Of a stretch of 64,000 nucleotides of DNA, positions 1 through 64,000 are shown one piece after another. Source of the stretch: Lacimicrobium sp. SS2-24 (GTDB taxonomy: Bacteria > Pseudomonadota > Gammaproteobacteria > Enterobacterales > Alteromonadaceae); assembly GCF_002201535.1 (NCBI RefSeq), contig NZ_NIWW01000003.1, forward strand, positions 186,001 through 250,000, read 5' to 3'. Each line of letters begins with the position of its first letter. Within the stretch, counting starts at the first letter, position 1. Both the position numbers and the translations under genes were made by a program. The notes under the pieces were generated by a model. The model did no database searches. It was not told where the DNA came from and saw nothing but the letters and a program-made list of their open reading frames with translations.

Positions 1-678
1 CGCATAATGGCGAATACGATGCCAGAACGTCTGGCGTGTCATCTGGCGGCCGCGGCTCGAAGGAAACAGCACATCACTTTGTTGTTTGAGTAACATGCCC
101 CGGCCTGCACGCAGGTATTCCTGGATCCAGCTCAGTGCTTCTTCGCCCAGAGGCACCAGGCGCTCCTTATTACCTTTACCGGTAATACGCACCACGCCCT
201 GCACCGTGCTCAATTGCCCCAGGCGCAAGCCAACCAGCTCGGAAACCCGCAACCCGGTGGCATATAACACCTCCAACATGGCCTTATCACGCAGCTGTAT
301 CGGATCGCCGGTATCGGGCTCGTCCAACAATGCTTCCACCTGATGCTCACTTAACGTCTTCGGTAAAAATTTTCCCAGTTTGGGATTTTGCAGCAGTGCC
401 AGCGGATCCTCTTCGCGCATTCCCTGCGTAATATGGTATTTCACCAACGCCCGCAGACTGGACAAAAAGCGCGCCGTGCTGCGCTCTGACAGCCCTTGAT
501 CATAGCGATCGGCCAGGTAGTGCTGAAGTTGCTGCAAATTGAAGCTGTCCAGGCCAACACGCTGTTGACTCAGATGAAGACAGAAGCGGCTCAAATCACT
601 GCGATACGCTGACAGAGTGTTATCACTGAGCCCTTTTTCCAGCCACAGGGTATCGATAAAGCCGTCCACGAGTGCCAT
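1..678 (-). CDS. xerD: Site-specific tyrosine recombinase XerD (C-terminus beyond window edge)
   Basis: XerD works with XerC to resolve chromosome dimers at dif. The reverse strand reads MALVDGFIDTLWLEKGLSDN from an ATG at 678 and stays open to base 1, giving 226 of about 300 residues. The N-terminal SAM-like core-binding domain (residues 1-90) has the usual LSxNTLxAYRxDL pattern. The catalytic domain begins near residue 110 and shows the first catalytic arginine in ATGLRVSELVGL. The HxxR box and nucleophilic tyrosine lie outside the window. An in-frame TTG 54 bases upstream of the ATG could extend the N-terminus. It diverges from fldB, and a fldB/xerD pairing is common in gammaproteobacteria, which supports XerD over XerC. 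Confidence 0.93.
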   Translation of the reverse strand, partial: MALVDGFIDTLWLEKGLSDNTLSAYRSDLSRFCLHLSQQRVGLDSFNLQQLQHYLADRYDQGLSERSTARFLSSLRALVKYHITQGMREEDPLALLQNPKLGKFLPKTLSEHQVEALLDEPDTGDPIQLRDKAMLEVLYATGLRVSELVGLRLGQLSTVQGVVRITGKGNKERLVPLGEEALSWIQEYLRAGRGMLLKQQSDVLFPSSRGRQMTRQTFWHRIRHYA

Positions 679-850
679 GTTGTGGCGATGTGTGGCCTCG
701 TTATCAGTGTGCTTGTCAGTGTTGTTAGCCAATGGATATCTGCTGAGTCAGTTTACCTCTATGCTAACACCCCCAGTAACAAACCGGCACTGGATCTCAC
801 CTGTTTAAGCAAGCACAATAGGCGCAACGTTTGTTAACCATGCTCACTTT

Positions 851-1381
851 ATGACCCAAGCCAGTGCCAGAATTGGTCTTTTTTATGGTTCCAGCACCTG
901 CTACACGGAGATGGCGGGGGAAAAAATTCGCGATGCCCTCGGCGAAGAACTGGTAGATATGCACAATATCAAGGATGTGCCCCTCAAAGAAGCGGAGCAC
1001 TACGACATACTCATTTTCGGCATTTCCACCTGGGACTTTGGTGAACTTCAGGAAGACTGGGAATCAAAATGGGAAGACATACGCCATCTTAATTTAAGCG
1101 GCAAAATAGTGGCCCTGTATGGTCTTGGTGATCAGATTGGTTACACCGACTGGTTTCAGGATGCACTGGGAATGTTGCATGATGAACTGGTACTGCTGGG
1201 CTGCCATATCGTTGGATATTGGCCCAACCAGGGGTATGAGTTTGCTGCATCAAAAGCGCTGACCGAGGACGGCAGTCATTTTGTGGGCCTGTCTCTTGAT
1301 GATGAAAATCAGTATGACCTGAGTGATGAGCGCATCGAAAAATGGGTCGGGCAGATACTCGATGAGATGCAACAACTGTGA
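851..1381 (+). CDS. fldB: Flavodoxin FldB
   Basis: Long-chain flavodoxin, a soluble FMN electron carrier for reductases such as those of methionine synthase, biotin synthase or isoprenoid pathways. The FMN phosphate loop GSSTCYTEM lies at residues 13-21, matching the FldB variant in which the usual TGNT becomes STCYT. The W-containing 50s-60s loop ([13 protein letters not shown]) and the [16 protein letters not shown] segment stack on the isoalloxazine ring and are intact. The length of 176 residues is normal for the long-chain class. It diverges from xerD with about 170 bp between them, and folM follows 45 bp downstream. Confidence 0.95.
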
Positions 1382-1426
1382 ACCATACTCCAATAGTGGA
1401 CGTAGGTTTTTTATTTAAAGCAAATT

Positions 1427-2137
1427 ATGTCTGATTCCAGCGAAGTGATTCTGATCACCGGTGCCGCCCAGCGTATCGGCCTGTATTGTGCCAAAGCCCT
1501 GAACCGCAGCGATTACAAAATTGTCATCAGTTACCGTAGCACAAGGCCGGTGATTGACGCTCTTGAAGAAAAAGGCATTGATTGTATTCAGGCTGACTTT
1601 GCTACCACTGGGGGGGTGGAGAGCTTTATTGAGGAGGTGCGGGGTCGCTACTCCCACCTGCGCGCTATCATTCACAATGCCTCTGACTGGAAGCCAGATA
1701 GTCCGTCACAACAGGCGCAAATTTTCGAGCAAATGATGGCCGTGCATGCCAAAGCGCCGATGCTGATTAACCAGCAGCTGGCGCCGTTACTCAAGGGGGA
1801 AAAGGCAGACATCATTCACCTCACCGACTATGTGGCCAGCACTGGCAGCAATAAACATATGGCTTATGCCGCTTCCAAGGCGGCGCTGGAGAACCTGACT
1901 CTGTCGTTTGCCCGCCTGCTCGCCCCGAAAGTTAAAGTCAACGCCATTGCCCCGGCACTGATTTGCTTTAACGACAATGACGATGAAAGCTATCGTCACA
2001 ACGCGTTGCAAAAATCCTTGATGGCGATTGCACCCGGCGAGCAGGAGGTGCTCAAAACCATCACCTGGTTAATGGAGTCAGATTATGTCACCGGGCGCAT
2101 TATTGCCCTGGATGGTGGCCGTCACCTCAAGTTCTGA
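1427..2137 (+). CDS. folM: Dihydromonapterin reductase FolM (short-chain dehydrogenase)
   Basis: NADPH-dependent short-chain reductase that in relatives reduces dihydromonapterin and, weakly, dihydrofolate. The Rossmann motif appears as TGAAQRIG at residues 11-18, where the AAQRIG form is typical of pteridine reductases. The active-site YxxxK is YAASK at residues 147-151. The C-terminus has the SDYVTGRIIALDGG cofactor/tetramer segment. The length of 236 residues fits the family. Its TGA stop overlaps the next gene's ATG by one base, so the two are translationally coupled. A generic SDR is the alternative, but the AQRIG loop and size favour FolM. Confidence 0.85.
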   Translation: MSDSSEVILITGAAQRIGLYCAKALNRSDYKIVISYRSTRPVIDALEEKGIDCIQADFATTGGVESFIEEVRGRYSHLRAIIHNASDWKPDSPSQQAQIFEQMMAVHAKAPMLINQQLAPLLKGEKADIIHLTDYVASTGSNKHMAYAASKAALENLTLSFARLLAPKVKVNAIAPALICFNDNDDESYRHNALQKSLMAIAPGEQEVLKTITWLMESDYVTGRIIALDGGRHLKF

Positions 2138-2922
2138 TGACGCAGACCCGGCTCCATCGCCCCTACTTCCGTAACGGCCCGAACCACAGAGATGGTGAGG
2201 ACGTAAGTTTTGCTGACATCAACCGCGTGTTTGGTTTTCGCGCCGTCACCATCGGTAAATGGGTGACGCGCAGTGAACAACAGCTGGCTGCCAATCTGTT
2301 TTTCGATGCGTTTTGTGATTTGATGCTGATACTTTCGGTACCTGAGACCGTAATATCCCTTAATGGCCAGCTTTCACTGAGCTTTGGCAGCGGTGGAAAC
2401 AAGTACGCCAGTGCTCACTATGATGCCCGTACCCGCACTTTGGCACTGGCCAAGAATGCCGGTGGTGGTGCACTGGCCCATGAGTGGTTCCACGCCTTTG
2501 ACCACTATATCTGCCCGCGGGTGTTTGAGCAGGTGGGCCGCACTGATTTTGCCTCAGCCAGTTGGCTGGAAAAAACACCACTGCTAGACCACCCACTTAA
2601 CCAGCGGTTGGCAAAGTGGTTTAAGCTATTGTTTCTTACCGATGACGGTGAGCATGGCAACGCCTACCTTCAACAGGCGGTCAGCATTGACAAGCAAATG
2701 AACAGTTTCTATTTCGCTCAGCCACAGGAACTTGCGGCTCGGGCTTTTGAGGCCATAGTGCAACATCAGCAGTTGAAGAATGCCTTTTTGGTGCAAGGCA
2801 CCAAACAAAGTCAGGAAGCCCTCATGGGTCTCTACCCTGAAGATGCGCACCTGCTGACACTACAGAGCATCCTTTTTGAATATTTTTATCTGCTTGGCCG
2901 CGCCCTGGATGGGCGCAGCTGA
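2137..2922 (+). CDS. CLCA_X-type protein with HExxH zinc-peptidase motif
   Basis: Protein of 261 residues coupled to folM. Seen directly: HEWFHAFDHY at residues 115-124 contains HExxH, a zinc-metalloprotease signature. It is preceded by a glycine-rich stretch LSFGSGGNKYASAHYD (81-96). This FGxxG...AHY followed by AHEWxHAxD resembles the gluzincin-like module found in large polyvalent phage proteins (LPD1 type). Homologues in Shewanella-like genomes are, from memory, annotated 'CLCA_X family'. No signal peptide is visible, so a cytoplasmic location is likely. The substrate and biological role are unknown. The coupling to a folate/pterin reductase probably reflects operon history rather than pathway. 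Confidence 0.7.
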   Translation: MTQTRLHRPYFRNGPNHRDGEDVSFADINRVFGFRAVTIGKWVTRSEQQLAANLFFDAFCDLMLILSVPETVISLNGQLSLSFGSGGNKYASAHYDARTRTLALAKNAGGGALAHEWFHAFDHYICPRVFEQVGRTDFASASWLEKTPLLDHPLNQRLAKWFKLLFLTDDGEHGNAYLQQAVSIDKQMNSFYFAQPQELAARAFEAIVQHQQLKNAFLVQGTKQSQEALMGLYPEDAHLLTLQSILFEYFYLLGRALDGRS

Positions 2923-3058
2923 ATTAATGGCGAGGGAGAATACCCTCCAGCTAGCCGGTTAACATCGATCGAAATGATGACAGCCTGCTCAGTGCATCCT
3001 GTATTCAGAACCAAAGCGTTGGTGTGGGCCATCATTAGAGCATGCAGGTCTTTTTCTT

Positions 3059-4744
3059 TCAGTCACTGCCTTGTGTCTCCCGCTGTTTGGTTTGCCAGTC
3101 AGCAGCTGAAAAAGCCTCTACATCGGCCGGTGGTAAGCTACGCCCGAGAATATGGTCAGCACCCTTTTCACCAATCATAATGCTGGGCGCATTAATATTG
3201 CCATTGGTGACAAAGGGCATAATAGACGAGTCAATCACCCGCAGGTTTTCTACCCCATGCACACGGCACTCGGGATCCACCACCGCCATTTTATCCGTGC
3301 CCATCTTGCAGGAGCCACAAGGGTGATAGGCCGAAGCCGCGGTTTCTGCCACCCAGTCATCAATTTCATCATCGGTTTGCACATCATCACCCGGTGACAA
3401 CTCCCCCGCTCGATAAGGATCGAAAGCCCGCTGGTCGAAAATCTCCCGGGTCAGGCGCAGGGCATTGCGATAACATTGCCGGTCTTCCTCTTCGCTGAGG
3501 TAGTTGAAAAAAATCTTCGGCGCGGCCGCAGGGTCCTTACTGGCCAACTTCACCCACCCCCGACTCGCCGGCTTGTTGGCGCCCAGATGCACCTGATAGC
3601 CATGACCTTTGGCGGCACTGGAGCCATCATAGGCAATGGCACCGGGTAAAAAATGATACTGAATATCTGGATACTCCAGACCCGCGCGGCTGCGAATGTA
3701 GCCATTAGACTCGAAATGATTAGTAGCGCCGAGCCCCGATTTGAAGAAAAACCAACGCGCGCCAATAAGCAGCTGCCCAAACGGATTGAGCCAGCCATTG
3801 AGGGTAATCCGTTTCTTACAGTGATGTTGTACCCAGACTTCCAGATGGTCATGCAGATTCTGCCCCACCCCCGGCAGGTCGTGTACCACATCAATTCCTT
3901 GCTCTTTAAGGTGCTCGGCCGGACCAATACCGGATAGCATCAGTAATTTAGGCGAGTTAAAGGCACTGGCAGAGAGAATCACTTCCTTTTTCGCCTGCAC
4001 CTGCAATGTCTTGCCCTGATACTGATACTCGACTCCCACCGCCTTTTTGCCATACATCAGCACACGAGTTGTCAGCGCATGGGTCTGTACTTGCAAGTTA
4101 GGTCTGTTCATGGCCGGTTTTAAATACGCATTGGCAGTGGAGCAGCGCACCCCGTCACGCACGCTCATGTCCATGCGACTGAACCCTTCCTGTCGAAAGC
4201 CATTATAGTCCTGACTTTCGCCATAGCCCGCCTGCTTTCCGGCTTCAATAAAGGCCCGGTACAGTTCATTCTGCATGTTGTTGCCATTACACACACCCAC
4301 CGGCCCGCCGGTGGCCCGATACTCATCGGCCCCATAGAGACAGTCTTCGGCACGCCTGAAATAGGGCAGCACATCCTCATAATCCCAGCCATCAGCGCCC
4401 AGCTGCTGCCATTGACGATAATCCCCGGCACAGCCTCTGACATACGCCATACCATTGATGGAAGAGGAGCCGCCAATGACTTTACCTCGGGCCTGATGAA
4501 TCTTCCGACCTTTCAATCCGGGCTCAGGCTCGGTGTAATACTGCCAGTCGTACTTCGGCTTATTCATGGGAATTGAAAAGGCGGTCGGCATCTGAATAAA
4601 AATAGAATTATCTTTGCCGCCGAATTCCAGTACCAGCACCTGATTGGTTCCGTCCTCACTGAGTCGACTGGCCAGGACTGAGCCGGCCGAGCCGGCTCCC
4701 ACAATGATGTAATCAACACTCTGATCAAATTTAAATTCAGCCAT
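3059..4744 (-). CDS. betA: Choline dehydrogenase BetA (GMC flavoprotein)
   Basis: Membrane-associated FAD enzyme oxidising choline to betaine aldehyde (and often on to glycine betaine) for osmoprotection. The ADP-binding GxGxxG is GAGSAG at residues 16-21. The GMC signature ARGKVIGGSSSINGMAYVRG lies near residue 85, and the C-terminal catalytic region includes AYHPCGSCKMG and NINAPSIMIGEKGAD. The chosen start is the ATG of MAEFKFDQ (4744), giving 561 residues against about 556 in E. coli. This start overlaps the end of betT by 8 bases, so the pair is one operon. A start at 4771 would add nine residues that do not resemble the family. Confidence 0.93.
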   Translation of the reverse strand: MAEFKFDQSVDYIIVGAGSAGSVLASRLSEDGTNQVLVLEFGGKDNSIFIQMPTAFSIPMNKPKYDWQYYTEPEPGLKGRKIHQARGKVIGGSSSINGMAYVRGCAGDYRQWQQLGADGWDYEDVLPYFRRAEDCLYGADEYRATGGPVGVCNGNNMQNELYRAFIEAGKQAGYGESQDYNGFRQEGFSRMDMSVRDGVRCSTANAYLKPAMNRPNLQVQTHALTTRVLMYGKKAVGVEYQYQGKTLQVQAKKEVILSASAFNSPKLLMLSGIGPAEHLKEQGIDVVHDLPGVGQNLHDHLEVWVQHHCKKRITLNGWLNPFGQLLIGARWFFFKSGLGATNHFESNGYIRSRAGLEYPDIQYHFLPGAIAYDGSSAAKGHGYQVHLGANKPASRGWVKLASKDPAAAPKIFFNYLSEEEDRQCYRNALRLTREIFDQRAFDPYRAGELSPGDDVQTDDEIDDWVAETAASAYHPCGSCKMGTDKMAVVDPECRVHGVENLRVIDSSIMPFVTNGNINAPSIMIGEKGADHILGRSLPPADVEAFSAADWQTKQRETQGSD

Positions 4745-6818
4745 GGGCATGCTCTGTTTTATCCGGGTCATCAGGTAATTGGGTGTCTATTCCCATCGAC
4801 TCACGCTGAGTGTGCAGGAAGTACAGATGACGTTCGTACTGATCCAGAATATCTGCAATCACCTGCTCCTTGCTGTAACCGGCAAGATCATAACCCTGGC
4901 CGCCCTCTCCGATATGAACTTCGAGGCGATAATAGTGACTCGAGGCGCCCGCAGCCTTGATAGAAAAAGCGGGCATCAGACAACGTCGTGGCCACACCTG
5001 ATAGGTAAAGTCCTGCTCCGTGCCTTTATCCACATTCAGCGCCAGGTACTCTTCCTCTGCACTGCCTTCTTCAATTTCCACCTTCAGGCCTTTGTCTGCC
5101 AGCTCCTTAGAAATTTGCTCCATGGCAGGTTTGGCTACCTCTTGCAGGAACTTGCGAGCTTCTTTATGGCTGGGGAAACTCAGCGCGTTACTTAAGCGCT
5201 TGCGCCAACTGGTAGAACTTTCTTCACCGGTACGCCCGGATAAAAAGCCGGCCATGCTGCCGCGGTAACTCGCCTCCTTTAAGCCCTCGACCCGTAAGGC
5301 TTTGCTCAGGCCCACCATCATCAGTAACAGCACAAAGGCAAAGGGCAGGCCCATTATTACCACGGTCCCCTGTAACGCGCTGAGCCCGTCGGTCATCAGT
5401 AAGGCCAGTGTGAGTAATCCAATCAGCGCCGCCCAAAAAACACGCATCCAACCGGGTGCATCATGATTAGGGTCCGTCAGTACCGACGTCAGATTAGAGA
5501 GCACTAATGAGCCGGAGTCACCAGAGGTTACGAAGAACACGATGGCCAGAACAGTCACCACCACTGTGGTAATGCCAACCCAGGGCAGACTCTGCATAAA
5601 CAGGTAAATGGAAGAGCCGGGATTATTCATGGCCTGCTCACCGAAATTCTCCACGCCACCGCCACTCATGATCAGTTCAATGGCGCTGTTACCCATAATT
5701 GACATCCATGCCATCATAAAGGTGAGCGGCAAGATCAATGACCCCGCAACGAACTCCCGTATGGTGCGCCCACGTGAGATACGCGCAAGAAACAAGCCTA
5801 CGAAGGGTCCCCAGGCAATCCACCACGCCCAGAAAAATACCGTCCAGGCATTCAGCCAGTCTGTTGGGGGATCAAATGCATAGGTATCCATCGACAGGCT
5901 GATAAACTTGGAGAAATAATCTCCTACATTCATCACCAGGGCATTGAGTAAGAAAATGGTCTGCCCGCTGAACAACACGAAAAGCATCAGCAACAGTGCC
6001 AGTAACATATTGAACTCAGACAAACGCCTTATGCCCTTATCCACACCGGTCAGCGCCGAGATCGTAGCAAAGATCACGATCACCACCGCCAGGGATGCCT
6101 GAGTTACCACCGACTCAGGAATACCGAACATGTAGTTCAGACCAAAATTAAGCTGAATGATGCCAATGCCAAGACTGGTAGCAATGCCAAAAATGGTGCC
6201 CAGTACCGCGGCAATGTCCACAGTGTGCCCGATGGGACCATGAATACGTTTGCCGAAAATCGGATACAGCGCCGAGCGAATAGTCAGGGGTAACCCATGC
6301 CGGTAACTGAAATAAGCCAGCGACATGCCCACCAGCGTATACACGCCCCAGCCAGATAATCCCCAGTGCAAGAAGGTCAGCTCCATTGCATGGCGGGCTG
6401 CCGCTTCAGTGCCGCCCTCACCCACCGGAGGTGCGAGAAATTGTGTCACAGGCTCTGCAATGCAGAAAAACAACAGATCGATACCGATACCGGCAGAAAA
6501 CAGCATGGCCGCCCAGGTCACAATATTAAAATCAGGCGTGGAGTGGGCAGGCCCCAGTTTGATGCTGCCATAGCGGGAGAAGGCTATCCAAATCACAAAC
6601 ACCAGATAGGCCACGACCGCAAGAAAGTAGAACCAGCCGAAGGTATCGGATATCCACCCTAATACGGCATAGATAATGTTGCCTGCGGCTTCGGTAAAAA
6701 ACATCGCCCACAGCGCGAAAAACGCGATACCAATGGCGGATCCATAAAATACTACGGGGTTGATCTTGTCTTTTGGCTGGCCATTGTCGGCCTCTTCAAG
6801 ATTGCTTTTGCTGGTCAT
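4737..6818 (-). CDS. betT: BCCT-family choline transporter BetT
   Basis: Inner-membrane, proton- or sodium-coupled uptake of choline. About twelve hydrophobic segments are visible, with the BCCT hallmark FFWAWWIAWGPFVGLFLARI and then SRGRTIREF in the middle of the protein. The C-terminal cytoplasmic tail of about 180 residues (from SLSKALRVEG on) is long, as in E. coli BetT, where the tail tunes osmotic activation. Three possible starts lie within 9 bases (GTG 6827, ATG 6824, ATG 6818). The AAAAGG stretch is 8 bases from the last one, so 6818 is preferred. betA follows with overlap. No betB or betI is present beside it. Confidence 0.92.
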   Translation of the reverse strand: MTSKSNLEEADNGQPKDKINPVVFYGSAIGIAFFALWAMFFTEAAGNIIYAVLGWISDTFGWFYFLAVVAYLVFVIWIAFSRYGSIKLGPAHSTPDFNIVTWAAMLFSAGIGIDLLFFCIAEPVTQFLAPPVGEGGTEAAARHAMELTFLHWGLSGWGVYTLVGMSLAYFSYRHGLPLTIRSALYPIFGKRIHGPIGHTVDIAAVLGTIFGIATSLGIGIIQLNFGLNYMFGIPESVVTQASLAVVIVIFATISALTGVDKGIRRLSEFNMLLALLLMLFVLFSGQTIFLLNALVMNVGDYFSKFISLSMDTYAFDPPTDWLNAWTVFFWAWWIAWGPFVGLFLARISRGRTIREFVAGSLILPLTFMMAWMSIMGNSAIELIMSGGGVENFGEQAMNNPGSSIYLFMQSLPWVGITTVVVTVLAIVFFVTSGDSGSLVLSNLTSVLTDPNHDAPGWMRVFWAALIGLLTLALLMTDGLSALQGTVVIMGLPFAFVLLLMMVGLSKALRVEGLKEASYRGSMAGFLSGRTGEESSTSWRKRLSNALSFPSHKEARKFLQEVAKPAMEQISKELADKGLKVEIEEGSAEEEYLALNVDKGTEQDFTYQVWPRRCLMPAFSIKAAGASSHYYRLEVHIGEGGQGYDLAGYSKEQVIADILDQYERHLYFLHTQRESMGIDTQLPDDPDKTEHAHG

Positions 6819-7081
6819 CTCCATCACCTTTTATCAAAAAATCGGGAGTCATGACTGGCAGCACCTGCGCCGCGGTGCCCTGAACACAATCAGGCCTGGC
6901 TGATTGCCACTCAGAGGCCTTGGGAATACTAGCAGGAGGTAAAATACATCGGGTTGCTGCCTGACGTTTTGATTGTTGTCTGCCTTTAATAGATAGAGGG
7001 GGATACCCGGGGTGTCAAGAAATCCAACGCAATCAGCGATACATTATGATGCGCTAACAATTTGAAAAAAATGGGAAAATA

Positions 7082-7987
7082 TTAGCTTTTACAGGCTTCA
7101 TGTTGCTCGGGCAGTTTGAATCTGAGCGCCCCTTTGACACACCTAATGGTGGCAGGGGTGGTACCAAAAAATTCGCCATCCCCCTCTATTGGCAAGCCTG
7201 ACGTGGCCGCCTCAAAGTGCGCATCATGCCAGTATTGCACGGCGTCAGCGTGCAGATGTGCCCCGGCAAATACCCGCATCAGATAGTAAAGTTTCTTTAG
7301 CACAGGGGCACGGCCAATCCAGCAGCAATCGAGCATCCCATCGCAAAGTTGCGCCTGAGGCGCAATCTGCATCCCACCACCAAAATACCTGCCATTGGCG
7401 AACGCCACCATAAAAGCCGGTTCCCCGATACAGCGTTGCGCGCTGCTAAGCTCAAGGGGCTGTTCCCGATAACACAGTAACTTACCCAGAGCCGCGGCTA
7501 AATAGCGCCAGCGCCGGCCTATTGTGGGTGGATGAGCATACATATCTGCCACCAGCTGACCGTCAAACCCCAGTCCCAGCACGTTGATAAAAAAGCGCTC
7601 ATTACACTTACCCAGATCAATCCATCGACTATGCTCGCCCAGTACCACCTCAATGGCATCATCGTGCTTTCGGTAAATGCTGCGGGCAAAATCATTGCCA
7701 CTGCCACAGGGTAACAGTCCTAATGCCACCTTACTGTTTGCTGCACCATTCACCGCCAGGTTGAGTGTGCCGTCGCCGCCAATCACAACCCAGTCTGTGT
7801 GGTGAGACTGACATTGTCGTAAGTGACGCAGATTGGCCTGATAGTTCTCCGTTGTATGCCAGATATCAAAAGCGATCCCCGCCTCTGTAAGACGCTGTGT
7901 GAGACGCTGCCGATACGACTGCGCCGCTGCACGGGCAAGCGGATTTACAATGATCAGAAAGTGACGGGGTAACGAGTTATCTGGCAT
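7082..7987 (-). CDS. Diacylglycerol/lipid kinase (YegS/DagK-like)
   Basis: Soluble ATP-dependent lipid kinase of the diacylglycerol kinase catalytic-domain family, not the small membrane DgkA. The nucleotide-binding GGDGTLN is at residues 70-76, followed by LLPCGSGNDFAR (91-102), the family's second conserved glycine motif. The C-terminal beta-sandwich includes FANGRYFGGGMQIAP and a late DGE (GDGEFFG). The length of 301 residues is typical. It stands alone, 254 bp upstream of nothing related and downstream of betT. Related proteins phosphorylate phosphatidylglycerol or diacylglycerol, and the substrate here cannot be told from sequence. Confidence 0.88.
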   Translation of the reverse strand: MPDNSLPRHFLIIVNPLARAAAQSYRQRLTQRLTEAGIAFDIWHTTENYQANLRHLRQCQSHHTDWVVIGGDGTLNLAVNGAANSKVALGLLPCGSGNDFARSIYRKHDDAIEVVLGEHSRWIDLGKCNERFFINVLGLGFDGQLVADMYAHPPTIGRRWRYLAAALGKLLCYREQPLELSSAQRCIGEPAFMVAFANGRYFGGGMQIAPQAQLCDGMLDCCWIGRAPVLKKLYYLMRVFAGAHLHADAVQYWHDAHFEAATSGLPIEGDGEFFGTTPATIRCVKGALRFKLPEQHEACKS

Positions 7988-8161
7988 CGCTCTCAGGGGA
8001 TTTTTTGATACTGACCCCAGTTTCCCTCAACGCCACAAGCAGTCAACCACAATATTGTTAAATCTCTGTTTATTAGTGATAATTTTTTGCAGCGGACAGA
8101 TTTTAGCGTATGCTGAATGACTCTGGATACGACTGCATTTTCGAGTTATCTGCGGAGCATC

Positions 8162-8560
8162 ATGAACAACGAGCGTCTCTACCAGCTGCATGTCAGCGGC
8201 AATGTACTGTGTGTAAAGCTGCGTCACATCTGGTCGAAGCAGGTTGTAAAAAAGGTTTTTGGCGAAGTTCAACAAGCCGTTGCAGATATCACTGATGAGC
8301 CCTGGGCGGCCTATGTGGATATGCGCGAATGGATCATGCCAACCATTGAAGCACTGCAAGACTTTCAGTTAATTTACGATTGGTGCGCACAAAACAACCA
8401 GACCCACGAAGCCACCGTATGCAAGTTCGCCATGCAGGAGCGTATCGTCAGAGAAAGTTCAGGCTATGATCCTGAATTTCATTTTTACACCCAGTCCCCG
8501 GCAGAAGCGCAAAGCTGGTTATTGGCACAGGGTTTCACCTTTTCATTGCCTCCGTTTTAG
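8162..8560 (+). CDS. Conserved hypothetical protein, 132 residues
   Basis: Not confidently recognised. The start at 8162 (MNNERLYQLHVSGNV) is chosen because GGAG lies 6 bases upstream, while an earlier in-frame ATG at 8117 lacks a ribosome binding site. The protein is soluble with no signal peptide or membrane segment. The alternating beta/alpha pattern (YQLHVSGNVLCVKL, WAAYVDMREW, ATVCKFAMQERIV) and its size resemble STAS-like or anti-sigma-antagonist-like folds found in marine gammaproteobacteria, but no diagnostic motif is present. It is monocistronic, and the next gene has its own promoter. Confidence 0.6.
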   Translation: MNNERLYQLHVSGNVLCVKLRHIWSKQVVKKVFGEVQQAVADITDEPWAAYVDMREWIMPTIEALQDFQLIYDWCAQNNQTHEATVCKFAMQERIVRESSGYDPEFHFYTQSPAEAQSWLLAQGFTFSLPPF

Positions 8561-8600
8561 CCCCCTTTCGTTTTCCCTATTACGCCCCCGTTAAAAAAAT

Positions 8601-8670
8601 TTGCACAATTACTGTGCGTGACATAGTATTCTTCACATACTGTGCATCAAACAGTATGCGATGCACAGTA
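8601..8670 (+). promoter_or_regulatory. PadR promoter and operator: TTGCAC-N17-TAGTAT plus TACTGTGCAT inverted repeat
   Basis: A sigma-70-like promoter has -35 TTGCAC (8601-8606), a 17-bp spacer and -10 TAGTAT (8624-8629). Just downstream is a perfect 10-bp inverted repeat, TACTGTGCAT (8638-8647) and ATGCACAGTA (8661-8670). A further half-site, TACTGTGC, sits at 8610-8617, exactly 28 bp before the first arm, and GCACA at 8603-8607 mirrors it. The placement over the promoter and start site suggests autorepression by the PadR protein encoded 23 bases further on. Confidence 0.75.
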
Positions 8671-8692
8671 TTGATAACAGAGAGACACCTTT

Positions 8693-9031
8693 ATGACCAC
8701 GAGCCAGTTCAACAAAATGCGACTGGAATTGCGACGCGGAGCATTGGTGCTGGCCGTGCTGAGTTCACTCAACACCCCGCACTATGGCTACTCGCTGAGA
8801 AAGCAGCTGCAACAAGCCGGTATCGATGTGGAAGAAGGCACACTTTACCCCCTGATACGGCGGCTGGCAGATCAGCAACTGCTGGACAGTCAATGGCGCC
8901 ACACCGAGGGGCGCGAACGGCGCTACTATCAGCTTTCCAACGACGGTAAAGCGCTACTGGAACAACTGAGCACAGAATGGCAAGGCTTAACCCAATCTGT
9001 GAATGCGCTATTAGCGGAGAACATGCAATGA
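8693..9031 (+). CDS. PadR-family transcriptional regulator
   Basis: Small winged-helix repressor of 112 residues. The PadR core is clear: LRRGALVLAVLSSLNTPHYGYSL (residues 13-35), then GIDVEEGTLYPLIRRLADQQLL containing the recognition helix, and a wing ERRYYQLSNDGKALL. The C-terminal helix for dimerisation is short, as in subfamily 2. The ATGA overlap with the next gene couples the regulator to a HAAS-domain membrane protein, a standard pairing in which PadR controls its partner. The upstream inverted repeat is the likely binding site. The inducer is unknown. Confidence 0.92.
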   Translation: MTTSQFNKMRLELRRGALVLAVLSSLNTPHYGYSLRKQLQQAGIDVEEGTLYPLIRRLADQQLLDSQWRHTEGRERRYYQLSNDGKALLEQLSTEWQGLTQSVNALLAENMQ

Positions 9032-9984
9032 ACCTGTTAGAACGTTACATTTATTCCGTCAGGCACTATCTCCCTGAGCCGCTCAGGGAAGATGTCGGGC
9101 GCGAACTTAAAGCCAACATAGAGGATGAGCTTGAGGCCATGGCCGAGCAGCAGCCTGACACCACTGAGACACAACGTCAGGAGCAGATACTTCAGCAATT
9201 TGGCCACCCTGGTAAAATTGCCGCCAATTACCACCAGCCCACGCCTTTGGTAAATGCGGCATTGATGCCAATCTATATAAAAGTGCTGGGGACGACACTG
9301 GGGCTCCTGTTCGCCCTGCACACACTGGAACTGAGTCTTGGCCATGTGGCAGCGAATGATTTCAACCTGATTCGTTTTATCCTGCAGCTAGGTCTGGGCT
9401 TTCTGGATACCGTAGTATGGACATTTACCAGCGTCACACTGATATTTTATGGCATCAGCGGCACCAACACTGAATACCGGTGGCTTGGTTATAACACCTG
9501 GAAGCCGGGCGACCTGGCACAAATTCATCATCCCTGGCAACAGATTAAGAGCAGTGACACATTTACTGAGATGGTTACCAATGCTTTCTTACTACTGGTA
9601 ATCTGGCAGCCCCTTTGGCGCTCTGCAGAATCTATGGCCGCATCGGGATATGCGTTTTCAGCATCTTTTGCGTCACTCTTTCCGCTGTTAACCGCCTTGC
9701 TGGTGCTCTCTTTGCTGTTCAACCTGTGGTGCCTGGTCAAACCTTACTGGACCCGCACAAGCCTGAGCATCAATGTTGTCCAGAATCTTCTGTATGCGGC
9801 GGTGCTACTGTATCTGGCCAGCCTCGATGAGCTTGCTGTGATACGCCCTGGCCACGACAGCATCGTGCATATCGATGACGTGAATAGCAGCCTGTCAGTA
9901 GGACTGACGCTCATAGCCTTGTATCTCTTTTATGAGGTATTCAGAGACACACGGCGCCTACGCGCCCTCGCATCCGGCAGTTAA
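9028..9984 (+). CDS. HAAS-domain multi-pass membrane protein, PadR partner
   Basis: The start is the ATG at 9028 (MNLLERYIYSVRHYLP), overlapping padR by four bases. The first 75 residues form the HAAS signalling module: a helical segment with LPEPLREDVGRELKANIEDEL, then the QEQILQQFGHPGKIAANY region, as seen in DUF1700-like proteins. The remaining 240 residues hold about six hydrophobic segments and no enzyme motif. HAAS modules are believed to link PadR operons to membrane stress or transport. The 3' end runs 27 bases past the stop of the convergent sulfotransferase gene (9958). Function beyond membrane location is not deducible. Confidence 0.8.
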   Translation: MNLLERYIYSVRHYLPEPLREDVGRELKANIEDELEAMAEQQPDTTETQRQEQILQQFGHPGKIAANYHQPTPLVNAALMPIYIKVLGTTLGLLFALHTLELSLGHVAANDFNLIRFILQLGLGFLDTVVWTFTSVTLIFYGISGTNTEYRWLGYNTWKPGDLAQIHHPWQQIKSSDTFTEMVTNAFLLLVIWQPLWRSAESMAASGYAFSASFASLFPLLTALLVLSLLFNLWCLVKPYWTRTSLSINVVQNLLYAAVLLYLASLDELAVIRPGHDSIVHIDDVNSSLSVGLTLIALYLFYEVFRDTRRLRALASGS

Positions 9985-11358
9985 CAGGCTGTGCAGTTCC
10001 GCCAGTTGCCGCGGATAGTGTCGCCACTTACCCACGGAGCTGGAGTACAGGCTCTGGCGGATCTGAGCGGCGCTGCCGGTAGTGCTTGCATCGGCATTGT
10101 GCTCAAATCGCAGGCAATCCGCTTGCCAGTCCAGACCACAATGGCTCAGCACGCTTCGCAGCGTTGTTTCCGGTTCGCGGATAAGCGCCTCATAGTGCAA
10201 GGTAAAAAGGCTATCGGGCAACGCCTGATACCAGTGTTGCATCAGCTTCTGATAGGCCAGGTAGTATCTGCCCAGTTCATCCAACTGGTATGAAAACGGG
10301 TATGCATGAGTGAACAGATGCTTGTAGACTGCATAGCAGGTATCCATCGGATCGCGCTGAACATGGATGATTCTGGCGTTGGGCAAGGCCAGTTTGATCA
10401 GTCCCACATACAGAAAATTAAGCGGCAGCTTGTCAATAAAATGCGCCGTGTGCCCGGTATCGGGCCGGGTACTGTGAAGATAGTGTTCTCCCAGCGCCCT
10501 GAAATCCAGCTTCCCGCTGGCTTCGATGGCTTCAAAAATATTCGCAGGTCGACCTTGGGAGCGGATTTGCGCCATCATCGCCTGTGAAAAGTTATTTAAC
10601 TCCCCCGCCATGCTGACATCACTGTGACTACCCAGCATGCGTTCTATCAGGGTTGAACCGGTGCGTGGCATGCCCAGAATAAAAATCGGCTCGGCACTCT
10701 CAAAGCCCTTCCCGGCGTTTTCTTGCAGGCATTTTGCCGAAAAGACCTCGGCGATTTTCGCCATGATCTGCTCATCCTGCGCGACGTCATAATTAAGATG
10801 CTGACGACGTACATCGGCGCCCGCTTTGAGCGCGCGAAACGAGGCGTCATAACGCTGCACATCCTCAAGCTCTTTGGCCAGCGCATAGTGCAGGTGGACC
10901 CGCTGCTTGGGTGAGAGTCCCTGAGCCTGACATTGTTGTTGCAACTCATGGATATGGTTGTCATCGGCCGATTGAGTGCGCAGCGACGAACGCAAGTGCT
11001 GCGCTTCAGCATCAGCGGGATTCAGCTCCAGAGCCCTGTCCAGGGCCTGCTCCGCGGCCCGAAGATCCCCTGCAAACCTGAGCATAGTGGCCAGGTTATA
11101 GTGGTATAGCGCATTATCCGGTGCCAGGGCGACAGCCCTGGAAAACCAGTGAGCGGCGTCGTTCCAGGCTTTAATCTGGCTGAAAAAAAATGCCAGCTCA
11201 GCCACTGAGCTGGCATCAGGGCCGGTCAGACTCCGACGAGCGAAGTTACCGGCCAACAATGTCAGCAGCTTGCTGGCCTGCTGACGTTGCCCGGCCTCTA
11301 TCAGGGACCGGGCTTGTTGGAGCTGCTGTTGCATCTCGCCATTGGCGGCTACGGACAT
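9958..11358 (-). CDS. TPR-containing sulfotransferase, cotranscribed with the TonB receptor
   Basis: A PAPS-dependent sulfotransferase domain follows a tetratricopeptide region. TPR-like helices cover about residues 50-195 (WFSRAVALAPDNALYHYNLA, RALELNPADAEAQ). The 5'-phosphosulfate loop is GMPRTGSTLIERML at 229-242. The 3'-phosphate segment is VQRDPMDTCYAVY near residue 340, and the C-terminus has the family's RQSLYSSSVGKWRHY. There is no signal peptide, so the reaction is probably cytoplasmic or on the inner membrane face. It starts 8 bases after the TonB receptor stop, so the two form an operon. Such pairs recur in Alteromonadales and Caulobacterales, but the acceptor is unknown. A paralogue lies at 54390-56183. 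Confidence 0.85.
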   Translation of the reverse strand: MSVAANGEMQQQLQQARSLIEAGQRQQASKLLTLLAGNFARRSLTGPDASSVAELAFFFSQIKAWNDAAHWFSRAVALAPDNALYHYNLATMLRFAGDLRAAEQALDRALELNPADAEAQHLRSSLRTQSADDNHIHELQQQCQAQGLSPKQRVHLHYALAKELEDVQRYDASFRALKAGADVRRQHLNYDVAQDEQIMAKIAEVFSAKCLQENAGKGFESAEPIFILGMPRTGSTLIERMLGSHSDVSMAGELNNFSQAMMAQIRSQGRPANIFEAIEASGKLDFRALGEHYLHSTRPDTGHTAHFIDKLPLNFLYVGLIKLALPNARIIHVQRDPMDTCYAVYKHLFTHAYPFSYQLDELGRYYLAYQKLMQHWYQALPDSLFTLHYEALIREPETTLRSVLSHCGLDWQADCLRFEHNADASTTGSAAQIRQSLYSSSVGKWRHYPRQLAELHSLLTAGCEGA

Positions 11359-11366
11359 AATCTCTC

Positions 11367-13796
11367 TTAGAAACGGTAATTAAAGGACACACCCACTGTT
11401 CTGGGCTGTCCAATATAGTCTTTTGACGCATTACCGTAAAAGTTTTCCGCTGGATCGGTGCCCATATAGGCCTCAGACAACACGCCCGTGACCGCATCTT
11501 CACCGAACAGGTTTTTCACATACAGGGTAGCCATCCAGTCATCCGCATGCAGGGTGACTCCGGCATTGGCCAGCCAGAAGCCCGGCAGTTCAATGTCAAA
11601 GGTCGGATTACTGCTAAGCGCATTGCGCGAATCGGACTGATAGTAAACCCCTACACGGCTGACCAGATAATAGTCGCTATTGATGTCCTGAGTTTGTTCC
11701 AGTCCCAGGCTTAAGGTATGACGCGCGGTACTGGGCAACCGATCACCGGCCTCTGCCTGCAGAAATTCCCCCGGATTCGCCTGCGTACCGGAAGGAATAT
11801 ACAAATCTTCGGTCAGTTTGGCGTTGGTCAGAGCATATTGAGCAGTAAACTGCAGGTCGTCGGTAATATACCCACGGGTTTCAATTTCAACGCCTTTGGT
11901 TTCTGCCGCTTCACCATTGACTGCAGCATAGAAGCCCCAGTTAGGCGTCGCCACGTTCAGCTGTGGATCTTCCCAGTCCATCAGATACAACGACAGCGAG
12001 TAGAAGAAGCGGCCGGTGTTACCCTTCACACCCAGCTCATAATTGGTGACGCTGTCAGAATCATAATTCAGATACGCCGGATTTTCGGCAAAGGCGCCGG
12101 TCAGGGGCACCGCACTGGTGCCACCGCGACGGTAACCTTCAGACACGGTGCCATAGAGCATGGCCTGATCAGAAAGATCATAAGACAAGTTCACTTTGAA
12201 CAAGGTACCCGAATCATCACTGGCAGAACTCACATCAGCCGGGCCGGGATAAATAGGCAGTTCAATACTGGTAGTATTGTCAATGTCATTATCAAAGCGG
12301 CGAAGCCCAAGGGTAGCCCGGAATGCATCATTGAAGTGGTATGTCAGCTCACCAAAAATGGACATATCCTTCACGCTGCCTTTATCGCGGTATTTAAAAT
12401 CCTGATCGGTCAGCGTACCGCCCCAGGACGCCAGGGTGTCATCGAAGCCACTGGCTTGCGCCCACTCGGAAAAGCCCGGCATAAAGGAGTCCTGCGAGGC
12501 AGAGGTATCCTGATCCATATAAAAGGCGCCCACGATCCAGTCTACCGGCCCTTCAGTGTTGGACACCAATCGCAGTTCCTGTGCAAAAGCCTCGTCGGCA
12601 TAGGTTCTTGATGCCTGCGCCATGGGACGTGGTGAACCGCCATAGAACCAGGCAAACCAGTTATTCTGAGCATAAAACCCGGTGTTATCGCTGATAGAAC
12701 TGCCATCATGCTCATACTGAGAAGTACTGGAGGAAAGCGTGGCAAACCCTAAGTCCCATTCCATCTCAAGGGCCAGTAAATCGACTTTACGTTCACTGGG
12801 CTCAAGCTGAATGGCGCCATTCTGGTAATCACCATACTGCTGTTCTTCACCGGTCGTCCAGTGTGTGCCGCGGGTAACCTGGCGTCGGCCACCAATGTCA
12901 TCAGACTGATACTGATACGACAGCAACGCACTGAATTCCTCTGATGGCTTAAACAGTAAAGACATACGGCCGTAGTCGATATCCACCGTATCGGCATCTT
13001 CTTTACTGGTGAACACCGGCGCGCCATTGGCAATATCACCACCTTCGGCCATCGGTGCCCCGTCACTGTTGAGCGCATACAAAGTGGTGTAATCCACAAT
13101 ACCGTCATTGCGAATTACGCCAACATTGGCGCGAAAAGCCAGCGTATCGGTGAGCGGAATATTGATCATGCCATCAATATTTTTGTTAAAACCTTCCGAG
13201 CCCGAACTGCGGCTCAGATTCGCCCCGGCAGAGCCGGAAAAATAGTCCAGATCCGGACGGTTCATTTTATAACGCACCGTACCTGCCAGCGCACCGGACC
13301 CGTACAAAGTACCCTGCGGTCCGCGCAATACCTCTACCGCATCAATGTCTTTAAGAATAAAATTAGCAAAAATCGGCGTGTCATTGACATAAGACGAGAC
13401 CGTGGGCACCGCGTTCAGTGCAAAATCTCCGTTACCGGAAGAATCCACGTTCATACCTCGGATAATGATGTTGTTGATAACACCAGAGTTCCGATATCCC
13501 CTGTCTACCGCGGTGACACCGGCCATTTCACGAATCATCTCCACCGAATCAACAATCTGTGCTTCCTGCAGATGGCTACCATTGATGACTGAGATGTTAT
13601 AGGGCGTGTCTTCAACGGTGGTGATACGACGGCTGGCGGTAACCTCAATGCGCTCCAGTTCCACCACTTCAGTTTTCTGCTGTTCCTGCTGTTGAGCCAG
13701 TGCCAGACTGGGTAATACTGTTGCCGCAGCCAGTGCGAGGGTGACAGGAGACAGGGCAAAGCCTGCTTTGGTATTTTTATTCATCGGGTTCTGCAT
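11367..13796 (-). CDS. TonB-dependent outer membrane receptor
   Basis: Outer-membrane beta-barrel importer energised by TonB. The start at 13796 has GAGGA 7 bases upstream. A signal peptide ends near LPSLALA (about residue 34). A TonB-box-like TEVVELERIEVTASR precedes a plug domain (about 60-170) with NNIIIRGMN and LRGPQGTLYGSGALAG. The barrel follows and ends in FNYRF with a terminal phenylalanine for BAM recognition. The 809 residues and IEVTASRR/plug style fit the broad receptor class used for carbohydrates, peptides and small organics rather than a dedicated siderophore type. It has a 23-bp-spaced operator upstream (13860-13891) and the sulfotransferase downstream. Confidence 0.93.
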   Translation of the reverse strand: MQNPMNKNTKAGFALSPVTLALAAATVLPSLALAQQQEQQKTEVVELERIEVTASRRITTVEDTPYNISVINGSHLQEAQIVDSVEMIREMAGVTAVDRGYRNSGVINNIIIRGMNVDSSGNGDFALNAVPTVSSYVNDTPIFANFILKDIDAVEVLRGPQGTLYGSGALAGTVRYKMNRPDLDYFSGSAGANLSRSSGSEGFNKNIDGMINIPLTDTLAFRANVGVIRNDGIVDYTTLYALNSDGAPMAEGGDIANGAPVFTSKEDADTVDIDYGRMSLLFKPSEEFSALLSYQYQSDDIGGRRQVTRGTHWTTGEEQQYGDYQNGAIQLEPSERKVDLLALEMEWDLGFATLSSSTSQYEHDGSSISDNTGFYAQNNWFAWFYGGSPRPMAQASRTYADEAFAQELRLVSNTEGPVDWIVGAFYMDQDTSASQDSFMPGFSEWAQASGFDDTLASWGGTLTDQDFKYRDKGSVKDMSIFGELTYHFNDAFRATLGLRRFDNDIDNTTSIELPIYPGPADVSSASDDSGTLFKVNLSYDLSDQAMLYGTVSEGYRRGGTSAVPLTGAFAENPAYLNYDSDSVTNYELGVKGNTGRFFYSLSLYLMDWEDPQLNVATPNWGFYAAVNGEAAETKGVEIETRGYITDDLQFTAQYALTNAKLTEDLYIPSGTQANPGEFLQAEAGDRLPSTARHTLSLGLEQTQDINSDYYLVSRVGVYYQSDSRNALSSNPTFDIELPGFWLANAGVTLHADDWMATLYVKNLFGEDAVTGVLSEAYMGTDPAENFYGNASKDYIGQPRTVGVSFNYRF

Positions 13797-13830
13797 AACA
13801 TGTTCCTCGGGTTTTTATTCTGTTTTCAAC

Positions 13831-13836
13831 ACTGTA
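13831..13836 (-). promoter_or_regulatory. Candidate -10 element of the TonB receptor promoter
   Basis: On the minus strand this reads TACAGT, 30 bases downstream of the promoter-proximal CTGG of the direct repeat. Comparable elements occur at 14806-14811 (TAAGCT) and 21635-21640 (TATGGT) at 29-30 bases, and GATAGT at 18216-18221 at 27 bases. No good -35 hexamer is present, which fits an activator-dependent promoter. Confidence 0.4.
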
Positions 13837-13859
13837 AAAAAACAATTCTGTTCAGGTTA

Positions 13860-13891
13860 GGGCCAGTTTCTATTTATTATTCGGGCCAGTT
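13860..13891 (-). promoter_or_regulatory. Direct-repeat operator (MocR-type) upstream of the TonB receptor
   Basis: The minus strand carries AACTGGCCC twice (13891-13883 and 13868-13860), an exact 9-bp direct repeat with 23-bp periodicity, 64-95 bases before the receptor start. The same arrangement occurs before three other genes in this region, so it is probably a binding site of the MocR regulator encoded at 15184-16986. Confidence 0.7.
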
Positions 13892-13898
13892 GCAGGCC

Positions 13899-14762
13899 TT
13901 ATTCTGACCAATCCGGCTTGGCTGGTTTTTGCAACGGGCCCAGGGCGTTCAGGGCCGCCGAACCCGCACCTTGCTGATACTGGGGATAAACAACCGGGTT
14001 ATCCCGAAAACTCTTCAACGGTTGCCCCAGGCTGTGCCAGCCGCTTTCCCGCACCCGCCGTACATAATCAAAATCAACATCCACCACAATGGCCTCCTGG
14101 GTCTCGCCGGCCTGATACACTACTTCGCCGCCGGGCCCTGCCACGATAGAGCGACCATTGCCCAGCTTACCGGCGCCATTGATGTCTATCATGTAGCATT
14201 GATTCGTGGCGGCATTGGCACGGGCGATCGCCAGTTCCACGTCTCTATCGATGGTATTGGTCAGGGTTGGATGCAGAACCACTTCTGCGCCTTTCCAGGC
14301 CAGCGCGCGAATGGTTTCCGGGAACCACATGTCATAACACACGGATAAACCGAACCGCCCCACACCGGGAACATCAAAGGTGACAAACTCATCGCCGCAG
14401 GACACACCTTCCTCATAAGGTAAAAAGGGAAAGATTTTGCGATAGCGGGCAATCACGTCGCCTTTTGGGCTCAGCACCGACAGGGTATTGAAAATACGAT
14501 CCTGATCGCGTTCAAACAGGGAACCGGTGACCAGATACACCTCGGTTTGCATGGCCAGTTCGGCGTATGCCTGTTCCAGCGGACCGGGCATTGGCTCGGC
14601 AAAGCGCGGCGCTGGCCCACAATTACATAATTCCGACAACATGATCATCTGCAGGTTGGGAAAGCGCTTCTTCAGCCCCACCACTTCTGCGCGGATAATG
14701 TCAAAATTATTCTGATGGGGCTCCAGCTCCAGCTGCAAACCTGCCAGGGTGAATACACTCAT
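13899..14762 (-). CDS. Carbon-nitrogen hydrolase (nitrilase superfamily amidase)
   Basis: Cytoplasmic thiol hydrolase of amides, ureides or nitriles. The catalytic triad is visible as Glu44 (MLSELCNCG), Lys109 (RYRKIFPF) and Cys142 (LSVCYDMWFPE), with a supporting glutamate pair at 117-118. The 287 residues match the family. The sequence around the cysteine (VCYDMWFPETIRALAWKGAE) is typical of amidase/carbamoylase branches rather than true nitrilases, which have C-W-E. It has no signal peptide. It has its own candidate promoter and operator (14835-14866) and is followed by the receptor gene 102 bp downstream, so read-through is possible. It probably cleaves an amide produced or imported by the surrounding system. 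Confidence 0.88.
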   Translation of the reverse strand: MSVFTLAGLQLELEPHQNNFDIIRAEVVGLKKRFPNLQMIMLSELCNCGPAPRFAEPMPGPLEQAYAELAMQTEVYLVTGSLFERDQDRIFNTLSVLSPKGDVIARYRKIFPFLPYEEGVSCGDEFVTFDVPGVGRFGLSVCYDMWFPETIRALAWKGAEVVLHPTLTNTIDRDVELAIARANAATNQCYMIDINGAGKLGNGRSIVAGPGGEVVYQAGETQEAIVVDVDFDYVRRVRESGWHSLGQPLKSFRDNPVVYPQYQQGAGSAALNALGPLQKPAKPDWSE

Positions 14763-15183
14763 CGGTTCTCCTTAATGCCAAACGTCGGCCTTTCGATTGC
14801 TTCCCAGCTTAGGGACATCACGCCACAGGCAACAGGACCAGTTTTAGAAAAGTTAAGGAGCCAGAAACCCGGTCTGTGCCGAAATCTGGGGTGAGGCTGG
14901 TAACCTCAGACACCATGACGTGTCAAAGGAAGGGGAGTCGCAAGACGACAGCGACACATCTTGCGCCACACAACCCCGCGGAAGCGCAGGCGCAGGCTCA
15001 AGCGTAAGCGCGGTGCCTCAAGACCGTGATGAAAAGTAACATAGGTGTCGCACAGGCCACCCATCCCGGGATTGGGTGCGGATTGTGGCATTACTGAGAA
15101 ACCGCAGCGACGATCAAACGGCGTCACGGTCTTGGGCTGTCGCGAGCATAGCAGGAGTGAGAACACAGAGCAGAACGCTGCTC
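14763..15183. other. Intergenic region with operator and an 11-bp inverted repeat
   Basis: The 421 bp between the nitrilase and MocR genes hold the nitrilase operator (14835-14866) and a GC-rich segment. Within this, CAAGACCGTGA (15019-15029) and TCACGGTCTTG (15124-15134) form a perfect 11-bp inverted repeat 94 bases apart. An 86-codon reverse ORF spans 14906-15166, but it is arginine/proline-rich with no ribosome binding site and looks non-coding. The segment could be a dispersed non-autonomous repeat, which would need a genome search to show. Confidence 0.4.
14835..14866 (-). promoter_or_regulatory. Direct-repeat operator upstream of the nitrilase gene
   Basis: On the minus strand the copies are TTCTGGCTC (14866-14858) and AACTGGTCC (14843-14835). 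The CTGG cores are exactly 23 bp apart, as at the three sister sites. The element ends 72 bases before the nitrilase start codon, and a possible -10 (TAAGCT, 14806-14811) lies 30 bases from the proximal core. Confidence 0.6.
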
Positions 15184-16986
15184 TTACTCTTCACCCGGAA
15201 TGGTATAGAAAGCCGCGTCCACTAACTGGCCATCGCGCACCCAGTGAATACGGTTGTCGCTGATATAGATTTCAAACCCCAATAGCTCACCGTACGACCA
15301 GCTTTGCCATTGGCGGTACCAGATATCGCCTTTTAGCCACCAGGTACCGGTATCGTGCTTCTCGTCGGTGTGTCCTTCCCAGCCTTCCATGGTGCCATCG
15401 GCACGCAACCGGATACGGTACGGATCGCCAAATACCGTGCGGCCGATAAACTGACAGTTCGACACAAACCTCAACAAGGCATCACCACTCAGACGCTGGC
15501 CCCATTCTCGATCATGCTGCTCTCTGAACTCTTCGATTAATCTGGCCAGACGCTCTATCCCTTCTCGGATCTTGCCGGCGGGGATACTGCGCACACCCAG
15601 GCGGAAGTAGTGCTCTGGTTTATCCTTACTGCCATAAAAACGGTGCACAGGCTCCACCAGTATGCCCACTTTCGCCGCCTCTGCGGCAAAGCGCTGGCTG
15701 TTCAGCTCCGCCGGACCTTCTATCCAGACTGTGCTGCCTCCCACTGTCTCGGAGGTCACAATATAGGGACCCAGATAATGATTCAGTGCTTCGCGCATTT
15801 CCTGCCAGCGCAGGTTCAGTTCCTGATGGATTCGGCGCATGGTCATATCGTAATACCCCAGCGACAGAAACAGCGCCATGATGCGCTGGTTGTTCGCTGG
15901 TGGATGGCGCAGAGACAGCGAGCGCAGTCGCCGTGCCTGCTTAATCAGCGCTTTGGGTGCCACCATAAAGCCTAAGCGCAATCCAGGCGCGAGTACTTTG
16001 GAAAAACTGGACACATAGACCACCCGGTCAGCATTATCCAGGCTTTTCAGTGCAGGATGAGGATTGCTGAGAAAATTCGCTTCACTCTCATAATCATCTT
16101 CGATAATCACAAAATCATCCTGCTGCGCCTGCTCTATGAGCTTCTCGCGTTTTTCTCTGGACATGGTCACTGCGGTAGGTACCTGATGGCTCGGGGTCAC
16201 ATACAGCACATCGGTTTGCGGAGCGATGTCCTGCAGGCTGATGCCATCGGCTTCTATCGCGGCAAATTGCAGCGGACAATACATCAGCTGGGCCAGTTGA
16301 CGAATGCCCTGATAGCCCGGCTCTTCGGTGGTAAGCAACCGGGTGTGGTTAAACAGCAACCTTGCCAACAGGTAAAGGGCGTGTTGTGAGCCAAGGGTAA
16401 TCAGAATTTCGTCTGCGCTGGCAAAAATTCCCCGACGCGGCAAGACCTTAGTGCGGATTTCCTGGATCAGCAGTTCATCGTCTCGGGTGCCACTGTCTCT
16501 GGCCCAGCTTTTGATTTCATCCACATTCTGACTGAGGCGCGAACACTCACGCCACTGGTTCAGGGGAAACAACGATTGGTCGTACTGACCATCAATAAAA
16601 GGAAAAGGGTATTGTTGCCAGTTATCCGGGTAGGGCGGTGCGCTTTTTTCCACCTTGATGTTATGCACGGCAGAATCCCAGTCATAACAGGAGGCCGACA
16701 CGGTACTTACCGGCGCTGGCTCGGCATGCTCATCAAACACCTGGTCGTTAACATAAATACCGCTGCGCTCGCGGCTCACCAGGTAGCCTTCATCCATCAG
16801 CTGTTCGTACGCAGCCACCACCGTGTTGCGGGAAACGCCCAGTTGTTCAGCCAGTTTGCGACTGGAGGGCATTTTACTGGCGGCGGAGAAATAGCCGCTA
16901 TGAATGGCGCCAATCAGTTTTTGTTGTAATTGCTTCTGCAGGCTGGTCTTGTCATCATCATCCAGAACAAACAGGTGCTGCGGCAT
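15184..16986 (-). CDS. MocR-type regulator: GntR winged helix + aminotransferase-like domain + extra C-terminal domain
   Basis: PLP-binding transcription factor. From the ATG at 16986 (MPQHLFVLDDDDKTS) the GntR winged helix covers about residues 10-75 (SSRKLAEQLGVSRNTVVAAYEQL, RERSGIYV). A fold-type I aminotransferase domain follows (about 120-480), with EDDYESEANF and the PLP-lysine motif SSFSKVLAPGLRLGFMV. A TTG at 17034 overlaps the transporter stop, but the ATG start aligns better with GabR-like proteins. Unusually, about 110 more residues follow, tryptophan-rich (TGTWWLKGD, YRQWQSWSYGE), which standard MocR proteins of 450-500 residues lack. It is cotranscribed with the MFS gene and probably binds the CTGG direct repeats here. 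Confidence 0.9.
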   Translation of the reverse strand: MPQHLFVLDDDDKTSLQKQLQQKLIGAIHSGYFSAASKMPSSRKLAEQLGVSRNTVVAAYEQLMDEGYLVSRERSGIYVNDQVFDEHAEPAPVSTVSASCYDWDSAVHNIKVEKSAPPYPDNWQQYPFPFIDGQYDQSLFPLNQWRECSRLSQNVDEIKSWARDSGTRDDELLIQEIRTKVLPRRGIFASADEILITLGSQHALYLLARLLFNHTRLLTTEEPGYQGIRQLAQLMYCPLQFAAIEADGISLQDIAPQTDVLYVTPSHQVPTAVTMSREKREKLIEQAQQDDFVIIEDDYESEANFLSNPHPALKSLDNADRVVYVSSFSKVLAPGLRLGFMVAPKALIKQARRLRSLSLRHPPANNQRIMALFLSLGYYDMTMRRIHQELNLRWQEMREALNHYLGPYIVTSETVGGSTVWIEGPAELNSQRFAAEAAKVGILVEPVHRFYGSKDKPEHYFRLGVRSIPAGKIREGIERLARLIEEFREQHDREWGQRLSGDALLRFVSNCQFIGRTVFGDPYRIRLRADGTMEGWEGHTDEKHDTGTWWLKGDIWYRQWQSWSYGELLGFEIYISDNRIHWVRDGQLVDAAFYTIPGEE

Positions 16987-17030
16987 AGAGGCATCAAAAT
17001 ACAATTCACAAGACTGCCATCTTGCCCGCT

Positions 17031-18179
17031 TCAACTTTGCTTATCAAGCAATCTGGCCGGAAACAGACACGCCAGCAGACACAACACCAGCGCCACCACG
17101 GCAATATTAATAAGCTGTCCATAGCCTTCATCTGACAGGATCATCGCTGCCACAAACGGCCCCGATGCCAGCCCGGTTTTTGACGCAAATCCTCCCAAAG
17201 CCGCCATTTTACCGGCTTTGTCAAACTCGGCACAGATACCCAGCAAATAAGCAATGCTGAATGCCCAGGTTACCCCCACCAGCACATTGGCTAGCCAGAA
17301 GATGGCTGCCATCTGACTGAAATGCAGCGCAAAGGTCGCCAGTGTCGTCAGGCCAATGGCAAACACTAAGGGCAGGGTGCGCCCAAAACGGGTAGAGAAC
17401 ACAATCACCAGTCCCGAGCCCAGCAATCCGATCCAGGCGGAGATGCCCAGAGTCGGTGAAATAAACTTAATATCCAGCCCGGCTTGCTGGCCCAGATCGA
17501 TAATGTAGGCATACAGTCCCATATTCGCAGCCTGGAACAAGAACACCGCCAGCAAAGCCGATGCCAGGGGTCTGGACTGAATGGGCGCCACCATTTTATC
17601 CGGATCCGGCTTCTCAATCGGATAATCACCGAGCATGCTCAGCATCACCAGTGACACCGCGCTGAAGGCGATCAGGGAGAGAAATAACGCAGCGGTACCG
17701 TACAGTGGCGCCAGCGGCGGCAACAGCATCACGCCGAATCCACCCAGTCCAAACTGCACAAACAACAGGTACCCGAACGTTTTATGCACCTGACTGACCC
17801 GCGCAATCACCGCAAAAGAAATGCCCACTAACAATCCACCCACACCACCGTGCAAAGCCCGCAGCGGCAACATCACCTCCGGCGTGGTGACAATAATGGA
17901 GAGTCCATCAAGTAGCATCAATGCCACCAGCAGCACGGCGGCCGCCGGTCGCCAGGGCACGCGGGTCACCAGAAATACCGCCACAAATGCGCCCACAGCG
18001 GCCCCGTATATGTTTAAGGAGGCCACCAGTCCCGCATCGGCCCGTGAAAAATTAAGGGAATCAATCAGTCCGGAGACAATCGCCGGCATAATATTCACGT
18101 AAAAGAGTCCTGCAGTGGCCAGAAAGGCCAGCATGACCCGAGCGGCGGTGCCATCGGGTGCCAGTATCGGTAATTTCAT
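17031..18179 (-). CDS. Major facilitator superfamily transporter
   Basis: Inner-membrane secondary transporter with about twelve hydrophobic helices and a central loop around DYPIEKPDPDKM. The N-terminal half has the NFSRADAGLVASLNIYGAA segment typical of small-solute MFS carriers (CynX/YbfB-like). The start at 18179 (MKLPILAPDGTAAR) is preferred because the predicted promoter (-10 near 18216-18221) would put the transcript start near 18209, leaving little or no leader for the ATG at 18206 or GTG at 18212. The regulator gene follows about 44 bases downstream. The role is probably uptake or export of the island's substrate or product, and the substrate is not predictable. Confidence 0.85.
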   Translation of the reverse strand: MKLPILAPDGTAARVMLAFLATAGLFYVNIMPAIVSGLIDSLNFSRADAGLVASLNIYGAAVGAFVAVFLVTRVPWRPAAAVLLVALMLLDGLSIIVTTPEVMLPLRALHGGVGGLLVGISFAVIARVSQVHKTFGYLLFVQFGLGGFGVMLLPPLAPLYGTAALFLSLIAFSAVSLVMLSMLGDYPIEKPDPDKMVAPIQSRPLASALLAVFLFQAANMGLYAYIIDLGQQAGLDIKFISPTLGISAWIGLLGSGLVIVFSTRFGRTLPLVFAIGLTTLATFALHFSQMAAIFWLANVLVGVTWAFSIAYLLGICAEFDKAGKMAALGGFASKTGLASGPFVAAMILSDEGYGQLINIAVVALVLCLLACLFPARLLDKQS

Positions 18180-18241
18180 CAATTTACTGCTTGTATTGAG
18201 GATCATATGCACCAGACTATCAGCTTAATCAGCCAGGGTTA

Positions 18242-18273
18242 GAGCCAGTTAGACGTGAGTTTTGGCACCAGTT
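18242..18273 (-). promoter_or_regulatory. Direct-repeat operator upstream of the MFS-MocR operon
   Basis: The minus strand has AACTGGTGC (18273-18265) and AACTGGCTC (18250-18242), with CTGG cores 23 bp apart. It lies 63-94 bases before the preferred MFS start. A GATAGT element (18216-18221) could be the -10. Because the operon encodes the regulator, this would be the autoregulatory site. Confidence 0.65.
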
Positions 18274-18381
18274 TAACATCACACCACAGCGGCACAGTGA
18301 ACACGGAAGTATTGAGGGTTAAGGCCCGTGATTTCTCCGCGTTCTACATACAGCTGTGGTTATTCAGCCTTTCTCAAAAGG

Positions 18382-18585
18382 CGCCGGATGCAGGGCAGCA
18401 ACGCCCGGCCATGACGCCTGTGTACCTGTCATTGCCGCGCAGGCGGGAATCCAGAGCCTTATCGGGGACGCCAGATGCCCGACAACACCACCCGGCCATG
18501 ACGTCTGTGTACCTGTCATTCCCGCGCAGGCGGGAATCCAGAGCCTTATCGGGGACGCCAGATGCCCGACAACACCACCCGGCCA
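18382..18585. repeat. 87-bp tandem repeat carrying REP-like palindromes
   Basis: About 2.3 copies of an 87-bp unit. Each full unit carries the palindrome ATTCCCGCGCAGGCGGGAAT (18518-18537) or its one-base variant ATTGCC... (18431-18450), followed by CCAGAGCCTTATCGGGGACGCC. The GTCATTCCCGCG-AGGCGGGAATCCA core is a widespread intergenic repeat in many proteobacteria, and Neisseria dRS3 is similar. It lies between the 5' end of the MFS operon and the 3' end of the secreted hydrolase gene. No protein is expected. The rest of 18274-18660 shows nothing else. Confidence 0.85.
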
Positions 18586-18660
18586 GGACCAATTGACGTT
18601 CCCTTGTGGATACCCTCTCTCACAACCAGCCTGTGTGGTTGTTTAATCTGTTATCTTTTT

Positions 18661-21597
18661 TCAATTACACACCGAGGCGATTTTATCCAGTTCCCTGACG
18701 GTTTTGGTAAAACCATACTCTTTATTGTCACTGACGTAGTAGTACAGCATATTATTGGGCAATATCACCAGACCAATGCCACCAAAACCTGACATGTAGG
18801 GTACCCAGGTAGGATTGCTACAGCTGACCTGGGTTGAAGCACCAAGGTCATAAGCCCAGAAACCATTCTGATAACGACTGCTACTGGTGCCGGTGGTTAA
18901 CCCCCGGTTACTGGATTGCTGCAGCGCATCGCCAAGCAAGCTCGCATCGAGCATAGGTTGCCCGGCAACCTTACCTTCGTCCAGCAGTAAGAACTGACCT
19001 ATTTTGAGCAGATCATCACCGCTGAAGGTCAATCCATAGCCGCCCCAGACCTGCCGCTCACTGTCATAGCTGCGTTTACTTTGCCAGGTCAACGGACTTA
19101 AATGTATGGGTTTGAAGATCTGTTCCACCAGCAGATCATTGTAGTAGTCGGCCTGCGCGCCTTGGTTGGCTTCATACCATTTCTGCATCGCGCGACTGAG
19201 GATGTAGGTATCCGAGGTGTGATAGACAAACTGTGTGCCCGGTGTACTCTTACGCGGATAGTCACAGGCATGACTGATCTTGTCGGCGTGACTGGCCACC
19301 AGAAAGAACTCATTAATGGTTTTCTGCGCCCCTTCATCGACTGAATCGCCGGCAGAATCGTAGTTGCCCGTGGCCATATCTAATGCTTGTTCAAAGGTGA
19401 CATCTGACCAGGTTGCCGGTGAACAGGCGCTGACATAGTCACTGATCTTCAGACCCGCCTGTGAGCCCCCATATTGCTGTTCGAGCGCCATCAACCCGAT
19501 TCCGCCCACCACAGATTTGGCGGTAGAATAAGAAGGCAGCGCCATTACATTACAATAGGGGTAAGCGCCCTGACGGGTATTGCACTGGCCCTGATAATGT
19601 ACCCCCTGATACAGTACACCGAAGGCGCTCAGATGAACGGATGTCTGATCGCTGCCAATGGCGCTGACATTAACGCCCTGCCCCGGGTAGTCGGTCGCCA
19701 GTTCAGACAGAGCCTTGCGCGGCAACCTGTTACTCAGCTCCGCCACATAGTCATTTTTAAGCTGGCTGTCATTGGCAATCACAGCGGGGGTGTAATTCGC
19801 CGTAAGTTTGCCGTGAAGGTTGAACTTAAAGTATTCGCAGGTCTCCTGGGCAATCTGGTAAGCCACATCCGAAACCGTGCCATCATCTTTAAACAAAAAC
19901 GTCATCACGCCGTTGTGGGTGCAATTGGCATTGATTTCCTGCAATGCAAAAGGCAGTGCCACACGGCTATATCCACTGTCGCCGTTTTCATTCCATACCC
20001 GGCCCGGCAGGAGTATCCACTCCCAGGCTGGATGGCCGGTGGCTGTCACTTGTCTGTCCACAGGGATGAGATGACTCCCATACTGAACAAAGTCAAAATC
20101 AAAAGGCGGCAAGCTGTCGGGATTCGTGTAGGCCGACGCCAGATTGGTGCCCTGCTCGGTCAACGTACCCGGCACGACGGTCAGGCTCAGATTCCCACTG
20201 AAGGTGTTGGCCGGGTCGGCGCCACTGGCTGGCAAGGCATAGTGACTATAATTCAGCAGCGCAATGGCGCCGCTGCCGGTCAGCTGACTATAGGTTAACT
20301 GACTGCGACTGACGCTACCGTCACCCGCGAGACAATCGAATTCACAGTTACCGGTCTGGGTGCCGGTACCCGATAAAGCGATAAGGAAAGGATTTTGATC
20401 GGTATCATTAGAGGCAATACTGAGGCTGTCATTGGCACTGCTCTGATCCACCGGTGTAAACGCCACCTCAAGCTGACAACTCTGAGCTTGCGCCAGATTC
20501 TGGTTCGAGCAGTTATCTACATTAACAGAGAAAGGTGCGCTGGCACCGGTGATGCTGCCTATCTCGAGGGTCTGATCACCACTGTTCCTGAGCGTAAAAT
20601 TGCGATTCACTGTCGAGCCCACCGCCACAGCCCCAAAACTTCCTGAACCGCTGACAGTGAGTTGTGGTTCCTGAGTTTGTCCGCCTGCGGTGCCGCTGAG
20701 GGTGATGTTATCGCCATAGCAATAATTACCAAACAGGGTATAGGCCCGCACGCGCAAACTCAGCCCCCCGTTGTCATCCAGACCGCTGTTGATGGTGGCG
20801 CTGCGAAAGTTACCGTCATCATCGCCATTATTCAGGGTCAACAGGGTTTGCCAGCTCTGCCCGGCATCGGTCGAATATTCAAGGTGACAGGCATCACCGT
20901 TAACCAGATACAAGGCCGCCAGTTGTGCACTTAACACCACATTATTTGCACCGGCAGATGAAAGATCAACGCGGCCCTGCCGTAAGCCATCCACACGCAG
21001 CGAATAATTTCCCTGATAGAGGTTAACGCTGTTATTGCCATTACCGGTAAAGCTCCAGCCGCTGCTGTCGCCATCCTGAAAATCGTCACTGAACAGACTA
21101 TTCTGCGATATGGGCGTACCGGTGACTGCGACATCATCACCATAGCAATAGTTGTCATACAGGGTGTAGGCACGAAAGCGCAGTGCCAGCTGGTTCACAT
21201 CATCCAGTCCTGCTGACTGCGAAAAGGAAACAAGAGGTCCACCGGATTCGGCCACGCCAATGCTACCCAGTGTCGTCCAGCTGGCGCCCCCATTGACCGA
21301 ATATTCAGCAAAGCACTGATCACCATACAAAAGCTCCGTCGCCGTCAACACCATTGCCAGACTGACATTTTCATAGCCAGCTGTAGAGAGGGTTAGCTGG
21401 GCCTGACGCAATCCATCAAGGCGCAAGGAGTAATTGCCCTGGTAAAGATGAATGGCATCGCTTCCGTCTCCGGAGGGCGTCCACTGATTGTACTGGCCGC
21501 TTTGAAAGTCATCGTCGAACAGACTCACGGCAGCGGTCTGAGTTGCCAGCAACAATGTGCTGATAGCGATAAACCAATTTAAACAATACCTGTGCAT
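18661..21597 (-). CDS. Secreted modular serine hydrolase (beta-lactamase/peptidase S12 fold)
   Basis: Large exported protein of 978 residues. The start at 21597 (MHRYCLNWFIAIS) has AAAGGTG upstream and gives a signal peptide ending near TQTAAV. Two homologous modules of about 125 residues follow (starting FDDDFQSGQ and FSDDFQDGD, each with LYQGNYSLR-DGLRQ and YCYGD). Then comes a choice-of-anchor-D immunoglobulin-like domain (about 300-400, GAVAVGSTVNRNFTLRNSG). The catalytic domain has SxxK as STAK near residue 690 (LPSYSTAKSVVGG) and a later tyrosine motif YHTSD. This fold includes class C beta-lactamases, esterases and amide-oligomer hydrolases. A 23-bp direct-repeat operator upstream ties it to the MocR island. 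Confidence 0.82.
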   Translation of the reverse strand: MHRYCLNWFIAISTLLLATQTAAVSLFDDDFQSGQYNQWTPSGDGSDAIHLYQGNYSLRLDGLRQAQLTLSTAGYENVSLAMVLTATELLYGDQCFAEYSVNGGASWTTLGSIGVAESGGPLVSFSQSAGLDDVNQLALRFRAYTLYDNYCYGDDVAVTGTPISQNSLFSDDFQDGDSSGWSFTGNGNNSVNLYQGNYSLRVDGLRQGRVDLSSAGANNVVLSAQLAALYLVNGDACHLEYSTDAGQSWQTLLTLNNGDDDGNFRSATINSGLDDNGGLSLRVRAYTLFGNYCYGDNITLSGTAGGQTQEPQLTVSGSGSFGAVAVGSTVNRNFTLRNSGDQTLEIGSITGASAPFSVNVDNCSNQNLAQAQSCQLEVAFTPVDQSSANDSLSIASNDTDQNPFLIALSGTGTQTGNCEFDCLAGDGSVSRSQLTYSQLTGSGAIALLNYSHYALPASGADPANTFSGNLSLTVVPGTLTEQGTNLASAYTNPDSLPPFDFDFVQYGSHLIPVDRQVTATGHPAWEWILLPGRVWNENGDSGYSRVALPFALQEINANCTHNGVMTFLFKDDGTVSDVAYQIAQETCEYFKFNLHGKLTANYTPAVIANDSQLKNDYVAELSNRLPRKALSELATDYPGQGVNVSAIGSDQTSVHLSAFGVLYQGVHYQGQCNTRQGAYPYCNVMALPSYSTAKSVVGGIGLMALEQQYGGSQAGLKISDYVSACSPATWSDVTFEQALDMATGNYDSAGDSVDEGAQKTINEFFLVASHADKISHACDYPRKSTPGTQFVYHTSDTYILSRAMQKWYEANQGAQADYYNDLLVEQIFKPIHLSPLTWQSKRSYDSERQVWGGYGLTFSGDDLLKIGQFLLLDEGKVAGQPMLDASLLGDALQQSSNRGLTTGTSSSRYQNGFWAYDLGASTQVSCSNPTWVPYMSGFGGIGLVILPNNMLYYYVSDNKEYGFTKTVRELDKIASVCN

Positions 21598-21662
21598 GGT
21601 GTTCACCTTTATTTGTATAAAAAAACACCAACACACCATAGCGCGGGCAGAATTATGGATAA

Positions 21663-21694
21663 GAACCAGATAACAACTTTGCATAGGGCCAGTT
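21663..21694 (-). promoter_or_regulatory. Direct-repeat operator upstream of the secreted hydrolase gene
   Basis: The minus strand has AACTGGCCC (21694-21686) and ATCTGGTTC (21671-21663), with CTGG cores 23 bp apart and 66-97 bases before the start at 21597. A possible -10, TATGGT (21640-21635), lies 29 bases from the proximal core. The rest of the 21598-21931 gap contains only the next terminator. Confidence 0.65.
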
Positions 21695-21855
21695 GCAACG
21701 CATGGCCCTTCAGGCCCCGTTCATAAAGGTCTGAGTCTTTTTGAGCAGCAGTGCAATAAACGATGAGAGGTTCCAGCAGGTCACTGGATCATTGTCATTT
21801 CGGCTATGCCAGCCGCAAACGCCATGATTGAAAATGACATGGGTCATGTCACCAA

Positions 21856-21879
21856 CAAAAACGCCGATCAAAGACCGGC
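21856..21879 (-). terminator. Rho-independent terminator of the DUF481 gene
   Basis: On the minus strand GCCGGTC, a TTT loop and GATCGGC form a 7-bp stem with one G-U pair, followed by GTTTTTG. It lies about 55 bases after the DUF481 stop codon. Confidence 0.7.
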
Positions 21880-21931
21880 GCTGCAAGAAGGTATTTCAGG
21901 TGCCAACCCCGAGGCTTGGCACCGAATGCCA

Positions 21932-22717
21932 TCAGAAGAAGTTATACACCAGGGTCACAGAGGTCTGTGTATCGAGTTTTTCAATATCATCCTCTACATC
22001 AGAGTTATGATTGAGAATCAGCGATACTTTGAGCGCCAGTGAGCCATTGATTTGCGCCGAGACGGAAGATTCCGACTTAGACTTGGTATTCTCGTTACCC
22101 ACTTCCGAGCTGAAGGTCTGACGGAAGGTGGAGGTATCAGAAATCTTCCAGCGATAGTCTAAAGAGCCCCGCACAATCATGCCATTGACACTTTCACCGT
22201 TGTCGCGTTCAGCCATCGCATAACCCGGACCGATACTGTAAGTAAAAGACGACACGTTGGTTTTCCATAACTCCTGAGCCCAACCAGCTGCCACAGTCGC
22301 CTGATGTTTAAAACCACTGAACCGATCGTCTTCATAGGAAGCAAATGCAAACACCCGGTGATTGGGATTGTCGAGTTTATAGTTACCCTGCCCCGAGAAG
22401 AAAATTTTCTGTGCTGTAGTCTGCGTCTTGGTTTCGTCATCAACCGTCACTTCGTCCTGCTTATAGAAGCCTTCCAGCACATAATCATTGCTCCACTGAG
22501 GCAACTCCTGGTGAGCATTGATTCTGCCCTTGAAGGTAGACGCTTCGGTATTACCGGTAGTCACTATGATGCCCAGTTCACCGTCCATGCTAAATGGTTT
22601 TTCTGCTTCTTCAGGAGTTGTGGTATCGGCAGCAAAGAGCGTATCCAGACTGTTGGCCTGGGCGAAAAACGGTAAGGTCAGAATGGCCGACAGGGCCAGT
22701 GTGGTCTTCTTGATCAT
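21932..22717 (-). CDS. DUF481 outer membrane protein (YdiY-like)
   Basis: The protein has a cleavable signal peptide (MIKKTTLALSAILTLPFFAQA) and then a beta-rich chain of alternating residues ending in VTLVYNFF, with the terminal aromatic residue typical of outer membrane barrels. The segment DGELGIIVTTGNTEASTFKG (about residues 45-64) is the DUF481 hallmark (GLGFVxTxGNTExxTxxG). The length is 261 residues. Members are salt- or acid-induced outer membrane proteins of unknown mechanism. It is monocistronic with its own terminator. It is near but not visibly part of the MocR regulon, because no CTGG repeat was found upstream. Confidence 0.85.
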   Translation of the reverse strand: MIKKTTLALSAILTLPFFAQANSLDTLFAADTTTPEEAEKPFSMDGELGIIVTTGNTEASTFKGRINAHQELPQWSNDYVLEGFYKQDEVTVDDETKTQTTAQKIFFSGQGNYKLDNPNHRVFAFASYEDDRFSGFKHQATVAAGWAQELWKTNVSSFTYSIGPGYAMAERDNGESVNGMIVRGSLDYRWKISDTSTFRQTFSSEVGNENTKSKSESSVSAQINGSLALKVSLILNHNSDVEDDIEKLDTQTSVTLVYNFF

Positions 22718-22853
22718 TCAGTGTCTATTCCGGGTGATTGAAAATTCCGCGTAATTGTAACTAAATTACAGCGCCAATTGCAGGGGGTTAGGTTATTTTT
22801 TAACCTTTTATGCCAGTTCAGTCTGATATTCTATTCGAATATTTGTTCTTTTT

Positions 22854-22895
22854 GTAATAAAAAATCACCGCAAGCCGAATGGCTTACGGTGATTT
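22854..22895 (-). terminator. Rho-independent terminator after the tkt-epd-pgk-fba operon
   Basis: On the minus strand AAATCACCG and CGGTGATTT pair around an inner AAGCC/GGCTT stem with a 4-base loop, and TTTTTTATT follows directly. It lies 16 bases beyond the aldolase stop. Confidence 0.88.
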
Positions 22896-22910
22896 ATCCG
22901 ATGAGGTTAT

Positions 22911-23810
22911 TCAGGTTTTCGAGGCCTGATAGATGCTCTCAATGGTGGCATCCAGTGTGGCATTGAAGTCTTCTTCAGACTGTTGTGCCGACAACCCCTC
23001 GGTCAGCGCCCTTGAGAAACTGGCGATCATGCCCTGATTTCGGCTCAGTCGCTGATTCGCTTCTTCACGGCTGTAACCGCCTGAAAGTGCCACCACCCGA
23101 ACTACATTGCCATGCTCAATACAATCGCGATAGAAATTGTCTTCTTCGGGCAGGGTCAGTTTCAACATCACTTTCTGGGCGGTAGACAAGGTATCCAGTT
23201 CCGCCAGTATATCCTGCTTGAGCAGGGCTTCAGCCTCGGCTTTATCGGGGCAGTGAATATCCACTTCCGGCTCGATGATAGGTACCAGTCCGGCCGCCAT
23301 GATGTGGCTTGCGACTTCAAACTGCTGCGCCACGACCTTACGGATCCCCTCGGCATCGGCCTGCTTGATGACAGAACGCATTTTAGTGCCAAAAACGCCC
23401 TGGTCGTTCGCTTTAGACAGCAGTTTTCCCAGCTCTGGCATGGGCTTCATCAACTGCACGCCCTGTGACTCTTCTGCCAAGCCTTTGTCCACTTTGAGAA
23501 AAGGTACCACCTTTTTTTCCTGCCACAGGTAGCGGGAGGAATATTCTCCTTCAATGTAGCGATCCAGCGTATTCTCAAACAAAATCGCACCCAGAATGCG
23601 TTCACCATTGAAGGCCGGACTGGTGACAATGCGGCTGCGCATCTGATGCACCAGATCGAACATTTCCTCATCGGAATTCCAAGCTGATTCATCCAGCCCA
23701 TAGAGTTTGAGGGCTTTAGGGGTACTACCACCACTTTGATCCAGGGCGGCAATAAACCCGTCCTGATTCTGGACTTTCTCCAGCATTTTCGCTTTGGCTT
23801 CGGCTGCCAT
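22911..23810 (-). CDS. fda: Class I fructose-bisphosphate aldolase
   Basis: Glycolytic and gluconeogenic enzyme splitting fructose-1,6-bisphosphate through a lysine Schiff base, metal-independent. The start is the ATG at 23810, with AAAAGGAG 6 bases upstream. The protein has 299 residues. Family landmarks are [16 protein letters not shown] (residues 17-33), [17 protein letters not shown] and [11 protein letters not shown], the last probably holding the Schiff-base lysine. It resembles the staphylococcal-type class I enzyme and not the class II zinc enzyme normally found after pgk in gammaproteobacteria. It is the last gene of the tkt-epd-pgk-fba set, 109 bp after pgk. Confidence 0.9.
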
Positions 23811-23919
23811 TGGCAACTCCTTTTTATTGTCTTGGCCTCAGGGGCCGGGATACAGAGATATCGTCAGTTAGTATAGCTGAGGGCTTCATTCACTTGCCCT
23901 TCTTATTTTTTATGTCAGG

Positions 23920-25098
23920 TTATTCCGCCGCACGCTGTTCCAGCATGGTTACGGCGGGCAGGGCTTTGCCTTCCAGAAATTCCAGAAAGGCTCCGCCACC
24001 GGTGCTGATATAAGAGATCTTATCGGCTATCTGATACTTATCAACCGCTGCCAGTGTATCGCCACCGCCAGCGATGGAAAAGGCATCACTGTCAGCAATA
24101 GCCTGGGCAAGCACCTTGGTTCCGGCACCGAACTGGTCAAATTCAAACACGCCCACCGGACCGTTCCACACAATGGTGCCGGCTTTTTTGATCTGCGCCG
24201 CCAGTTTTTCAGCGGTTTTCGGACCGATATCGAAGATCATATCCGATTCACTGACCTCGCTCACCTTTTTGTGCGTGGCCACAGCGGTTTCAGAAAATTC
24301 ACTGCCCACCACCACGTCTTCAGGCACAGGGATCTCGCCTCCGTTTGCCTGGGCTTTGGCCAGTAAACGTCGGGCTTCAGGTATTAAATCCTGCTCATAC
24401 AGGGATTTACCCACCGGCTCTCCGGTCGCGGCAATAAAGGTATTAGCAATACCGCCGCCGACAATCAGCTGATCCACCTTTTCTGACAGTGCTTCGAGTA
24501 CCGTCAGCTTGGTGGAAACCTTTGAGCCCCCGACAATGGCCAGCAGCGGGCGCGCCGGGTTTTCCAGTGCTTTACCCAGCGCCTCTAGTTCAGCTGCCAG
24601 CAACGGGCCGGCACAAGCGACAGGTGCAAACTTTCCGGCACCGTGCGTGGAGGCCTGGGCGCGGTGTGCGGTGCCAAAAGCATCCATCACATAGATATCA
24701 CACAGCGCAGCATAACGTTTTGACAAGCTGTCATCGTCTGCCTTTTCACCAGGATTAAAACGCACGTTCTCCAGTACCACCAATTCACCATCGGCGATGT
24801 CCACACCGTCCAGATAGTCACTGGCAAGGCGCACCTTACACGCCAATACGTCGGCCAGATAATCCACCACGGGCTGTAAGGAGTACTGTGCCTCAAACTG
24901 ACCTTCCGTTGGCCGTCCCAGATGCGACATCACCATTACCCTGGCGCCGGCATCTAATGCCGCTTTGAGGGTGGGTAGCGAGGCTTTGATGCGGGCATCT
25001 GAAGTGACCTTGCCCTCTTTCACCGGTACATTCAGATCCTGACGGATCAGGACGCGTTTCCCTTTCAAATCCAACTCGGACATTTTCAGTACTGACAT
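23920..25098 (-). CDS. pgk: Phosphoglycerate kinase
   Basis: Transfers phosphate between 1,3-bisphosphoglycerate and ADP. The start is the ATG of [17 protein letters not shown] at 25098, with AAGGA 6 bases upstream, while the upstream ATG at 25104 would leave that site too close. The substrate arginine and aspartate are in [11 protein letters not shown]. The basic-patch motif MSHLGRPTE, the hinge region ([10 protein letters not shown]) and the nucleotide GGGDTLAAV are all present. The length of 392 residues is normal. It sits 28 bp after epd, in the conserved epd-pgk-fba order. Confidence 0.97.
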
Positions 25099-25126
25099 GG
25101 TCATTCCTTATCTGTTAGCTATCTGT

Positions 25127-26149
25127 TCAATGAGACGGTAAATCCAGAGCCGCCATGGCCATGGCGGTATCCAGCATACGATTGGCAAAGCCCCACTCGT
25201 TATCGCACCAGACCAGGGTTTTTACCAGGCAATTATGACTGACGCGGGTCTGTGTGCCATCGACGATGGCCGAGTGGGGATCATGGTTAAAGTCACAGGA
25301 CACCAGTGGCTCTTCGGTGTAGCCGAGTATCCCCGCCAGGCGTCCCTCGCGGGCCTGCATCAGGGCCTGATTGACCTGAGCAATATTCACCTTCTGATTC
25401 AAGGTTACGCTGAGATCCATGGCAGTAACATTGATGGTGGGCACCCTTACGGCTATGGCTTCAAAACGCCCGGCAAATTTGGGTAAGATCCGCTCAATAC
25501 CCCGGGCCAGTTTGGTGTCGACCGGAATGATCGACTGACTGGCGGCGCGGGTGCGTCGCAAATCATCATGATAAGCATCGATGACCTGTTGGTCATGCAT
25601 CGACGCATGAATGGTGGTGATGGTACCGCTGTCTACCCCGAACGCCTGATCCAATGCCTGGATCACCGGCACAATGCAATTGGTGGTGCAAGAGCCATTC
25701 GACACAATGCGATCGTCAGCCCTGAGCTTATCCTCATTGATGCCGTAAATAACGGTGGCATCCATATCTGCGCTGCAGGGCTGTGAGAACAGAACTTTTT
25801 TTGCACCTTGCTCAAGATGTTGCTGACCCGATGCCCTGTCGCTGAACACACCGGTACATTCCAGTACGATATCCACGTTCAGCTCAGCCCAGGGCAGCGC
25901 TTCAAGTTCAGCACATTGCAACAGGCGAATCGGATCCCCGGCCACATGCAGGGTGGTATCCTCGAGTCGCACGTCAAAGGCAAACCGGCCATGAGAGGTA
26001 TCGTACTTAAGCAGGTGGGCAATGCCCTCGGGCCGGGCCAGTTCATTAATCGCCACGATCTGAATCTGGTTATTGCGGCCGCTTTCATACAAGGCGCGCA
26101 ATACATTGCGACCGATACGGCCAAAACCATTAATGGCGACTCGTAACAT
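25127..26149 (-). CDS. epd: Erythrose-4-phosphate dehydrogenase
   Basis: NAD-dependent oxidation of erythrose-4-phosphate to 4-phosphoerythronate, the first step of DXP-independent PLP synthesis. The start is the ATG at 26149 ([17 protein letters not shown]) with GGAAG just upstream. Longer in-frame extension is possible but does not align. The catalytic cysteine is in [13 protein letters not shown] (about residues 150-162), and [23 protein letters not shown] is the GapB/Epd signature that separates it from glycolytic GAPDH. The position directly before pgk is the E. coli order. The length is 340 residues. Confidence 0.93.
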
Positions 26150-26246
26150 GACTTCCCACGCTCGTTTAAAATGCACAGCTGGTGTGCGGTTGTTGTGCCC
26201 CAGAAAACGCTTATCCCGGGGCATTTTTTTGATTGTATCGTTGCGC

Positions 26247-28262
26247 TTACTTATCGAGCAAGCTCAGGGCTTTGTCGGCCACATTGTCGGCCGTAAAACC
26301 AAAGTGTTCCATCAGCGCGCCGCCGGGTGCCGATTCACCAAAGGTGGTCATGCCCACAACCGCACCATTGAAACCGGTATATTTATGCCAGAAGTCCACA
26401 TGAGCGGCTTCAACGGCCACACGACGTGTTACCGCGGCCGGCAACACTGACTCCTTGTAACTGTCGTCCTGCTGATCGAAGACACTGGTGCTTGGCATGG
26501 AGACCACTCTGACGCTGATGCCTTTGGCACTGAGTTTCTCTGCCGCCTGCACGGTAATGGCGACTTCAGAGCCGGTTGCAATCAGGATCACGTCCGCGGT
26601 GCCGTCACAATCCTTGAGTACATAGCCTCCTTTGGCCACGTCACTCAGTTGCTGGGCATTGCGCGACTGGGCTTTTAATCCCTGACGGCTGAATACCAGT
26701 GCGGTAGGCCCATCGGTACGCTCCAGTGACGCTTTCCAGGCCACCGCCGTTTCAGCGGCATCACAGGGACGCCAGGTCTGCAGGTTAGGGGTCAGACGCA
26801 AGTTGGCCAACTGCTCTATGGGTTGGTGAGTGGGCCCGTCCTCCCCCTGACCAATAGAGTCATGGGTATAGACAAAAATATTGGGGATCCCCATCAGCGC
26901 TGACATACGCACCGCATTGCGGGCATATTCCATAAACATCAGGAACGTGGCGCCATAAGCGCGGAAGCCGCCGTGCAGACCAATACCGTTCATGATGGCG
27001 CTCATACCAAATTCCCGCACACCATAGTAAATATAGTTACCACTGGCATCATCGGCCGTCAGACCTTTGGCCCCCGACCACAAGGTCAGATTGGAACCGG
27101 CCAAATCGGCGGAGCCACCAATGACCTCAGGTAAAACCGAGGCAAAGGCTTCGATGCTGTTCTGTGAAGCTTTGCGGCTGGCGATATCTTCCCCTTTGTC
27201 CTGACAGGCCTGAATAAACGCCTCGGCGGTCCTGGCAAAATCTGCGGGCAGCTCTCCCTTAAGACGTCGTTCCAGCTCTTTAGCCAGCTCAGGATGGGCT
27301 TTGGCATAGGCTGAGAATTTTTCATTCCAGCGCTGTTCACGCTGCGCACCCGCTTCCTTGGCATCCCAGCCAGAATACACCTCGGCTGGCACGTCGAAGG
27401 GCGCGTGAGGCCAGTTCAGGTATTCCCGCGCAGCGGCAATTTCATCGTCTCCCAGCGGCGCGCCATGGCAATCGTGGCTTCCGGATTTATTGGGTGACCC
27501 AAAACCGATAATGGTCTTGGTGCAAATCAATGTGGGCTTGGCGGTTTCCGCTTGTGCCTGTTCTATGGCCGCTTTGACCTGCTTAGGATCGTGGCCGTCC
27601 ACATCCTCAATCACGTGCCAGCCATAAGCACGGAAACGTCCGGGGGTATCGTCTGTGAACCATCCTTCAACGTCGCCATCAATGGAAATGCCATTGTCAT
27701 CCCAAAACGCAATCAATTTGCCCAGCCCCAGGGTGCCCGCTAAGGAGCAGGTTTCATGGGACACCCCTTCCATCAGGCAGCCATCCCCGAGGAAACAGTA
27801 AGTGTAGTGATCAATAATCTCGTGGGTCGGACGGTTAAATTGCGCCGCCAGGGTTTTCTCGGCAATCGCCATTCCCACCGCGTTGCTGATGCCCTGCCCC
27901 AGTGGGCCGGTTGTGGTTTCCACACCCGGTGCATAACCATACTCGGGATGGCCGGGGGTTTTTGAATGCAGTTGACGGAAGTTTTTGATCTCTTCTATGG
28001 GTAAGTCGTACCCAGTGAGGTGCAACAGTGAGTAGATCAACATCGAGCCATGACCATTGGACAACACGAACCGATCCCGGTTGGCCCACTGCGGATTGGC
28101 GGGGTTGTGACTCAGAAAATCACACCACAGTACCTGGGCGATATCTGCCATGCCCATCGGGGCACCGGGATGGCCAGATTTGGCTTGTTGTACGGCGTCC
28201 ATGGACAGGGCGCGGATGGCGTTAGCTAATTGTCGGCGATTGACTTCACTGCTCTGGGGCAT
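26247..28262 (-). CDS. tkt: Transketolase
   Basis: Thiamine-diphosphate enzyme of the pentose phosphate pathway moving two-carbon units. It also makes erythrose-4-phosphate, the substrate of the next gene's product. The start is the ATG at 28262 ([19 protein letters not shown]) with AGGAG 5-6 bases upstream. ThDP motif [12 protein letters not shown] lies near residue 155, the pyrimidine-domain [18 protein letters not shown] near 480 (including the E/D and H residues), and the C-terminal domain follows. The length of 671 residues is standard. It is first in the tkt-epd-pgk-fba operon, with a 97-bp gap to epd. Confidence 0.96.
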
Positions 28263-28450
28263 AAAAACTCCTGCTGGCGTTAACGGGCTGTTGTGCATTT
28301 GGCAAAAAAGGGCGTCTATTCTCGCCCAGCGCCTGTATAACTGCAACGTTGTTGCATCTAATGAAGGCGATAAAAACAGAATAACTTATCCACTCACCGC
28401 AGGGTCACCATTGACCGGACAGGGCGAACTGGCAAGCAAACTTAACAAAT

Positions 28451-28474
28451 GGACATTTAGACGTCTAGATGTAA
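28451..28474 (+). promoter_or_regulatory. Three tandem MetJ boxes upstream of metK
   Basis: Three adjacent 8-mers, GGACATTT, AGACGTCT and AGATGTAA, match the MetJ consensus AGACGTCT at 5, 8 and 5 positions. MetJ binds such tandem boxes cooperatively with SAM as corepressor. The location about 95 bases before metK is standard for feedback repression of SAM synthesis. The remainder of the 305-bp gap between tkt and metK shows no other clear element. Confidence 0.88.
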
Positions 28475-28567
28475 AGGCTGGTATTTTTTGTTCACCAAGG
28501 TAGAATGCGACAAAATGCGGTCGATATAGATCGACACACTTTATTACTCGAATAACGGGGACGTTTT

Positions 28568-29719
28568 ATGGCAAAACATCTGTTTACCTCCGAGTCGGTT
28601 TCTGAAGGGCATCCCGATAAGATTGCCGATCAGATTTCTGATGCAGTACTGGACGCCATTTTAGAGCAGGACAAAAAAGCCCGGGTAGCGTGCGAAACCT
28701 TCGTCAAAACCGGCATGGTCATGGTCGGTGGCGAAATTAATACCACGGCCTGGGTCGATATCGAGCAGCTGGTGCGCGATACCGTACGCGATATCGGTTA
28801 TACCCACTCCGATATGGGCTTTGATGCTGACTCTTGTGCGGTACTCAATGCCATTGGTAAACAGAGCCCCGATATTAACCAGGGTGTGGATCGCAGCCGT
28901 CCTGAAGATCAGGGTGCGGGCGATCAGGGATTGATGTTTGGCTACGCCACCAATGAAACCGACGTGCTCATGCCCGCCCCCATTACCTATGCCCATCGTT
29001 TGGTAAAACGCCAGGCAGAGGTACGTAAAAATGGCAGCCTGAGCTGGCTACGCCCTGATGCCAAGAGCCAGGTCACCTTCGCCTATGAAAACGGTAAACC
29101 GGTGAGCATCGACGCGGTCGTGTTATCTACCCAACATGACGAAACCATCAGTACCCGCGATCTGACTGACGCGGTGATGGAAGAAATCATCAAGCCGGTT
29201 CTGCCTGCTGAATGGCTGACGGCACAGACCAAATACTTTATCAATCCAACCGGTCGTTTTGTGATTGGTGGCCCCATGGGCGATTGCGGCCTGACCGGCC
29301 GTAAGATTATTGTCGACACCTACGGCGGCATGGCCCGTCACGGCGGTGGCGCGTTTTCCGGTAAAGATCCCTCAAAAGTCGATCGTTCCGCGACCTATGC
29401 CGGACGCTATGTGGCCAAGAACATTGTTGCTGCAGGCCTGGCTGACAAGTGCGAAATTCAGGTGTCTTATGCCATTGGTGTCGCAGAGCCCACGTCCATC
29501 AATGTCGATACCTTTGGTACCGGCAAGCTTGACGAAGGCCGGTTAATTGAGCTGGTTCGCGAATTCTTTGATTTGCGTCCTTACGGTCTGCTGAAAATGT
29601 TGGATCTGGAGAAGCCCATCTATCAGGCCACTGCGGCCTATGGTCACTTTGGCCGCGATGCCTTCCCCTGGGAAGCCACTGACAAAGCCGAAGCCCTGCG
29701 CGCTGCGGCTGGTATTTAA
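28568..29719 (+). CDS. metK: S-adenosylmethionine synthetase
   Basis: Makes SAM from methionine and ATP, releasing phosphate and pyrophosphate. The N-terminus [17 protein letters not shown] carries the methionine/ATP motif. [12 protein letters not shown] (about residues 117-128) and [16 protein letters not shown] (about 258-273, phosphate-binding P-loop-like) are the two family signatures. The length of 383 residues equals that of E. coli MetK (384). The ATG at 28568 is preceded by GGGG. It is divergent from tkt and controlled by the MetJ boxes at 28451-28474. A strong hairpin lies 50 bp after the stop. Confidence 0.98.
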
Positions 29720-29768
29720 GTTATCAGTTTGCAGCCCTCAGCTTTTCAGAAAAATAGCATAAAGTGAC

Positions 29769-29797
29769 GCACAGAGGCTGATTAGCAGCCTCTGTGC
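29769..29797. terminator. 12-bp perfect hairpin after metK
   Basis: GCACAGAGGCTG (29769-29780) and CAGCCTCTGTGC (29786-29797) form a perfect stem with a 5-base loop. No T-run follows, so it may be a weak or factor-assisted terminator, or an mRNA 3'-end stabiliser for metK. The rest of 29720-29978 shows nothing further. Confidence 0.6.
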
Positions 29798-29978
29798 ATT
29801 CAGCCAACTGCTACCCCATAAACATCTGCGCCTTCAACCTCAATAAACCAGCGTGCAATAGCAGTACTGCGTTTTCTTATTGCTGAAAGCGGATTACGGA
29901 CTGCTTTGTCCATTGCAGCTTGGCAAATCCCGCCGGGGCGCGCAAAATAGCATGACTGTTTTTACGCAAGGAATTGCC

Positions 29979-30776
29979 ATGACGTTTCGTTTACTCTGTA
30001 TTTCACTCCTGTGCATAGCCTGTCTCAGTGCCTGCACCACCTCGCCCACCGGCCGCAAGACCATCAAGCTGTATTCCTCTTCCCAGTTAGCCAATATGGG
30101 CACACAGGCCTTTGACAGCATGAAGAGCGAACAAAAAGTCTCCTCAAAAACGGTGGAAAATGAATATGTCCGCTGCATTGCCACACACATTGCGCAGCAA
30201 GTGCCAGATAACGTGTTTGCCGGTGAATGGGAAGTGGTAGTGTTTGATGAAGACCAGATCAATGCCTTTGCCCTGCCAGGTGGTAAAATTGGTGTCTATA
30301 CCGGGCTGTTAAACGTGGCGGAGAACCAGCATCAGCTGGCAGCTGTAATTGGCCATGAGGTGGCCCATGTCATTGCCGAGCACGGCAATGAGCGCATGTC
30401 CAGCGGCACCCTCATTAATCTGGGGATGGAAGCCACCAATCAGATTTTACAAAGTAATCAGGTAGGACAAACCCCAATGATTATGTCGGCCATTGGTTTA
30501 GGTGTTCAGGTGGGCGTGCAGTTGCCCTTCAGTCGCACCCACGAGTCTGAAGCCGATATTATCGGCCTGGATCTGATGGCCAAAGCCGGTTTTGACCCAC
30601 AGCAATCCGTTAATTTGTGGCAGAACATGGCCAAAGCCAGTGGCGGCCAGCGGCAACCGGAGTTGTTGTCGACTCACCCGGCCCCGGATAGCCGTATCAA
30701 AATGCTGCAAAAGAACATGAAAGGCGCCATGCAGTCCTATAAGCTCAGTAAAAATAAGCCCAACTGTCGTCCCTGA
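29979..30776 (+). CDS. loiP: M48-family lipoprotein metalloprotease LoiP-like
   Basis: Zinc endopeptidase anchored in the envelope and thought to take part in outer-membrane quality control. The start at 29979 (MTFRLLCISLLC) has AAGGA 7 bases upstream. The signal sequence ends in the lipobox LSAC with Cys19 as lipidation site. The zinc motif HEVAH is at residues 126-130, and the third ligand is in SEADIIGLDLMAKAG. The length is 265 residues. The neighbourhood (metK, tkt) matches the E. coli locus, where loiP (yggG) sits beside tktA, which supports LoiP over BepA or YcaL. Confidence 0.85.
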   Translation: MTFRLLCISLLCIACLSACTTSPTGRKTIKLYSSSQLANMGTQAFDSMKSEQKVSSKTVENEYVRCIATHIAQQVPDNVFAGEWEVVVFDEDQINAFALPGGKIGVYTGLLNVAENQHQLAAVIGHEVAHVIAEHGNERMSSGTLINLGMEATNQILQSNQVGQTPMIMSAIGLGVQVGVQLPFSRTHESEADIIGLDLMAKAGFDPQQSVNLWQNMAKASGGQRQPELLSTHPAPDSRIKMLQKNMKGAMQSYKLSKNKPNCRP

Positions 30777-30833
30777 GAACCGCTTTTTAGCCAATCAGAC
30801 TAATGGCATGGCGGTGTCATTAACAATCAGAAC

Positions 30834-30857
30834 GAAAAAGGGAGCCCACGGGCTCCC
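30834..30857 (-). terminator. Rho-independent terminator of mscS
   Basis: GGGAGCCC and GGGCTCCC (30840-30847 and 30850-30857) form an 8-bp stem with a tight loop. On the minus strand it is followed by TTTTTCG. It lies 37 bases after the mscS stop. Confidence 0.85.
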
Positions 30858-30893
30858 TGATACTGTTTCAGCTTATTGCGCGTTATTACCTCT

Positions 30894-31721
30894 TTACGCT
30901 TCGCTTTCTTCCTTATGCAAATGCACATCCATTTGTGGGAAGGGAATGCCGATACCTTCCTGGTCGAAACGCAGTTTAACCGCTTCGGTAAAATCAAACT
31001 TTAGCGCCCAGTAATCGGCGGTCTTAACCCAGGGACGCACCACAAAGTTGACACTGCTGTCCGCCAGTTCTGACACCGCCACCTGAGGAGCAGGATCTTT
31101 CAATATCCGCTCATCGGCCTCCAGCATTTCCTTCAGGATTTCCTTGGCTTTGCGCAGATCGCTGTCATACGAAATCCCTACCACCATATCCACTCGTCGG
31201 GTATCCATGGCCGAATAATTGACGATATTGTCACCGTAGATATTGCCATTAGGGACAATCACCATTTTGTTATCCGGTGTGGTAAACATGGTGGTAAAAA
31301 TACCAATGTGTTTAACGGACCCGGCTGTGCCCCCGGCTTCCACATAATCCCCGGCTTTGAAAGGACGGAATACCAGTAACAACACCCCAGCTGCAAAATT
31401 CTGCAGTGAATCTTTCATGGACAGACCAATGGCCAGGCCGGCGGCACCAAATATTGCTACCAATGACGTGGTGTCCACACCCAGCTGATCCAGTGATGCG
31501 ATGATCACAAAGAGCATTAACAAGGCTTTGATGATGGACTTGATAAAGCTCACCAACATCGTGTCATACTTGGAACGGGCCATGACCTTGCCAAGCAGAT
31601 TGACAATCACGCTCACCACTATCCGTCCGACAATGAAAATAATCAGCGCAAAGGCGATATTGATTCCCCAGGGAATCAGATAGGTATCGATCATTTCCGC
31701 CATTTTTTCAGTTTCAAACAT
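30894..31721 (-). CDS. mscS: Small-conductance mechanosensitive channel MscS
   Basis: Tension-gated inner-membrane channel releasing solutes on osmotic downshock. The start at 31721 (MFETEKMAEM) has AGGAG 7 bases upstream. There are three transmembrane helices in the first 130 residues. TM3 contains the glycine/alanine-rich pore helix (IFGAAGLAIGLSMKDSLQNFAAG). The beta domain follows (RPFKAGDYVEAGGTAGSVKHIG, TPDNKMVIVPNGNIYGDNIVNYS). The 275 residues fit the short MscS class (E. coli 286). In E. coli mscS (yggB) lies next to fbaA-pgk-epd, so this is conserved synteny. It diverges from tamA. Confidence 0.93.
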   Translation of the reverse strand: MFETEKMAEMIDTYLIPWGINIAFALIIFIVGRIVVSVIVNLLGKVMARSKYDTMLVSFIKSIIKALLMLFVIIASLDQLGVDTTSLVAIFGAAGLAIGLSMKDSLQNFAAGVLLLVFRPFKAGDYVEAGGTAGSVKHIGIFTTMFTTPDNKMVIVPNGNIYGDNIVNYSAMDTRRVDMVVGISYDSDLRKAKEILKEMLEADERILKDPAPQVAVSELADSSVNFVVRPWVKTADYWALKFDFTEAVKLRFDQEGIGIPFPQMDVHLHKEESEA

Positions 31722-31918
31722 GTCTTCTCTCCTGATGTAAAATACACTCCCAACGCTATACCGATCGGCATAGCTGATGACTCTGTCACAGCGCACACAT
31801 TTAACGTGTCCGACGACCTTGTTTCGCCCCTTTTCTGAACACCGTCAGACCTTCAAGAGCGGGTCTTGCCGCAGAACATATGCGTATCACTGAGGGAACA
31901 ATCAGCTATGCAGATTGG

Positions 31919-31973
31919 TACTGGCTACAGCATAATAGAAGCTCCGGCAAAGGAGCCAGTATTTTCTATGCTG
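31919..31973 (+). other. Structured leader with mutually exclusive stems upstream of tamA
   Basis: TACTGGCT (31919-31926) can pair with AGCCAGTA (31954-31961). CAGCATA (31928-31934) can pair with TATGCTG (31967-31973), enclosing GCTCC/GGAGC (31941-31945, 31952-31956). The two outer pairings cross, so they would be alternatives or a pseudoknot. ATTTTCT follows the inner hairpin. The region lies about 100-150 bp before tamA in the 350-bp mscS-tamA gap, which otherwise shows no gene. Confidence 0.4.
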
Positions 31974-32071
31974 AAAGTGGTACAAGTGCTACCTTACTTG
32001 TTAGTATGCCAATACATCTCGGTGAGTAATATCACCGCCCATCGGGTAAACTCGCGCTCTAAATTGACTCA

Positions 32072-33874
32072 TTGCAAACGGACGAAACCACAGCGTTGAT
32101 CACTTTTTTATTCCAGTTATTCCTTAATCCGGCAAAAACCCTGTTGCGGTTGTTACTGCTATTGAGTCTGGCCTGCCCGCTTTCGGCCTTTGCCGATAGC
32201 GCATTGGATCTAAAGATAGAAGGCGCTAACGAGGCGCAGCACTCAAATATACTCGCCTACCTGGGTGCGCTGCCCAAAGACCCGGCACTGGTCAATCGCT
32301 TTATCGCCAAAATGCCACAACGCACACAACAGGCGATGATCGCGCTTGGCTATAACACGGCTCAGGTGAATTTGCAGATTGACCGCGAGGTTCAGCCTGT
32401 CGAGGTGACACTGAGTATCACTCCTGGAGAGCCGACACGGATCACCCAAATCAACGTCACAGTCTCGGGTGAAGGACAACAGGATCCCGGATTCGAAGAC
32501 ATCATCGCCGCGATTCGCCAGCAAACCGGGGCCGTGCTCAATCACGGAGAGTATGAAGACTGGAAAGATGAGATCCAAAATTATGCCCGTAATCAGGGAT
32601 ATCTGAATGGACGCTGGGTCAACAAAGAGTTACTGGTCGATCCTACACAACACCAGGCCACCATTGTGCTTGAGTATGCATCCGGACAGCGACATCGTTT
32701 GGGTGAGATACGCTTTAGTGGCTCGTCTTTGTCAGCTGAGTTATTGGCTCGTCTCTCTCCTTTACAGGAAGACGCGTATTATCAGGTATCTCACCTGAGC
32801 AAACTGGAATCGACCCTGCGCAAATCCGGTTATTTTTCCGAGGTGCAGGTTATTCCGCAGATGCAGCAGATCAGCGATTTACATGTGCCCATTAAAGTAA
32901 AATTGCAGGATGCCAGCAGCCACAGTTTTCAGGTGGGTCTGGGTTATGTCACGGATACCGGTCCCCGTGCCCAGTTCAACTGGCAAACACCGCGGGTAAA
33001 CCGGTATGGACACAGTCAGCAAACCACCATTCGGTATTCCACGGTTAATCCCTATGTAAACTTTTTCTACAAGATTCCGGGACAGGATCCCAATAACCAG
33101 CATTACCAGTTACGTCTGGGACTTGAGAAGAATGATTTTGGCGATTTGGCCAGTAACCAACAGCACGCCGCCGTAGTCAGGCAGGATGTGAAAGGGCGCT
33201 GGGTAGTGAACACGCAGGTGCGCTGGCTGTCTGAGCAGTGGAGTCTGGATGGTCAGGATTTTGAAGGCAATTACTTGCTGCCCGGTATTGCCCTCTCTCG
33301 CACCCGTCGTCAGGGTCCGGTACGGGATCCTTCCGGTGGCTTTATGCAAAGTTATCAGCTTGAGGTCACTGACGATGCAATTGGCTCGGCAGGACGTTTA
33401 TTTCGCGCCACCGCATTCTGGAAGTGGCTGGATCGCTGGGATGATCACCGTTTGGTATTGCGCGCACAGCTGGGGGCAAATATTACCGGTTCTGATGATA
33501 ACGAGGATATTGCTCCGTCCCTGCGCTTCTTTGCCGGTGGCGATCAGAGCATCAGGGGCTTCGCCTACAACAGCCTCGGTCCAGTTCGTCAGATTGATAC
33601 CGGTACTAGCATAGAAGACATCGTGGTCGGTGGTAAATTGCTGGCGGTAGCTTCAGCGGAATATCAGCACTACCTCAATAACAACTGGCGGCTTGCACTC
33701 TTTACCGATGCCGGGAATGCCTTTAACCGGGGGCACTTTGAACTCAAACAATCGGTGGGTACCGGATTGCATTGGCTGTCGCCTGTCGGCGCCATTCGTC
33801 TGGAAGTGGCCTATGGGATTAGCGAAGACAACCCGCCGTGGCGTCTGCATATCAGTATGGGGGCCGAACTGTGA
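32072..33874 (+). CDS. tamA: Translocation and assembly module outer-membrane subunit TamA
   Basis: BamA/Omp85-family protein that with TamB moves lipids or barrel proteins to the outer membrane. A signal sequence (LLRLLLLLSLACPLSAFA) is followed by three POTRA domains (about residues 40-260) and a 16-strand barrel with the Omp85 hallmark FFAGGDQSIRGFAYNSLGP and the C-terminal HISMGAEL strand. No ATG start exists in frame before the signal peptide. TTG at 32072 or 32096 are candidates and neither has a good ribosome site. The length of about 600 residues fits (E. coli 577). The stop overlaps the GTG of tamB. Confidence 0.93.
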   Translation: MQTDETTALITFLFQLFLNPAKTLLRLLLLLSLACPLSAFADSALDLKIEGANEAQHSNILAYLGALPKDPALVNRFIAKMPQRTQQAMIALGYNTAQVNLQIDREVQPVEVTLSITPGEPTRITQINVTVSGEGQQDPGFEDIIAAIRQQTGAVLNHGEYEDWKDEIQNYARNQGYLNGRWVNKELLVDPTQHQATIVLEYASGQRHRLGEIRFSGSSLSAELLARLSPLQEDAYYQVSHLSKLESTLRKSGYFSEVQVIPQMQQISDLHVPIKVKLQDASSHSFQVGLGYVTDTGPRAQFNWQTPRVNRYGHSQQTTIRYSTVNPYVNFFYKIPGQDPNNQHYQLRLGLEKNDFGDLASNQQHAAVVRQDVKGRWVVNTQVRWLSEQWSLDGQDFEGNYLLPGIALSRTRRQGPVRDPSGGFMQSYQLEVTDDAIGSAGRLFRATAFWKWLDRWDDHRLVLRAQLGANITGSDDNEDIAPSLRFFAGGDQSIRGFAYNSLGPVRQIDTGTSIEDIVVGGKLLAVASAEYQHYLNNNWRLALFTDAGNAFNRGHFELKQSVGTGLHWLSPVGAIRLEVAYGISEDNPPWRLHISMGAEL

Positions 33875-36800
33875 GTAAAAGGCTCAATCTCAAGCGCTGG
33901 CTGCGTTGGATACTCATTACCCTTGGGGTACTCCTGCTGCTGATTGCCGCTGCCATTTTCTGGATAGGCGGCACACAGAGTGGCAGTCACTGGGCATTAC
34001 AACAAGCCAGAGCGGTTGTGCCCGCGTTCAACTATCAAAGCAGCAGCGGCAGTTTGCTAAGAGGCATAACCCTGACGGGGGTAACCTACAGCGACAACAG
34101 CATTACACTGAACGTGGCAGAGGTGTCTTTGGATCTCTCCGCCCGGGCACTGCTGCTGCCACGACTGCAAATACAGCGACTGGTGGCAAAGGGCATAGAC
34201 GCGACGCTGCCGGAGTCCAATTCCCCATCGCCCGAGCCAGGCACATTTAATGGCACACAGAAAATTGATCTGCCCCACTGGTTGCCCCCCATTCGGGTCA
34301 GCCAGCTGCAATTACAAAACGTTTCATTACAAACCCCTTCACTGAGGATGAGCTGGCAGCAACTGGATGCCAAAGCGAGACTGAATAAGGCGCGCTTTAC
34401 CCTGTCGACACTGTCGCTGTTAAAGCTGCACCTGGTGCTAGCAGAAAACAGCTCTGGCGAAACTAACGAGGGACCCTGGCCGCTTGCTGCATTGCCTCAT
34501 ATGATTGCACCGGTCAATACGCTTATCGAGGACCTGCGCCTGATGCAGACGCGTATTGAACAGCCTGGTTCTGATACCCGGATTGCCGAGCTTAAACTCA
34601 AACTAAGCTGGCTTTCAGACAAACTTAGCATCAAGACGCTCAGCATCGATGCGCCCGCTTTCGGTACCCTGGCCATGCAGGCAGACGCGACACTCAAACA
34701 TCCGTATCCTGTGACCCTGTCGAGTACCTTCAGGCCCTCAGCGTCCCTGCTACCTGAAAACATCGACCGTGGTCGCTGGCAGCTGCTGGCAAGAGGCGAC
34801 CTGACGCGCCTCAACACATCACTGACGCAAGAAAAACTCTTCATCCTTGAAGGCCAGGCCAATCTCACCGACGCCCTGCTCCCCTTTGAGGTCAACTGGA
34901 CCTTACAACCCTCGCCACAACTTCTGGCGCTGCTGCCTGTGAACATACCAGCCGAAGCGCAATTGCAACTGATTGATGCCAGTGGCCGTATCAATGGCAA
35001 CCTGAAAAAGCAGATTCTGTCCGCCAATTTAGGCTTCAGCGGCGCAGGATTGGGCCCCAGGCAACCTGCACGCATTAGCCTTAACGCCGAACATCATTCA
35101 AAACAGCTACAGGCTATCCGACTCAAGCTGGACGACGCGGATACGGGCTCCTCTTTGGTGTTGTCAGGCGCGCTGAATTATGAACAGCCGCTACAGGCAC
35201 AGCTGAACGGCGATATCACCCATCTTGCGGTGGATACCCCCCTGTTGCCCTACCTGGGCCACATAAAGGGGCAAATCCAGCTAGACGGCAATATGAGTGA
35301 ACAGCAGTGGCAGCTCAATGTGCATCACACCGAGCTACTCGGCAGCCTCAACAATACCCCCTTGTCGGTATCCGCGATGGGGCAGATCACGCAAACCAAT
35401 GACCTATTGAGTATCAGTGAACTCAACCTTGCAGGTAAAGCCCTGGGCGCCGAGCTGAATATCGCCGGTCGGGTTGACAAAAACTGGGCCATCACCGGGA
35501 CTCTGACCAGCAAGGATCTGAGCCTGATAACCGATACCGTACAGGGCGAAATGGCAACCCGCTTTAATCTCAGTGGAGACCTTAAAACCCCTACACTGAC
35601 CACTTCAGGTAATCTGGCAAGACTGAATTACCAGCAATACCAAAGCAATGACCTGAGCTTCGAAGCACAGTATCAGCACCGCGACAATCCCATTGTTGAT
35701 GTGCAGGTAACGGCGCCCGCCATTCATATTGACGCACAACGGCTACTGCATGCCGAATTGTCGTTAGTGGGCTCACAAAACGATCATCAGCTCCGTGTTG
35801 ACGTTGGCGGTGACCTGCAGGCCAGCGCCAGTATCTCAGGAAGCGCCGACCAGTCACTGAGGCAGTGGCAGGGACAACTGCAAACCTTGAGTGTGAGCGC
35901 GATGAAAGAGCACTGGCAGCTCGCTGAGCGCACCGGTATCCGTGTTACTGATGGCCAGCTCAGTATCGATGCCCATTGCTACAAGGGCAAGTTCAGTCAA
36001 ATTTGCCTTGAGCAACCGCTGAGGCTGCCAGAGACAAAAGATATTCTGATCAGTGCCGAGATGGATTACGGTGAATGGGCCAAGCAGACGCCCGGCAGTC
36101 AGCGCCTGTCCGGGCAGGCCAGTCTGCAGGGAAAAATCGGCTTAGTGGAGCAAGGTTTACCCCAACTGGATATTAACCTGACAAGCAGTGCCGGTAGTCT
36201 GCATTACGTCAGCGAAAGCGAAGAGATTGCCCTGCTGGACTGGCAGCAAGGCAGCTTCGCCCTGCAATCACAAAATCAGCAACTGGTTTTAACGGGCGAG
36301 CTCAAACGTGCTGACAGTGAGCCCTTGCTGAATGTGAAGATGGCGCTGAGCGACAGGGACTCGCAAAGTGTGCAAGGCAGGCTACTCCTCACCCCCATTC
36401 CCTTGCAGAGTTTTAAGCAATTTGTGCCCGAGTTCAATGAGCTTAAGGGTACCCTGGCTGCCGACATCAGAGTCAGTGGCGCGCTCTACCAGCCAAAGCT
36501 GTCCGGACAGTTGCTGGTTGAAAACACACAACTCAGGTTGTCGGCAAATCAGACTGGTATTCAGGATCTCAACCTGAAAATCGATTTCGAGGGCAACTCG
36601 ACTCATTTCACTGGACAGTTTGCCATGGGTGAGGGCTCAGCCACGTTACAGGGCAACAGCAACTGGGATACCAGCAAGCAAGATTGGCGCGATGCACTGA
36701 CTCTGGAGGCATCTCTGCAGGGCAATGCCCTGCAATTGCAATCATTGCCTGAACTACGTGCAACGGTCAGCCCGGATATGCAGGTCAGCTTTGACCAACA

Positions 36801-37656
36801 CCTGAGCCTGTCAGGTCGGCTCAATATCGACAAGGGTGCATTGGCCCTCACCACGTTACCCCCCTCTGCCACAGCGGTGTCAGATGACATGCAACTGGTC
36901 GGTGAGCAGAGACGGCAACAGCAAGCCCCCCTTTGCTGTCAAATGAATGTGGATCTTACGATTGTGGAACCTTTCTCGGTAACGGGTTTTGGCTTTCAGG
37001 GAGGCATCATGGGGGCGCTGCAGGCCCGCAAAGACCTGGAAACGCCTGTGCAACTCTTTGGTAACCTGAGTGTGGCTCAGGGTACCTATAAAGCCTATGG
37101 CCAGAACCTGGAAGTCAAAGACGGTCGTCTGCAGTTCGTCGGTCCACCGAAAAATCCCATGGTGCAACTGCGTGCCATTCGCCCACTGCGCGGCACTAAT
37201 GTGGAAGCCGGTATACAAGCCAGTGGTCCGGCTAACAATATCATTGTCGAATTATTCTCCAATCCGGTGATGGAGCAAAGTGAGATTCTCTCCTATCTTA
37301 TCCGGGGACGTGCGCCGGATTCAGAAAGTGGCGACGGACGTTCCATGGCCCTGGTTATGGCAGCCAATCAGGGCATTGATTTGACCAGTTCAAGCGGACT
37401 GACCGAGGCCCTTAATGAGATTCCACTGATCAGTGATATCAGCCTCGATACTGAAACCGACGCCGTTAGCGGCGATAGCATGGCGACAGTAAGCGGTTAC
37501 ATTGGTGAACGCATCTACCTCAAATACGGCGTGGGCATTGTCGAACCCGTCAGTCAGGTCACGGTACGCTTCTATCTGCTCAATCAGTTGTGGTTAGAAG
37601 CGGTCAACAGCCTGCAACGCTCCATGGATCTGTACTACAGTTTTGAGGTGGAATAA
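33871..37656 (+). CDS. tamB: Translocation and assembly module inner-membrane subunit TamB
   Basis: Long periplasm-spanning AsmA-like/bridge protein anchored in the inner membrane by one N-terminal helix (WILITLGVLLLLIAAAIFWI). The body is an extended beta-taco of repeated amphipathic strands. The C-terminal TamB domain (DUF490) has TVSGYIGERIYLKYGVGIVEP and ends SMDLYYSFEVE. The start is the GTG at 33871, which overlaps the tamA TGA by four bases (GTGA), rather than the ATG at 33838 inside tamA. The length of 1261 residues is close to E. coli TamB (1259). It forms an operon with tamA. Confidence 0.94.
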   Translation: MSKRLNLKRWLRWILITLGVLLLLIAAAIFWIGGTQSGSHWALQQARAVVPAFNYQSSSGSLLRGITLTGVTYSDNSITLNVAEVSLDLSARALLLPRLQIQRLVAKGIDATLPESNSPSPEPGTFNGTQKIDLPHWLPPIRVSQLQLQNVSLQTPSLRMSWQQLDAKARLNKARFTLSTLSLLKLHLVLAENSSGETNEGPWPLAALPHMIAPVNTLIEDLRLMQTRIEQPGSDTRIAELKLKLSWLSDKLSIKTLSIDAPAFGTLAMQADATLKHPYPVTLSSTFRPSASLLPENIDRGRWQLLARGDLTRLNTSLTQEKLFILEGQANLTDALLPFEVNWTLQPSPQLLALLPVNIPAEAQLQLIDASGRINGNLKKQILSANLGFSGAGLGPRQPARISLNAEHHSKQLQAIRLKLDDADTGSSLVLSGALNYEQPLQAQLNGDITHLAVDTPLLPYLGHIKGQIQLDGNMSEQQWQLNVHHTELLGSLNNTPLSVSAMGQITQTNDLLSISELNLAGKALGAELNIAGRVDKNWAITGTLTSKDLSLITDTVQGEMATRFNLSGDLKTPTLTTSGNLARLNYQQYQSNDLSFEAQYQHRDNPIVDVQVTAPAIHIDAQRLLHAELSLVGSQNDHQLRVDVGGDLQASASISGSADQSLRQWQGQLQTLSVSAMKEHWQLAERTGIRVTDGQLSIDAHCYKGKFSQICLEQPLRLPETKDILISAEMDYGEWAKQTPGSQRLSGQASLQGKIGLVEQGLPQLDINLTSSAGSLHYVSESEEIALLDWQQGSFALQSQNQQLVLTGELKRADSEPLLNVKMALSDRDSQSVQGRLLLTPIPLQSFKQFVPEFNELKGTLAADIRVSGALYQPKLSGQLLVENTQLRLSANQTGIQDLNLKIDFEGNSTHFTGQFAMGEGSATLQGNSNWDTSKQDWRDALTLEASLQGNALQLQSLPELRATVSPDMQVSFDQHLSLSGRLNIDKGALALTTLPPSATAVSDDMQLVGEQRRQQQAPLCCQMNVDLTIVEPFSVTGFGFQGGIMGALQARKDLETPVQLFGNLSVAQGTYKAYGQNLEVKDGRLQFVGPPKNPMVQLRAIRPLRGTNVEAGIQASGPANNIIVELFSNPVMEQSEILSYLIRGRAPDSESGDGRSMALVMAANQGIDLTSSSGLTEALNEIPLISDISLDTETDAVSGDSMATVSGYIGERIYLKYGVGIVEPVSQVTVRFYLLNQLWLEAVNSLQRSMDLYYSFEVE

Positions 37657-37718
37657 ACACAGCCGGGAGTCTTGAAAAGACCTCAGCAGATGGTCATTTG
37701 CGGCTGACTATCATAGAC

Positions 37719-37743
37719 TTGGCGGATACACTTATTCCGCCAA
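37719..37743 (+). other. 8-bp hairpin in the rsmE leader
   Basis: TTGGCGGA (37719-37726) and TCCGCCAA (37736-37743) pair with a 9-base loop, ending 12 bases before the rsmE ATG. No T-run follows, and no Shine-Dalgarno sequence is visible between it and the start, so a translational role is conceivable. Confidence 0.4.
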
Positions 37744-37755
37744 ATCCATCATTAA

Positions 37756-38484
37756 ATGCGAATACCACGAATCTACCATCCCCATTTGCTCAGCGTCGAC
37801 ACAGAGGTCGAGCTTGAGTCCGATGCGATCAATCATGTCGCCAACGTGCTGCGACTGAAAAATGGCCATCCACTGGTGTTATTTAACGGTGATGGCAACG
37901 AATATCCTGCCACCTTAGTACAGGTGGAACGCCGCAAAGCCAAAGTCAGCATCGACGCCAAGCTGGGTATGAGCTGCGAATCCCCCCTTCCCATTCATCT
38001 CGGACAGGGCATTTCCAAAGGTGATCGCATGGACACAGTGTTGCAAAAGTCGGTAGAGCTGGGGGTCACGGAGATCACGCCATTGCTCACGGAACGATGC
38101 GTGGTCAAAATTGACCAACAGCGCTGGCAGAAAAAACATCAGCAATGGCAAAAAATTATTATTGGCGCCTGCGAGCAGTGTGGCCGCAATACGGTGCCAA
38201 CACTGCACCCGGTGATGGCATTCAGCGAGTGGGTCAGAGAATCCACTAATGCACTGCGCCTGACGCTGGACCCAGCGGCGCAGAAGTTGTTCAGAGATCT
38301 CAGTGCCAATCAGCATGGCTTCAGACTGCTCATTGGTCCGGAGGGAGGCCTGAGTAAACAGGAGGTGTATCAGACACAAGAGCAGGGCTTTACGCCCGCC
38401 AAGCTGGGTCCGAGGGTGCTACGCACCGAAACTGCGGCCATTGCCGCCATCGCCTCGCTGCAAAGCCGCTTTGGCGATCTTTAG
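37756..38484 (+). CDS. rsmE: 16S rRNA m3U1498 methyltransferase RsmE
   Basis: SAM-dependent methyltransferase of the SPOUT class acting on U1498 in the 30S decoding region. An N-terminal PUA-like domain (residues 1-70, NHVANVLRLKNGHPLVLFNGDG) precedes the knotted SPOUT domain with HLGQGISKGDRMDTVLQKSVELGV, LLIGPEGGLSKQEV and LGPRVLRTETAAIAAI, the SAM-binding knot. The length is 242 residues. In E. coli rsmE precedes gshB-yqgE-ruvX, and here those genes lie 6 kb further on, separated by an inserted accessory block. Confidence 0.95.
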   Translation: MRIPRIYHPHLLSVDTEVELESDAINHVANVLRLKNGHPLVLFNGDGNEYPATLVQVERRKAKVSIDAKLGMSCESPLPIHLGQGISKGDRMDTVLQKSVELGVTEITPLLTERCVVKIDQQRWQKKHQQWQKIIIGACEQCGRNTVPTLHPVMAFSEWVRESTNALRLTLDPAAQKLFRDLSANQHGFRLLIGPEGGLSKQEVYQTQEQGFTPAKLGPRVLRTETAAIAAIASLQSRFGDL

Positions 38485-38836
38485 CAGGTTGGCGATGTGT
38501 GCTGCAAAGTTTCCCGGTCTCACTATGTCGGATAGGCCTCAATGCCCCCAATGTAACACTTCAGCGTACTGCTGGACCCAGCGCGGCAAAAACATGAATC
38601 GTATTGTGGCCTTTTGCCCCCCCAGTTTTTGCCTTTGTAATCATTTCGGTGAGTGAAATTTTCCACACCATTGCAGTCTTATTCAGGCCACCCGGCAGAT
38701 TCCGACAAATGCCACACCTGACACAGCAAGCACCAAATGCCTCGTCAGTAACGATACTAATCATGACTTTAGGCACATTATCTCAGCGGGTGATTGGCCT
38801 ACACTAGGCTTGCGATCACACCAACCCGAGAGAAGA
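38485..38836 (+). other. Intergenic region with a doubtful 43-codon Cys-rich ORF
   Basis: The 352 bp between rsmE and the CPBP gene contain an ATG ORF at 38525-38656 with six cysteines, including CPQC, suggestive of a tiny zinc-ribbon protein. It has no ribosome binding site, and a run of six C near 38620 invites frameshifts. No promoter, terminator or repeat was evident otherwise. Confidence 0.3.
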
Positions 38837-39520
38837 ATGAGCCACCCAGCCCCAAATTTAATCCTTTCACGGTCTGCCGGTATAACTCTGCTAGTGCTTT
38901 TCCTGCTATACGAAATACCGGTAAGAATGTTGCTGCAACCCGACCCCTGGTTACTGTCTGCAGAGCATTGGTATTTTTCACAACCTCTGCGGCTGGTCAC
39001 TGAGCTCGCATTGCTGGCTTCGTTATGCCTGATCACATTCAGGTTACTGCCGACGCTACTTAGCCTTCCCAGGCGATGCTATCCGCATCTGGTCGTTGGA
39101 GTGCTCGCCAGCGCCCTGTTGTTTGGCGTGATGGAGTGGCAACAGTTCAGCGCCAGCTTAGAAGCCCCTGTTACCCGATTTCTGATGTGGTTACTAAGCG
39201 GGTTTGCCATCGGTATGGGCCAGGAACTGCTTTACCGCGGCTGGTTATTTACCGCACTACGATCCCGCTTCTCATATGCTTACTCGGCAGGACTGACCAC
39301 CCTGGCTTTCGTGCTCGCACCTCTGCATTCTGTAAGACTGTGGGAATACCTGCAAAAAGGTGAGTTAACAGTGGTGATGATATTAGTCGCGATCTATATC
39401 GGTGCCAGCTTTGCCTTTCAATGGCTCAGAGATATCAGTCGCAGTGCCCTCTTGCCCGCCATAGTGCATGGCGTAGGGAACGCGATCACCTGGACCGCTG
39501 TCTTTACACTGGTGCGATAG
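38837..39520 (+). CDS. CPBP-family intramembrane metalloprotease
   Basis: Polytopic membrane protein of 227 residues. The start at 38837 (MSHPAPNLILSRSAG) has GAGAGAAGA upstream. Three CPBP motifs are visible: QELLYRGWLF (in place of the usual EExxxRG), FVLAPLHS supplying a histidine, and IVHGVGNAITW with the HxxxN motif. The glutamate-to-glutamine change at the first catalytic position may lower activity. Relatives include the CAAX protease-like and bacteriocin-processing or immunity proteins. It is upstream of a small secreted ORF and a two-component system, though nothing proves a link. Confidence 0.75.
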   Translation: MSHPAPNLILSRSAGITLLVLFLLYEIPVRMLLQPDPWLLSAEHWYFSQPLRLVTELALLASLCLITFRLLPTLLSLPRRCYPHLVVGVLASALLFGVMEWQQFSASLEAPVTRFLMWLLSGFAIGMGQELLYRGWLFTALRSRFSYAYSAGLTTLAFVLAPLHSVRLWEYLQKGELTVVMILVAIYIGASFAFQWLRDISRSALLPAIVHGVGNAITWTAVFTLVR

Positions 39521-39732
39521 ATGCTATCCAAACAAGACTGAGTCTTTCGTTTTATTCAGCCCTGCCTGGCGTTACAGCAGTGACTTATGCTGTTACCCGG
39601 CTGCCTGTACGATCCATGGATGAGTCACAAAACCCAGATTATGACGCCGGCACTGATCCGTCATAGTCTGTTTAACGGGCTTAGCATCATTGCTCTCACC
39701 ATTGCTGTATTCAGCGGATGAATCAATCACAA

Positions 39733-39748
39733 AGGTGACTTTTGGCAC
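39733..39748 (+). promoter_or_regulatory. 16-bp regulatory element, copy A
   Basis: AGGTGACTTTTGGCAC, identical to 42835-42850. A possible -10 (CACACT, 39772-39777) starts 39 bases after the element start, the same spacing as in copy B (TACACT, 42874-42879). That would centre the element near -43, a class II activator position. The element contains GTG-N8-CAC, an imperfect palindrome of the kind bound by NarL-type regulators. Confidence 0.55.
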
Positions 39749-39806
39749 ATGCCTGAGCTGCCAGTGGTGGGCACACTAACCTTCCGTTTTTAAGGAAGCT
39801 ATTACC

Positions 39807-39929
39807 ATGATCAGGTTTATACATAGTGCCACGCTTATTATCACGCTGGGTTTCGCTACCAGCGTGGCTGTTGCTCTTCCCAACAAAAACGCCGGGCTGG
39901 GCATTAACCTTACCGGCCTGTCCTACTGA
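39807..39929 (+). CDS. Small secreted ORF of 40 codons, possibly the 5' remnant of a larger gene
   Basis: ATG at 39807 with AAGGAAG about 10 bases upstream. It has a credible signal peptide (MIRFIHSATLIITLGF then ATSVAVA) followed by LPNKNAGLGINLTGLSY and TGA. Reading through the stop as tryptophan gives WSSQWTLLGM before the frame degenerates. A YWSxQW-like segment of this type seems familiar from larger secreted proteins, so a TGG-to-TGA nonsense mutation and decay is plausible. Against that, the promoter region carries the conserved 16-bp element, so it may be a regulated small peptide. No other feature was seen in 39521-40026. Confidence 0.45.
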   Translation: MIRFIHSATLIITLGFATSVAVALPNKNAGLGINLTGLSY

Positions 39930-40026
39930 TCCAGCCAATGGACCTTGCTGGGAATGTGTCTGAGTTATCAGCCTCTATTTCGGCCAACTAAGCTGTAGAT
40001 ACTAGCTCTGCTCCGAGAATCGATTG

Positions 40027-40932
40027 CTACTGTTTTAACGGTAGCAATCGTTCCTGCCAGTCCAGCCAGAACTGCTCCCGGGCATCTGACGGCTCAAACC
40101 ACTGCTTATTGATCGCCCTCAGCGGCCCCTGGCGCAGGTCTTCTATATTGGCATTAATATCGTTGATAAGCGGCGTGGTCACCGCGCTTTTGCTGCACAC
40201 TACCGCACCAAATCCGTATTCACGAACATGTTCCTGCAGGGGGATAAAGTGCATATTCAGTTGAGGATCGAGACTGTTGGCATAGCGCACCATAAAAGGG
40301 TAATCAATCGTGTAATCTGCCCTTCCCTGGGCCAGCATACGATAGAGGCTGAAGGTACTGTTGTAGCCCCCGCTGCGGCGCAAGACTTTGCCTTTTTCCT
40401 CAAAGGGTTTAATCAGTTCGTTTAACACCGGACCCAAATTGCGGCCGTCCTGAAGTAACAAGATTTGGTCGGAGGATTGAATGAAGCTGGCAAATGAAAG
40501 TGGCCGCGCAGCGGGAAACTGATTTAACTGCGACTGATGCACCACCATGCCATGCCATTCGAACATCAGCACCGGAGCCGACCAGACAATATCTTCCCTG
40601 GGCATACCGTTTTCATTTGGCCACCGATAGAACCCGGTTGAAGTGCAAGCATTGTCCTGCGTTGCCAGCCAATCAACCAGTCTTGAAAAGGTGGTGGTAA
40701 TGGGCTGATGGCGATACCCCGGTAGCGCGTCAAATAGCGCCGCTTCAATCTGGTCACCATAACCCTGACCTTGCATTGGTCCTTCCATGATCCATGAGGG
40801 CGCCCAATCCACCTGCATCCATAAAATCTTTGGCTTCACGTCTTCTGCGCTGGCTAACAGCGCAACCATGCAAAGCCATGACAACACAATGGATTTGGAT
40901 AAGATCGTATAAAACCCTGAATATGACATCAT
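40027..40932 (-). CDS. Periplasmic amino-acid-type solute-binding protein (SBP_bac_3-like)
   Basis: Secreted two-lobe binding protein of about 300 residues. The start at 40932 (MMSYSGFYTILS) gives a signal peptide ending near ALLASAE. The mature part has WMQVDWAPSWIMEGPMQGQGYGDQI and the later GRADYTIDYPFMVRY, features of the orphan family resembling TIGR02285. No ABC permease or ATPase genes are adjacent, as is usual for this orphan class in Alteromonadales, where such proteins may feed signalling rather than transport. It is convergent with the small ORF at 39807 and precedes the response regulator on the same strand only at a distance. Confidence 0.75.
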   Translation of the reverse strand: MMSYSGFYTILSKSIVLSWLCMVALLASAEDVKPKILWMQVDWAPSWIMEGPMQGQGYGDQIEAALFDALPGYRHQPITTTFSRLVDWLATQDNACTSTGFYRWPNENGMPREDIVWSAPVLMFEWHGMVVHQSQLNQFPAARPLSFASFIQSSDQILLLQDGRNLGPVLNELIKPFEEKGKVLRRSGGYNSTFSLYRMLAQGRADYTIDYPFMVRYANSLDPQLNMHFIPLQEHVREYGFGAVVCSKSAVTTPLINDINANIEDLRQGPLRAINKQWFEPSDAREQFWLDWQERLLPLKQ

Positions 40933-41004
40933 CGCACTTGGCCTTTGTGGACTGTATTTACCATAAATTAGCCAAACCGGAAATGCGAGCAATGGGTGCG
41001 AATT

Positions 41005-41655
41005 TCAGCTAATCAGCCCTAATTCTATGGCTCTTAGCACCGCTCTGGTGCGATCTCTGACGCCAAGTTTCGCCAGCAGATTGGAAACCTGATTCTTGAC
41101 GGTGCCCTCTGATTTAAACAATGACTGGGCAATTTCTTTATTACTGCATCCGGCGGCCATCAGGCGCAAAATCTCCCGCTCCTTATCGGACAAGGCCTCG
41201 GGTTGCTGATAGTGTTCGAAGTCAGATTTCAGTCCCTTAAGTGAATCCATCAGGGTAGAGGTGATGGCAGGCTGAATCAGGGTTTCGCCACGATGTACGG
41301 TTTCAATGCCGGCGATCAGATTTTCCAGGGAGACATCCTTGAGCAGATAACCTTTGGCTCCTGCCTTCAGGGCCTTGAGTAACAATTCATGATCATCAAA
41401 GGTGGTGAGAATGATGACTGGCGTAGAAATACCCTGCTCTGACATGGCATTAAGTGCCTGAATACCATCCATTCTGGGCATACGAATGTCCATCAGGATA
41501 ACATCAGCCTGATGAGGATGCTCCTGCAGCCAGCTCAGTGCCTGCTCTCCATCATTGGCCTGCGCCACCAACTTCACCTTATCTGACAAGCCCAGTAAAC
41601 TGGCGATACCCTGGCGTAAGAGCTGTTGGTCGTCCACCAGCAACAAATTTATCAC
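41005..41655 (-). CDS. NarL/LuxR-type response regulator
   Basis: Receiver domain (residues 1-120) with LLLVDDQQLLRQG, phosphoacceptor Asp56 in ILMDIRMPRMDG and lysine in AKGYLLKD. The LuxR-type helix-turn-helix follows (about 150-210) with LSDKEREILRLMAAGCSNKEIAQSLF and the recognition helix in GTVKNQVSNLLAKLGVRDR. The length is 216 residues. The start overlaps the upstream kinase stop by four bases (ATGA). The likely targets are the two identical 16-bp elements at 39733 and 42835 that flank this operon, though this is inferred. Confidence 0.93.
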   Translation of the reverse strand: MINLLLVDDQQLLRQGIASLLGLSDKVKLVAQANDGEQALSWLQEHPHQADVILMDIRMPRMDGIQALNAMSEQGISTPVIILTTFDDHELLLKALKAGAKGYLLKDVSLENLIAGIETVHRGETLIQPAITSTLMDSLKGLKSDFEHYQQPEALSDKEREILRLMAAGCSNKEIAQSLFKSEGTVKNQVSNLLAKLGVRDRTRAVLRAIELGLIS

Positions 41656-42776
41656 GGTTTTTCCTCCGGCCAGCTCAGCAGAGTCGAAAACCCCGCATCA
41701 GTGGCATCAAACTGCACCCTTCCCCCCAACGCTTCCACCCTCTCACGCAGACCATTAAGGCCATTCCCGGGTAAGAAGTCTCCCCCCTCGCCATTGTCTC
41801 TGATGCTAAGCGCAAGCCAGCCATCGGATTGATACAATCTTATCCACATTTTATCGGCATGACCGTGTTTTAAACTGTTGGTGAGACTTTCACGCACGCA
41901 CATCAACACCATATTGGCCTGCTCAATATCGGTCACCTGAGTCTCAAGTTCCACCTTCACCTCCAGCCTGGGGACATTATCTGTCAGTAACGCCAGTGCC
42001 TGCTGCAAATTGAGCGCCGAGCCTTTACGGATATCGGATACCGCCTCCCGGACATCGCTGAGTAGTAACGCAGCGATGCTGTGGCACTGCTCCATCAGCT
42101 GACGCACATCGCCATCGGTTTTACGCTGAGCCACCTGCAGGTTAATAGAAAGGGCCGTCAAATGATGCCCGAGCAGATCATGAATATTTCTGGCGATGCG
42201 GGTTCGCTCAGCTTGCTTACTGGCCTGGCTCAAGAGAGCCTGAGTCGCCATCAGCTCGCGATTGACCTCTTCAGCACGGGCTCGGGCGCGCTGCTCCTTC
42301 AGGGCTGTATTCATCATAATCAGGGCAAACAGGTTGAAGCTCCAGAACAATAAAGCGGTGATCCCCGCATACTCCTCCTGCCAGTAAAAGCGTAGCACCA
42401 GATACAAAGGTAATGACCATAACGGCGACAGCCACACCGCCTGCTTAAACGATAACAAGTGCGGCATCATGGCAGAGGCCAGCACCATCAGAATCGCCCC
42501 ATAACTATAGGGGACCAGCAGATACAGTCCTACGACCAGCACCATGACGCTGAGCAGCAAGGTCCAGCGTACACCTTTGTCATGCCGGTAAGGCTTGTCT
42601 CTGATCATCGCCAGAAACAGACCGATGAACAACAGGTACCCCGCCGACGCACTGACAACACGCCAGTGATCCCAGCTCAGCTGTTTTTGCAGAAAGTAGA
42701 CTGACGAACCGGCTACCAGGGCCCAGGTCAGCAATGCACTGAGGATCTCAGTATCAAGTTTTGGGAATGCTTTCAT
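41652..42776 (-). CDS. Sensor histidine kinase, HisKA_3/DesK-NarX type
   Basis: The start at 42776 (MKAFPKLDTEILS) gives 374 residues. About five hydrophobic segments occupy residues 10-165 with no large periplasmic loop, so it probably senses a membrane or intramembrane cue as DesK does. A coiled coil follows, then the HisKA_3 box RTRIARNIHDLLGHHLTAL with phosphoacceptor histidine near residue 199. The HATPase has SLTNSLKHGHADKMW and IRDNGEGGD. It is coupled to the response regulator. It diverges from the DUF2306-like gene, and the 16-bp element lies in the shared 130-bp gap. Confidence 0.92.
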   Translation of the reverse strand: MKAFPKLDTEILSALLTWALVAGSSVYFLQKQLSWDHWRVVSASAGYLLFIGLFLAMIRDKPYRHDKGVRWTLLLSVMVLVVGLYLLVPYSYGAILMVLASAMMPHLLSFKQAVWLSPLWSLPLYLVLRFYWQEEYAGITALLFWSFNLFALIMMNTALKEQRARARAEEVNRELMATQALLSQASKQAERTRIARNIHDLLGHHLTALSINLQVAQRKTDGDVRQLMEQCHSIAALLLSDVREAVSDIRKGSALNLQQALALLTDNVPRLEVKVELETQVTDIEQANMVLMCVRESLTNSLKHGHADKMWIRLYQSDGWLALSIRDNGEGGDFLPGNGLNGLRERVEALGGRVQFDATDAGFSTLLSWPEEKP

Positions 42777-42834
42777 GGTCTCAGCATAAGTGAGTTTAAT
42801 CAGCACTCCAATAGGCCAAAGGTCATTTAATACA

Positions 42835-42850
42835 AGGTGACTTTTGGCAC
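42835..42850 (+). promoter_or_regulatory. 16-bp regulatory element, copy B
   Basis: AGGTGACTTTTGGCAC, identical to copy A at 39733-39748. It ends 57 bases before the start of the membrane protein gene (copy A ends 59 before its ORF). TACACT at 42874-42879 would be the -10. It lies in the divergent gap between the histidine kinase and the membrane gene, so it could also serve autoregulation of the kinase operon. Confidence 0.6.
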
Positions 42851-42906
42851 TACGGCGTATGTTGCGTCGGATCTACACTGGCATCCTTCAACAAAGGAGA
42901 GTCCTG

Positions 42907-43647
42907 ATGTTAATGCTACATAATGTGCTACTGATGTTTCATATCGCTGTTGGCTCTGCCGCGCTGTTGCTGTTTTGGGTGCCGGCACTGACCAAAAAAG
43001 GCAGCATGGATCATAATAAATTCGGGCGCTACTACGCCAACGTCATGTACCTGGTGGCCGCCAGCGGATTTATCATGTCTGTTATTACCTTAATGGCACC
43101 TCTGGCGATACATGGTTCGGATGTTCGCCCTGAAGACGCACAATATGCCAGTGCCCGCATCCGTCAGTTCGCCTTCTTTTTACTTTATCTGAGCTGGCTG
43201 GTACTGACATCCATTCGACATGGTGTACTGGTGCTCAAATGCAAAAATGACAGAGGCCCCTTGCTTAAATTTTCGCACCTGAGCCTTCTACTGGTGCTTT
43301 TTGTAGGGGGCATCGGGCTCTTTATCCAGGGCGTTTATGGGAACAGAGTGCTGGATATGATCTTCGCAGCACTTGGGATGTTCATCGCCGCCGGAATGCT
43401 GCATTACGTGTTCCGCAATCAACTCAAGCCAAGGCAGTGGTGGGTCGAACACCTGGGCGCAATGATCGGGTCAGGCATTGGCGCTTATACCGCTTTTTTT
43501 GCCTTTGGCGCCAGAGCCGTTCTTGCCGACAGTGGATATATCCAGTTAATTGCCTGGGTCGCACCCGGGGTCATTGGCAGTATCGTTATTGCCATACAAA
43601 GCCGCAAATACACCATTAAGTTTACTCAATCTAAGGTCGCGAAATGA
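42907..43647 (+). CDS. DUF2306-like multi-pass membrane protein
   Basis: The start at 42907 (MLMLHNVLLMFHIAVG) has GGAGA about 7 bases upstream. About seven transmembrane helices span 246 residues. The N-terminal pattern HIAVGSAALLLFW, then KKGSMDHNKFGRYYANVMY, resembles DUF2306-type proteins (H-x3-G-x2-AL... H-x2-xGRxY), in which histidines may bind haem or a metal. Its ATGA overlap with the next gene makes a two-gene operon behind the 16-bp element, adjacent to the two-component system. The function is unknown. Confidence 0.7.
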   Translation: MLMLHNVLLMFHIAVGSAALLLFWVPALTKKGSMDHNKFGRYYANVMYLVAASGFIMSVITLMAPLAIHGSDVRPEDAQYASARIRQFAFFLLYLSWLVLTSIRHGVLVLKCKNDRGPLLKFSHLSLLLVLFVGGIGLFIQGVYGNRVLDMIFAALGMFIAAGMLHYVFRNQLKPRQWWVEHLGAMIGSGIGAYTAFFAFGARAVLADSGYIQLIAWVAPGVIGSIVIAIQSRKYTIKFTQSKVAK

Positions 43648-44606
43648 AAAAGATCATTCTGTTACTCACGCTCATCAGCACCAATATTTATGCAGACTTA
43701 CAAGCGGCCATCACCGCCTATCAACAAGGTCACAATGACACGGCCAAAGTGCTATTCAGTGAGGCACTGGAGCAGGTTGAGGCTAAGATCTACCTGGCCA
43801 GAATCTGGCAGAATCAGGACCTGGACGCTGCAGAACAATGGATAGAACAAGCCCTTGAACAAGATCCTGACAACCCCCTCGCCCATTTCGTGAAGGGATC
43901 GGTCATGGCGAATCAGGCCTCCGACAGCAGCATCTTTTCTGCTTACGGCTACGCCAAAGCGTCCCTCGCGGGGTTTAAAAAGGCGGTAGCCCTGGCACCT
44001 GAACAGGTCAGGTTCCGACAAGGGCTAATGCAGTTTTATCTTCAGGCTCCCGGTATTGCTGGAGGTAGTGAAGAGCAAGCATGGCAACAAGTGGAAGAGA
44101 TTGAACGCCTGAGCCCGCTTGATGGCATTAAAGCCAGACTGGCCTTCTACAAAGAAACAAAAAACAGTGAAGAGTATGAGTTGTTGTTATTTAAAGCCAG
44201 GCAAACATATCGCGACAAAGCCGACTTCCATTACCTCGCGGCATTAGATCTTCAGAGCAAAAAACGCTATTCAGAGGCCCTGGAATTGTTTGAAAGAGCA
44301 TCGCTTCTGCCCGGTGAAGATACCGGCGCCGAACTCGACAATTACCAGTCCCTTTATCAGGTTGGGCGCACTGCAGTGTTGGCTCAAGATTTTATCGAGA
44401 AGGGAATTCAGGCGCTTGAGCGGTATCTGCAACAAGCACCGGATAGCCGTCAATTGCCACAGAAGTACTGGGCCCGCTTCAGGCTGGCCAACTTACTCGA
44501 GCTCAAGGGAGAAAATAATGAAGCACAGCAAATCTATCAGAACTTGCTGGCTATCGACGATAAGCTGTTGCATGAGCGGGTTAAAAAAGCCCTGCAACAG
44601 AGTTGA
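43644..44606 (+). CDS. Periplasmic tetratricopeptide-repeat protein
   Basis: Signal peptide MKKIILLLTLISTNIYA, then a helical-repeat chain of about 300 residues. TPR-like units are recognisable at LQAAITAYQQGHNDTAKVLFSEAL, WIEQALEQDPDNPLAHFVKG, YLAALDLQSKKRYSEALELF and RLANLLELKGENNEAQQIYQ. It overlaps the membrane protein gene by four bases, so the two are translated together. TPR proteins of this kind scaffold envelope complexes, and a partnership with the membrane protein is the simplest reading. No enzymatic motif is present. Confidence 0.75.
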   Translation: MKKIILLLTLISTNIYADLQAAITAYQQGHNDTAKVLFSEALEQVEAKIYLARIWQNQDLDAAEQWIEQALEQDPDNPLAHFVKGSVMANQASDSSIFSAYGYAKASLAGFKKAVALAPEQVRFRQGLMQFYLQAPGIAGGSEEQAWQQVEEIERLSPLDGIKARLAFYKETKNSEEYELLLFKARQTYRDKADFHYLAALDLQSKKRYSEALELFERASLLPGEDTGAELDNYQSLYQVGRTAVLAQDFIEKGIQALERYLQQAPDSRQLPQKYWARFRLANLLELKGENNEAQQIYQNLLAIDDKLLHERVKKALQQS

Positions 44607-44662
44607 AAAGGACCGCGTCAGTGACTATTAAGAGAAGCTGAACCTCAAAACCAGGATAGCTT

Positions 44663-45619
44663 GTGAGCCTGACACTCGGCATCGTGATGGATCCCATCAC
44701 CGACATCAACATCAAAAAAGACACCAGTTTTGCCATGCTGTTGGAAGCCCAGCAGCGTGGCTATCAGATTCAATACATGGAAATGTCTGATCTGTATCTG
44801 GACAATGGTAAAGCCATGGCCAGAATGCGTTCGCTACAGGTCAGGGAAGATAGCAACGACTGGTTTACCCTGGGTGAAGAACGCTTTGTTGCGCTGGGTG
44901 AGCTGGATGTGATTCTGATGCGCAAGGACCCGCCTTTCGACGGCGAGTACCTGTACGCCACACAACTGTTTGAACTGGCAGAGCAGCAGGGGACTATGGT
45001 CGTGAATCGCCCACAAAGTTTGCGTGATTGTAACGAGAAGCTGTTTGCTGCCTGGTTCCCACAGTTTTGTCCGGCCACCCTGGTTACCCGTCAGCAGAAG
45101 CTGATCCGCGCCTTTCATCAAAGACACCAGGATATCATCTGTAAGCCCCTCGATGGCATGGGCGGTGCATCTATTTTCAGAATCAAAGAGGACGGCAATA
45201 ATCTCGGCGTTGTGATCGAAACCCTTACCGACCATGGCAAGCGCCTGGCCATGATTCAGGAGTACCTGCCCGCCATCAGTGACGGCGACAAGCGGGTACT
45301 GGTGGTAGATGGTGAAGTCGTGCCCTACACCCTGGCCAGATTACCCAGCCAGGGGGAAACCAGAGGGAATCTGGCGGCTGGCGGCAGCGGCCGCCCCCAG
45401 CCCCTGTCTGATTCGGACAGGAAGATTGCCGAGGCTATCGCCCCCATACTGGTTGAGAAGGGTTTGTTGTTTGTGGGACTGGATATTATCGGTGACAAAC
45501 TGACTGAAATTAATGTCACCAGCCCCACCTGTGTGCGCGAAATTGAAGCGCAGTTTGATATTAATATCTGTGCCATGCTCTTCGATGCTATTGAAAGACG
45601 GCTTAGTGGCCACATATAA
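44663..45619 (+). CDS. gshB: Glutathione synthetase
   Basis: ATP-grasp ligase joining gamma-glutamylcysteine and glycine. The start is a GTG at 44663 with AGGA 8 bases upstream. Landmarks are GIVMDPITDINIKKDTSFAM at the N-terminus, VNRPQSLRDCNEKLFAAWFP, the ATP-grasp core KPLDGMGGASIFRI (about residues 160-173) and the metal/ATP residues in INVTSPTCVREIE. The length is 318 residues (E. coli 316). It is followed 29 bp later by yqgE, as in E. coli. Confidence 0.96.
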   Translation: MSLTLGIVMDPITDINIKKDTSFAMLLEAQQRGYQIQYMEMSDLYLDNGKAMARMRSLQVREDSNDWFTLGEERFVALGELDVILMRKDPPFDGEYLYATQLFELAEQQGTMVVNRPQSLRDCNEKLFAAWFPQFCPATLVTRQQKLIRAFHQRHQDIICKPLDGMGGASIFRIKEDGNNLGVVIETLTDHGKRLAMIQEYLPAISDGDKRVLVVDGEVVPYTLARLPSQGETRGNLAAGGSGRPQPLSDSDRKIAEAIAPILVEKGLLFVGLDIIGDKLTEINVTSPTCVREIEAQFDINICAMLFDAIERRLSGHI

Positions 45620-45648
45620 ATGACATTGAAGGTTAACGAGTCAGTGCA

Positions 45649-46206
45649 ATGAAGAGCTTTGAAAATCACTTTCTGATTGCCATGCCCAGTCTGGAGGACC
45701 CCTATTTCTCCCGTTCGCTGACCTATATCTGCGAGCATAATGAGCATGGGGCCATGGGTATTGTCACCAATCAGCCAACAGGACTGAACCTGCGCGAAAT
45801 GCTCAAGCAGGTCGACAAGGAAATTGAAGTCACTGACGATAAAGCTGAGCAGATCGTGGTAGCCGGCGGCCCGGTCAGCCAGGACAGAGGATTTATCCTG
45901 CACAGTACCCAACCAGGCTGGAGTTCCAGCATGGCACTGACGAGTGAGATCATGGTAACCACATCGAAGGATATTCTTGCTTCACTGGGAAACCAAAGAG
46001 GGCCGGATAAATCACTGGTGGCGCTGGGTTATGCTGGCTGGAGTGCCGGTCAGCTGGAAGAAGAGATTCAACAGAACTCATGGCTACTGATTGAAGCCGA
46101 CACCGAGTTACTTTTTGATATTCCCGTGCATAAAAAATGGGAAATGGCGGTGAAAAAGCTGGGTGTGGATATCTGGCAATTGGCCCCTGGTGCCGGACAT
46201 GCGTGA
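45649..46206 (+). CDS. yqgE: UPF0301 protein YqgE
   Basis: Conserved 185-residue cytoplasmic protein of unknown biochemical role (UPF0301/AlgH). Typical motifs are NHFLIAMPSLEDPYFSRSLTYICEHNEHGAMGIVTN at the start (positions 4-39), VVAGGPVSQDRGFILH and LVALGYAGWSAGQLEEEI. AlgH homologues affect transcription of other genes in Pseudomonas, but no direct function is known. It is linked to gshB (29 bp) and ruvX (155 bp), the gammaproteobacterial order. Confidence 0.94.
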   Translation: MKSFENHFLIAMPSLEDPYFSRSLTYICEHNEHGAMGIVTNQPTGLNLREMLKQVDKEIEVTDDKAEQIVVAGGPVSQDRGFILHSTQPGWSSSMALTSEIMVTTSKDILASLGNQRGPDKSLVALGYAGWSAGQLEEEIQQNSWLLIEADTELLFDIPVHKKWEMAVKKLGVDIWQLAPGAGHA

Positions 46207-46361
46207 CCACAACAAGGGATAAGAATGAACCATGAAGAACTCTTTTCCTGCAACATACGCCTATCAGAACGATGGGCGGGTGGGAAGCATCGGTTGAGAG
46301 TGACATCGACCGTTTTACCTGGCGCTGATGGCTTTTCAGTCATCCGTTGCGAACTACAGTC

Positions 46362-46781
46362 ATGAGCCATACCAATAATACTTTATTGGGTTTTGATTTT
46401 GGCACCAAGAGCATTGGTGTCGCTGCAGGACAGCACATCACCGGCACAGCAGCCCCCCTTCCGGCACTCAAAGCACGGGATGGGATTCCTGACTGGAGCT
46501 TACTGGATAAGCTCATTGAACAATGGCAGCCTGCCGCACTGGTAGTTGGCTTACCACTGAATATGGATGGTACAGATCAGCAGGTAACCTTCGCCGCAAA
46601 GAAATTTGCCAATCGCCTGCATGCCCGATTCAGGATACCGGTGCACACCTGTGACGAACGATTGACCAGCGCCGATGCCAGGGCGCGCCTGTTCGAACTG
46701 GGCGGTTATAAGAAACTGGATAAACAAAAAGTCGACAGTGTTGCCGCCTGCCTGATCCTGGAAAGTTGGATGAATGGCTAA
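46362..46781 (+). CDS. ruvX: RNase H-fold nuclease RuvX/YqgF
   Basis: Putative pre-16S rRNA nuclease, formerly called a Holliday junction resolvase. The start is the ATG of [21 protein letters not shown] (46362), since the only upstream alternative is a TTG. The catalytic carboxylates sit in GFDFGTKS and in the late [17 protein letters not shown] and [12 protein letters not shown] segments. The length is 139 residues (E. coli 138). It is the third gene of the gshB-yqgE-ruvX set. Confidence 0.93.
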
Positions 46782-46841
46782 AATTGCCTGAATAGGCAAT
46801 ACTGTGTTCCAGACTTTCAGCAACACCAACAACACCCATTT

Positions 46842-47579
46842 ATGTACGCCAGACTTCTGCTCCTGACGGTTTTATGCTTTTCTTTTGCTCTGAACGCTTA
46901 CCCACTGCGCTTTGCTGTGTACGAGCCGGGTTTCCCTCCCTTTATTTTTATTGATGACCAACAAAAAGACATTACAGGCATCGTTCCGGAACTGCTGACC
47001 GCGTTCAGCCAACAGCAACAAATCACCATAGAGTATGTCATGGACAACCGTAAAGGCGGAGAACAGCGCCTCTATGAAGGCAATGTGGATGCCATGTTAA
47101 TCAGTCCACAGTGGGCAAAACACGCCGACCAACTGGTCTTCAGCAACGCCATTCTGCCCTATGATGATTATTTATTTCACCTTGCTTCTGCTGCACCGAA
47201 AGCCTTATCCGGTGGCCGTTCAGTATGCACCCGCCAGTACTACGTATATCCGACGTTAGAGCCGCACTTTGCTGCGGGTACCTTACTGAGAATTGATGCC
47301 AGCAGTCAGCACGCGCAATTAAAGATGCTGGCCAACGCCCGCTGTGATTATGCTTATCTTAATGAATTAGTGGCTCATTGGCTGGTCGCCCGGTATTTCC
47401 CCGATTTGCAACTCACCTCCATATCGGACTTTAAGGCCAGCACGTCTTTGCAGATTGCGTTACATCCAAACTGGCGTAAGCACCTGCCGGCACTGAATCA
47501 ATTTATCGGAGAAAAACAAAAAAGTGGGGAGCTGAAGGCCATTGTCGAAGGCTTTGTTTTCATGGAGAGCGAACAATAA
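46842..47579 (+). CDS. Periplasmic solute-binding protein, orphan SBP_bac_3 type
   Basis: A signal peptide (MYARLLLLTVLCFSFALNA) precedes a 225-residue binding-protein fold: LRFAVYEPGFPPFIFIDDQQKDITGIVPELL is the usual N-terminal lobe start (residues 22-52), and ANARCDYAYLNELVAHWLV belongs to lobe two. It has no neighbouring permease or ATPase. It sits 60 bp after ruvX but has its own strong terminator. The ligand is probably a small amino-acid-like molecule by family, otherwise unknown. Confidence 0.75.
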   Translation: MYARLLLLTVLCFSFALNAYPLRFAVYEPGFPPFIFIDDQQKDITGIVPELLTAFSQQQQITIEYVMDNRKGGEQRLYEGNVDAMLISPQWAKHADQLVFSNAILPYDDYLFHLASAAPKALSGGRSVCTRQYYVYPTLEPHFAAGTLLRIDASSQHAQLKMLANARCDYAYLNELVAHWLVARYFPDLQLTSISDFKASTSLQIALHPNWRKHLPALNQFIGEKQKSGELKAIVEGFVFMESEQ

Positions 47580-47595
47580 GTGTCATGACATAAAG

Positions 47596-47622
47596 AAAGC
47601 CCCGTTGATGACGGGGCTTTTT
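47596..47622 (+). terminator. Rho-independent terminator between the binding protein and ybaK-like genes
   Basis: AAAGCCCCGT (47596-47605) and ACGGGGCTTT (47611-47620) pair with a 5-base loop and end in a T-run. A-rich sequence on the other side allows it to serve the convergent ybaK-like gene too. Confidence 0.92.
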
Positions 47623-47641
47623 GCTGCTGAGAACTGAAAAC

Positions 47642-48121
47642 CTAATGAAATACCGGCCGACTGATACTGGCATGAACGGCATGGCGCATCATCCGCGAGA
47701 AATCCCGTTGCGAAAGATGAATCAACGAACGGTGGTCACCCCCTTCAAAATAAATATCAGGCAAATCCATCAGGCTGTGATCAACGATTGCATCGAGATT
47801 AAAGGCCTGAGCCAGTGGCGGAATAGCGCCGTTTTCACAATCTTCGAAGTAGCGGTAGAGCTGTTGCTCTTTCATCAGGCGCAAGCGACGGTTGAGGATG
47901 TCATTAATACCCGCCAAATCAACCTTGCTGTCAGCGGGCAACACGGCCATCATACGGTATCCGCGATCATCTTCCAGCACCACCGCCTTGGCCACCTTGC
48001 TCGAGGGAACATGGGCGGCTATGGCACTTCCCAGCGAACTGTGTGAGTGATCATGAAACAGTGTCTGATAACGAACTTTTTGCTGATCCAAATAGGATAC
48101 AACGCGTTGTGAAAGACTCAT
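47642..48121 (-). CDS. YbaK/EbsC-family aminoacyl-tRNA deacylase
   Basis: A 159-residue member of the INS/YbaK editing family that hydrolyses mischarged aminoacyl-tRNA in trans. The conserved lysine lies in VPSSKVAKAVVLED (about residues 38-51), and the glycine-rich substrate region includes GAIPPLAQAFNLDAIVD and IYFEGGDHRSLIHLS. It is shorter at the N-terminus than bacterial ProRS-associated YbaK and closer to free-standing YeaK-like types, so tRNA specificity is not assigned. It is monocistronic. Confidence 0.83.
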   Translation of the reverse strand: MSLSQRVVSYLDQQKVRYQTLFHDHSHSSLGSAIAAHVPSSKVAKAVVLEDDRGYRMMAVLPADSKVDLAGINDILNRRLRLMKEQQLYRYFEDCENGAIPPLAQAFNLDAIVDHSLMDLPDIYFEGGDHRSLIHLSQRDFSRMMRHAVHASISRPVFH

Positions 48122-48213
48122 GGCAGGAACTCCTCAATAGGGCAAACGGGACTAATAAGTATAGTCAGTTTCAGGGCCACAAAGAGAACAATTTACTTTT
48201 TCCTGAATGACCC

Positions 48214-48531
48214 TCAACAGGACTGCACAGGCTGTGCACCGCAGTTCCAACACAGTTCAAAACTGCCACCATTGATCTCCCCACACTCAGCGCAGCGCCA
48301 GTCCTGTTGCTGCGTGTTTTTATAGGCAGCGTCCTCAATCAGTCGCTGAGCTTTTGGCTGCCAGTCATCGTCAATAACCCAGACCTCAGGCCAGCAATCA
48401 AATGGGGATAAATCACCGGCACCACCAATGGCAAATTCATTTTTGATAAAACAGCCAATGCCCTGACTCTCGAGCAGATCTTTTACCTGCTGCACCAAAA
48501 AGCGCTCTTCGTGGCTATACACTTTGATCAT
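48214..48531 (-). CDS. DUF2007 protein with C-terminal zinc ribbon
   Basis: Residues 1-70 match the DUF2007 'putative signal transducing protein' fold (MIKVYSHEERFLVQQVKDLL, IKNEF, WPEVWVIDDDW). The C-terminus carries C-x2-C-x10-C-x2-C at Cys80, 83, 94 and 97, with the W-x-C-x2-C-x3-N...C-x2-C arrangement of RanBP2-type zinc fingers. The length is 105 residues. It lies 32 bp after pilU on the same strand, so co-transcription is possible. The role is unknown. Confidence 0.82.
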   Translation of the reverse strand: MIKVYSHEERFLVQQVKDLLESQGIGCFIKNEFAIGGAGDLSPFDCWPEVWVIDDDWQPKAQRLIEDAAYKNTQQQDWRCAECGEINGGSFELCWNCGAQPVQSC

Positions 48532-48563
48532 GGATACCTCTCATCAGCGCTGTCAGACCATGG

Positions 48564-49676
48564 TTAATCCATATCAATGGACACATTTGACAGTGAACCC
48601 AACTCGGGACCATCACCCTTATCGAGCTTGATCATCAGACGCAAATCATTGGGTGAGTCAGCATGATGCAGGGCCTGCTCCATGGTAATACGTCCTGCTT
48701 TAAATAATTCATATAAGGCCATATCGAAGGTCTGCATCCCCGCTTCTTTGCCTTTTTGCATGGCTTCTTTTAAGCCACCGATTTCGTTGCGCTGAATCAG
48801 GTCACGAATAAGCGGCGAGTTCAGCAGGATCTCAATGGCGGCTATCCGCCCCTTACCATCTGCTGTGGGAACCAGTTGCTGGGCAACAATAGCGCGGATG
48901 TTAAGACTCAGGTCAAAGCGCAGTTTGTCATGTTGATCTTTGGGCGCGAGGTGCATTATCCGCTCAATGGCCTGATTGGCATTATTGGCGTGCAAGGTCG
49001 CCACACACAAATGACCGGTATCGGCAAAAGACATAGCATATTCCATGGTCTCCATGGAGCGAATCTCACCAATCAGGATGACATCGGGTGCCTGACGCAA
49101 CGAGCTTTTCAGCGCATCATCAAAGGACTGCGTATCGATGCCCACCTCACGTTGGGTGACCACACAGTTTTCATGTTCGTGTACGAATTCAATGGGGTCT
49201 TCAATGGTCAGGATATGCCCTTTTGAATTGCGATTACGATGGCCAATTAATGCCGCCAGTGAAGTGGATTTACCGGTACCGGTGCCGCCGACGAACAATA
49301 CCAGTCCGCGTTTGGACATGATGATATCTTTAAGAACCGGGGGGAGCCCTAGTGAATCCACCTGCGGAATCTGCGTGACAATGCGACGCACCACCATGCC
49401 GGCCAGGTCGCGTTGCCAGAATGCGCTGCAACGAAATCGCCCGACACCGTCTTCGGCTACGGCAAAATTACACTCTTTGGTTTGCTCGAACTCCTGCTGC
49501 TGCTTCGGCGTCATCAGGCTATGCACCAATGCCAGAGAGTCCTCGGCCGTCAGTGGCGATTCATCCAGATGAGTCATCTCACCATTAACTTTGGCACTGA
49601 CAGGAAATCCCACCGTAACAAAGATGTCGGATGCATCGCATTCCACCATTTGCTCTAAATAAGGACGCATATTCAT
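48564..49676 (-). CDS. pilU: Type IV pilus retraction ATPase PilU
   Basis: PilT-paralogous hexameric ATPase that assists pilus retraction. The start at 49676 has AGGAG 9 bases upstream. Walker A is GGTGTGKSTS, Walker B is RQAPDVILIGEIRSMET, and the Asp/His boxes lie between. The AIRNLIRE motif of PilT is replaced by SPLIRDLIQRNE, and the C-terminus is longer (370 residues), which are PilU traits. It is 12 bp after pilT in one operon. Confidence 0.94.
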   Translation of the reverse strand: MNMRPYLEQMVECDASDIFVTVGFPVSAKVNGEMTHLDESPLTAEDSLALVHSLMTPKQQQEFEQTKECNFAVAEDGVGRFRCSAFWQRDLAGMVVRRIVTQIPQVDSLGLPPVLKDIIMSKRGLVLFVGGTGTGKSTSLAALIGHRNRNSKGHILTIEDPIEFVHEHENCVVTQREVGIDTQSFDDALKSSLRQAPDVILIGEIRSMETMEYAMSFADTGHLCVATLHANNANQAIERIMHLAPKDQHDKLRFDLSLNIRAIVAQQLVPTADGKGRIAAIEILLNSPLIRDLIQRNEIGGLKEAMQKGKEAGMQTFDMALYELFKAGRITMEQALHHADSPNDLRLMIKLDKGDGPELGSLSNVSIDMD

Positions 49677-49688
49677 AAACCGCTACTC

Positions 49689-50726
49689 CTAGAATTTAGG
49701 CTGTTTATCAATGGATTTGGCCGCCGCATCCTGTGCGCTGATTTGCCCCATGGCCACCAGTCGCTGCAGACATTGATCCATGGTCTGCATACCATGGGAC
49801 TGCCCGGTCTGTATCACCGAATACATCTGCGGCACTTTGTCCTCACGAATCAGGTTTCGGATGGCCGGAATACCGAGCATGATTTCATGAGCGGCGATAC
49901 GCCCACCGCCAATTTTTTTCAACAGAGTCTGAGAGATAACGGCGCGCAACGATTCGGACAACATGGAGCGGACCATGGCCTTCTCCTCTGCCGGGAAGAC
50001 ATCAATAATCCGGTCGATGGTCTTGGGCGCAGAGTTAGTGTGCAGGGTGCCAAACACCAGGTGACCGGTTTCTGCTGCAGAAATCGCCAGACGTATGGTT
50101 TCCAGATCCCGCAACTCCCCCACCAGAATCACATCGGGGTCTTCACGCAGTGCAGAGCGCAGTGCGTTATTAAAGCTGTGGGTATCGCGATGTACCTCTC
50201 TCTGGTTGAGAATGCTGAGTTTATTTTCATGCACAAATTCGATGGGGTCTTCGATGGTCAGAATGTGTTCGCGCTTGTTGGTGTTGATATGGTCAATCAT
50301 GGCCGCCAGCGTGGTACTTTTACCCGAACCCGTGGCGCCCGTTACCAACACAATGCCGGTGGGTTGATTAATAATATCCTTGAAAATCTGCGGCGCACCC
50401 AGATCATCCAGTGTCAGTACCTCGCTGGGGATGGTCCTCAGTACCGCCGCGGCGCCGCGGTTTTGCATAAACGCGTTAACACGAAAGCGGGATAGCCCTT
50501 TGACTTCAAAAGAAAAATCCGTTTCCAGATTTTCTTCGTACTCCTTGCGCTGCTTGTCGTTCATGATCTCATAAACCAGCGCATGCACTTGTTTATGGTC
50601 CATTTCCGGCACATTCAGGCGGCGAATTTCACCGTCGACACGGATGATTGGGGGTAAACCTGCAGAAAGGTGCAGGTCAGAGGCTTTGTTCTTGACACTA
50701 AAGGCTAAAAGTTCGGTAATATCCAC
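49689..50726 (-). CDS. pilT: Type IV pilus retraction ATPase PilT
   Basis: Motor for twitching motility and pilus retraction. The start is taken as the GTG at 50726 (read as MDITELLAFSVKNKASDLHL), with GGAG 6 bases upstream, because PilT proteins begin MDITELLAFS. The ATG at 50738 would add four residues and lacks a site. The PAS-like N-domain is followed by Walker A GATGSGKST, Walker B REDPDVILVGELRD and the intact AIRNLIRE retraction motif. The length is 345 residues. It diverges from yggS, the widespread pilT/yggS arrangement. Confidence 0.96.
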   Translation of the reverse strand: MDITELLAFSVKNKASDLHLSAGLPPIIRVDGEIRRLNVPEMDHKQVHALVYEIMNDKQRKEYEENLETDFSFEVKGLSRFRVNAFMQNRGAAAVLRTIPSEVLTLDDLGAPQIFKDIINQPTGIVLVTGATGSGKSTTLAAMIDHINTNKREHILTIEDPIEFVHENKLSILNQREVHRDTHSFNNALRSALREDPDVILVGELRDLETIRLAISAAETGHLVFGTLHTNSAPKTIDRIIDVFPAEEKAMVRSMLSESLRAVISQTLLKKIGGGRIAAHEIMLGIPAIRNLIREDKVPQMYSVIQTGQSHGMQTMDQCLQRLVAMGQISAQDAAAKSIDKQPKF

Positions 50727-50840
50727 AGCCGACTCCATCTGAAATTACAATAAGTTATCCAGATGTATCATAGTTTTACCTGAAATAAGGTATGTTTTGA
50801 CATAACCACAGGCATATCAGGGACACAATCCGGACTGATA

Positions 50841-51542
50841 ATGAAAACCATAGCAGAACGACTCAAAAGCGCATCAGATTCCATTCGCCAACTGTGCCAA
50901 ACGGTTAATCTTCCACCTGACCAGGTGGCATTGCTGGCGGTGAGCAAAACCAAACCCATCGAAGATATTCGTTGTGCTTATGAGGCCGGACAGCGGCTGT
51001 TCGGTGAAAACTATGTACAGGAGGGCGTCGAAAAAATCCAAGCTCTTGATGACCTTACTGACATTCAGTGGCATTTCATCGGTCCCTTACAGTCCAATAA
51101 GACCCGTGCGGTAGCGACCCATTTCGACTGGATGCAGTCACTGGATCGCATCAAAATTGCGAAGCGCCTGAATGACCAGCGCCCTGAAGACAAACCGCCT
51201 TTGCAGGTGCTGATTCAGATTAATATCAGCCATGATCAACGCAAATCCGGTCTGGAGAATGACACCGAGTTATTTGCCCTTGCCGAGCAGATCGCAGCGT
51301 TACCCAACCTTAACCTCAGAGGGCTGATGGCTATTCCGGCAGCGGGACTGGATGACGCCCAGCAACTGGCGGTTTTTATTCGCATGCGGCGTTTGTTTGA
51401 CGGCCTCAGAGCCCGTTTCCCACAGGCAGACACCTTATCCATGGGCATGTCGGGAGACATGCACAATGCCATCAAAGCCGGTTCAACTATGGTAAGATTG
51501 GGCACTGCTATATTTGGTGCCCGCTCCAATGCGGCCCAATAA
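50841..51542 (+). CDS. yggS: PLP homeostasis protein YggS (PLPBP)
   Basis: PLP-binding TIM-barrel protein of the alanine racemase fold, involved in vitamin B6 and amino acid homeostasis. The PLP lysine is in LLAVSKTKP (about residue 36). Other family signatures are RLFGENYVQEGVEKI, WHFIGPLQSNKTR, GLMAIPAAG and LSMGMSGDMHNAIKAGSTMVRLGTAIFG. The length is 233 residues. It leads the yggS-proC-yggT-DUF4426 cluster with 31 bp to proC. Confidence 0.96.
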   Translation: MKTIAERLKSASDSIRQLCQTVNLPPDQVALLAVSKTKPIEDIRCAYEAGQRLFGENYVQEGVEKIQALDDLTDIQWHFIGPLQSNKTRAVATHFDWMQSLDRIKIAKRLNDQRPEDKPPLQVLIQINISHDQRKSGLENDTELFALAEQIAALPNLNLRGLMAIPAAGLDDAQQLAVFIRMRRLFDGLRARFPQADTLSMGMSGDMHNAIKAGSTMVRLGTAIFGARSNAAQ

Positions 51543-51573
51543 AACCCATTAAAAACAAGGGGAACAGTCTCTT

Positions 51574-52392
51574 ATGCAACACAGAAAAGTCGCCTTTATC
51601 GGTGCGGGTAATATGAGTCGCAGTATCATCAGTGGCATGGTAAAGAGTGGTTATCCCGCCAATCTGATTACTGCCAGCAATCCTTCGCGTCCCAAGCTGA
51701 ACGCACTGCAGCAAAATCAGGGAATCAATATCACCCAGGACAACCTCGAAGCGGTCAATGCTGCCGAGGTTATCGTGTTAGCGGTTAAGCCTCAGTTGAT
51801 GGAAGAGGTCTGTAAACACCTTCAACAAGCAGATCTCAGTGGCAAACTCTTTGTTTCTATTGCCGCCGGCATTGAATCGGCGCGCTTGCAGGAAATGCTC
51901 GGCGGGCAGTATCCATTGGTACGCACCATGCCCAATACACCCAGTGCACTAGGACTGGGCATGACCGGTCTTTACGCCGATGCGCAGGTCAACGACGCGG
52001 ACCGTCAGTTTGCCGGTGAATTGCTCGAGCAGGTAGGCGAAGTCGCCTGGGTCGACGATGAGGCCATGATTAACGGTGTGATTGCCGCCGCTGGCAGCAG
52101 CCCGGCCTACTTTTTCCTGTTCCTGGAAGCCATGCAGGATGAAGCCAAAAAACAAGGCTTTGACAACGACACGTCAAGACTGCTGGTTCAACAGGCCATG
52201 CTCGGTGCCGCTCAGATGGTTTGCAATAACCCTGACCTTGAAATCAGCGAATTACGTGCTCAGGTTACCTCGAAAGCCGGGACAACGGCCGCCGCGCTTA
52301 ACCATTTTGAAGAAAATGGCATTCGCGAGCTGGTCAGTGGCGCCATGCAGGCGGCCGTAAAACGGGCCGGTGAAATGGCAAAAACCTTCTAG
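51574..52392 (+). CDS. proC: Pyrroline-5-carboxylate reductase
   Basis: Last step of proline synthesis, NAD(P)H-dependent. The Rossmann motif is FIGAGNMSRSIISG (residues 9-22). The C-terminal family signature spans ELRAQVTSKAGTTAAALNHFEENG, including the substrate loop. The length is 272 residues. GGGGAAC lies upstream of the ATG. In E. coli proC is elsewhere, but yggS-proC-yggT is the common order in Vibrio and Alteromonas-like genomes. Confidence 0.96.
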   Translation: MQHRKVAFIGAGNMSRSIISGMVKSGYPANLITASNPSRPKLNALQQNQGINITQDNLEAVNAAEVIVLAVKPQLMEEVCKHLQQADLSGKLFVSIAAGIESARLQEMLGGQYPLVRTMPNTPSALGLGMTGLYADAQVNDADRQFAGELLEQVGEVAWVDDEAMINGVIAAAGSSPAYFFLFLEAMQDEAKKQGFDNDTSRLLVQQAMLGAAQMVCNNPDLEISELRAQVTSKAGTTAAALNHFEENGIRELVSGAMQAAVKRAGEMAKTF

Positions 52393-52487
52393 GCTGTCGT
52401 GCCATGAGGTTTTAGAATACCGCTTTAACTTATTAATGGCAGACGGCACATCGGCGCCGTCACGCCGGACCAAGGAGTCCTGCAACG

Positions 52488-53033
52488 ATGAATTCGATAC
52501 ATTTTCTGGTCAGTGTGCTGTTCAACCTGTACCTGATGGTGGTGTTGTTAAGGTTATGGCTGCAGCTGGCGCGGGCAGATTTCTATAATCCGTTCAGTCA
52601 GTTCGTGATTAAAGCCACGCACCCCATTGTGGGCCCGCTGAGACGAATTCTGCCTTCACTGGGCAGTCTGGATACCGCGACGCTGGTGCTGGCCATCCTG
52701 GTGGCCATGGCTAAGGTGGTGGTGGTAACTCTGATGCTGGGCGGTGGCAGTTTCAATCCGCTGAGCCTGTTCATCACTTCATTGCTGATTGTGGTAAAAG
52801 AGGCGCTGTCGCTGGTGTTCTGGGTCTTGATATTACGGGCCATACTGAGCTGGATCAGCCAGGGGCGCAATCCCATGGAGCTGGTGTTACATCAGCTCAC
52901 TGAACCCATGCTCGCCCCCATCCGGCGTATCATTCCCCCTATTGGTGGACTGGACCTGTCGGTTCTGGTGGCCATTATCGCCCTGCAATTCGTGCAAATC
53001 CTGCTGCAGGACTTACTTGGCTACTATTTCTGA
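52488..53033 (+). CDS. yggT: YggT-family membrane protein
   Basis: Inner-membrane protein of 181 residues made of two YGGT repeats. Each repeat has hydrophobic helices followed by the P-x-R-RI-P-x-(L/I)GGLD-type motif: VGPLRRILPSLGSLD in repeat one and LAPIRRIIPPIGGLD in repeat two. Members are implicated in osmotic shock tolerance and, in some bacteria, cell shape, with no enzyme activity known. The start at 52488 follows AGGAGT. A hairpin lies just after the stop. Confidence 0.92.
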   Translation: MNSIHFLVSVLFNLYLMVVLLRLWLQLARADFYNPFSQFVIKATHPIVGPLRRILPSLGSLDTATLVLAILVAMAKVVVVTLMLGGGSFNPLSLFITSLLIVVKEALSLVFWVLILRAILSWISQGRNPMELVLHQLTEPMLAPIRRIIPPIGGLDLSVLVAIIALQFVQILLQDLLGYYF

Positions 53034-53042
53034 GTGTCATTT

Positions 53043-53075
53043 CCCTTCTCTGAGTCATCTATACTCAGAGAAGGG
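53043..53075 (+). other. 13-bp perfect hairpin between yggT and the DUF4426 gene
   Basis: CCCTTCTCTGAGT (53043-53055) and ACTCAGAGAAGGG (53063-53075) form a stem with a 7-base loop, followed by TTTC and then the next gene's GGAGG. It could be a partial terminator that lowers downstream expression, or an RNA processing or stability element. Confidence 0.6.
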
Positions 53076-53094
53076 TTTCAATACGGAGGTAATG

Positions 53095-53520
53095 ATGAAT
53101 AACTGGCTAAGGATCCCATTGCTCTGTGTGCTGATGATGTCATTCTCTGCTGCGGCGGAGCAAAAGCAAACACTCGGCGATTGGGATGTGCATTATATGG
53201 TGCTCAACAGTACTTTTCTGACCCCTGAAGTGGCCCGCACTTATGGTATACAGCGCAGTAAATATAACGCCGTGGTCAATGTGTCGGTACTGGACAACGA
53301 CTCGGCAAAAGCTCAAAACCTGTTAGTCACCGGAACCGCCACCAACCTTATCGGAACGGTAAAAAAATTGCAGTTCAAAGAGGTTATTGAAGGCGACGCA
53401 ATTTACTACATTGCGACGCTCAGTTTCCGCGACCAGGAGCAATACCGTTTTGCCATTGATTTGAAACAGGATAAAAAACAGCACACCCTGAAATTCAGCC
53501 AGAAACTCTATAGCGAGTAA
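53095..53520 (+). CDS. DUF4426 periplasmic protein
   Basis: Exported protein of 141 residues. The start at 53095 (second of two adjacent ATGs, with GGAGG 5 bases upstream) gives a signal peptide ending MSFSAAAE. The mature domain begins QTLGDWDVHYMVLNSTFLTPEVARTYGI, the DUF4426 signature. The family usually lies after yggT and before rdgB in Vibrio-like genomes. Here rdgB is not downstream, so the block ends. The function is unknown. Confidence 0.85.
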   Translation: MNNWLRIPLLCVLMMSFSAAAEQKQTLGDWDVHYMVLNSTFLTPEVARTYGIQRSKYNAVVNVSVLDNDSAKAQNLLVTGTATNLIGTVKKLQFKEVIEGDAIYYIATLSFRDQEQYRFAIDLKQDKKQHTLKFSQKLYSE

Positions 53521-53750
53521 TCCGGGCTCCATATAGGAGGCCTGTCTTAACGTGCTGGCAGTGGGTCAGCTGCGGCTCTCAAGCTCACACCACCAGCATA
53601 CCCACTACCTTAAGACCCACGCTGACAGAGCTGCACCTGAAATGGCTGGTGATAAACTACCATTCGTCGCTGATATTGCGCTTTAATAAAAACCGTTTAT
53701 TTGTGAAAAATTTTTAGCAAAAAATCGTCTAAAAATCTTCTGAGGATGCC

Positions 53751-53781
53751 GTTGAAAGGCCCGTTGTGATACCCCACTTTA
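53751..53781 (+). promoter_or_regulatory. Sigma-32 heat-shock promoter for hsp20
   Basis: GTTGAAA (53751-53757), a 14-bp spacer, and CCCCACTTTA (53772-53781) match the sigma-32 consensus CTTGAAA-N13-14-CCCCATNT closely. The transcript would begin near 53788, leaving a leader of about 88 bases before the Hsp20 start. The rest of the 353-bp gap from 53521 shows no gene. Confidence 0.82.
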
Positions 53782-53790
53782 TACTGTGAG

Positions 53791-53872
53791 AGGGTTATGT
53801 CTGAATCAGAGTGACCCTTTTTTAACCCAACAACGAGTCGTTTTTTTTGCATATTGCTTCGAGGAGGATATG
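53791..53872 (+). ncRNA. ROSE-like RNA thermometer in the hsp20 leader
   Basis: In the transcript the segment CAUAUUGCUUC (53850-53860) can pair with GGAGGAUAUG (53863-53872). This buries the ribosome binding site, with a bulged G at 53856 inside UUGCU, the hallmark of ROSE elements before small heat-shock genes. An upstream hairpin is possible between GGGTTA (53792-53797) and TAACCC (53823-53828). Heating would melt the weak A-U/G-U stem and free translation. Confidence 0.68.
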
Positions 53873-53874
53873 TT

Positions 53875-54351
53875 ATGAACTCTATAGATTTTACCCCACT
53901 TTATCGCAGTACTATTGGTTTTGACCGTCTGCCATCATTACTCGACAAGGCGCTGCGCGCAGACACTGCCGCCAGCAATTATCCCCCCTATGACATTGAA
54001 ATGATGTCCGAAAACCAATACGCCATCACCCTGGCGGTTGCCGGTTTTCATCGGGATGAACTGGAGATTCAGGTAGAAAAAGGCGTGCTAAGCGTCCGTG
54101 GTAGTAAGGCGCAGGACAAAGCCCCTGATAAAGAATACCTGTATCAGGGGATTGCCACGCGCTCTTTCGATCGCAAGTTTAACCTTGCCGATCATGTGGA
54201 AGTGACAGGCGCCGATCTGAGCAATGGCCTGCTAACCATTCAACTGGTCAAGGAACTGCCAGAGGAAATGAAACCACGCACCATTGCTATCAATTCAGAG
54301 ATCGGGAAACACCTGGAACATAACAAAAAAGGCGACCAAAAAGCCGCCTGA
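53875..54351 (+). CDS. Small heat-shock protein Hsp20 (IbpA-like)
   Basis: ATP-independent chaperone that holds denatured proteins in aggregates for DnaK/ClpB. The start at 53875 (MNSIDFTPLYRSTIGFDRLP) has AGGAGG 7 bases upstream. The alpha-crystallin domain runs from YPPYDIEMMSENQYAITLAVAGF (about residue 36) to SNGLLTIQLVKELPEE, and the C-terminal IxI-like tail motif is RTIAINSE. The length of 158 residues is close to IbpA/IbpB. It has its own sigma-32 promoter and ROSE-like leader. Confidence 0.93.
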   Translation: MNSIDFTPLYRSTIGFDRLPSLLDKALRADTAASNYPPYDIEMMSENQYAITLAVAGFHRDELEIQVEKGVLSVRGSKAQDKAPDKEYLYQGIATRSFDRKFNLADHVEVTGADLSNGLLTIQLVKELPEEMKPRTIAINSEIGKHLEHNKKGDQKAA

Positions 54352-54389
54352 TTTGATGTGTGTCGGGTGACGGTGTGACCGTCACCCGC

Positions 54390-56183
54390 TTATCCAAACC
54401 AACGTTTGAACCAGCTGGGTTTGACTGATTTCGTATTCGCGCTGGTCGTCTGTTCATCTTTATGCAATACCATCAACGGAGCGAGATCCTGCTCTAACCC
54501 CGCATAAGGTGTGAGGGCATCGGTATAAATGCCCTTTCTGATTTGCTCTAAGCTGGAGGTGGTGATACTGCGCTCGCTCTGCTCCAGGTCAAGCAAACTA
54601 TCCTGCCAATCTAAGCCCAGATGCGCGAGCACCGGGCTGAGCGTTTGCCTGGGCGCTTTCACCAATGCTTCGTAGTTTACTGAAATCAACCGCTTACCCA
54701 GTTTCTGCTTCCAGAAGCCCATCAGCGACTGATACCCCTGATAATACTCCGCCAGGGTGGCCAGATCATTGCCATAACGGTGAAAAGGACTCAGGTTTTG
54801 CTCAAATATAGACAAACAGGTAGCAACGGGATCACGCTCACAATGAATAAATGTGGCCCCGGGTAATGCCCTGGCCAGCCATCCAAGATGCATAAAGTTG
54901 TGCGGCATTTTGTCTGTAATATACTGCGCATCGGCATCATAATCGCTCAGCGCTGAGAGGTAACGTTCACTGAACTGCTGCATCTTTTGTTCGCTGAGAT
55001 CGGCAGCCAGATAATGCAAACGCAGCTGATGGGGATGCACCTCCTCAGGCAAATTGGGATTAAGTTCAGTGAGCAGATTCTCAACCAATGTGGATTCACC
55101 GGCCGCGAAGATGTCAGGATGGTTACCCAATATAGATTCGATCAGTGTGGTGCCCGAGCGCGGCATGCCCAGTACAAAAACCGGCTTTTTACTGCCTTGA
55201 TTGACCTCGAATCCTGCATACCCCTTGTAACCGCGCTTAATGCGCTCAAAACATTCCAGTTCCTTACTGACAGAAACAGGCTGACCGCCGGCCTGAATCT
55301 GATTGGCCTGCTTGAGCAGAGCAAGCCAGCGGGTTCGATCTCGTTTTTTGTAATGACTGGCGAGAAGAAAATAGAAGGTCGCTTTCACCTGTTTATGGCA
55401 ATGAACAAGGCGCGGGTCCTGTTCCAATGCTGCCAGCTGTTGAGCAGACAGCTCTGGCTGCATCACCGCTGCCAGTAATTTTTGCTCTGGACTGCTTCGG
55501 TCGGCAAAGCGATTAACCACGCTAAGCTCATTGTCCCGCTCCCCCAGGAAGCGATAAACATTATGCAACCGTTGCAATTGAGGATGACTGAAATGCAACT
55601 GCCCAGGTCCTTTTAAACTGGCTTTCGCTTGCTTTGGCCGGTTACCGGCCACATAGATTTCGGCCAGCGCCACAGCCCTTTCGGCCACATCACGAATCTG
55701 CTCTGCCACTGCTCGCGCCCGTTTTAACAGGCTTGCCTGCCTGAGCGTTTCAACCTGACGCAGTAGCATGACATCGTCATTGATGCCGCCTTTGATGGCC
55801 TTGTCATAGTGCGCAGCCGCTCGAATAAAGAAACCCAGTTCAAAATAGCAGGTTCCCAGATTGCGATGCCATTCCGGATTGTCAGCCTGGCTCAATGCCT
55901 GTTTAAAGTACCCTGCCGCCTTGCTGTGCTGGTTCTGAAAGAGGTAACAGCTGCCGAGATTATTCAGACAATTGGCATCATCGGGTTCTAATTTCAGTGC
56001 GGTCTCAAAATGTTGTTGGGCAAGCGGATACTGCCCACGCTGGAACAGACAAATTCCTGTCATTTTGTGCAAAAGAGGATGCTCAGGATAGGTCTTCAGC
56101 AGCTCGCTGGCGCCCGCTTCGACATCCGCTAAGCGTCCCTGGGAAAAATGCTGCTTGAGCTGATCGAGCGCCTGTTCGTCCAT
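54390..56183 (-). CDS. TPR-containing sulfotransferase, second copy
   Basis: A PAPS-dependent sulfotransferase domain (about residues 333-560) follows an extended TPR region (5-230, with HFETALKLEPDDANCLNNLGSCY as the clearest repeat). The 5'-phosphosulfate loop is GMPRSGTTLIESIL at 339-352, and the 3'-phosphate segment is HCERDPVATCLSIFEQNL. Compared with the copy at 9958-11358, the TPR part is about 110 residues longer, and the C-terminus reads LEQIRKGIYTDALTPY instead of RQSLYSSSVGKW. It is 14 bp downstream of yaaA on the same strand. It has no signal peptide, and the acceptor is unknown. Confidence 0.85.
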   Translation of the reverse strand: MDEQALDQLKQHFSQGRLADVEAGASELLKTYPEHPLLHKMTGICLFQRGQYPLAQQHFETALKLEPDDANCLNNLGSCYLFQNQHSKAAGYFKQALSQADNPEWHRNLGTCYFELGFFIRAAAHYDKAIKGGINDDVMLLRQVETLRQASLLKRARAVAEQIRDVAERAVALAEIYVAGNRPKQAKASLKGPGQLHFSHPQLQRLHNVYRFLGERDNELSVVNRFADRSSPEQKLLAAVMQPELSAQQLAALEQDPRLVHCHKQVKATFYFLLASHYKKRDRTRWLALLKQANQIQAGGQPVSVSKELECFERIKRGYKGYAGFEVNQGSKKPVFVLGMPRSGTTLIESILGNHPDIFAAGESTLVENLLTELNPNLPEEVHPHQLRLHYLAADLSEQKMQQFSERYLSALSDYDADAQYITDKMPHNFMHLGWLARALPGATFIHCERDPVATCLSIFEQNLSPFHRYGNDLATLAEYYQGYQSLMGFWKQKLGKRLISVNYEALVKAPRQTLSPVLAHLGLDWQDSLLDLEQSERSITTSSLEQIRKGIYTDALTPYAGLEQDLAPLMVLHKDEQTTSANTKSVKPSWFKRWFG

Positions 56184-56197
56184 CGTGCTTCCTGTTG

Positions 56198-56971
56198 TTA
56201 TTGTTCGTCGCGGATAAAGACCGGACTTTGTGCACTGGATTGATCTGCATCATAGCGGTAGCCCGCCATGTCGAAGCCCTGTAAGGCTTTGACTTCGCTT
56301 ATCTGATTGGTAAGGATGTAGCGCGCCATCATGCCCCGGGCTTTTTTTGCATAAAAACTGATGACTTTATACTGACCGTTTTTTTGATCCTTAAACACCG
56401 GCGTTACCACCACACCGTCGAGCTTCGCAGGGCGCACCGATTTGAAATATTCGTTGGAAGCCAGGTTAACCAGCACATTGTCACCTTGTGCCTGCATTGA
56501 CTGGTTCAGTTTCTCGGTAATGCGATCGCCCCAGAACTGATAAAGATCTTTGCCTCGGGCATTATCCAGCTTGGTACCCATTTCCAGTCGATAGGGCTGC
56601 ATCAGATCCAACGGTTTCAGCAACCCATACAGCCCGGAAAGAATGCGCAGATGTTTTTGAGCATACTCGAGTTCCTGCTCAGACAAGCTCTGAGCCTCAA
56701 GTCCGGCGTATACGTCACCATTAAACGCCAACAAGGCCTGCTTGGCATTTTTCTCGGTGAAAGGGCGGCTCCAGCTGTGATAACGCTCAACGTTAAGGTG
56801 CGCCAGTTTGTCACTGATTTTCATCAGACTGCCCACTTGCTGTGGTGATAACCCGCGACATACCTGAATCAGCTCCGCTGCTTCATCCAGCATCTCCGGC
56901 TGGGTCGCAGTCTTGACCTGTGCGGGGGACTCATAGTCGAGATTTTTTGCCGGTGACAACACAATCAACAT
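56198..56971 (-). CDS. yaaA: Peroxide stress protein YaaA
   Basis: DUF328/UPF0246 protein that in E. coli lowers free iron and protects DNA during H2O2 stress. It starts [19 protein letters not shown], the family signature. [16 protein letters not shown] (about residues 78-93), [23 protein letters not shown] and [12 protein letters not shown] are also diagnostic. The length of 257 residues equals E. coli YaaA (258). The sulfotransferase gene follows closely. Confidence 0.96.
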
Positions 56972-57110
56972 AGTACGCGGACCTCAGTATCAAAAGGGCC
57001 ACTATACCAATTTCGCGGGTGAGTCTGAAATCAATTTAGACGATTGAAAAGATAGGAAAATAGGTGCATTGAAGGTTTTGATACCAAATAGCCAAGAACA
57101 CTAAACAGGA

Positions 57111-57632
57111 TCAATGCAATTTGTGATTATCCAGCGCATTCATCAGTGCCTGATGCACAGCGTTATCAAAAGCGCAGAAAATGACTTTGCGAAGAGAAGA
57201 TTCCTGAGCTAGAAACTGACTCACCGTGTTCACGGCTATATCGCAGGCCTGCTGCACTGGATAGCCATATACACCGCAACTGATGGCTGGAAAGGCGATG
57301 GATTTCAATCCCTTCTCTGCCGCCTGTTTCAAAGACTCGCGATAACAGCTGGCCAGCTGTTCTGCTTCGCCATGTCCTCCGCCTTGCCAGACCGGGCCGA
57401 CCGTGTGAATCACATAGTCAGCGGGTAACTTGAAGCCAGGACTGATCTTGGCCTTGCCGGTGTCACACCCATTCAGGGTGCGACAATAGGCCAGCAACTC
57501 AGGGCCCGCCGCACGGTGGATAGCGCCATCCACGCCCCCGCCACCCAACAAACTGTTGTTCGCTGCATTCACAATAGCGTCCACCTGCAGTTCGGTAATA
57601 TCACCCTGGATAAGCGTTATTTTGCCTGACAT
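57111..57632 (-). CDS. Macrodomain protein (YmdB-like O-acetyl-ADP-ribose deacetylase)
   Basis: Single macrodomain of 173 residues that binds ADP-ribose and probably removes acetyl or ADP-ribosyl groups. Visible are the substrate loop [23 protein letters not shown] (residues 21-43, with the Asn and Asp that YmdB uses), HTVGPVW and the second loop [12 protein letters not shown]. In E. coli YmdB also modulates RNase III. It stands alone, diverging from tal. Confidence 0.92.
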
Positions 57633-57813
57633 CTCCCCCCCTTTTTCAGCCCTTGCCTGTTAAACTATGGACCATCTGGATCAAAATAGTCCAACACCCT
57701 TTGAGACATATTAGAAAAGGCTATAAGTAACACTATCAAATACCAGCAACTTGATAGAGTTCATTCTTTATTTGTAGTAAATTTACATCATTAATTAGGA
57801 GAAATGACCCAAA

Positions 57814-58773
57814 ATGGCCAATCAACTGGACGAATTAAAGAAAATAACCACGGTTGTTGCGGACACCGGTGACATTGATGCAATCAAGAAATACCAGCCG
57901 GTGGATGCCACCACTAACCCCTCACTGTTACTCAAAGCGGCAGACCTGCCCCAATATCAGGCGCTGATTGACGCATCTGTCATATGGGCCAAGCAACAAT
58001 CATCGGATCCGGCACAGCAACTTATCGATGCCGGAGATATGCTTGCAGTCAGTATCGGCAAGGAAATTGTGCAAATCGTGCCGGGGCGTATTTCCACCGA
58101 AGTGGATGCGCGTTTGTCTTTCGATACTGAAGCAACCATTGAAAAAGCACACAAACTGATTGGCCTGTACGAGCAAGCCGGCGTCAGCAAAGACCGCATC
58201 CTGATCAAAATCGCCTCGACCTGGGAGGGTATCCGTGCCGCCGAACGGCTGGAAAAAGAAGGTATCAATTGCAACCTGACACTGCTCTTCAGCTTTGCAC
58301 AGGCCAGAGCCTGCGCCGAAGCCGGTGTATACCTGATCTCACCCTTTGTGGGCCGAATTCTGGATTGGTATAAAGCCAATACCGACAAACAGGATTACGC
58401 CCCGGCTGAAGATCCCGGTGTTCAGTCGGTAACAGAAATTTACCGTTATTATAAAGATCACGGCTACAGCACCGTGGTCATGGGCGCCAGCTTCCGCAAC
58501 ATCGGCGAAATTACAGAGCTCGCAGGATGCGACCGCCTGACCATCAGCCCCCAGTTACTGGGTGAACTGGAAGCCTCCAACGAGCCACTTCCGGTTAAGC
58601 TCAAAGACAACGGCAAAGTGAAAACACCTGAAGCAAAACTGAGTGAAAGCCAGTTCCGCTGGATGATGAATGAAGATGCCATGGCCACTGAAAAACTGGC
58701 TCAGGGAATACGCAACTTCGCCGCCGATCAGGTCAAACTGGAAGCGAAACTTTCAGGTCTGCTAAGCGCCTGA
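57814..58773 (+). CDS. tal: Transaldolase
   Basis: Pentose phosphate enzyme transferring a dihydroxyacetone unit through a Schiff base. The catalytic lysine is in [15 protein letters not shown] (about residue 132), the upstream Asp/Asn are in [14 protein letters not shown] (31-44), and [13 protein letters not shown] follows. The length is 319 residues (TalB 317). AGGAG lies about 11 bases upstream, slightly far. An out-of-frame ATG in between is ignored. pgi follows 24 bp later, forming a sugar-phosphate operon distinct from tkt-epd-pgk-fba. Confidence 0.96.
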
Positions 58774-58797
58774 CACCTTAACGAAAACGGAGAGACA

Positions 58798-60438
58798 ATG
58801 AACAGCCTGACACAATCGCAAAGCTGGAAAACCCTTCAGTCACTGGCCGCACAGTTGGACGGCCAGCACATGCGAGACTGGTTTAAGGACGATCCCGAAC
58901 GGGCCGATCGCTTCACGCTGGAAGCCTGTGGTATCAGCCTGGATTATTCCAAAAACCTGATTACTCAGGACATACTGGACGGGCTGTTGTCTCTGGCGAA
59001 GCAACAACAAGTCGCCGAAAAACGCGACGCCATGTTCTGTGGTGACATTATTAACCACACCGAAGAGCGTGCCGTGTTGCATACCGCATTGCGTAATTTT
59101 TCCGACAAGGCGGTGATGGTTGATGGCGTTGATGTGATGCCGGAGGTGATGGCAACACAGGATAAGATCCGTGATTTTGTTGAGCGCATTCACTCTGGTC
59201 AACACACAGGCTATACCGGCAAACCGCTTACCGAGATTGTGTGTATCGGTATCGGCGGTTCTTTCCTTGGCCCCAAAATCATGTCAGAAGCCCTTAAGCC
59301 CTATTGGCACGAGGGCGTCAACGTGCATTTTGTAGCCAATGTGGATGGTTGTCATATCCACGATGTCCTGGCTGAGCTGGATCACGAGCAAACGCTGGTG
59401 GTGATGTCCTCCAAATCCTTTACCACGCAGGAAACCCTGCAAAACACCCTGACCGCCAAAGACTGGTTTTTGCAATCCGGGGGCAAGCAACAGGATATTG
59501 CCAAACACTTCATCTGTGTGTCGTCGAACATCAAAGCGGCCACAGAGTTTGGCATTGCCGAGGAAAACATCTTTCCCATGTGGGATTGGGTGGGCGGACG
59601 CTATTCACTGTGGTCTGCCATTGGCCTGCCCATCGCTCTGCGACTGGGTTATGCGCACTATCGTGAATTGCTTGAGGGCGCCTATAACATGGACTGCCAT
59701 TTTCAAAGCGCGCCTCTTGAGCAAAACCTGCCGATGATCATGGCCTTGCTGGGCGTCTGGTATACCAATTTCCTGGGCGCACAAAGCCATGTGTTGCTCC
59801 CCTACTACCACTATTTGCGAGGCTTTCCCGCCTATGTCCAGCAACTGGATATGGAAAGCAACGGTAAGTGTATTGCCGGTGACAAGGAGCATGTGGATTA
59901 CGCCACTGGCCCGGTAATCTGGGGTAGTGAAGGCACTAACGGCCAGCACAGTTTCCATCAGCTGATTCACCAGGGCAAGGTACTGATCCCGGCCGATTTT
60001 ATGCTGCCGCTGCGGGTGCCGAATCAGAATGATACCCACCATGCCATGCTTGCCTCCAATTGCTTCGGCCAGACTCAGGCTCTGATGCAAGGCAAAACCT
60101 ATGATGAGGCCTATGCCGAACTGGATAGTAAAGGCTTGAGCGATGAAAAGCGCGAATCTCTGGCTCACCACAAAACCATGCCGGGAAATAAGCCCAGCAA
60201 CACCCTGTTGTTCCAGCAGTTGGATCCCAACACACTGGGTGCTCTGGTGGCCCTGTATGAACACAAGGTATTTGTTCAGGGCGCTATCTGGGGCGTCAAC
60301 TCCTTTGATCAGTGGGGTGTGGAACTGGGTAAAGTGCTGGGCAACCAGGTACTGGATAAAATCCAGAATCCGCAGCAACCTCTGGATCTGGATGCCTCTA
60401 CTAACGCCCTTATTCAGCGCTTCAGACAAGCGTTATAA
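58798..60438 (+). CDS. pgi: Glucose-6-phosphate isomerase
   Basis: Interconverts glucose-6-phosphate and fructose-6-phosphate. Family motifs are [16 protein letters not shown] (residues 151-166), the [12 protein letters not shown] phosphate site, [17 protein letters not shown] (signature 1), [23 protein letters not shown], and [22 protein letters not shown] (signature 2, near 490). The length of 546 residues is the E. coli-type size. It is coupled in an operon with tal and ends at a clear terminator. Confidence 0.98.
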
Positions 60439-60461
60439 GAGGCTTTCACTGCGTTAATCAA

Positions 60462-60483
60462 AGGCACCCTAGGGTGCTTTTTT
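60462..60483 (+). terminator. Rho-independent terminator of tal-pgi
   Basis: GCACCC-TA-GGGTGC (60464-60477) followed by a T-run, 24 bases after the pgi stop. Confidence 0.9.
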
Positions 60484-60614
60484 ATTGCGGGAAATGACAC
60501 CGGTATTTTATGCATTCTGACAAAAGGGCAAGATCATCATCAGGACCATGACCTGGTGAGCACACACCAACAGCGCTCAGACGAAGACTCCCTATCTAAG
60601 CATCTTCCTCTGGC

Positions 60615-61340
60615 TTACTGGTGATTATCTCTCTGTGCTTTGAGTGCCTTGTCGAGGAGAGCATAAGCTCCACACTGATGGTTAAGATAAACACCTACCT
60701 GCATCGTCATAAGCGGCGTATCTGCAGGTTGCAACTGAATGGAATCATGGGAGGCTTCAAACAAGCCCGCACTGGTAGTGTCGGCCAGCACAAAATCCAC
60801 GCGCTCGCGAATCATCATTCTGAAGCCTTGCTCAACGGTCTCGACAAATATCAGCTGCAGATCGTAATCGCTCAGTCGTTCATGGATCTGCCCCTCTTTT
60901 GATGGACGCAGCACAGCCACCGTTTTACCTGTCAAAGTCTCTCTATTCAATCTGAAGGGATCATCTTGTTGCACTCGTATAAGCGCAATGTCCACATTAT
61001 CTCCAAGAGGATAGTAATCATTGCCCATCACACCCTGTTTGGGTGGATAAAAGCTGACGCACCAATTGCCTGATGCAATCATTCCCTGTGCTCTGGCTGG
61101 AGGGACGATAAAGGGAGACCAATCTATTGATGTGTTAGCCAACCTTTGGCGCAGCAATTCAAAGCCGATTCCATTTGTTGGCATTTCATTGCTGGTAAAA
61201 GGGGGATATTCCACAGCAAGGATATCAACTGAATTGTTAGTGGTTCCTGCTGCTGGAATAACAAACAAAAGATAAAAACACAGTGCAAAACCAACAGCCA
61301 CTGCCTTGATGCCAGAGAAAGCTCCCTTACTTGTATTCAT
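60615..61340 (-). CDS. Periplasmic solute-binding protein, orphan SBP_bac_3 type
   Basis: The start at 61340 has GGAGGGG a few bases upstream. The signal peptide or anchor helix is AVAVGFALCFYLLFVIPAAG. The mature part has VDILAVEYPPFTSNEMPTNGIGFELLRQRL and a FVLADTTSAG segment in lobe two, typical of the amino-acid-type binding fold without transport partners. At 241 residues it is small. The 176 bp to pgi and the 235 bp to the ParA gene show no further gene. Confidence 0.78.
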   Translation of the reverse strand: MNTSKGAFSGIKAVAVGFALCFYLLFVIPAAGTTNNSVDILAVEYPPFTSNEMPTNGIGFELLRQRLANTSIDWSPFIVPPARAQGMIASGNWCVSFYPPKQGVMGNDYYPLGDNVDIALIRVQQDDPFRLNRETLTGKTVAVLRPSKEGQIHERLSDYDLQLIFVETVEQGFRMMIRERVDFVLADTTSAGLFEASHDSIQLQPADTPLMTMQVGVYLNHQCGAYALLDKALKAQRDNHQ

Positions 61341-61575
61341 ATCCCCTCCATGACTCCACAGGTATCGCTTTCAATATAGTTGTGGAAGGCAAATGGATCT
61401 ATTTCGCTATCAAGAGATATTCAAAAGAATATGCCACCCCGCTCCAGGATGAAAGCCAGACAGCATTCAGGTATGGAAAACTCAAGAAGAGCTCCTCTGG
61501 GGTGGCGAGCCATGTTAATGCCTCTCCTTACATTGACTGTCGATTAAGCATAAGAAAATTCATTTCCCTTCTGGA

Positions 61576-62343
61576 TCAGTCAGCTTCTATCTCATCATGT
61601 ACGGCGATAATGGATTTGGTCAGTTTATGTCCCGGGGCAAGGTGAATTAATGGCTTTTGCTCCTGGTGGGATTCTCGCATTTTAACCGACTGTGAGATGT
61701 AGTGCGGTATCACCGGATAGCCCTCACTGATCAGTTCATCCACAATGCGACTGGGTAGTTTGGCGTTGGCCATATACTGATTGGCAATAATCCCCTCGAT
61801 TTTCAGCTTTTCGTTGTGATCTTCGGTGATCTCCGCGATTTGCTGTTGCAGGCTTTTTAATCCCTGGATGGCAAAGTCGTCACAGTCCACCGGTATCAGC
61901 ACTGTGTCCACCCCAATTAAGGCCGACAAACTGAAAAAATTCAGCGCCGGTGGGGTATCGATATAAATCCGATCATAGTCTTCATTGAGTTGCTCGAGCG
62001 CCTCTTTGAGCTTGTAGATCTTGTGCCGGCTGCTGAGCTCGCTCTCAATATCCCCCAGTTGCGCAGAGCCCGGGATCATATGCAGGTTTTCATAATCGGT
62101 AGGCTGACAATATTCAATGGCAGGCTTCTTACGCAAATGAAAGGTAATAGTCTGATCGAACAATTCAAAGACACTGCTGTCTTTTTCTGCATTCTCCTTC
62201 CCCAGGTAGCGACTGGCGTTACATTGGGTATCCAGATCCAGCACCAGGGTTTTCAGTCCACGTTGGGCACTGATGGCCGCCAGATTCACGGTAAGACTCG
62301 ACTTCCCTACTCCGCCCTTTTTATTAAATAATGCTCTGATCAT
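61576..62343 (-). CDS. ParA-like Walker-type ATPase, orphan
   Basis: Deviant Walker A KKGGVGKSSLTVNLA (residues 8-22), Walker A' VLDLDTQCNASRYLG and Walker B IYIDTPPAL are complete. The length is 255 residues. No ParB or parS is adjacent, which sets it apart from the chromosomal parAB locus near oriC. Related orphan ParA proteins position cargo such as chemotaxis arrays, pili or metabolic bodies. It diverges from the diguanylate cyclase gene, a possible but unproven functional pair. Confidence 0.88.
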   Translation of the reverse strand: MIRALFNKKGGVGKSSLTVNLAAISAQRGLKTLVLDLDTQCNASRYLGKENAEKDSSVFELFDQTITFHLRKKPAIEYCQPTDYENLHMIPGSAQLGDIESELSSRHKIYKLKEALEQLNEDYDRIYIDTPPALNFFSLSALIGVDTVLIPVDCDDFAIQGLKSLQQQIAEITEDHNEKLKIEGIIANQYMANAKLPSRIVDELISEGYPVIPHYISQSVKMRESHQEQKPLIHLAPGHKLTKSIIAVHDEIEAD

Positions 62344-62532
62344 GCTGTATAAGGCCCTGTGTGCTTTGTGTTCGCCACCTCATTGTCTGCAAGTGCACCT
62401 GAAACAGCAAGTGTTATCGTTAGCAGCAGTACACGACGCTCAGCGTCGTAGTGGCAGTTAAATCAATGCATTGGACTGATCCCATCATGCTATACGCAGT
62501 AAACATATCGGTATAAGCTAAAGTTAAACGAC

Positions 62533-63852
62533 ATGAGCAACGTCAGGCAACGGATTGTGTCTGCCGCGACGCCAGATTTAATAGCGAGATGCCCTATGCT
62601 GCGATTCAACCCGAAGGTTCCCAAGCAAGAGACAGAGCAGGCCTTCCGAATAGATAACCCCAGCAAATACATGACCATCACTTACGTAGTTTCGTTGTCG
62701 GTTATCGCGCTGCTCTCCCTTGCTGTACATGTCGTTTTGGATAAAGTTATTCAGCAACAAGGCCAAACTGCAAAAATCGTCAACATCAGTGGTCAACAAC
62801 GAATGTTGTCACAACGTGCCAGTCTTTACACACTGAACTATTTGACTACGGGTTCTGAAGAGTCTAGAAATCTGGCGGAAGATGCCACAAACCTCATGTT
62901 GGAAAATCATCAGTTTCTGATTAGTCAGAAAAGCAGCAAGGAGGGGTTTTCTGATGCCCTCAACAGTATGTATTTTTCGGCCCCCTATGCGATAGATGAG
63001 CAAGTAAAAGCCTTTTCCGAAAACATCACCAAACATCTAAATGGTCCCCCCTTACAAAACAATAGCAGAGCAGATAATGGGGCATTTTTATTTTCTGAGA
63101 TGGCGAAAAATGATCTTATCGAGGCCTTACACGCCGCCGTCGGGCAATATGAACAGGAGAGCTATGAAAAAGTTGAGGAGCTGAGAATGGCTCAGAACAT
63201 CGTACTTTGGATTATCATCCTCACCATCTTAATTGAGGCTGTCTTTATCTTTCGGCCCATGGTGGCGAAAGTCAGCAGTTTTGCGCAACGCTTGCAGCAT
63301 GATGCCAATTTTGATGTGCTCACAGAAATTTTCAACCGCCGGGCATTTAATTTACTTGCCAAGCGCACATTCGACCTGTCGGTTCGCCACAAACACGCTT
63401 TAAGTGTAATCATGGCCGATATAGACTTTTTCAAGAAAATTAATGATACCTATGGGCATCAGGTCGGTGATGAGGTGATACGGCTGGCTGCTCAGGTGTT
63501 TAAACAGCGCTGCCGTGAGACCGACATTGTGGCAAGGCTGGGAGGCGAAGAGTTTGCAGTCATTTTGCCAGAAACCCCGATTGATGCCGCCACTAAAGTC
63601 GCCGAAGCACTGCACCGGGCGATCGCCAGTCGGTGTTTAACGGTCGAAGGCCAGAAGGTCGCGTTTACGATGAGCTTTGGTATAAGTCAGCGAAACAATA
63701 ATGACACGAATATTGATACGGTCATAAATCGTGCAGACAAAGCATTATATAAGGCTAAAGAAAACGGCCGTGACCGCGTCGAAGTTGAGACAGTGGCAGA
63801 GCCTTCAGTTCAGGCCTCGGTAGTATCATCAACACCTGCTGCTGAGCATTAA
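62533..63852 (+). CDS. Membrane diguanylate cyclase with PilJ-type sensor
   Basis: Makes cyclic di-GMP. Two transmembrane helices (about residues 47-68 and 222-242) flank a periplasmic sensor of the type IV pili methyl-accepting class (ISGQQRMLSQRASLYTLNY, 85-103), a domain known for nitrate-sensor-like helical bundles. The GGDEF domain has DIDFFKKINDTYGHQVGD (296-313), the active-site GGEEF at 337-341, and an intact inhibitory RxxD (RETD, 328-331). The length is 439 residues. The start is the ATG at 62533, though an ATG at 62596 is also possible and neither has a strong ribosome site. No EAL domain is present. Confidence 0.9.
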   Translation: MSNVRQRIVSAATPDLIARCPMLRFNPKVPKQETEQAFRIDNPSKYMTITYVVSLSVIALLSLAVHVVLDKVIQQQGQTAKIVNISGQQRMLSQRASLYTLNYLTTGSEESRNLAEDATNLMLENHQFLISQKSSKEGFSDALNSMYFSAPYAIDEQVKAFSENITKHLNGPPLQNNSRADNGAFLFSEMAKNDLIEALHAAVGQYEQESYEKVEELRMAQNIVLWIIILTILIEAVFIFRPMVAKVSSFAQRLQHDANFDVLTEIFNRRAFNLLAKRTFDLSVRHKHALSVIMADIDFFKKINDTYGHQVGDEVIRLAAQVFKQRCRETDIVARLGGEEFAVILPETPIDAATKVAEALHRAIASRCLTVEGQKVAFTMSFGISQRNNNDTNIDTVINRADKALYKAKENGRDRVEVETVAEPSVQASVVSSTPAAEH

Positions 63853-64000
63853 ACGCTGGCCACAAATCTAAAAGTTAAAATTGAATTTTAATCTTGAAGC
63901 TCATTGCCAACCCGGTACAAGCAAAGGGCTAGATTGCATAGGGTTGGAATTCACATCACACTCACAGTCCATTGCAAAATAACCGCGGACGTTGGATAGC

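Follow-up and report, generated by a model that had tools for sequence, protein, structure and literature searches.

Among the closest known systems are the envelope-stress regulators LiaR, CesR and VraR of Firmicutes, DesK-DesR of Bacillus subtilis and NarX/NarQ-NarL. S. mutans LiaR, and likewise CesR, are reported to bind inverted repeats located before few promoters, with no binding of S. mutans LiaR to its own liaFSR promoter (PMC4447274). The window, i.e. the whole stretch of 64,000 nucleotides from Lacimicrobium sp. SS2-24 analysed here, encodes a regulator whose best solved sequence match is VraR (5hev, E 1.1e-39). Judging from sequence, a short element next to this NarL/LuxR-type regulator is very probably its operator, through which the regulator would act as a class II activator of its own operon and the membrane-protein/TPR operon, and at single sites.

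The two-component system and the divergent operon

The genes on both sides of the control region are as follows.
41005 to 41655, minus strand: NarL-type response regulator (Response_reg, GerE)
41652 to 42776, minus strand: histidine kinase (HisKA_3, HATPase_c; four hydrophobic segments)
42907 to 43647, plus strand: membrane protein of unassigned family, predicted target of arm B (see below)
43644 to 44606, plus strand: TPR protein, second gene of the operon, with a signal-peptide-like start as judged by eye

The regulator has the domains of the NarL/FixJ family, with PF00072 (101.2 bits) and PF00196 (63.7 bits) each above the cut-off. In its KSEGTVKNQVS segment, residues S, G, T, K, N, V and S are each at least 98% conserved among 71 sequences. 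NarL is its top NCBIfam model (NF007935), but 158.5 bits against a cut-off of 250 does not make it a NarL equivalog. The kinase is of the HisKA_3 type (PF07730 at 52.5 bits, followed by PF02518 at 30.6 bits), and it scores below the NCBIfam cut-offs for LiaS (45.9 versus 450 bits), NarX (43.3 versus 578), NarQ (55 versus 553) and UhpB (66.1 versus 408). The membrane protein had been labelled DUF2306-like in an earlier note on this DNA. This label is not borne out: PF10067 is not listed for the protein at E <= 10, and scanning three homologues for PF10067 produced one match, at 17.8 versus a cut-off of 31.6 bits. A profile search of PDB sequences found nothing at E <= 1. Foldseek returned zero matches to the model of this protein at E <= 0.001, and VIA-align paired it only with helical proteins of unrelated kinds, at a middling level (Z at most 8.8, with an rmsd of 3.1 over 117 residues); therefore, no function was read from the fold.

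Copies of the element in the genome

The 16-mer AGGTGACTTTTGGCAC is found at 39733-39748 and 42835-42850, exactly where it had been reported, and the genome scan proposed at that time recovers these two as the only exact copies in 3,708,726 bases, where uniform composition would predict about 0.0017 occurrences of any particular 16-mer. The NarL-type regulator and kinase do lie between the copies, together with a further gene (40027-40950, minus strand) that had been overlooked. The possibility that the pair is a functionless chance or dispersed repeat is scarcely credible. Two more places in the genome match with one mismatch, both within open frames, as such a repeat might, but the identity between the exact copies ends at 17 bp, one shared base beyond the element, after which the flanks differ. 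Moreover, the 42835 copy is kept in place across many genera, and this conservation rules out a chance or dispersed repeat for that copy.

A large regulon is unsupported, since near-matches are rarer than in reversed controls. Places with at most two mismatches number 30 versus 74 in the window's own genome (G000), and near-matches 38 versus 58 in the sister genome G001 and 36 versus 60 in G002; the arm-A pattern (see below) gives 24 versus 38. The loose palindrome GTGNCNNNNGNCAC, with two occurrences in the window versus 1.17 expected, is not enriched and was dropped as uninformative. The three best model scores of the window all fall within the site cluster described here, and a score of at least 19 occurred twice in ten shuffled windows. 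Scored elsewhere were 60 near-match loci, comprising 30 of G000 and 30 of the 74 from G001 and G002. Scores of at least 19, reaching 22.7, were obtained at two other places in G001. One of them (L109) is within an open frame, on the opposite strand, and in the other (L123) the hexamer that would serve as -10 runs into the start codon of the gene that follows. Both were set aside because they look like chance.

Back-to-back sites between the divergent operons

The 42835 copy is one half of a paired arrangement.
42813 to 42850, no strand assigned: back-to-back operator, i.e. arm A, a 10-base spacer and arm B
42813 to 42826, minus strand: arm A, ATGACCTTTGGCCT, inverted copy facing the kinase
42837 to 42850, plus strand: arm B, GTGACTTTTGGCAC, core of the 16-mer, facing the membrane-protein gene

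Arm A, overlooked previously, is the closest match in the genome to ATGACTTTTGGCCTAT, with one mismatch. We examined 80 loci drawn from named genomes, 70 with the regulator and 10 without. The arm pair, with a spacer of 10 or 11, is present upstream of the membrane-protein-gene homologues in 64 of them; the best of 1041 random 300-base stretches had 9 mismatches. It occurs in 62 of the 70 regulator-bearing loci versus two of the 10 regulator-free ones (Fisher p 1.6e-5). The paired-arm test failed in the other eight of the 70, and the arm facing the membrane-protein gene (at most 4 mismatches) is absent from four of the first 20 loci. Presence of the operator without an adjoining regulator at two loci might suggest that the sites are bound by another transcription factor. 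We regard this as very unlikely, given that both genomes encode a homologue of the regulator at another place (63% and 58% identical) and that the operator tracks the regulator across loci. In three genomes without the operator, the best regulator homologue is only 29%, 38% and 37% identical. Furthermore, relocated kinases, away from the membrane-protein gene (L230, L231), retain a site of the arm-A type.

Promoter geometry

Predicted promoter elements accompany each arm and the 39733 copy.
42874 to 42879, plus strand: predicted -10 TACACT for the operon of the membrane and TPR proteins (predicted +1 at 42886)
42783 to 42788, minus strand: predicted -10 TATGCT for the kinase-regulator operon, which puts the predicted +1 on the A of the kinase start codon, at 42776
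39772 to 39777, plus strand: predicted -10 CACACT, at offset 37 as for 42837 (predicted +1 at 39784)

Consistent with the earlier observation, CACACT and TACACT each begin 39 bases from the start of the 16-mer, placing the core centre near -42.5 relative to the predicted starts at 39784 and 42886, in agreement with the position near -43 claimed before. The distance to the start codon, given as 57-59, is 58 for ATG 39807 but 56 for ATG 42907. Among 66 aligned loci, TAnnnT lies exactly 37 bases past the core start in 58, versus at most two at any other tested offset. Between the site and the -10 there is one well-kept T and no conserved -35 hexamer. A site near -41.5/-42.5 with fixed -10 spacing corresponds to class II promoters, the +1 here being a predicted one. 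The same regulator might occupy the same sites mainly as a repressor, with induction through release; autoregulated systems can be repressed, and the direction of control is not readable from sequence with certainty. We consider repression improbable in view of the centre near -42.5, the missing -35 hexamer and the rigid 37-base spacing to the -10, which together form the usual layout of activator-dependent promoters.

The promoter on the kinase side was absent from the earlier note. A -10-like hexamer is present there at offsets 37-39 in 57 of 66 loci (controls: mean 4.2, maximum 9), a figure that uses a looser -10 definition picked after the profile was seen, and strict TAnnnT is found in only 12 of the 66, where controls average 4.25 and reach at most 7. 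The kinase start codon coincides with the predicted +1 in 30 of 62 loci, versus none of 65 for the divergent gene, which leads us to predict a leaderless kinase mRNA with its ATG at +1. An operator with leaderless expression on one side and an ordinary leader on the other, for the divergent gene, would be unusual and easily tested.

Single sites before a CPBP gene and a gene relic

Two single sites lie at lower coordinates of the window.
38763 to 38776, plus strand: third site, ATGACTTTAGGCAC, upstream of the CPBP gene (model score 20.5)
38800 to 38805, plus strand: predicted -10 TACACT, at the same offset as for the other sites (predicted +1 at 38812)
38837 to 39520, plus strand: gene for a putative CPBP (Rce1-like) intramembrane protease
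39733 to 39748, plus strand: second exact 16-mer, core 39735-39748, single and without arm A (model score 22.0)
39807 to 39929, plus strand: 40-codon ORF, stop-interrupted N-terminal relic of a large secreted-looking protein

The site at 38763 had escaped notice previously. The gene behind it belongs to the CPBP family by its PF02517 score (42.7 versus a cut-off of 22.4 bits). Two close homologues elsewhere (G021, G047) are located downstream of a TPR gene, under the same promoter; a wider search added none, with hits in two of the 295 genomes covered, namely G047 and the genome of the window itself. The fragment at 39590-39721 was considered as a CPBP remnant and rejected, its lone Pfam match being a weak one to PF00689 (P-type-ATPase C-terminus), at 16.1 bits below the cut-off of 27.3. 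The ORF at 39807, formerly proposed as a small secreted target, is disfavoured as a functional secreted peptide, because it is the interrupted N-terminus of a larger protein. The 39733 copy alone is possibly an orphaned promoter before this relic.

Proposed circuit

Each imperfect dyad of 14 bases, RTGACTTTTGGCAC, would be occupied by a regulator dimer, from roughly -49 to -36, and the dimer would activate RNA polymerase from there, as class II activators do. The region between the divergent operons has two of these sites, placed back to back as AGGCCAAAAGTCAY-N10/11-RTGACTTTTGGCAC. Through them, the regulator in its phosphorylated form would turn on both operons, its own kinase-regulator operon (positive autoregulation) and that of the membrane and TPR proteins. 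In this genome, single sites would add the CPBP gene (38763) and the promoter of the decayed gene (39733). The compared sequences show directly that the sites exist and are conserved, that their spacing is fixed and that they occur together with the regulator; binding, phosphorylation and activation rather than repression are what we infer from them. Conservation, regulator co-occurrence and -10 spacing support the earlier assignment of the element to the neighbouring NarL-type regulator, without the small ORF and the DUF2306-like label.

Going by the type of kinase and by what the predicted targets are, our guess is that the signal comes from the membrane or envelope. Tentatively, and with somewhat less than even confidence, this may be an unstudied membrane- or envelope-sensing system, widespread in marine Gammaproteobacteria, which uses a back-to-back operator to express itself from a leaderless message and has as targets the unassigned membrane protein, the secreted TPR protein and, in a small number of species, a CPBP intramembrane protease. 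No paper on this two-component system was found in the open-licence literature searched. The analysis yields a testable operator and a minimal target set for the system, and offers a way into a conserved family of membrane proteins that has no assigned function.

Comparison with known systems

DesR is among the closest solved regulator sequences (4ldz, E 5.5e-33), and the window kinase, like DesK, combines hydrophobic N-terminal segments with HisKA_3. However, the target of DesK-DesR is a desaturase, whereas the predicted targets here are the unassigned membrane-protein, TPR and CPBP genes. NarL tops the NCBIfam models of the regulator, yet below the cut-off. The NarL heptamer site has a different sequence from the site described here, and nitrate genes are absent among the targets described here. 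With LiaR, CesR and VraR the regulator shares its class, although the kinase falls below the LiaS cut-off. The CesR motif, TCAGHCTnnAGDCTGA (PMC4447274), differs from GTGACTTTTGGCAC. Unlike in S. mutans LiaR (PMC4447274), the regulator's own promoter carries the most conserved site here.

Conservation of a probable paired operator

The 16-mer AGGTGACTTTTGGCAC is present in exact copies at 39733-39748 and 42835-42850 of the window and nowhere else in the whole genome (3,708,726 bases). The genome scan with up to two mismatches called for in the earlier note yielded these two exact copies, two places with one mismatch and three with two. The core of the 16-mer is an imperfect dyad, GTGACTTTTGGCAC, and the -10-like hexamer reported after both copies is indeed there, 39 bases from the start of the 16-mer and 37 from the start of the core (offset 37). 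The sites and genes concerned are:

38763-38776, +, third site, ATGACTTTAGGCAC, with TACACT at offset 37, 60 bases upstream of the ATG of the CPBP (Rce1-like) gene
38837-39520, +, CPBP gene
39735-39748, core of the first 16-mer copy
39807-39929, +, 40-codon ORF
41005-41655, -, NarL-type regulator gene
41652-42776, -, kinase gene
42813-42826, arm A, facing the kinase gene
42837-42850, arm B, facing the membrane-protein gene
42907-43647, +, membrane-protein gene
43644-44606, +, TPR gene

A search of 59 genomes turned up kinase homologues in 45, and the upstream regions of 20 of these were compared. In this comparison the 42835 copy belongs to a longer paired operator, AGGCCAAAAGTCAY-N10/11-RTGACTTTTGGCAC, of which it forms one half; the left arm is the same word pointing at the kinase. 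In the window the whole operator occupies 42813-42850. Measured against GTGACTTTTGGCAC, the arm on the side of the divergent gene shows at most two mismatches in 13 of the 20 loci, three in L052 and L055, and four in L053. More than four are found in L041, L044, L056 and L057; judged by eye, the other arm is kept in L041 and L044, and L057 has a kinase-facing copy.

For a larger set, named genomes were scanned with the alignment of the divergent membrane protein, and the best 80 of 418 loci were used. A kinase homologue is divergent to the membrane-protein gene in 63 of them, and the paired operator (at most 6 mismatches of 28) is present in 64, with a spacer of 10 bases in 53 and of 11 in 11; the best of 1041 random 300-base stretches from the same loci has 9 mismatches. 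The operator accompanies the regulator: of the 70 loci that have the regulator 62 carry it, versus 2 of the 10 that lack the regulator (Fisher p 1.6e-5, a guide only, since related genomes are not independent). Among the eight exceptions with a regulator, the arms are spaced wider in L128, L129 and L150, L193 has a perfect arm B without arm A, and the remaining four (L160, L164, L168 and L189) have a variant, described below. The operators of L144 and L176 lack an adjoining regulator, and a homologue is encoded elsewhere in these genomes (63% and 58% identity); in the operator-less genomes of L192, L179 and L197 the best regulator match reaches only 29%, 38% and 37% identity. The relocated kinases, too, carry an arm-A-type site upstream (L230, two mismatches; L231, one). 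In the Arsukibacterium genome, both arms with an 11-base spacer precede the relocated kinase (L231, 3313-3351). A variant operator (CTTAAGTAAC / GCTTAAGTCAC words) lies upstream of the membrane-protein gene in L160, L164, L168 and L189, from Pseudohongiella and related genomes, where it adjoins a lone regulator gene and no kinase was recognised.

Promoter spacing and the kinase start

The footprint alignment comprised 66 loci (64 non-identical), the other 14 of the 80 having been removed by hand. Because loci were picked by arm match, the conservation of the arms is partly selected, which does not apply to the -10 spacing. Information content marks both arms and the -10, with one T alone well kept between arm B and the -10. 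On the membrane-protein side, TAnnnT stands at offset 37 in 58 of 66 loci, and at each other offset within 15 to 59 in at most two. Strict TAnnnT on the kinase side occurs at offsets 36-39 in no more than 12 of 66 loci, against a control mean of 4.25 and a control maximum of 7. A looser -10 (A2, T6 and at least four of six matches to TATAAT), defined after the profile had been seen, is present in 57 of 66 at offsets 37-39, mostly as CATACT or CATAAT; the corresponding controls have a mean of 4.2 and a maximum of 9.

When the kinase -10 is taken to lie 37-39 bases from arm A, the +1 predicted from it falls within one base of an in-frame start codon of the kinase in 30 of the 62 loci tested, all among L126-L205; in the other 32 the start codon is not at the predicted +1. 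Counted by the nearest ATG, 24 of the 62 start exactly at +1 and four one base later. In the window, the kinase ATG at 42776 coincides with the predicted +1. The divergent membrane-protein gene, taken as a control, starts at +1 in none of 65 loci; its median leader is 28 bases and an SD-like 4-mer is present in 61 of 65. A leaderless, autoregulated kinase-regulator mRNA is predicted from these sequences, a prediction only, because the loci are related and +1 is itself inferred. By title, the matches listed from the open-licence literature include no case of leaderless mRNA with kinases.

Other sites in the window

A promoter model was trained on the 66 promoters, none of which is known to come from the window's genome. 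Its top scores in the window are at 42837 (32.6), 39735 (22.0) and 38763 (20.5); the fourth is 14.6. When the 80 loci (952,218 bases) were scanned with C demanded at core positions 5 and 12, no score of 19 or more lay outside the 300 bases preceding the membrane-protein gene. In ten shuffled windows the model reached this level twice (19.2, 20.0), and two places in the sister genome G001 that score 22.7 look like chance.

The CPBP gene behind the 38763 site is rare: counting the window's own genome, 3 of 59 genomes have a match at E <= 0.001 and, in a wider search, 2 of 295 have one at E <= 1e-20. Two homologues are close, one in G021 and one in G047. Both follow a TPR gene, and upstream of that gene stands GTGACTTTTGGCAC or GTGACTTATGGCAC, with TATCTT or TAAGCT at offset 37 (counted by eye). 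The locus of a weak further match in G047 (L219, E 9.6e-4) has no site copy within two mismatches.

The small secreted ORF at 39807, placed in the regulon by the earlier note, is not supported as a working target. It ends in TGA after ...GLGINLTGLSY, the same frame then reading SSQW, and it aligns to the beginning of a G031 open frame of 812 aa (AIGINLTGINYWSTQW; 41% identity, E 3.7e-5), its sole match below 0.01 besides itself in 59 genomes. The G031 gene has no such site, the best in its locus having four mismatches. Just upstream, 39590-39721 shows a weak likeness to the C-terminus of P-type ATPases (E 0.01, below cut-off). The stretch around the 39733 copy resembles gene relics, and therefore its promoter may be an orphan. 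The relic stretch, 39520-40020, combines the weakly P-type-ATPase C-terminus-like fragment with the N-terminal part, cut short by a stop, of a large protein that looks secreted. Next to it, 40027-40950 (minus strand) holds a gene whose product resembles periplasmic binding proteins and is related to TIGR02285 at 98.2 bits (cut-off 143.3), with no tblastn homologue in 20 wide kinase loci or in the 80 loci.

Proteins and proposed regulation

The regulator consists of Response_reg and GerE domains. Its closest solved sequences are VraR, NarL and DesR, and it scores below the NCBIfam cut-offs of all 25 families among the matches listed (best 25 of 127). In its KSEGTVKNQVS segment, S, G, T, K, N, V and S are each at least 98% conserved in 71 aligned regulators. 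In the kinase, a simple scan picks out four hydrophobic segments besides the HisKA_3 and HATPase_c domains, and the Pfam listing shows no sensor domain. The membrane protein matches no Pfam or NCBIfam family above cut-off, and sequence and fold searches found no solved relative; its model is helical and confident (pLDDT 92.8). H12, H36 and H182 are invariant in 50 sequences, and metal or haem binding by the family is conceivable. A YTAF motif is also seen in the family alignment.

Most likely, the phosphorylated regulator would bind as a dimer to each dyad near -42.5 and act there as a class II activator, most likely resulting in positive autoregulation and co-activation of the membrane-protein/TPR operon and, in the window, also of the CPBP gene. 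As to the signal, our guess is the state of the membrane or envelope.

No description of this two-component system was found among the matches listed from the open-licence literature, as judged from titles; nor did the matches listed for the core word TGACTTTTGGC there include, by title, a paper on a bacterial regulator. The nearest working analogues of the system are LiaSR/CesSR/VraSR and DesKR. The LiaR and CesR inverted repeats, as given in PMC4447274, differ in sequence from the operator described here.
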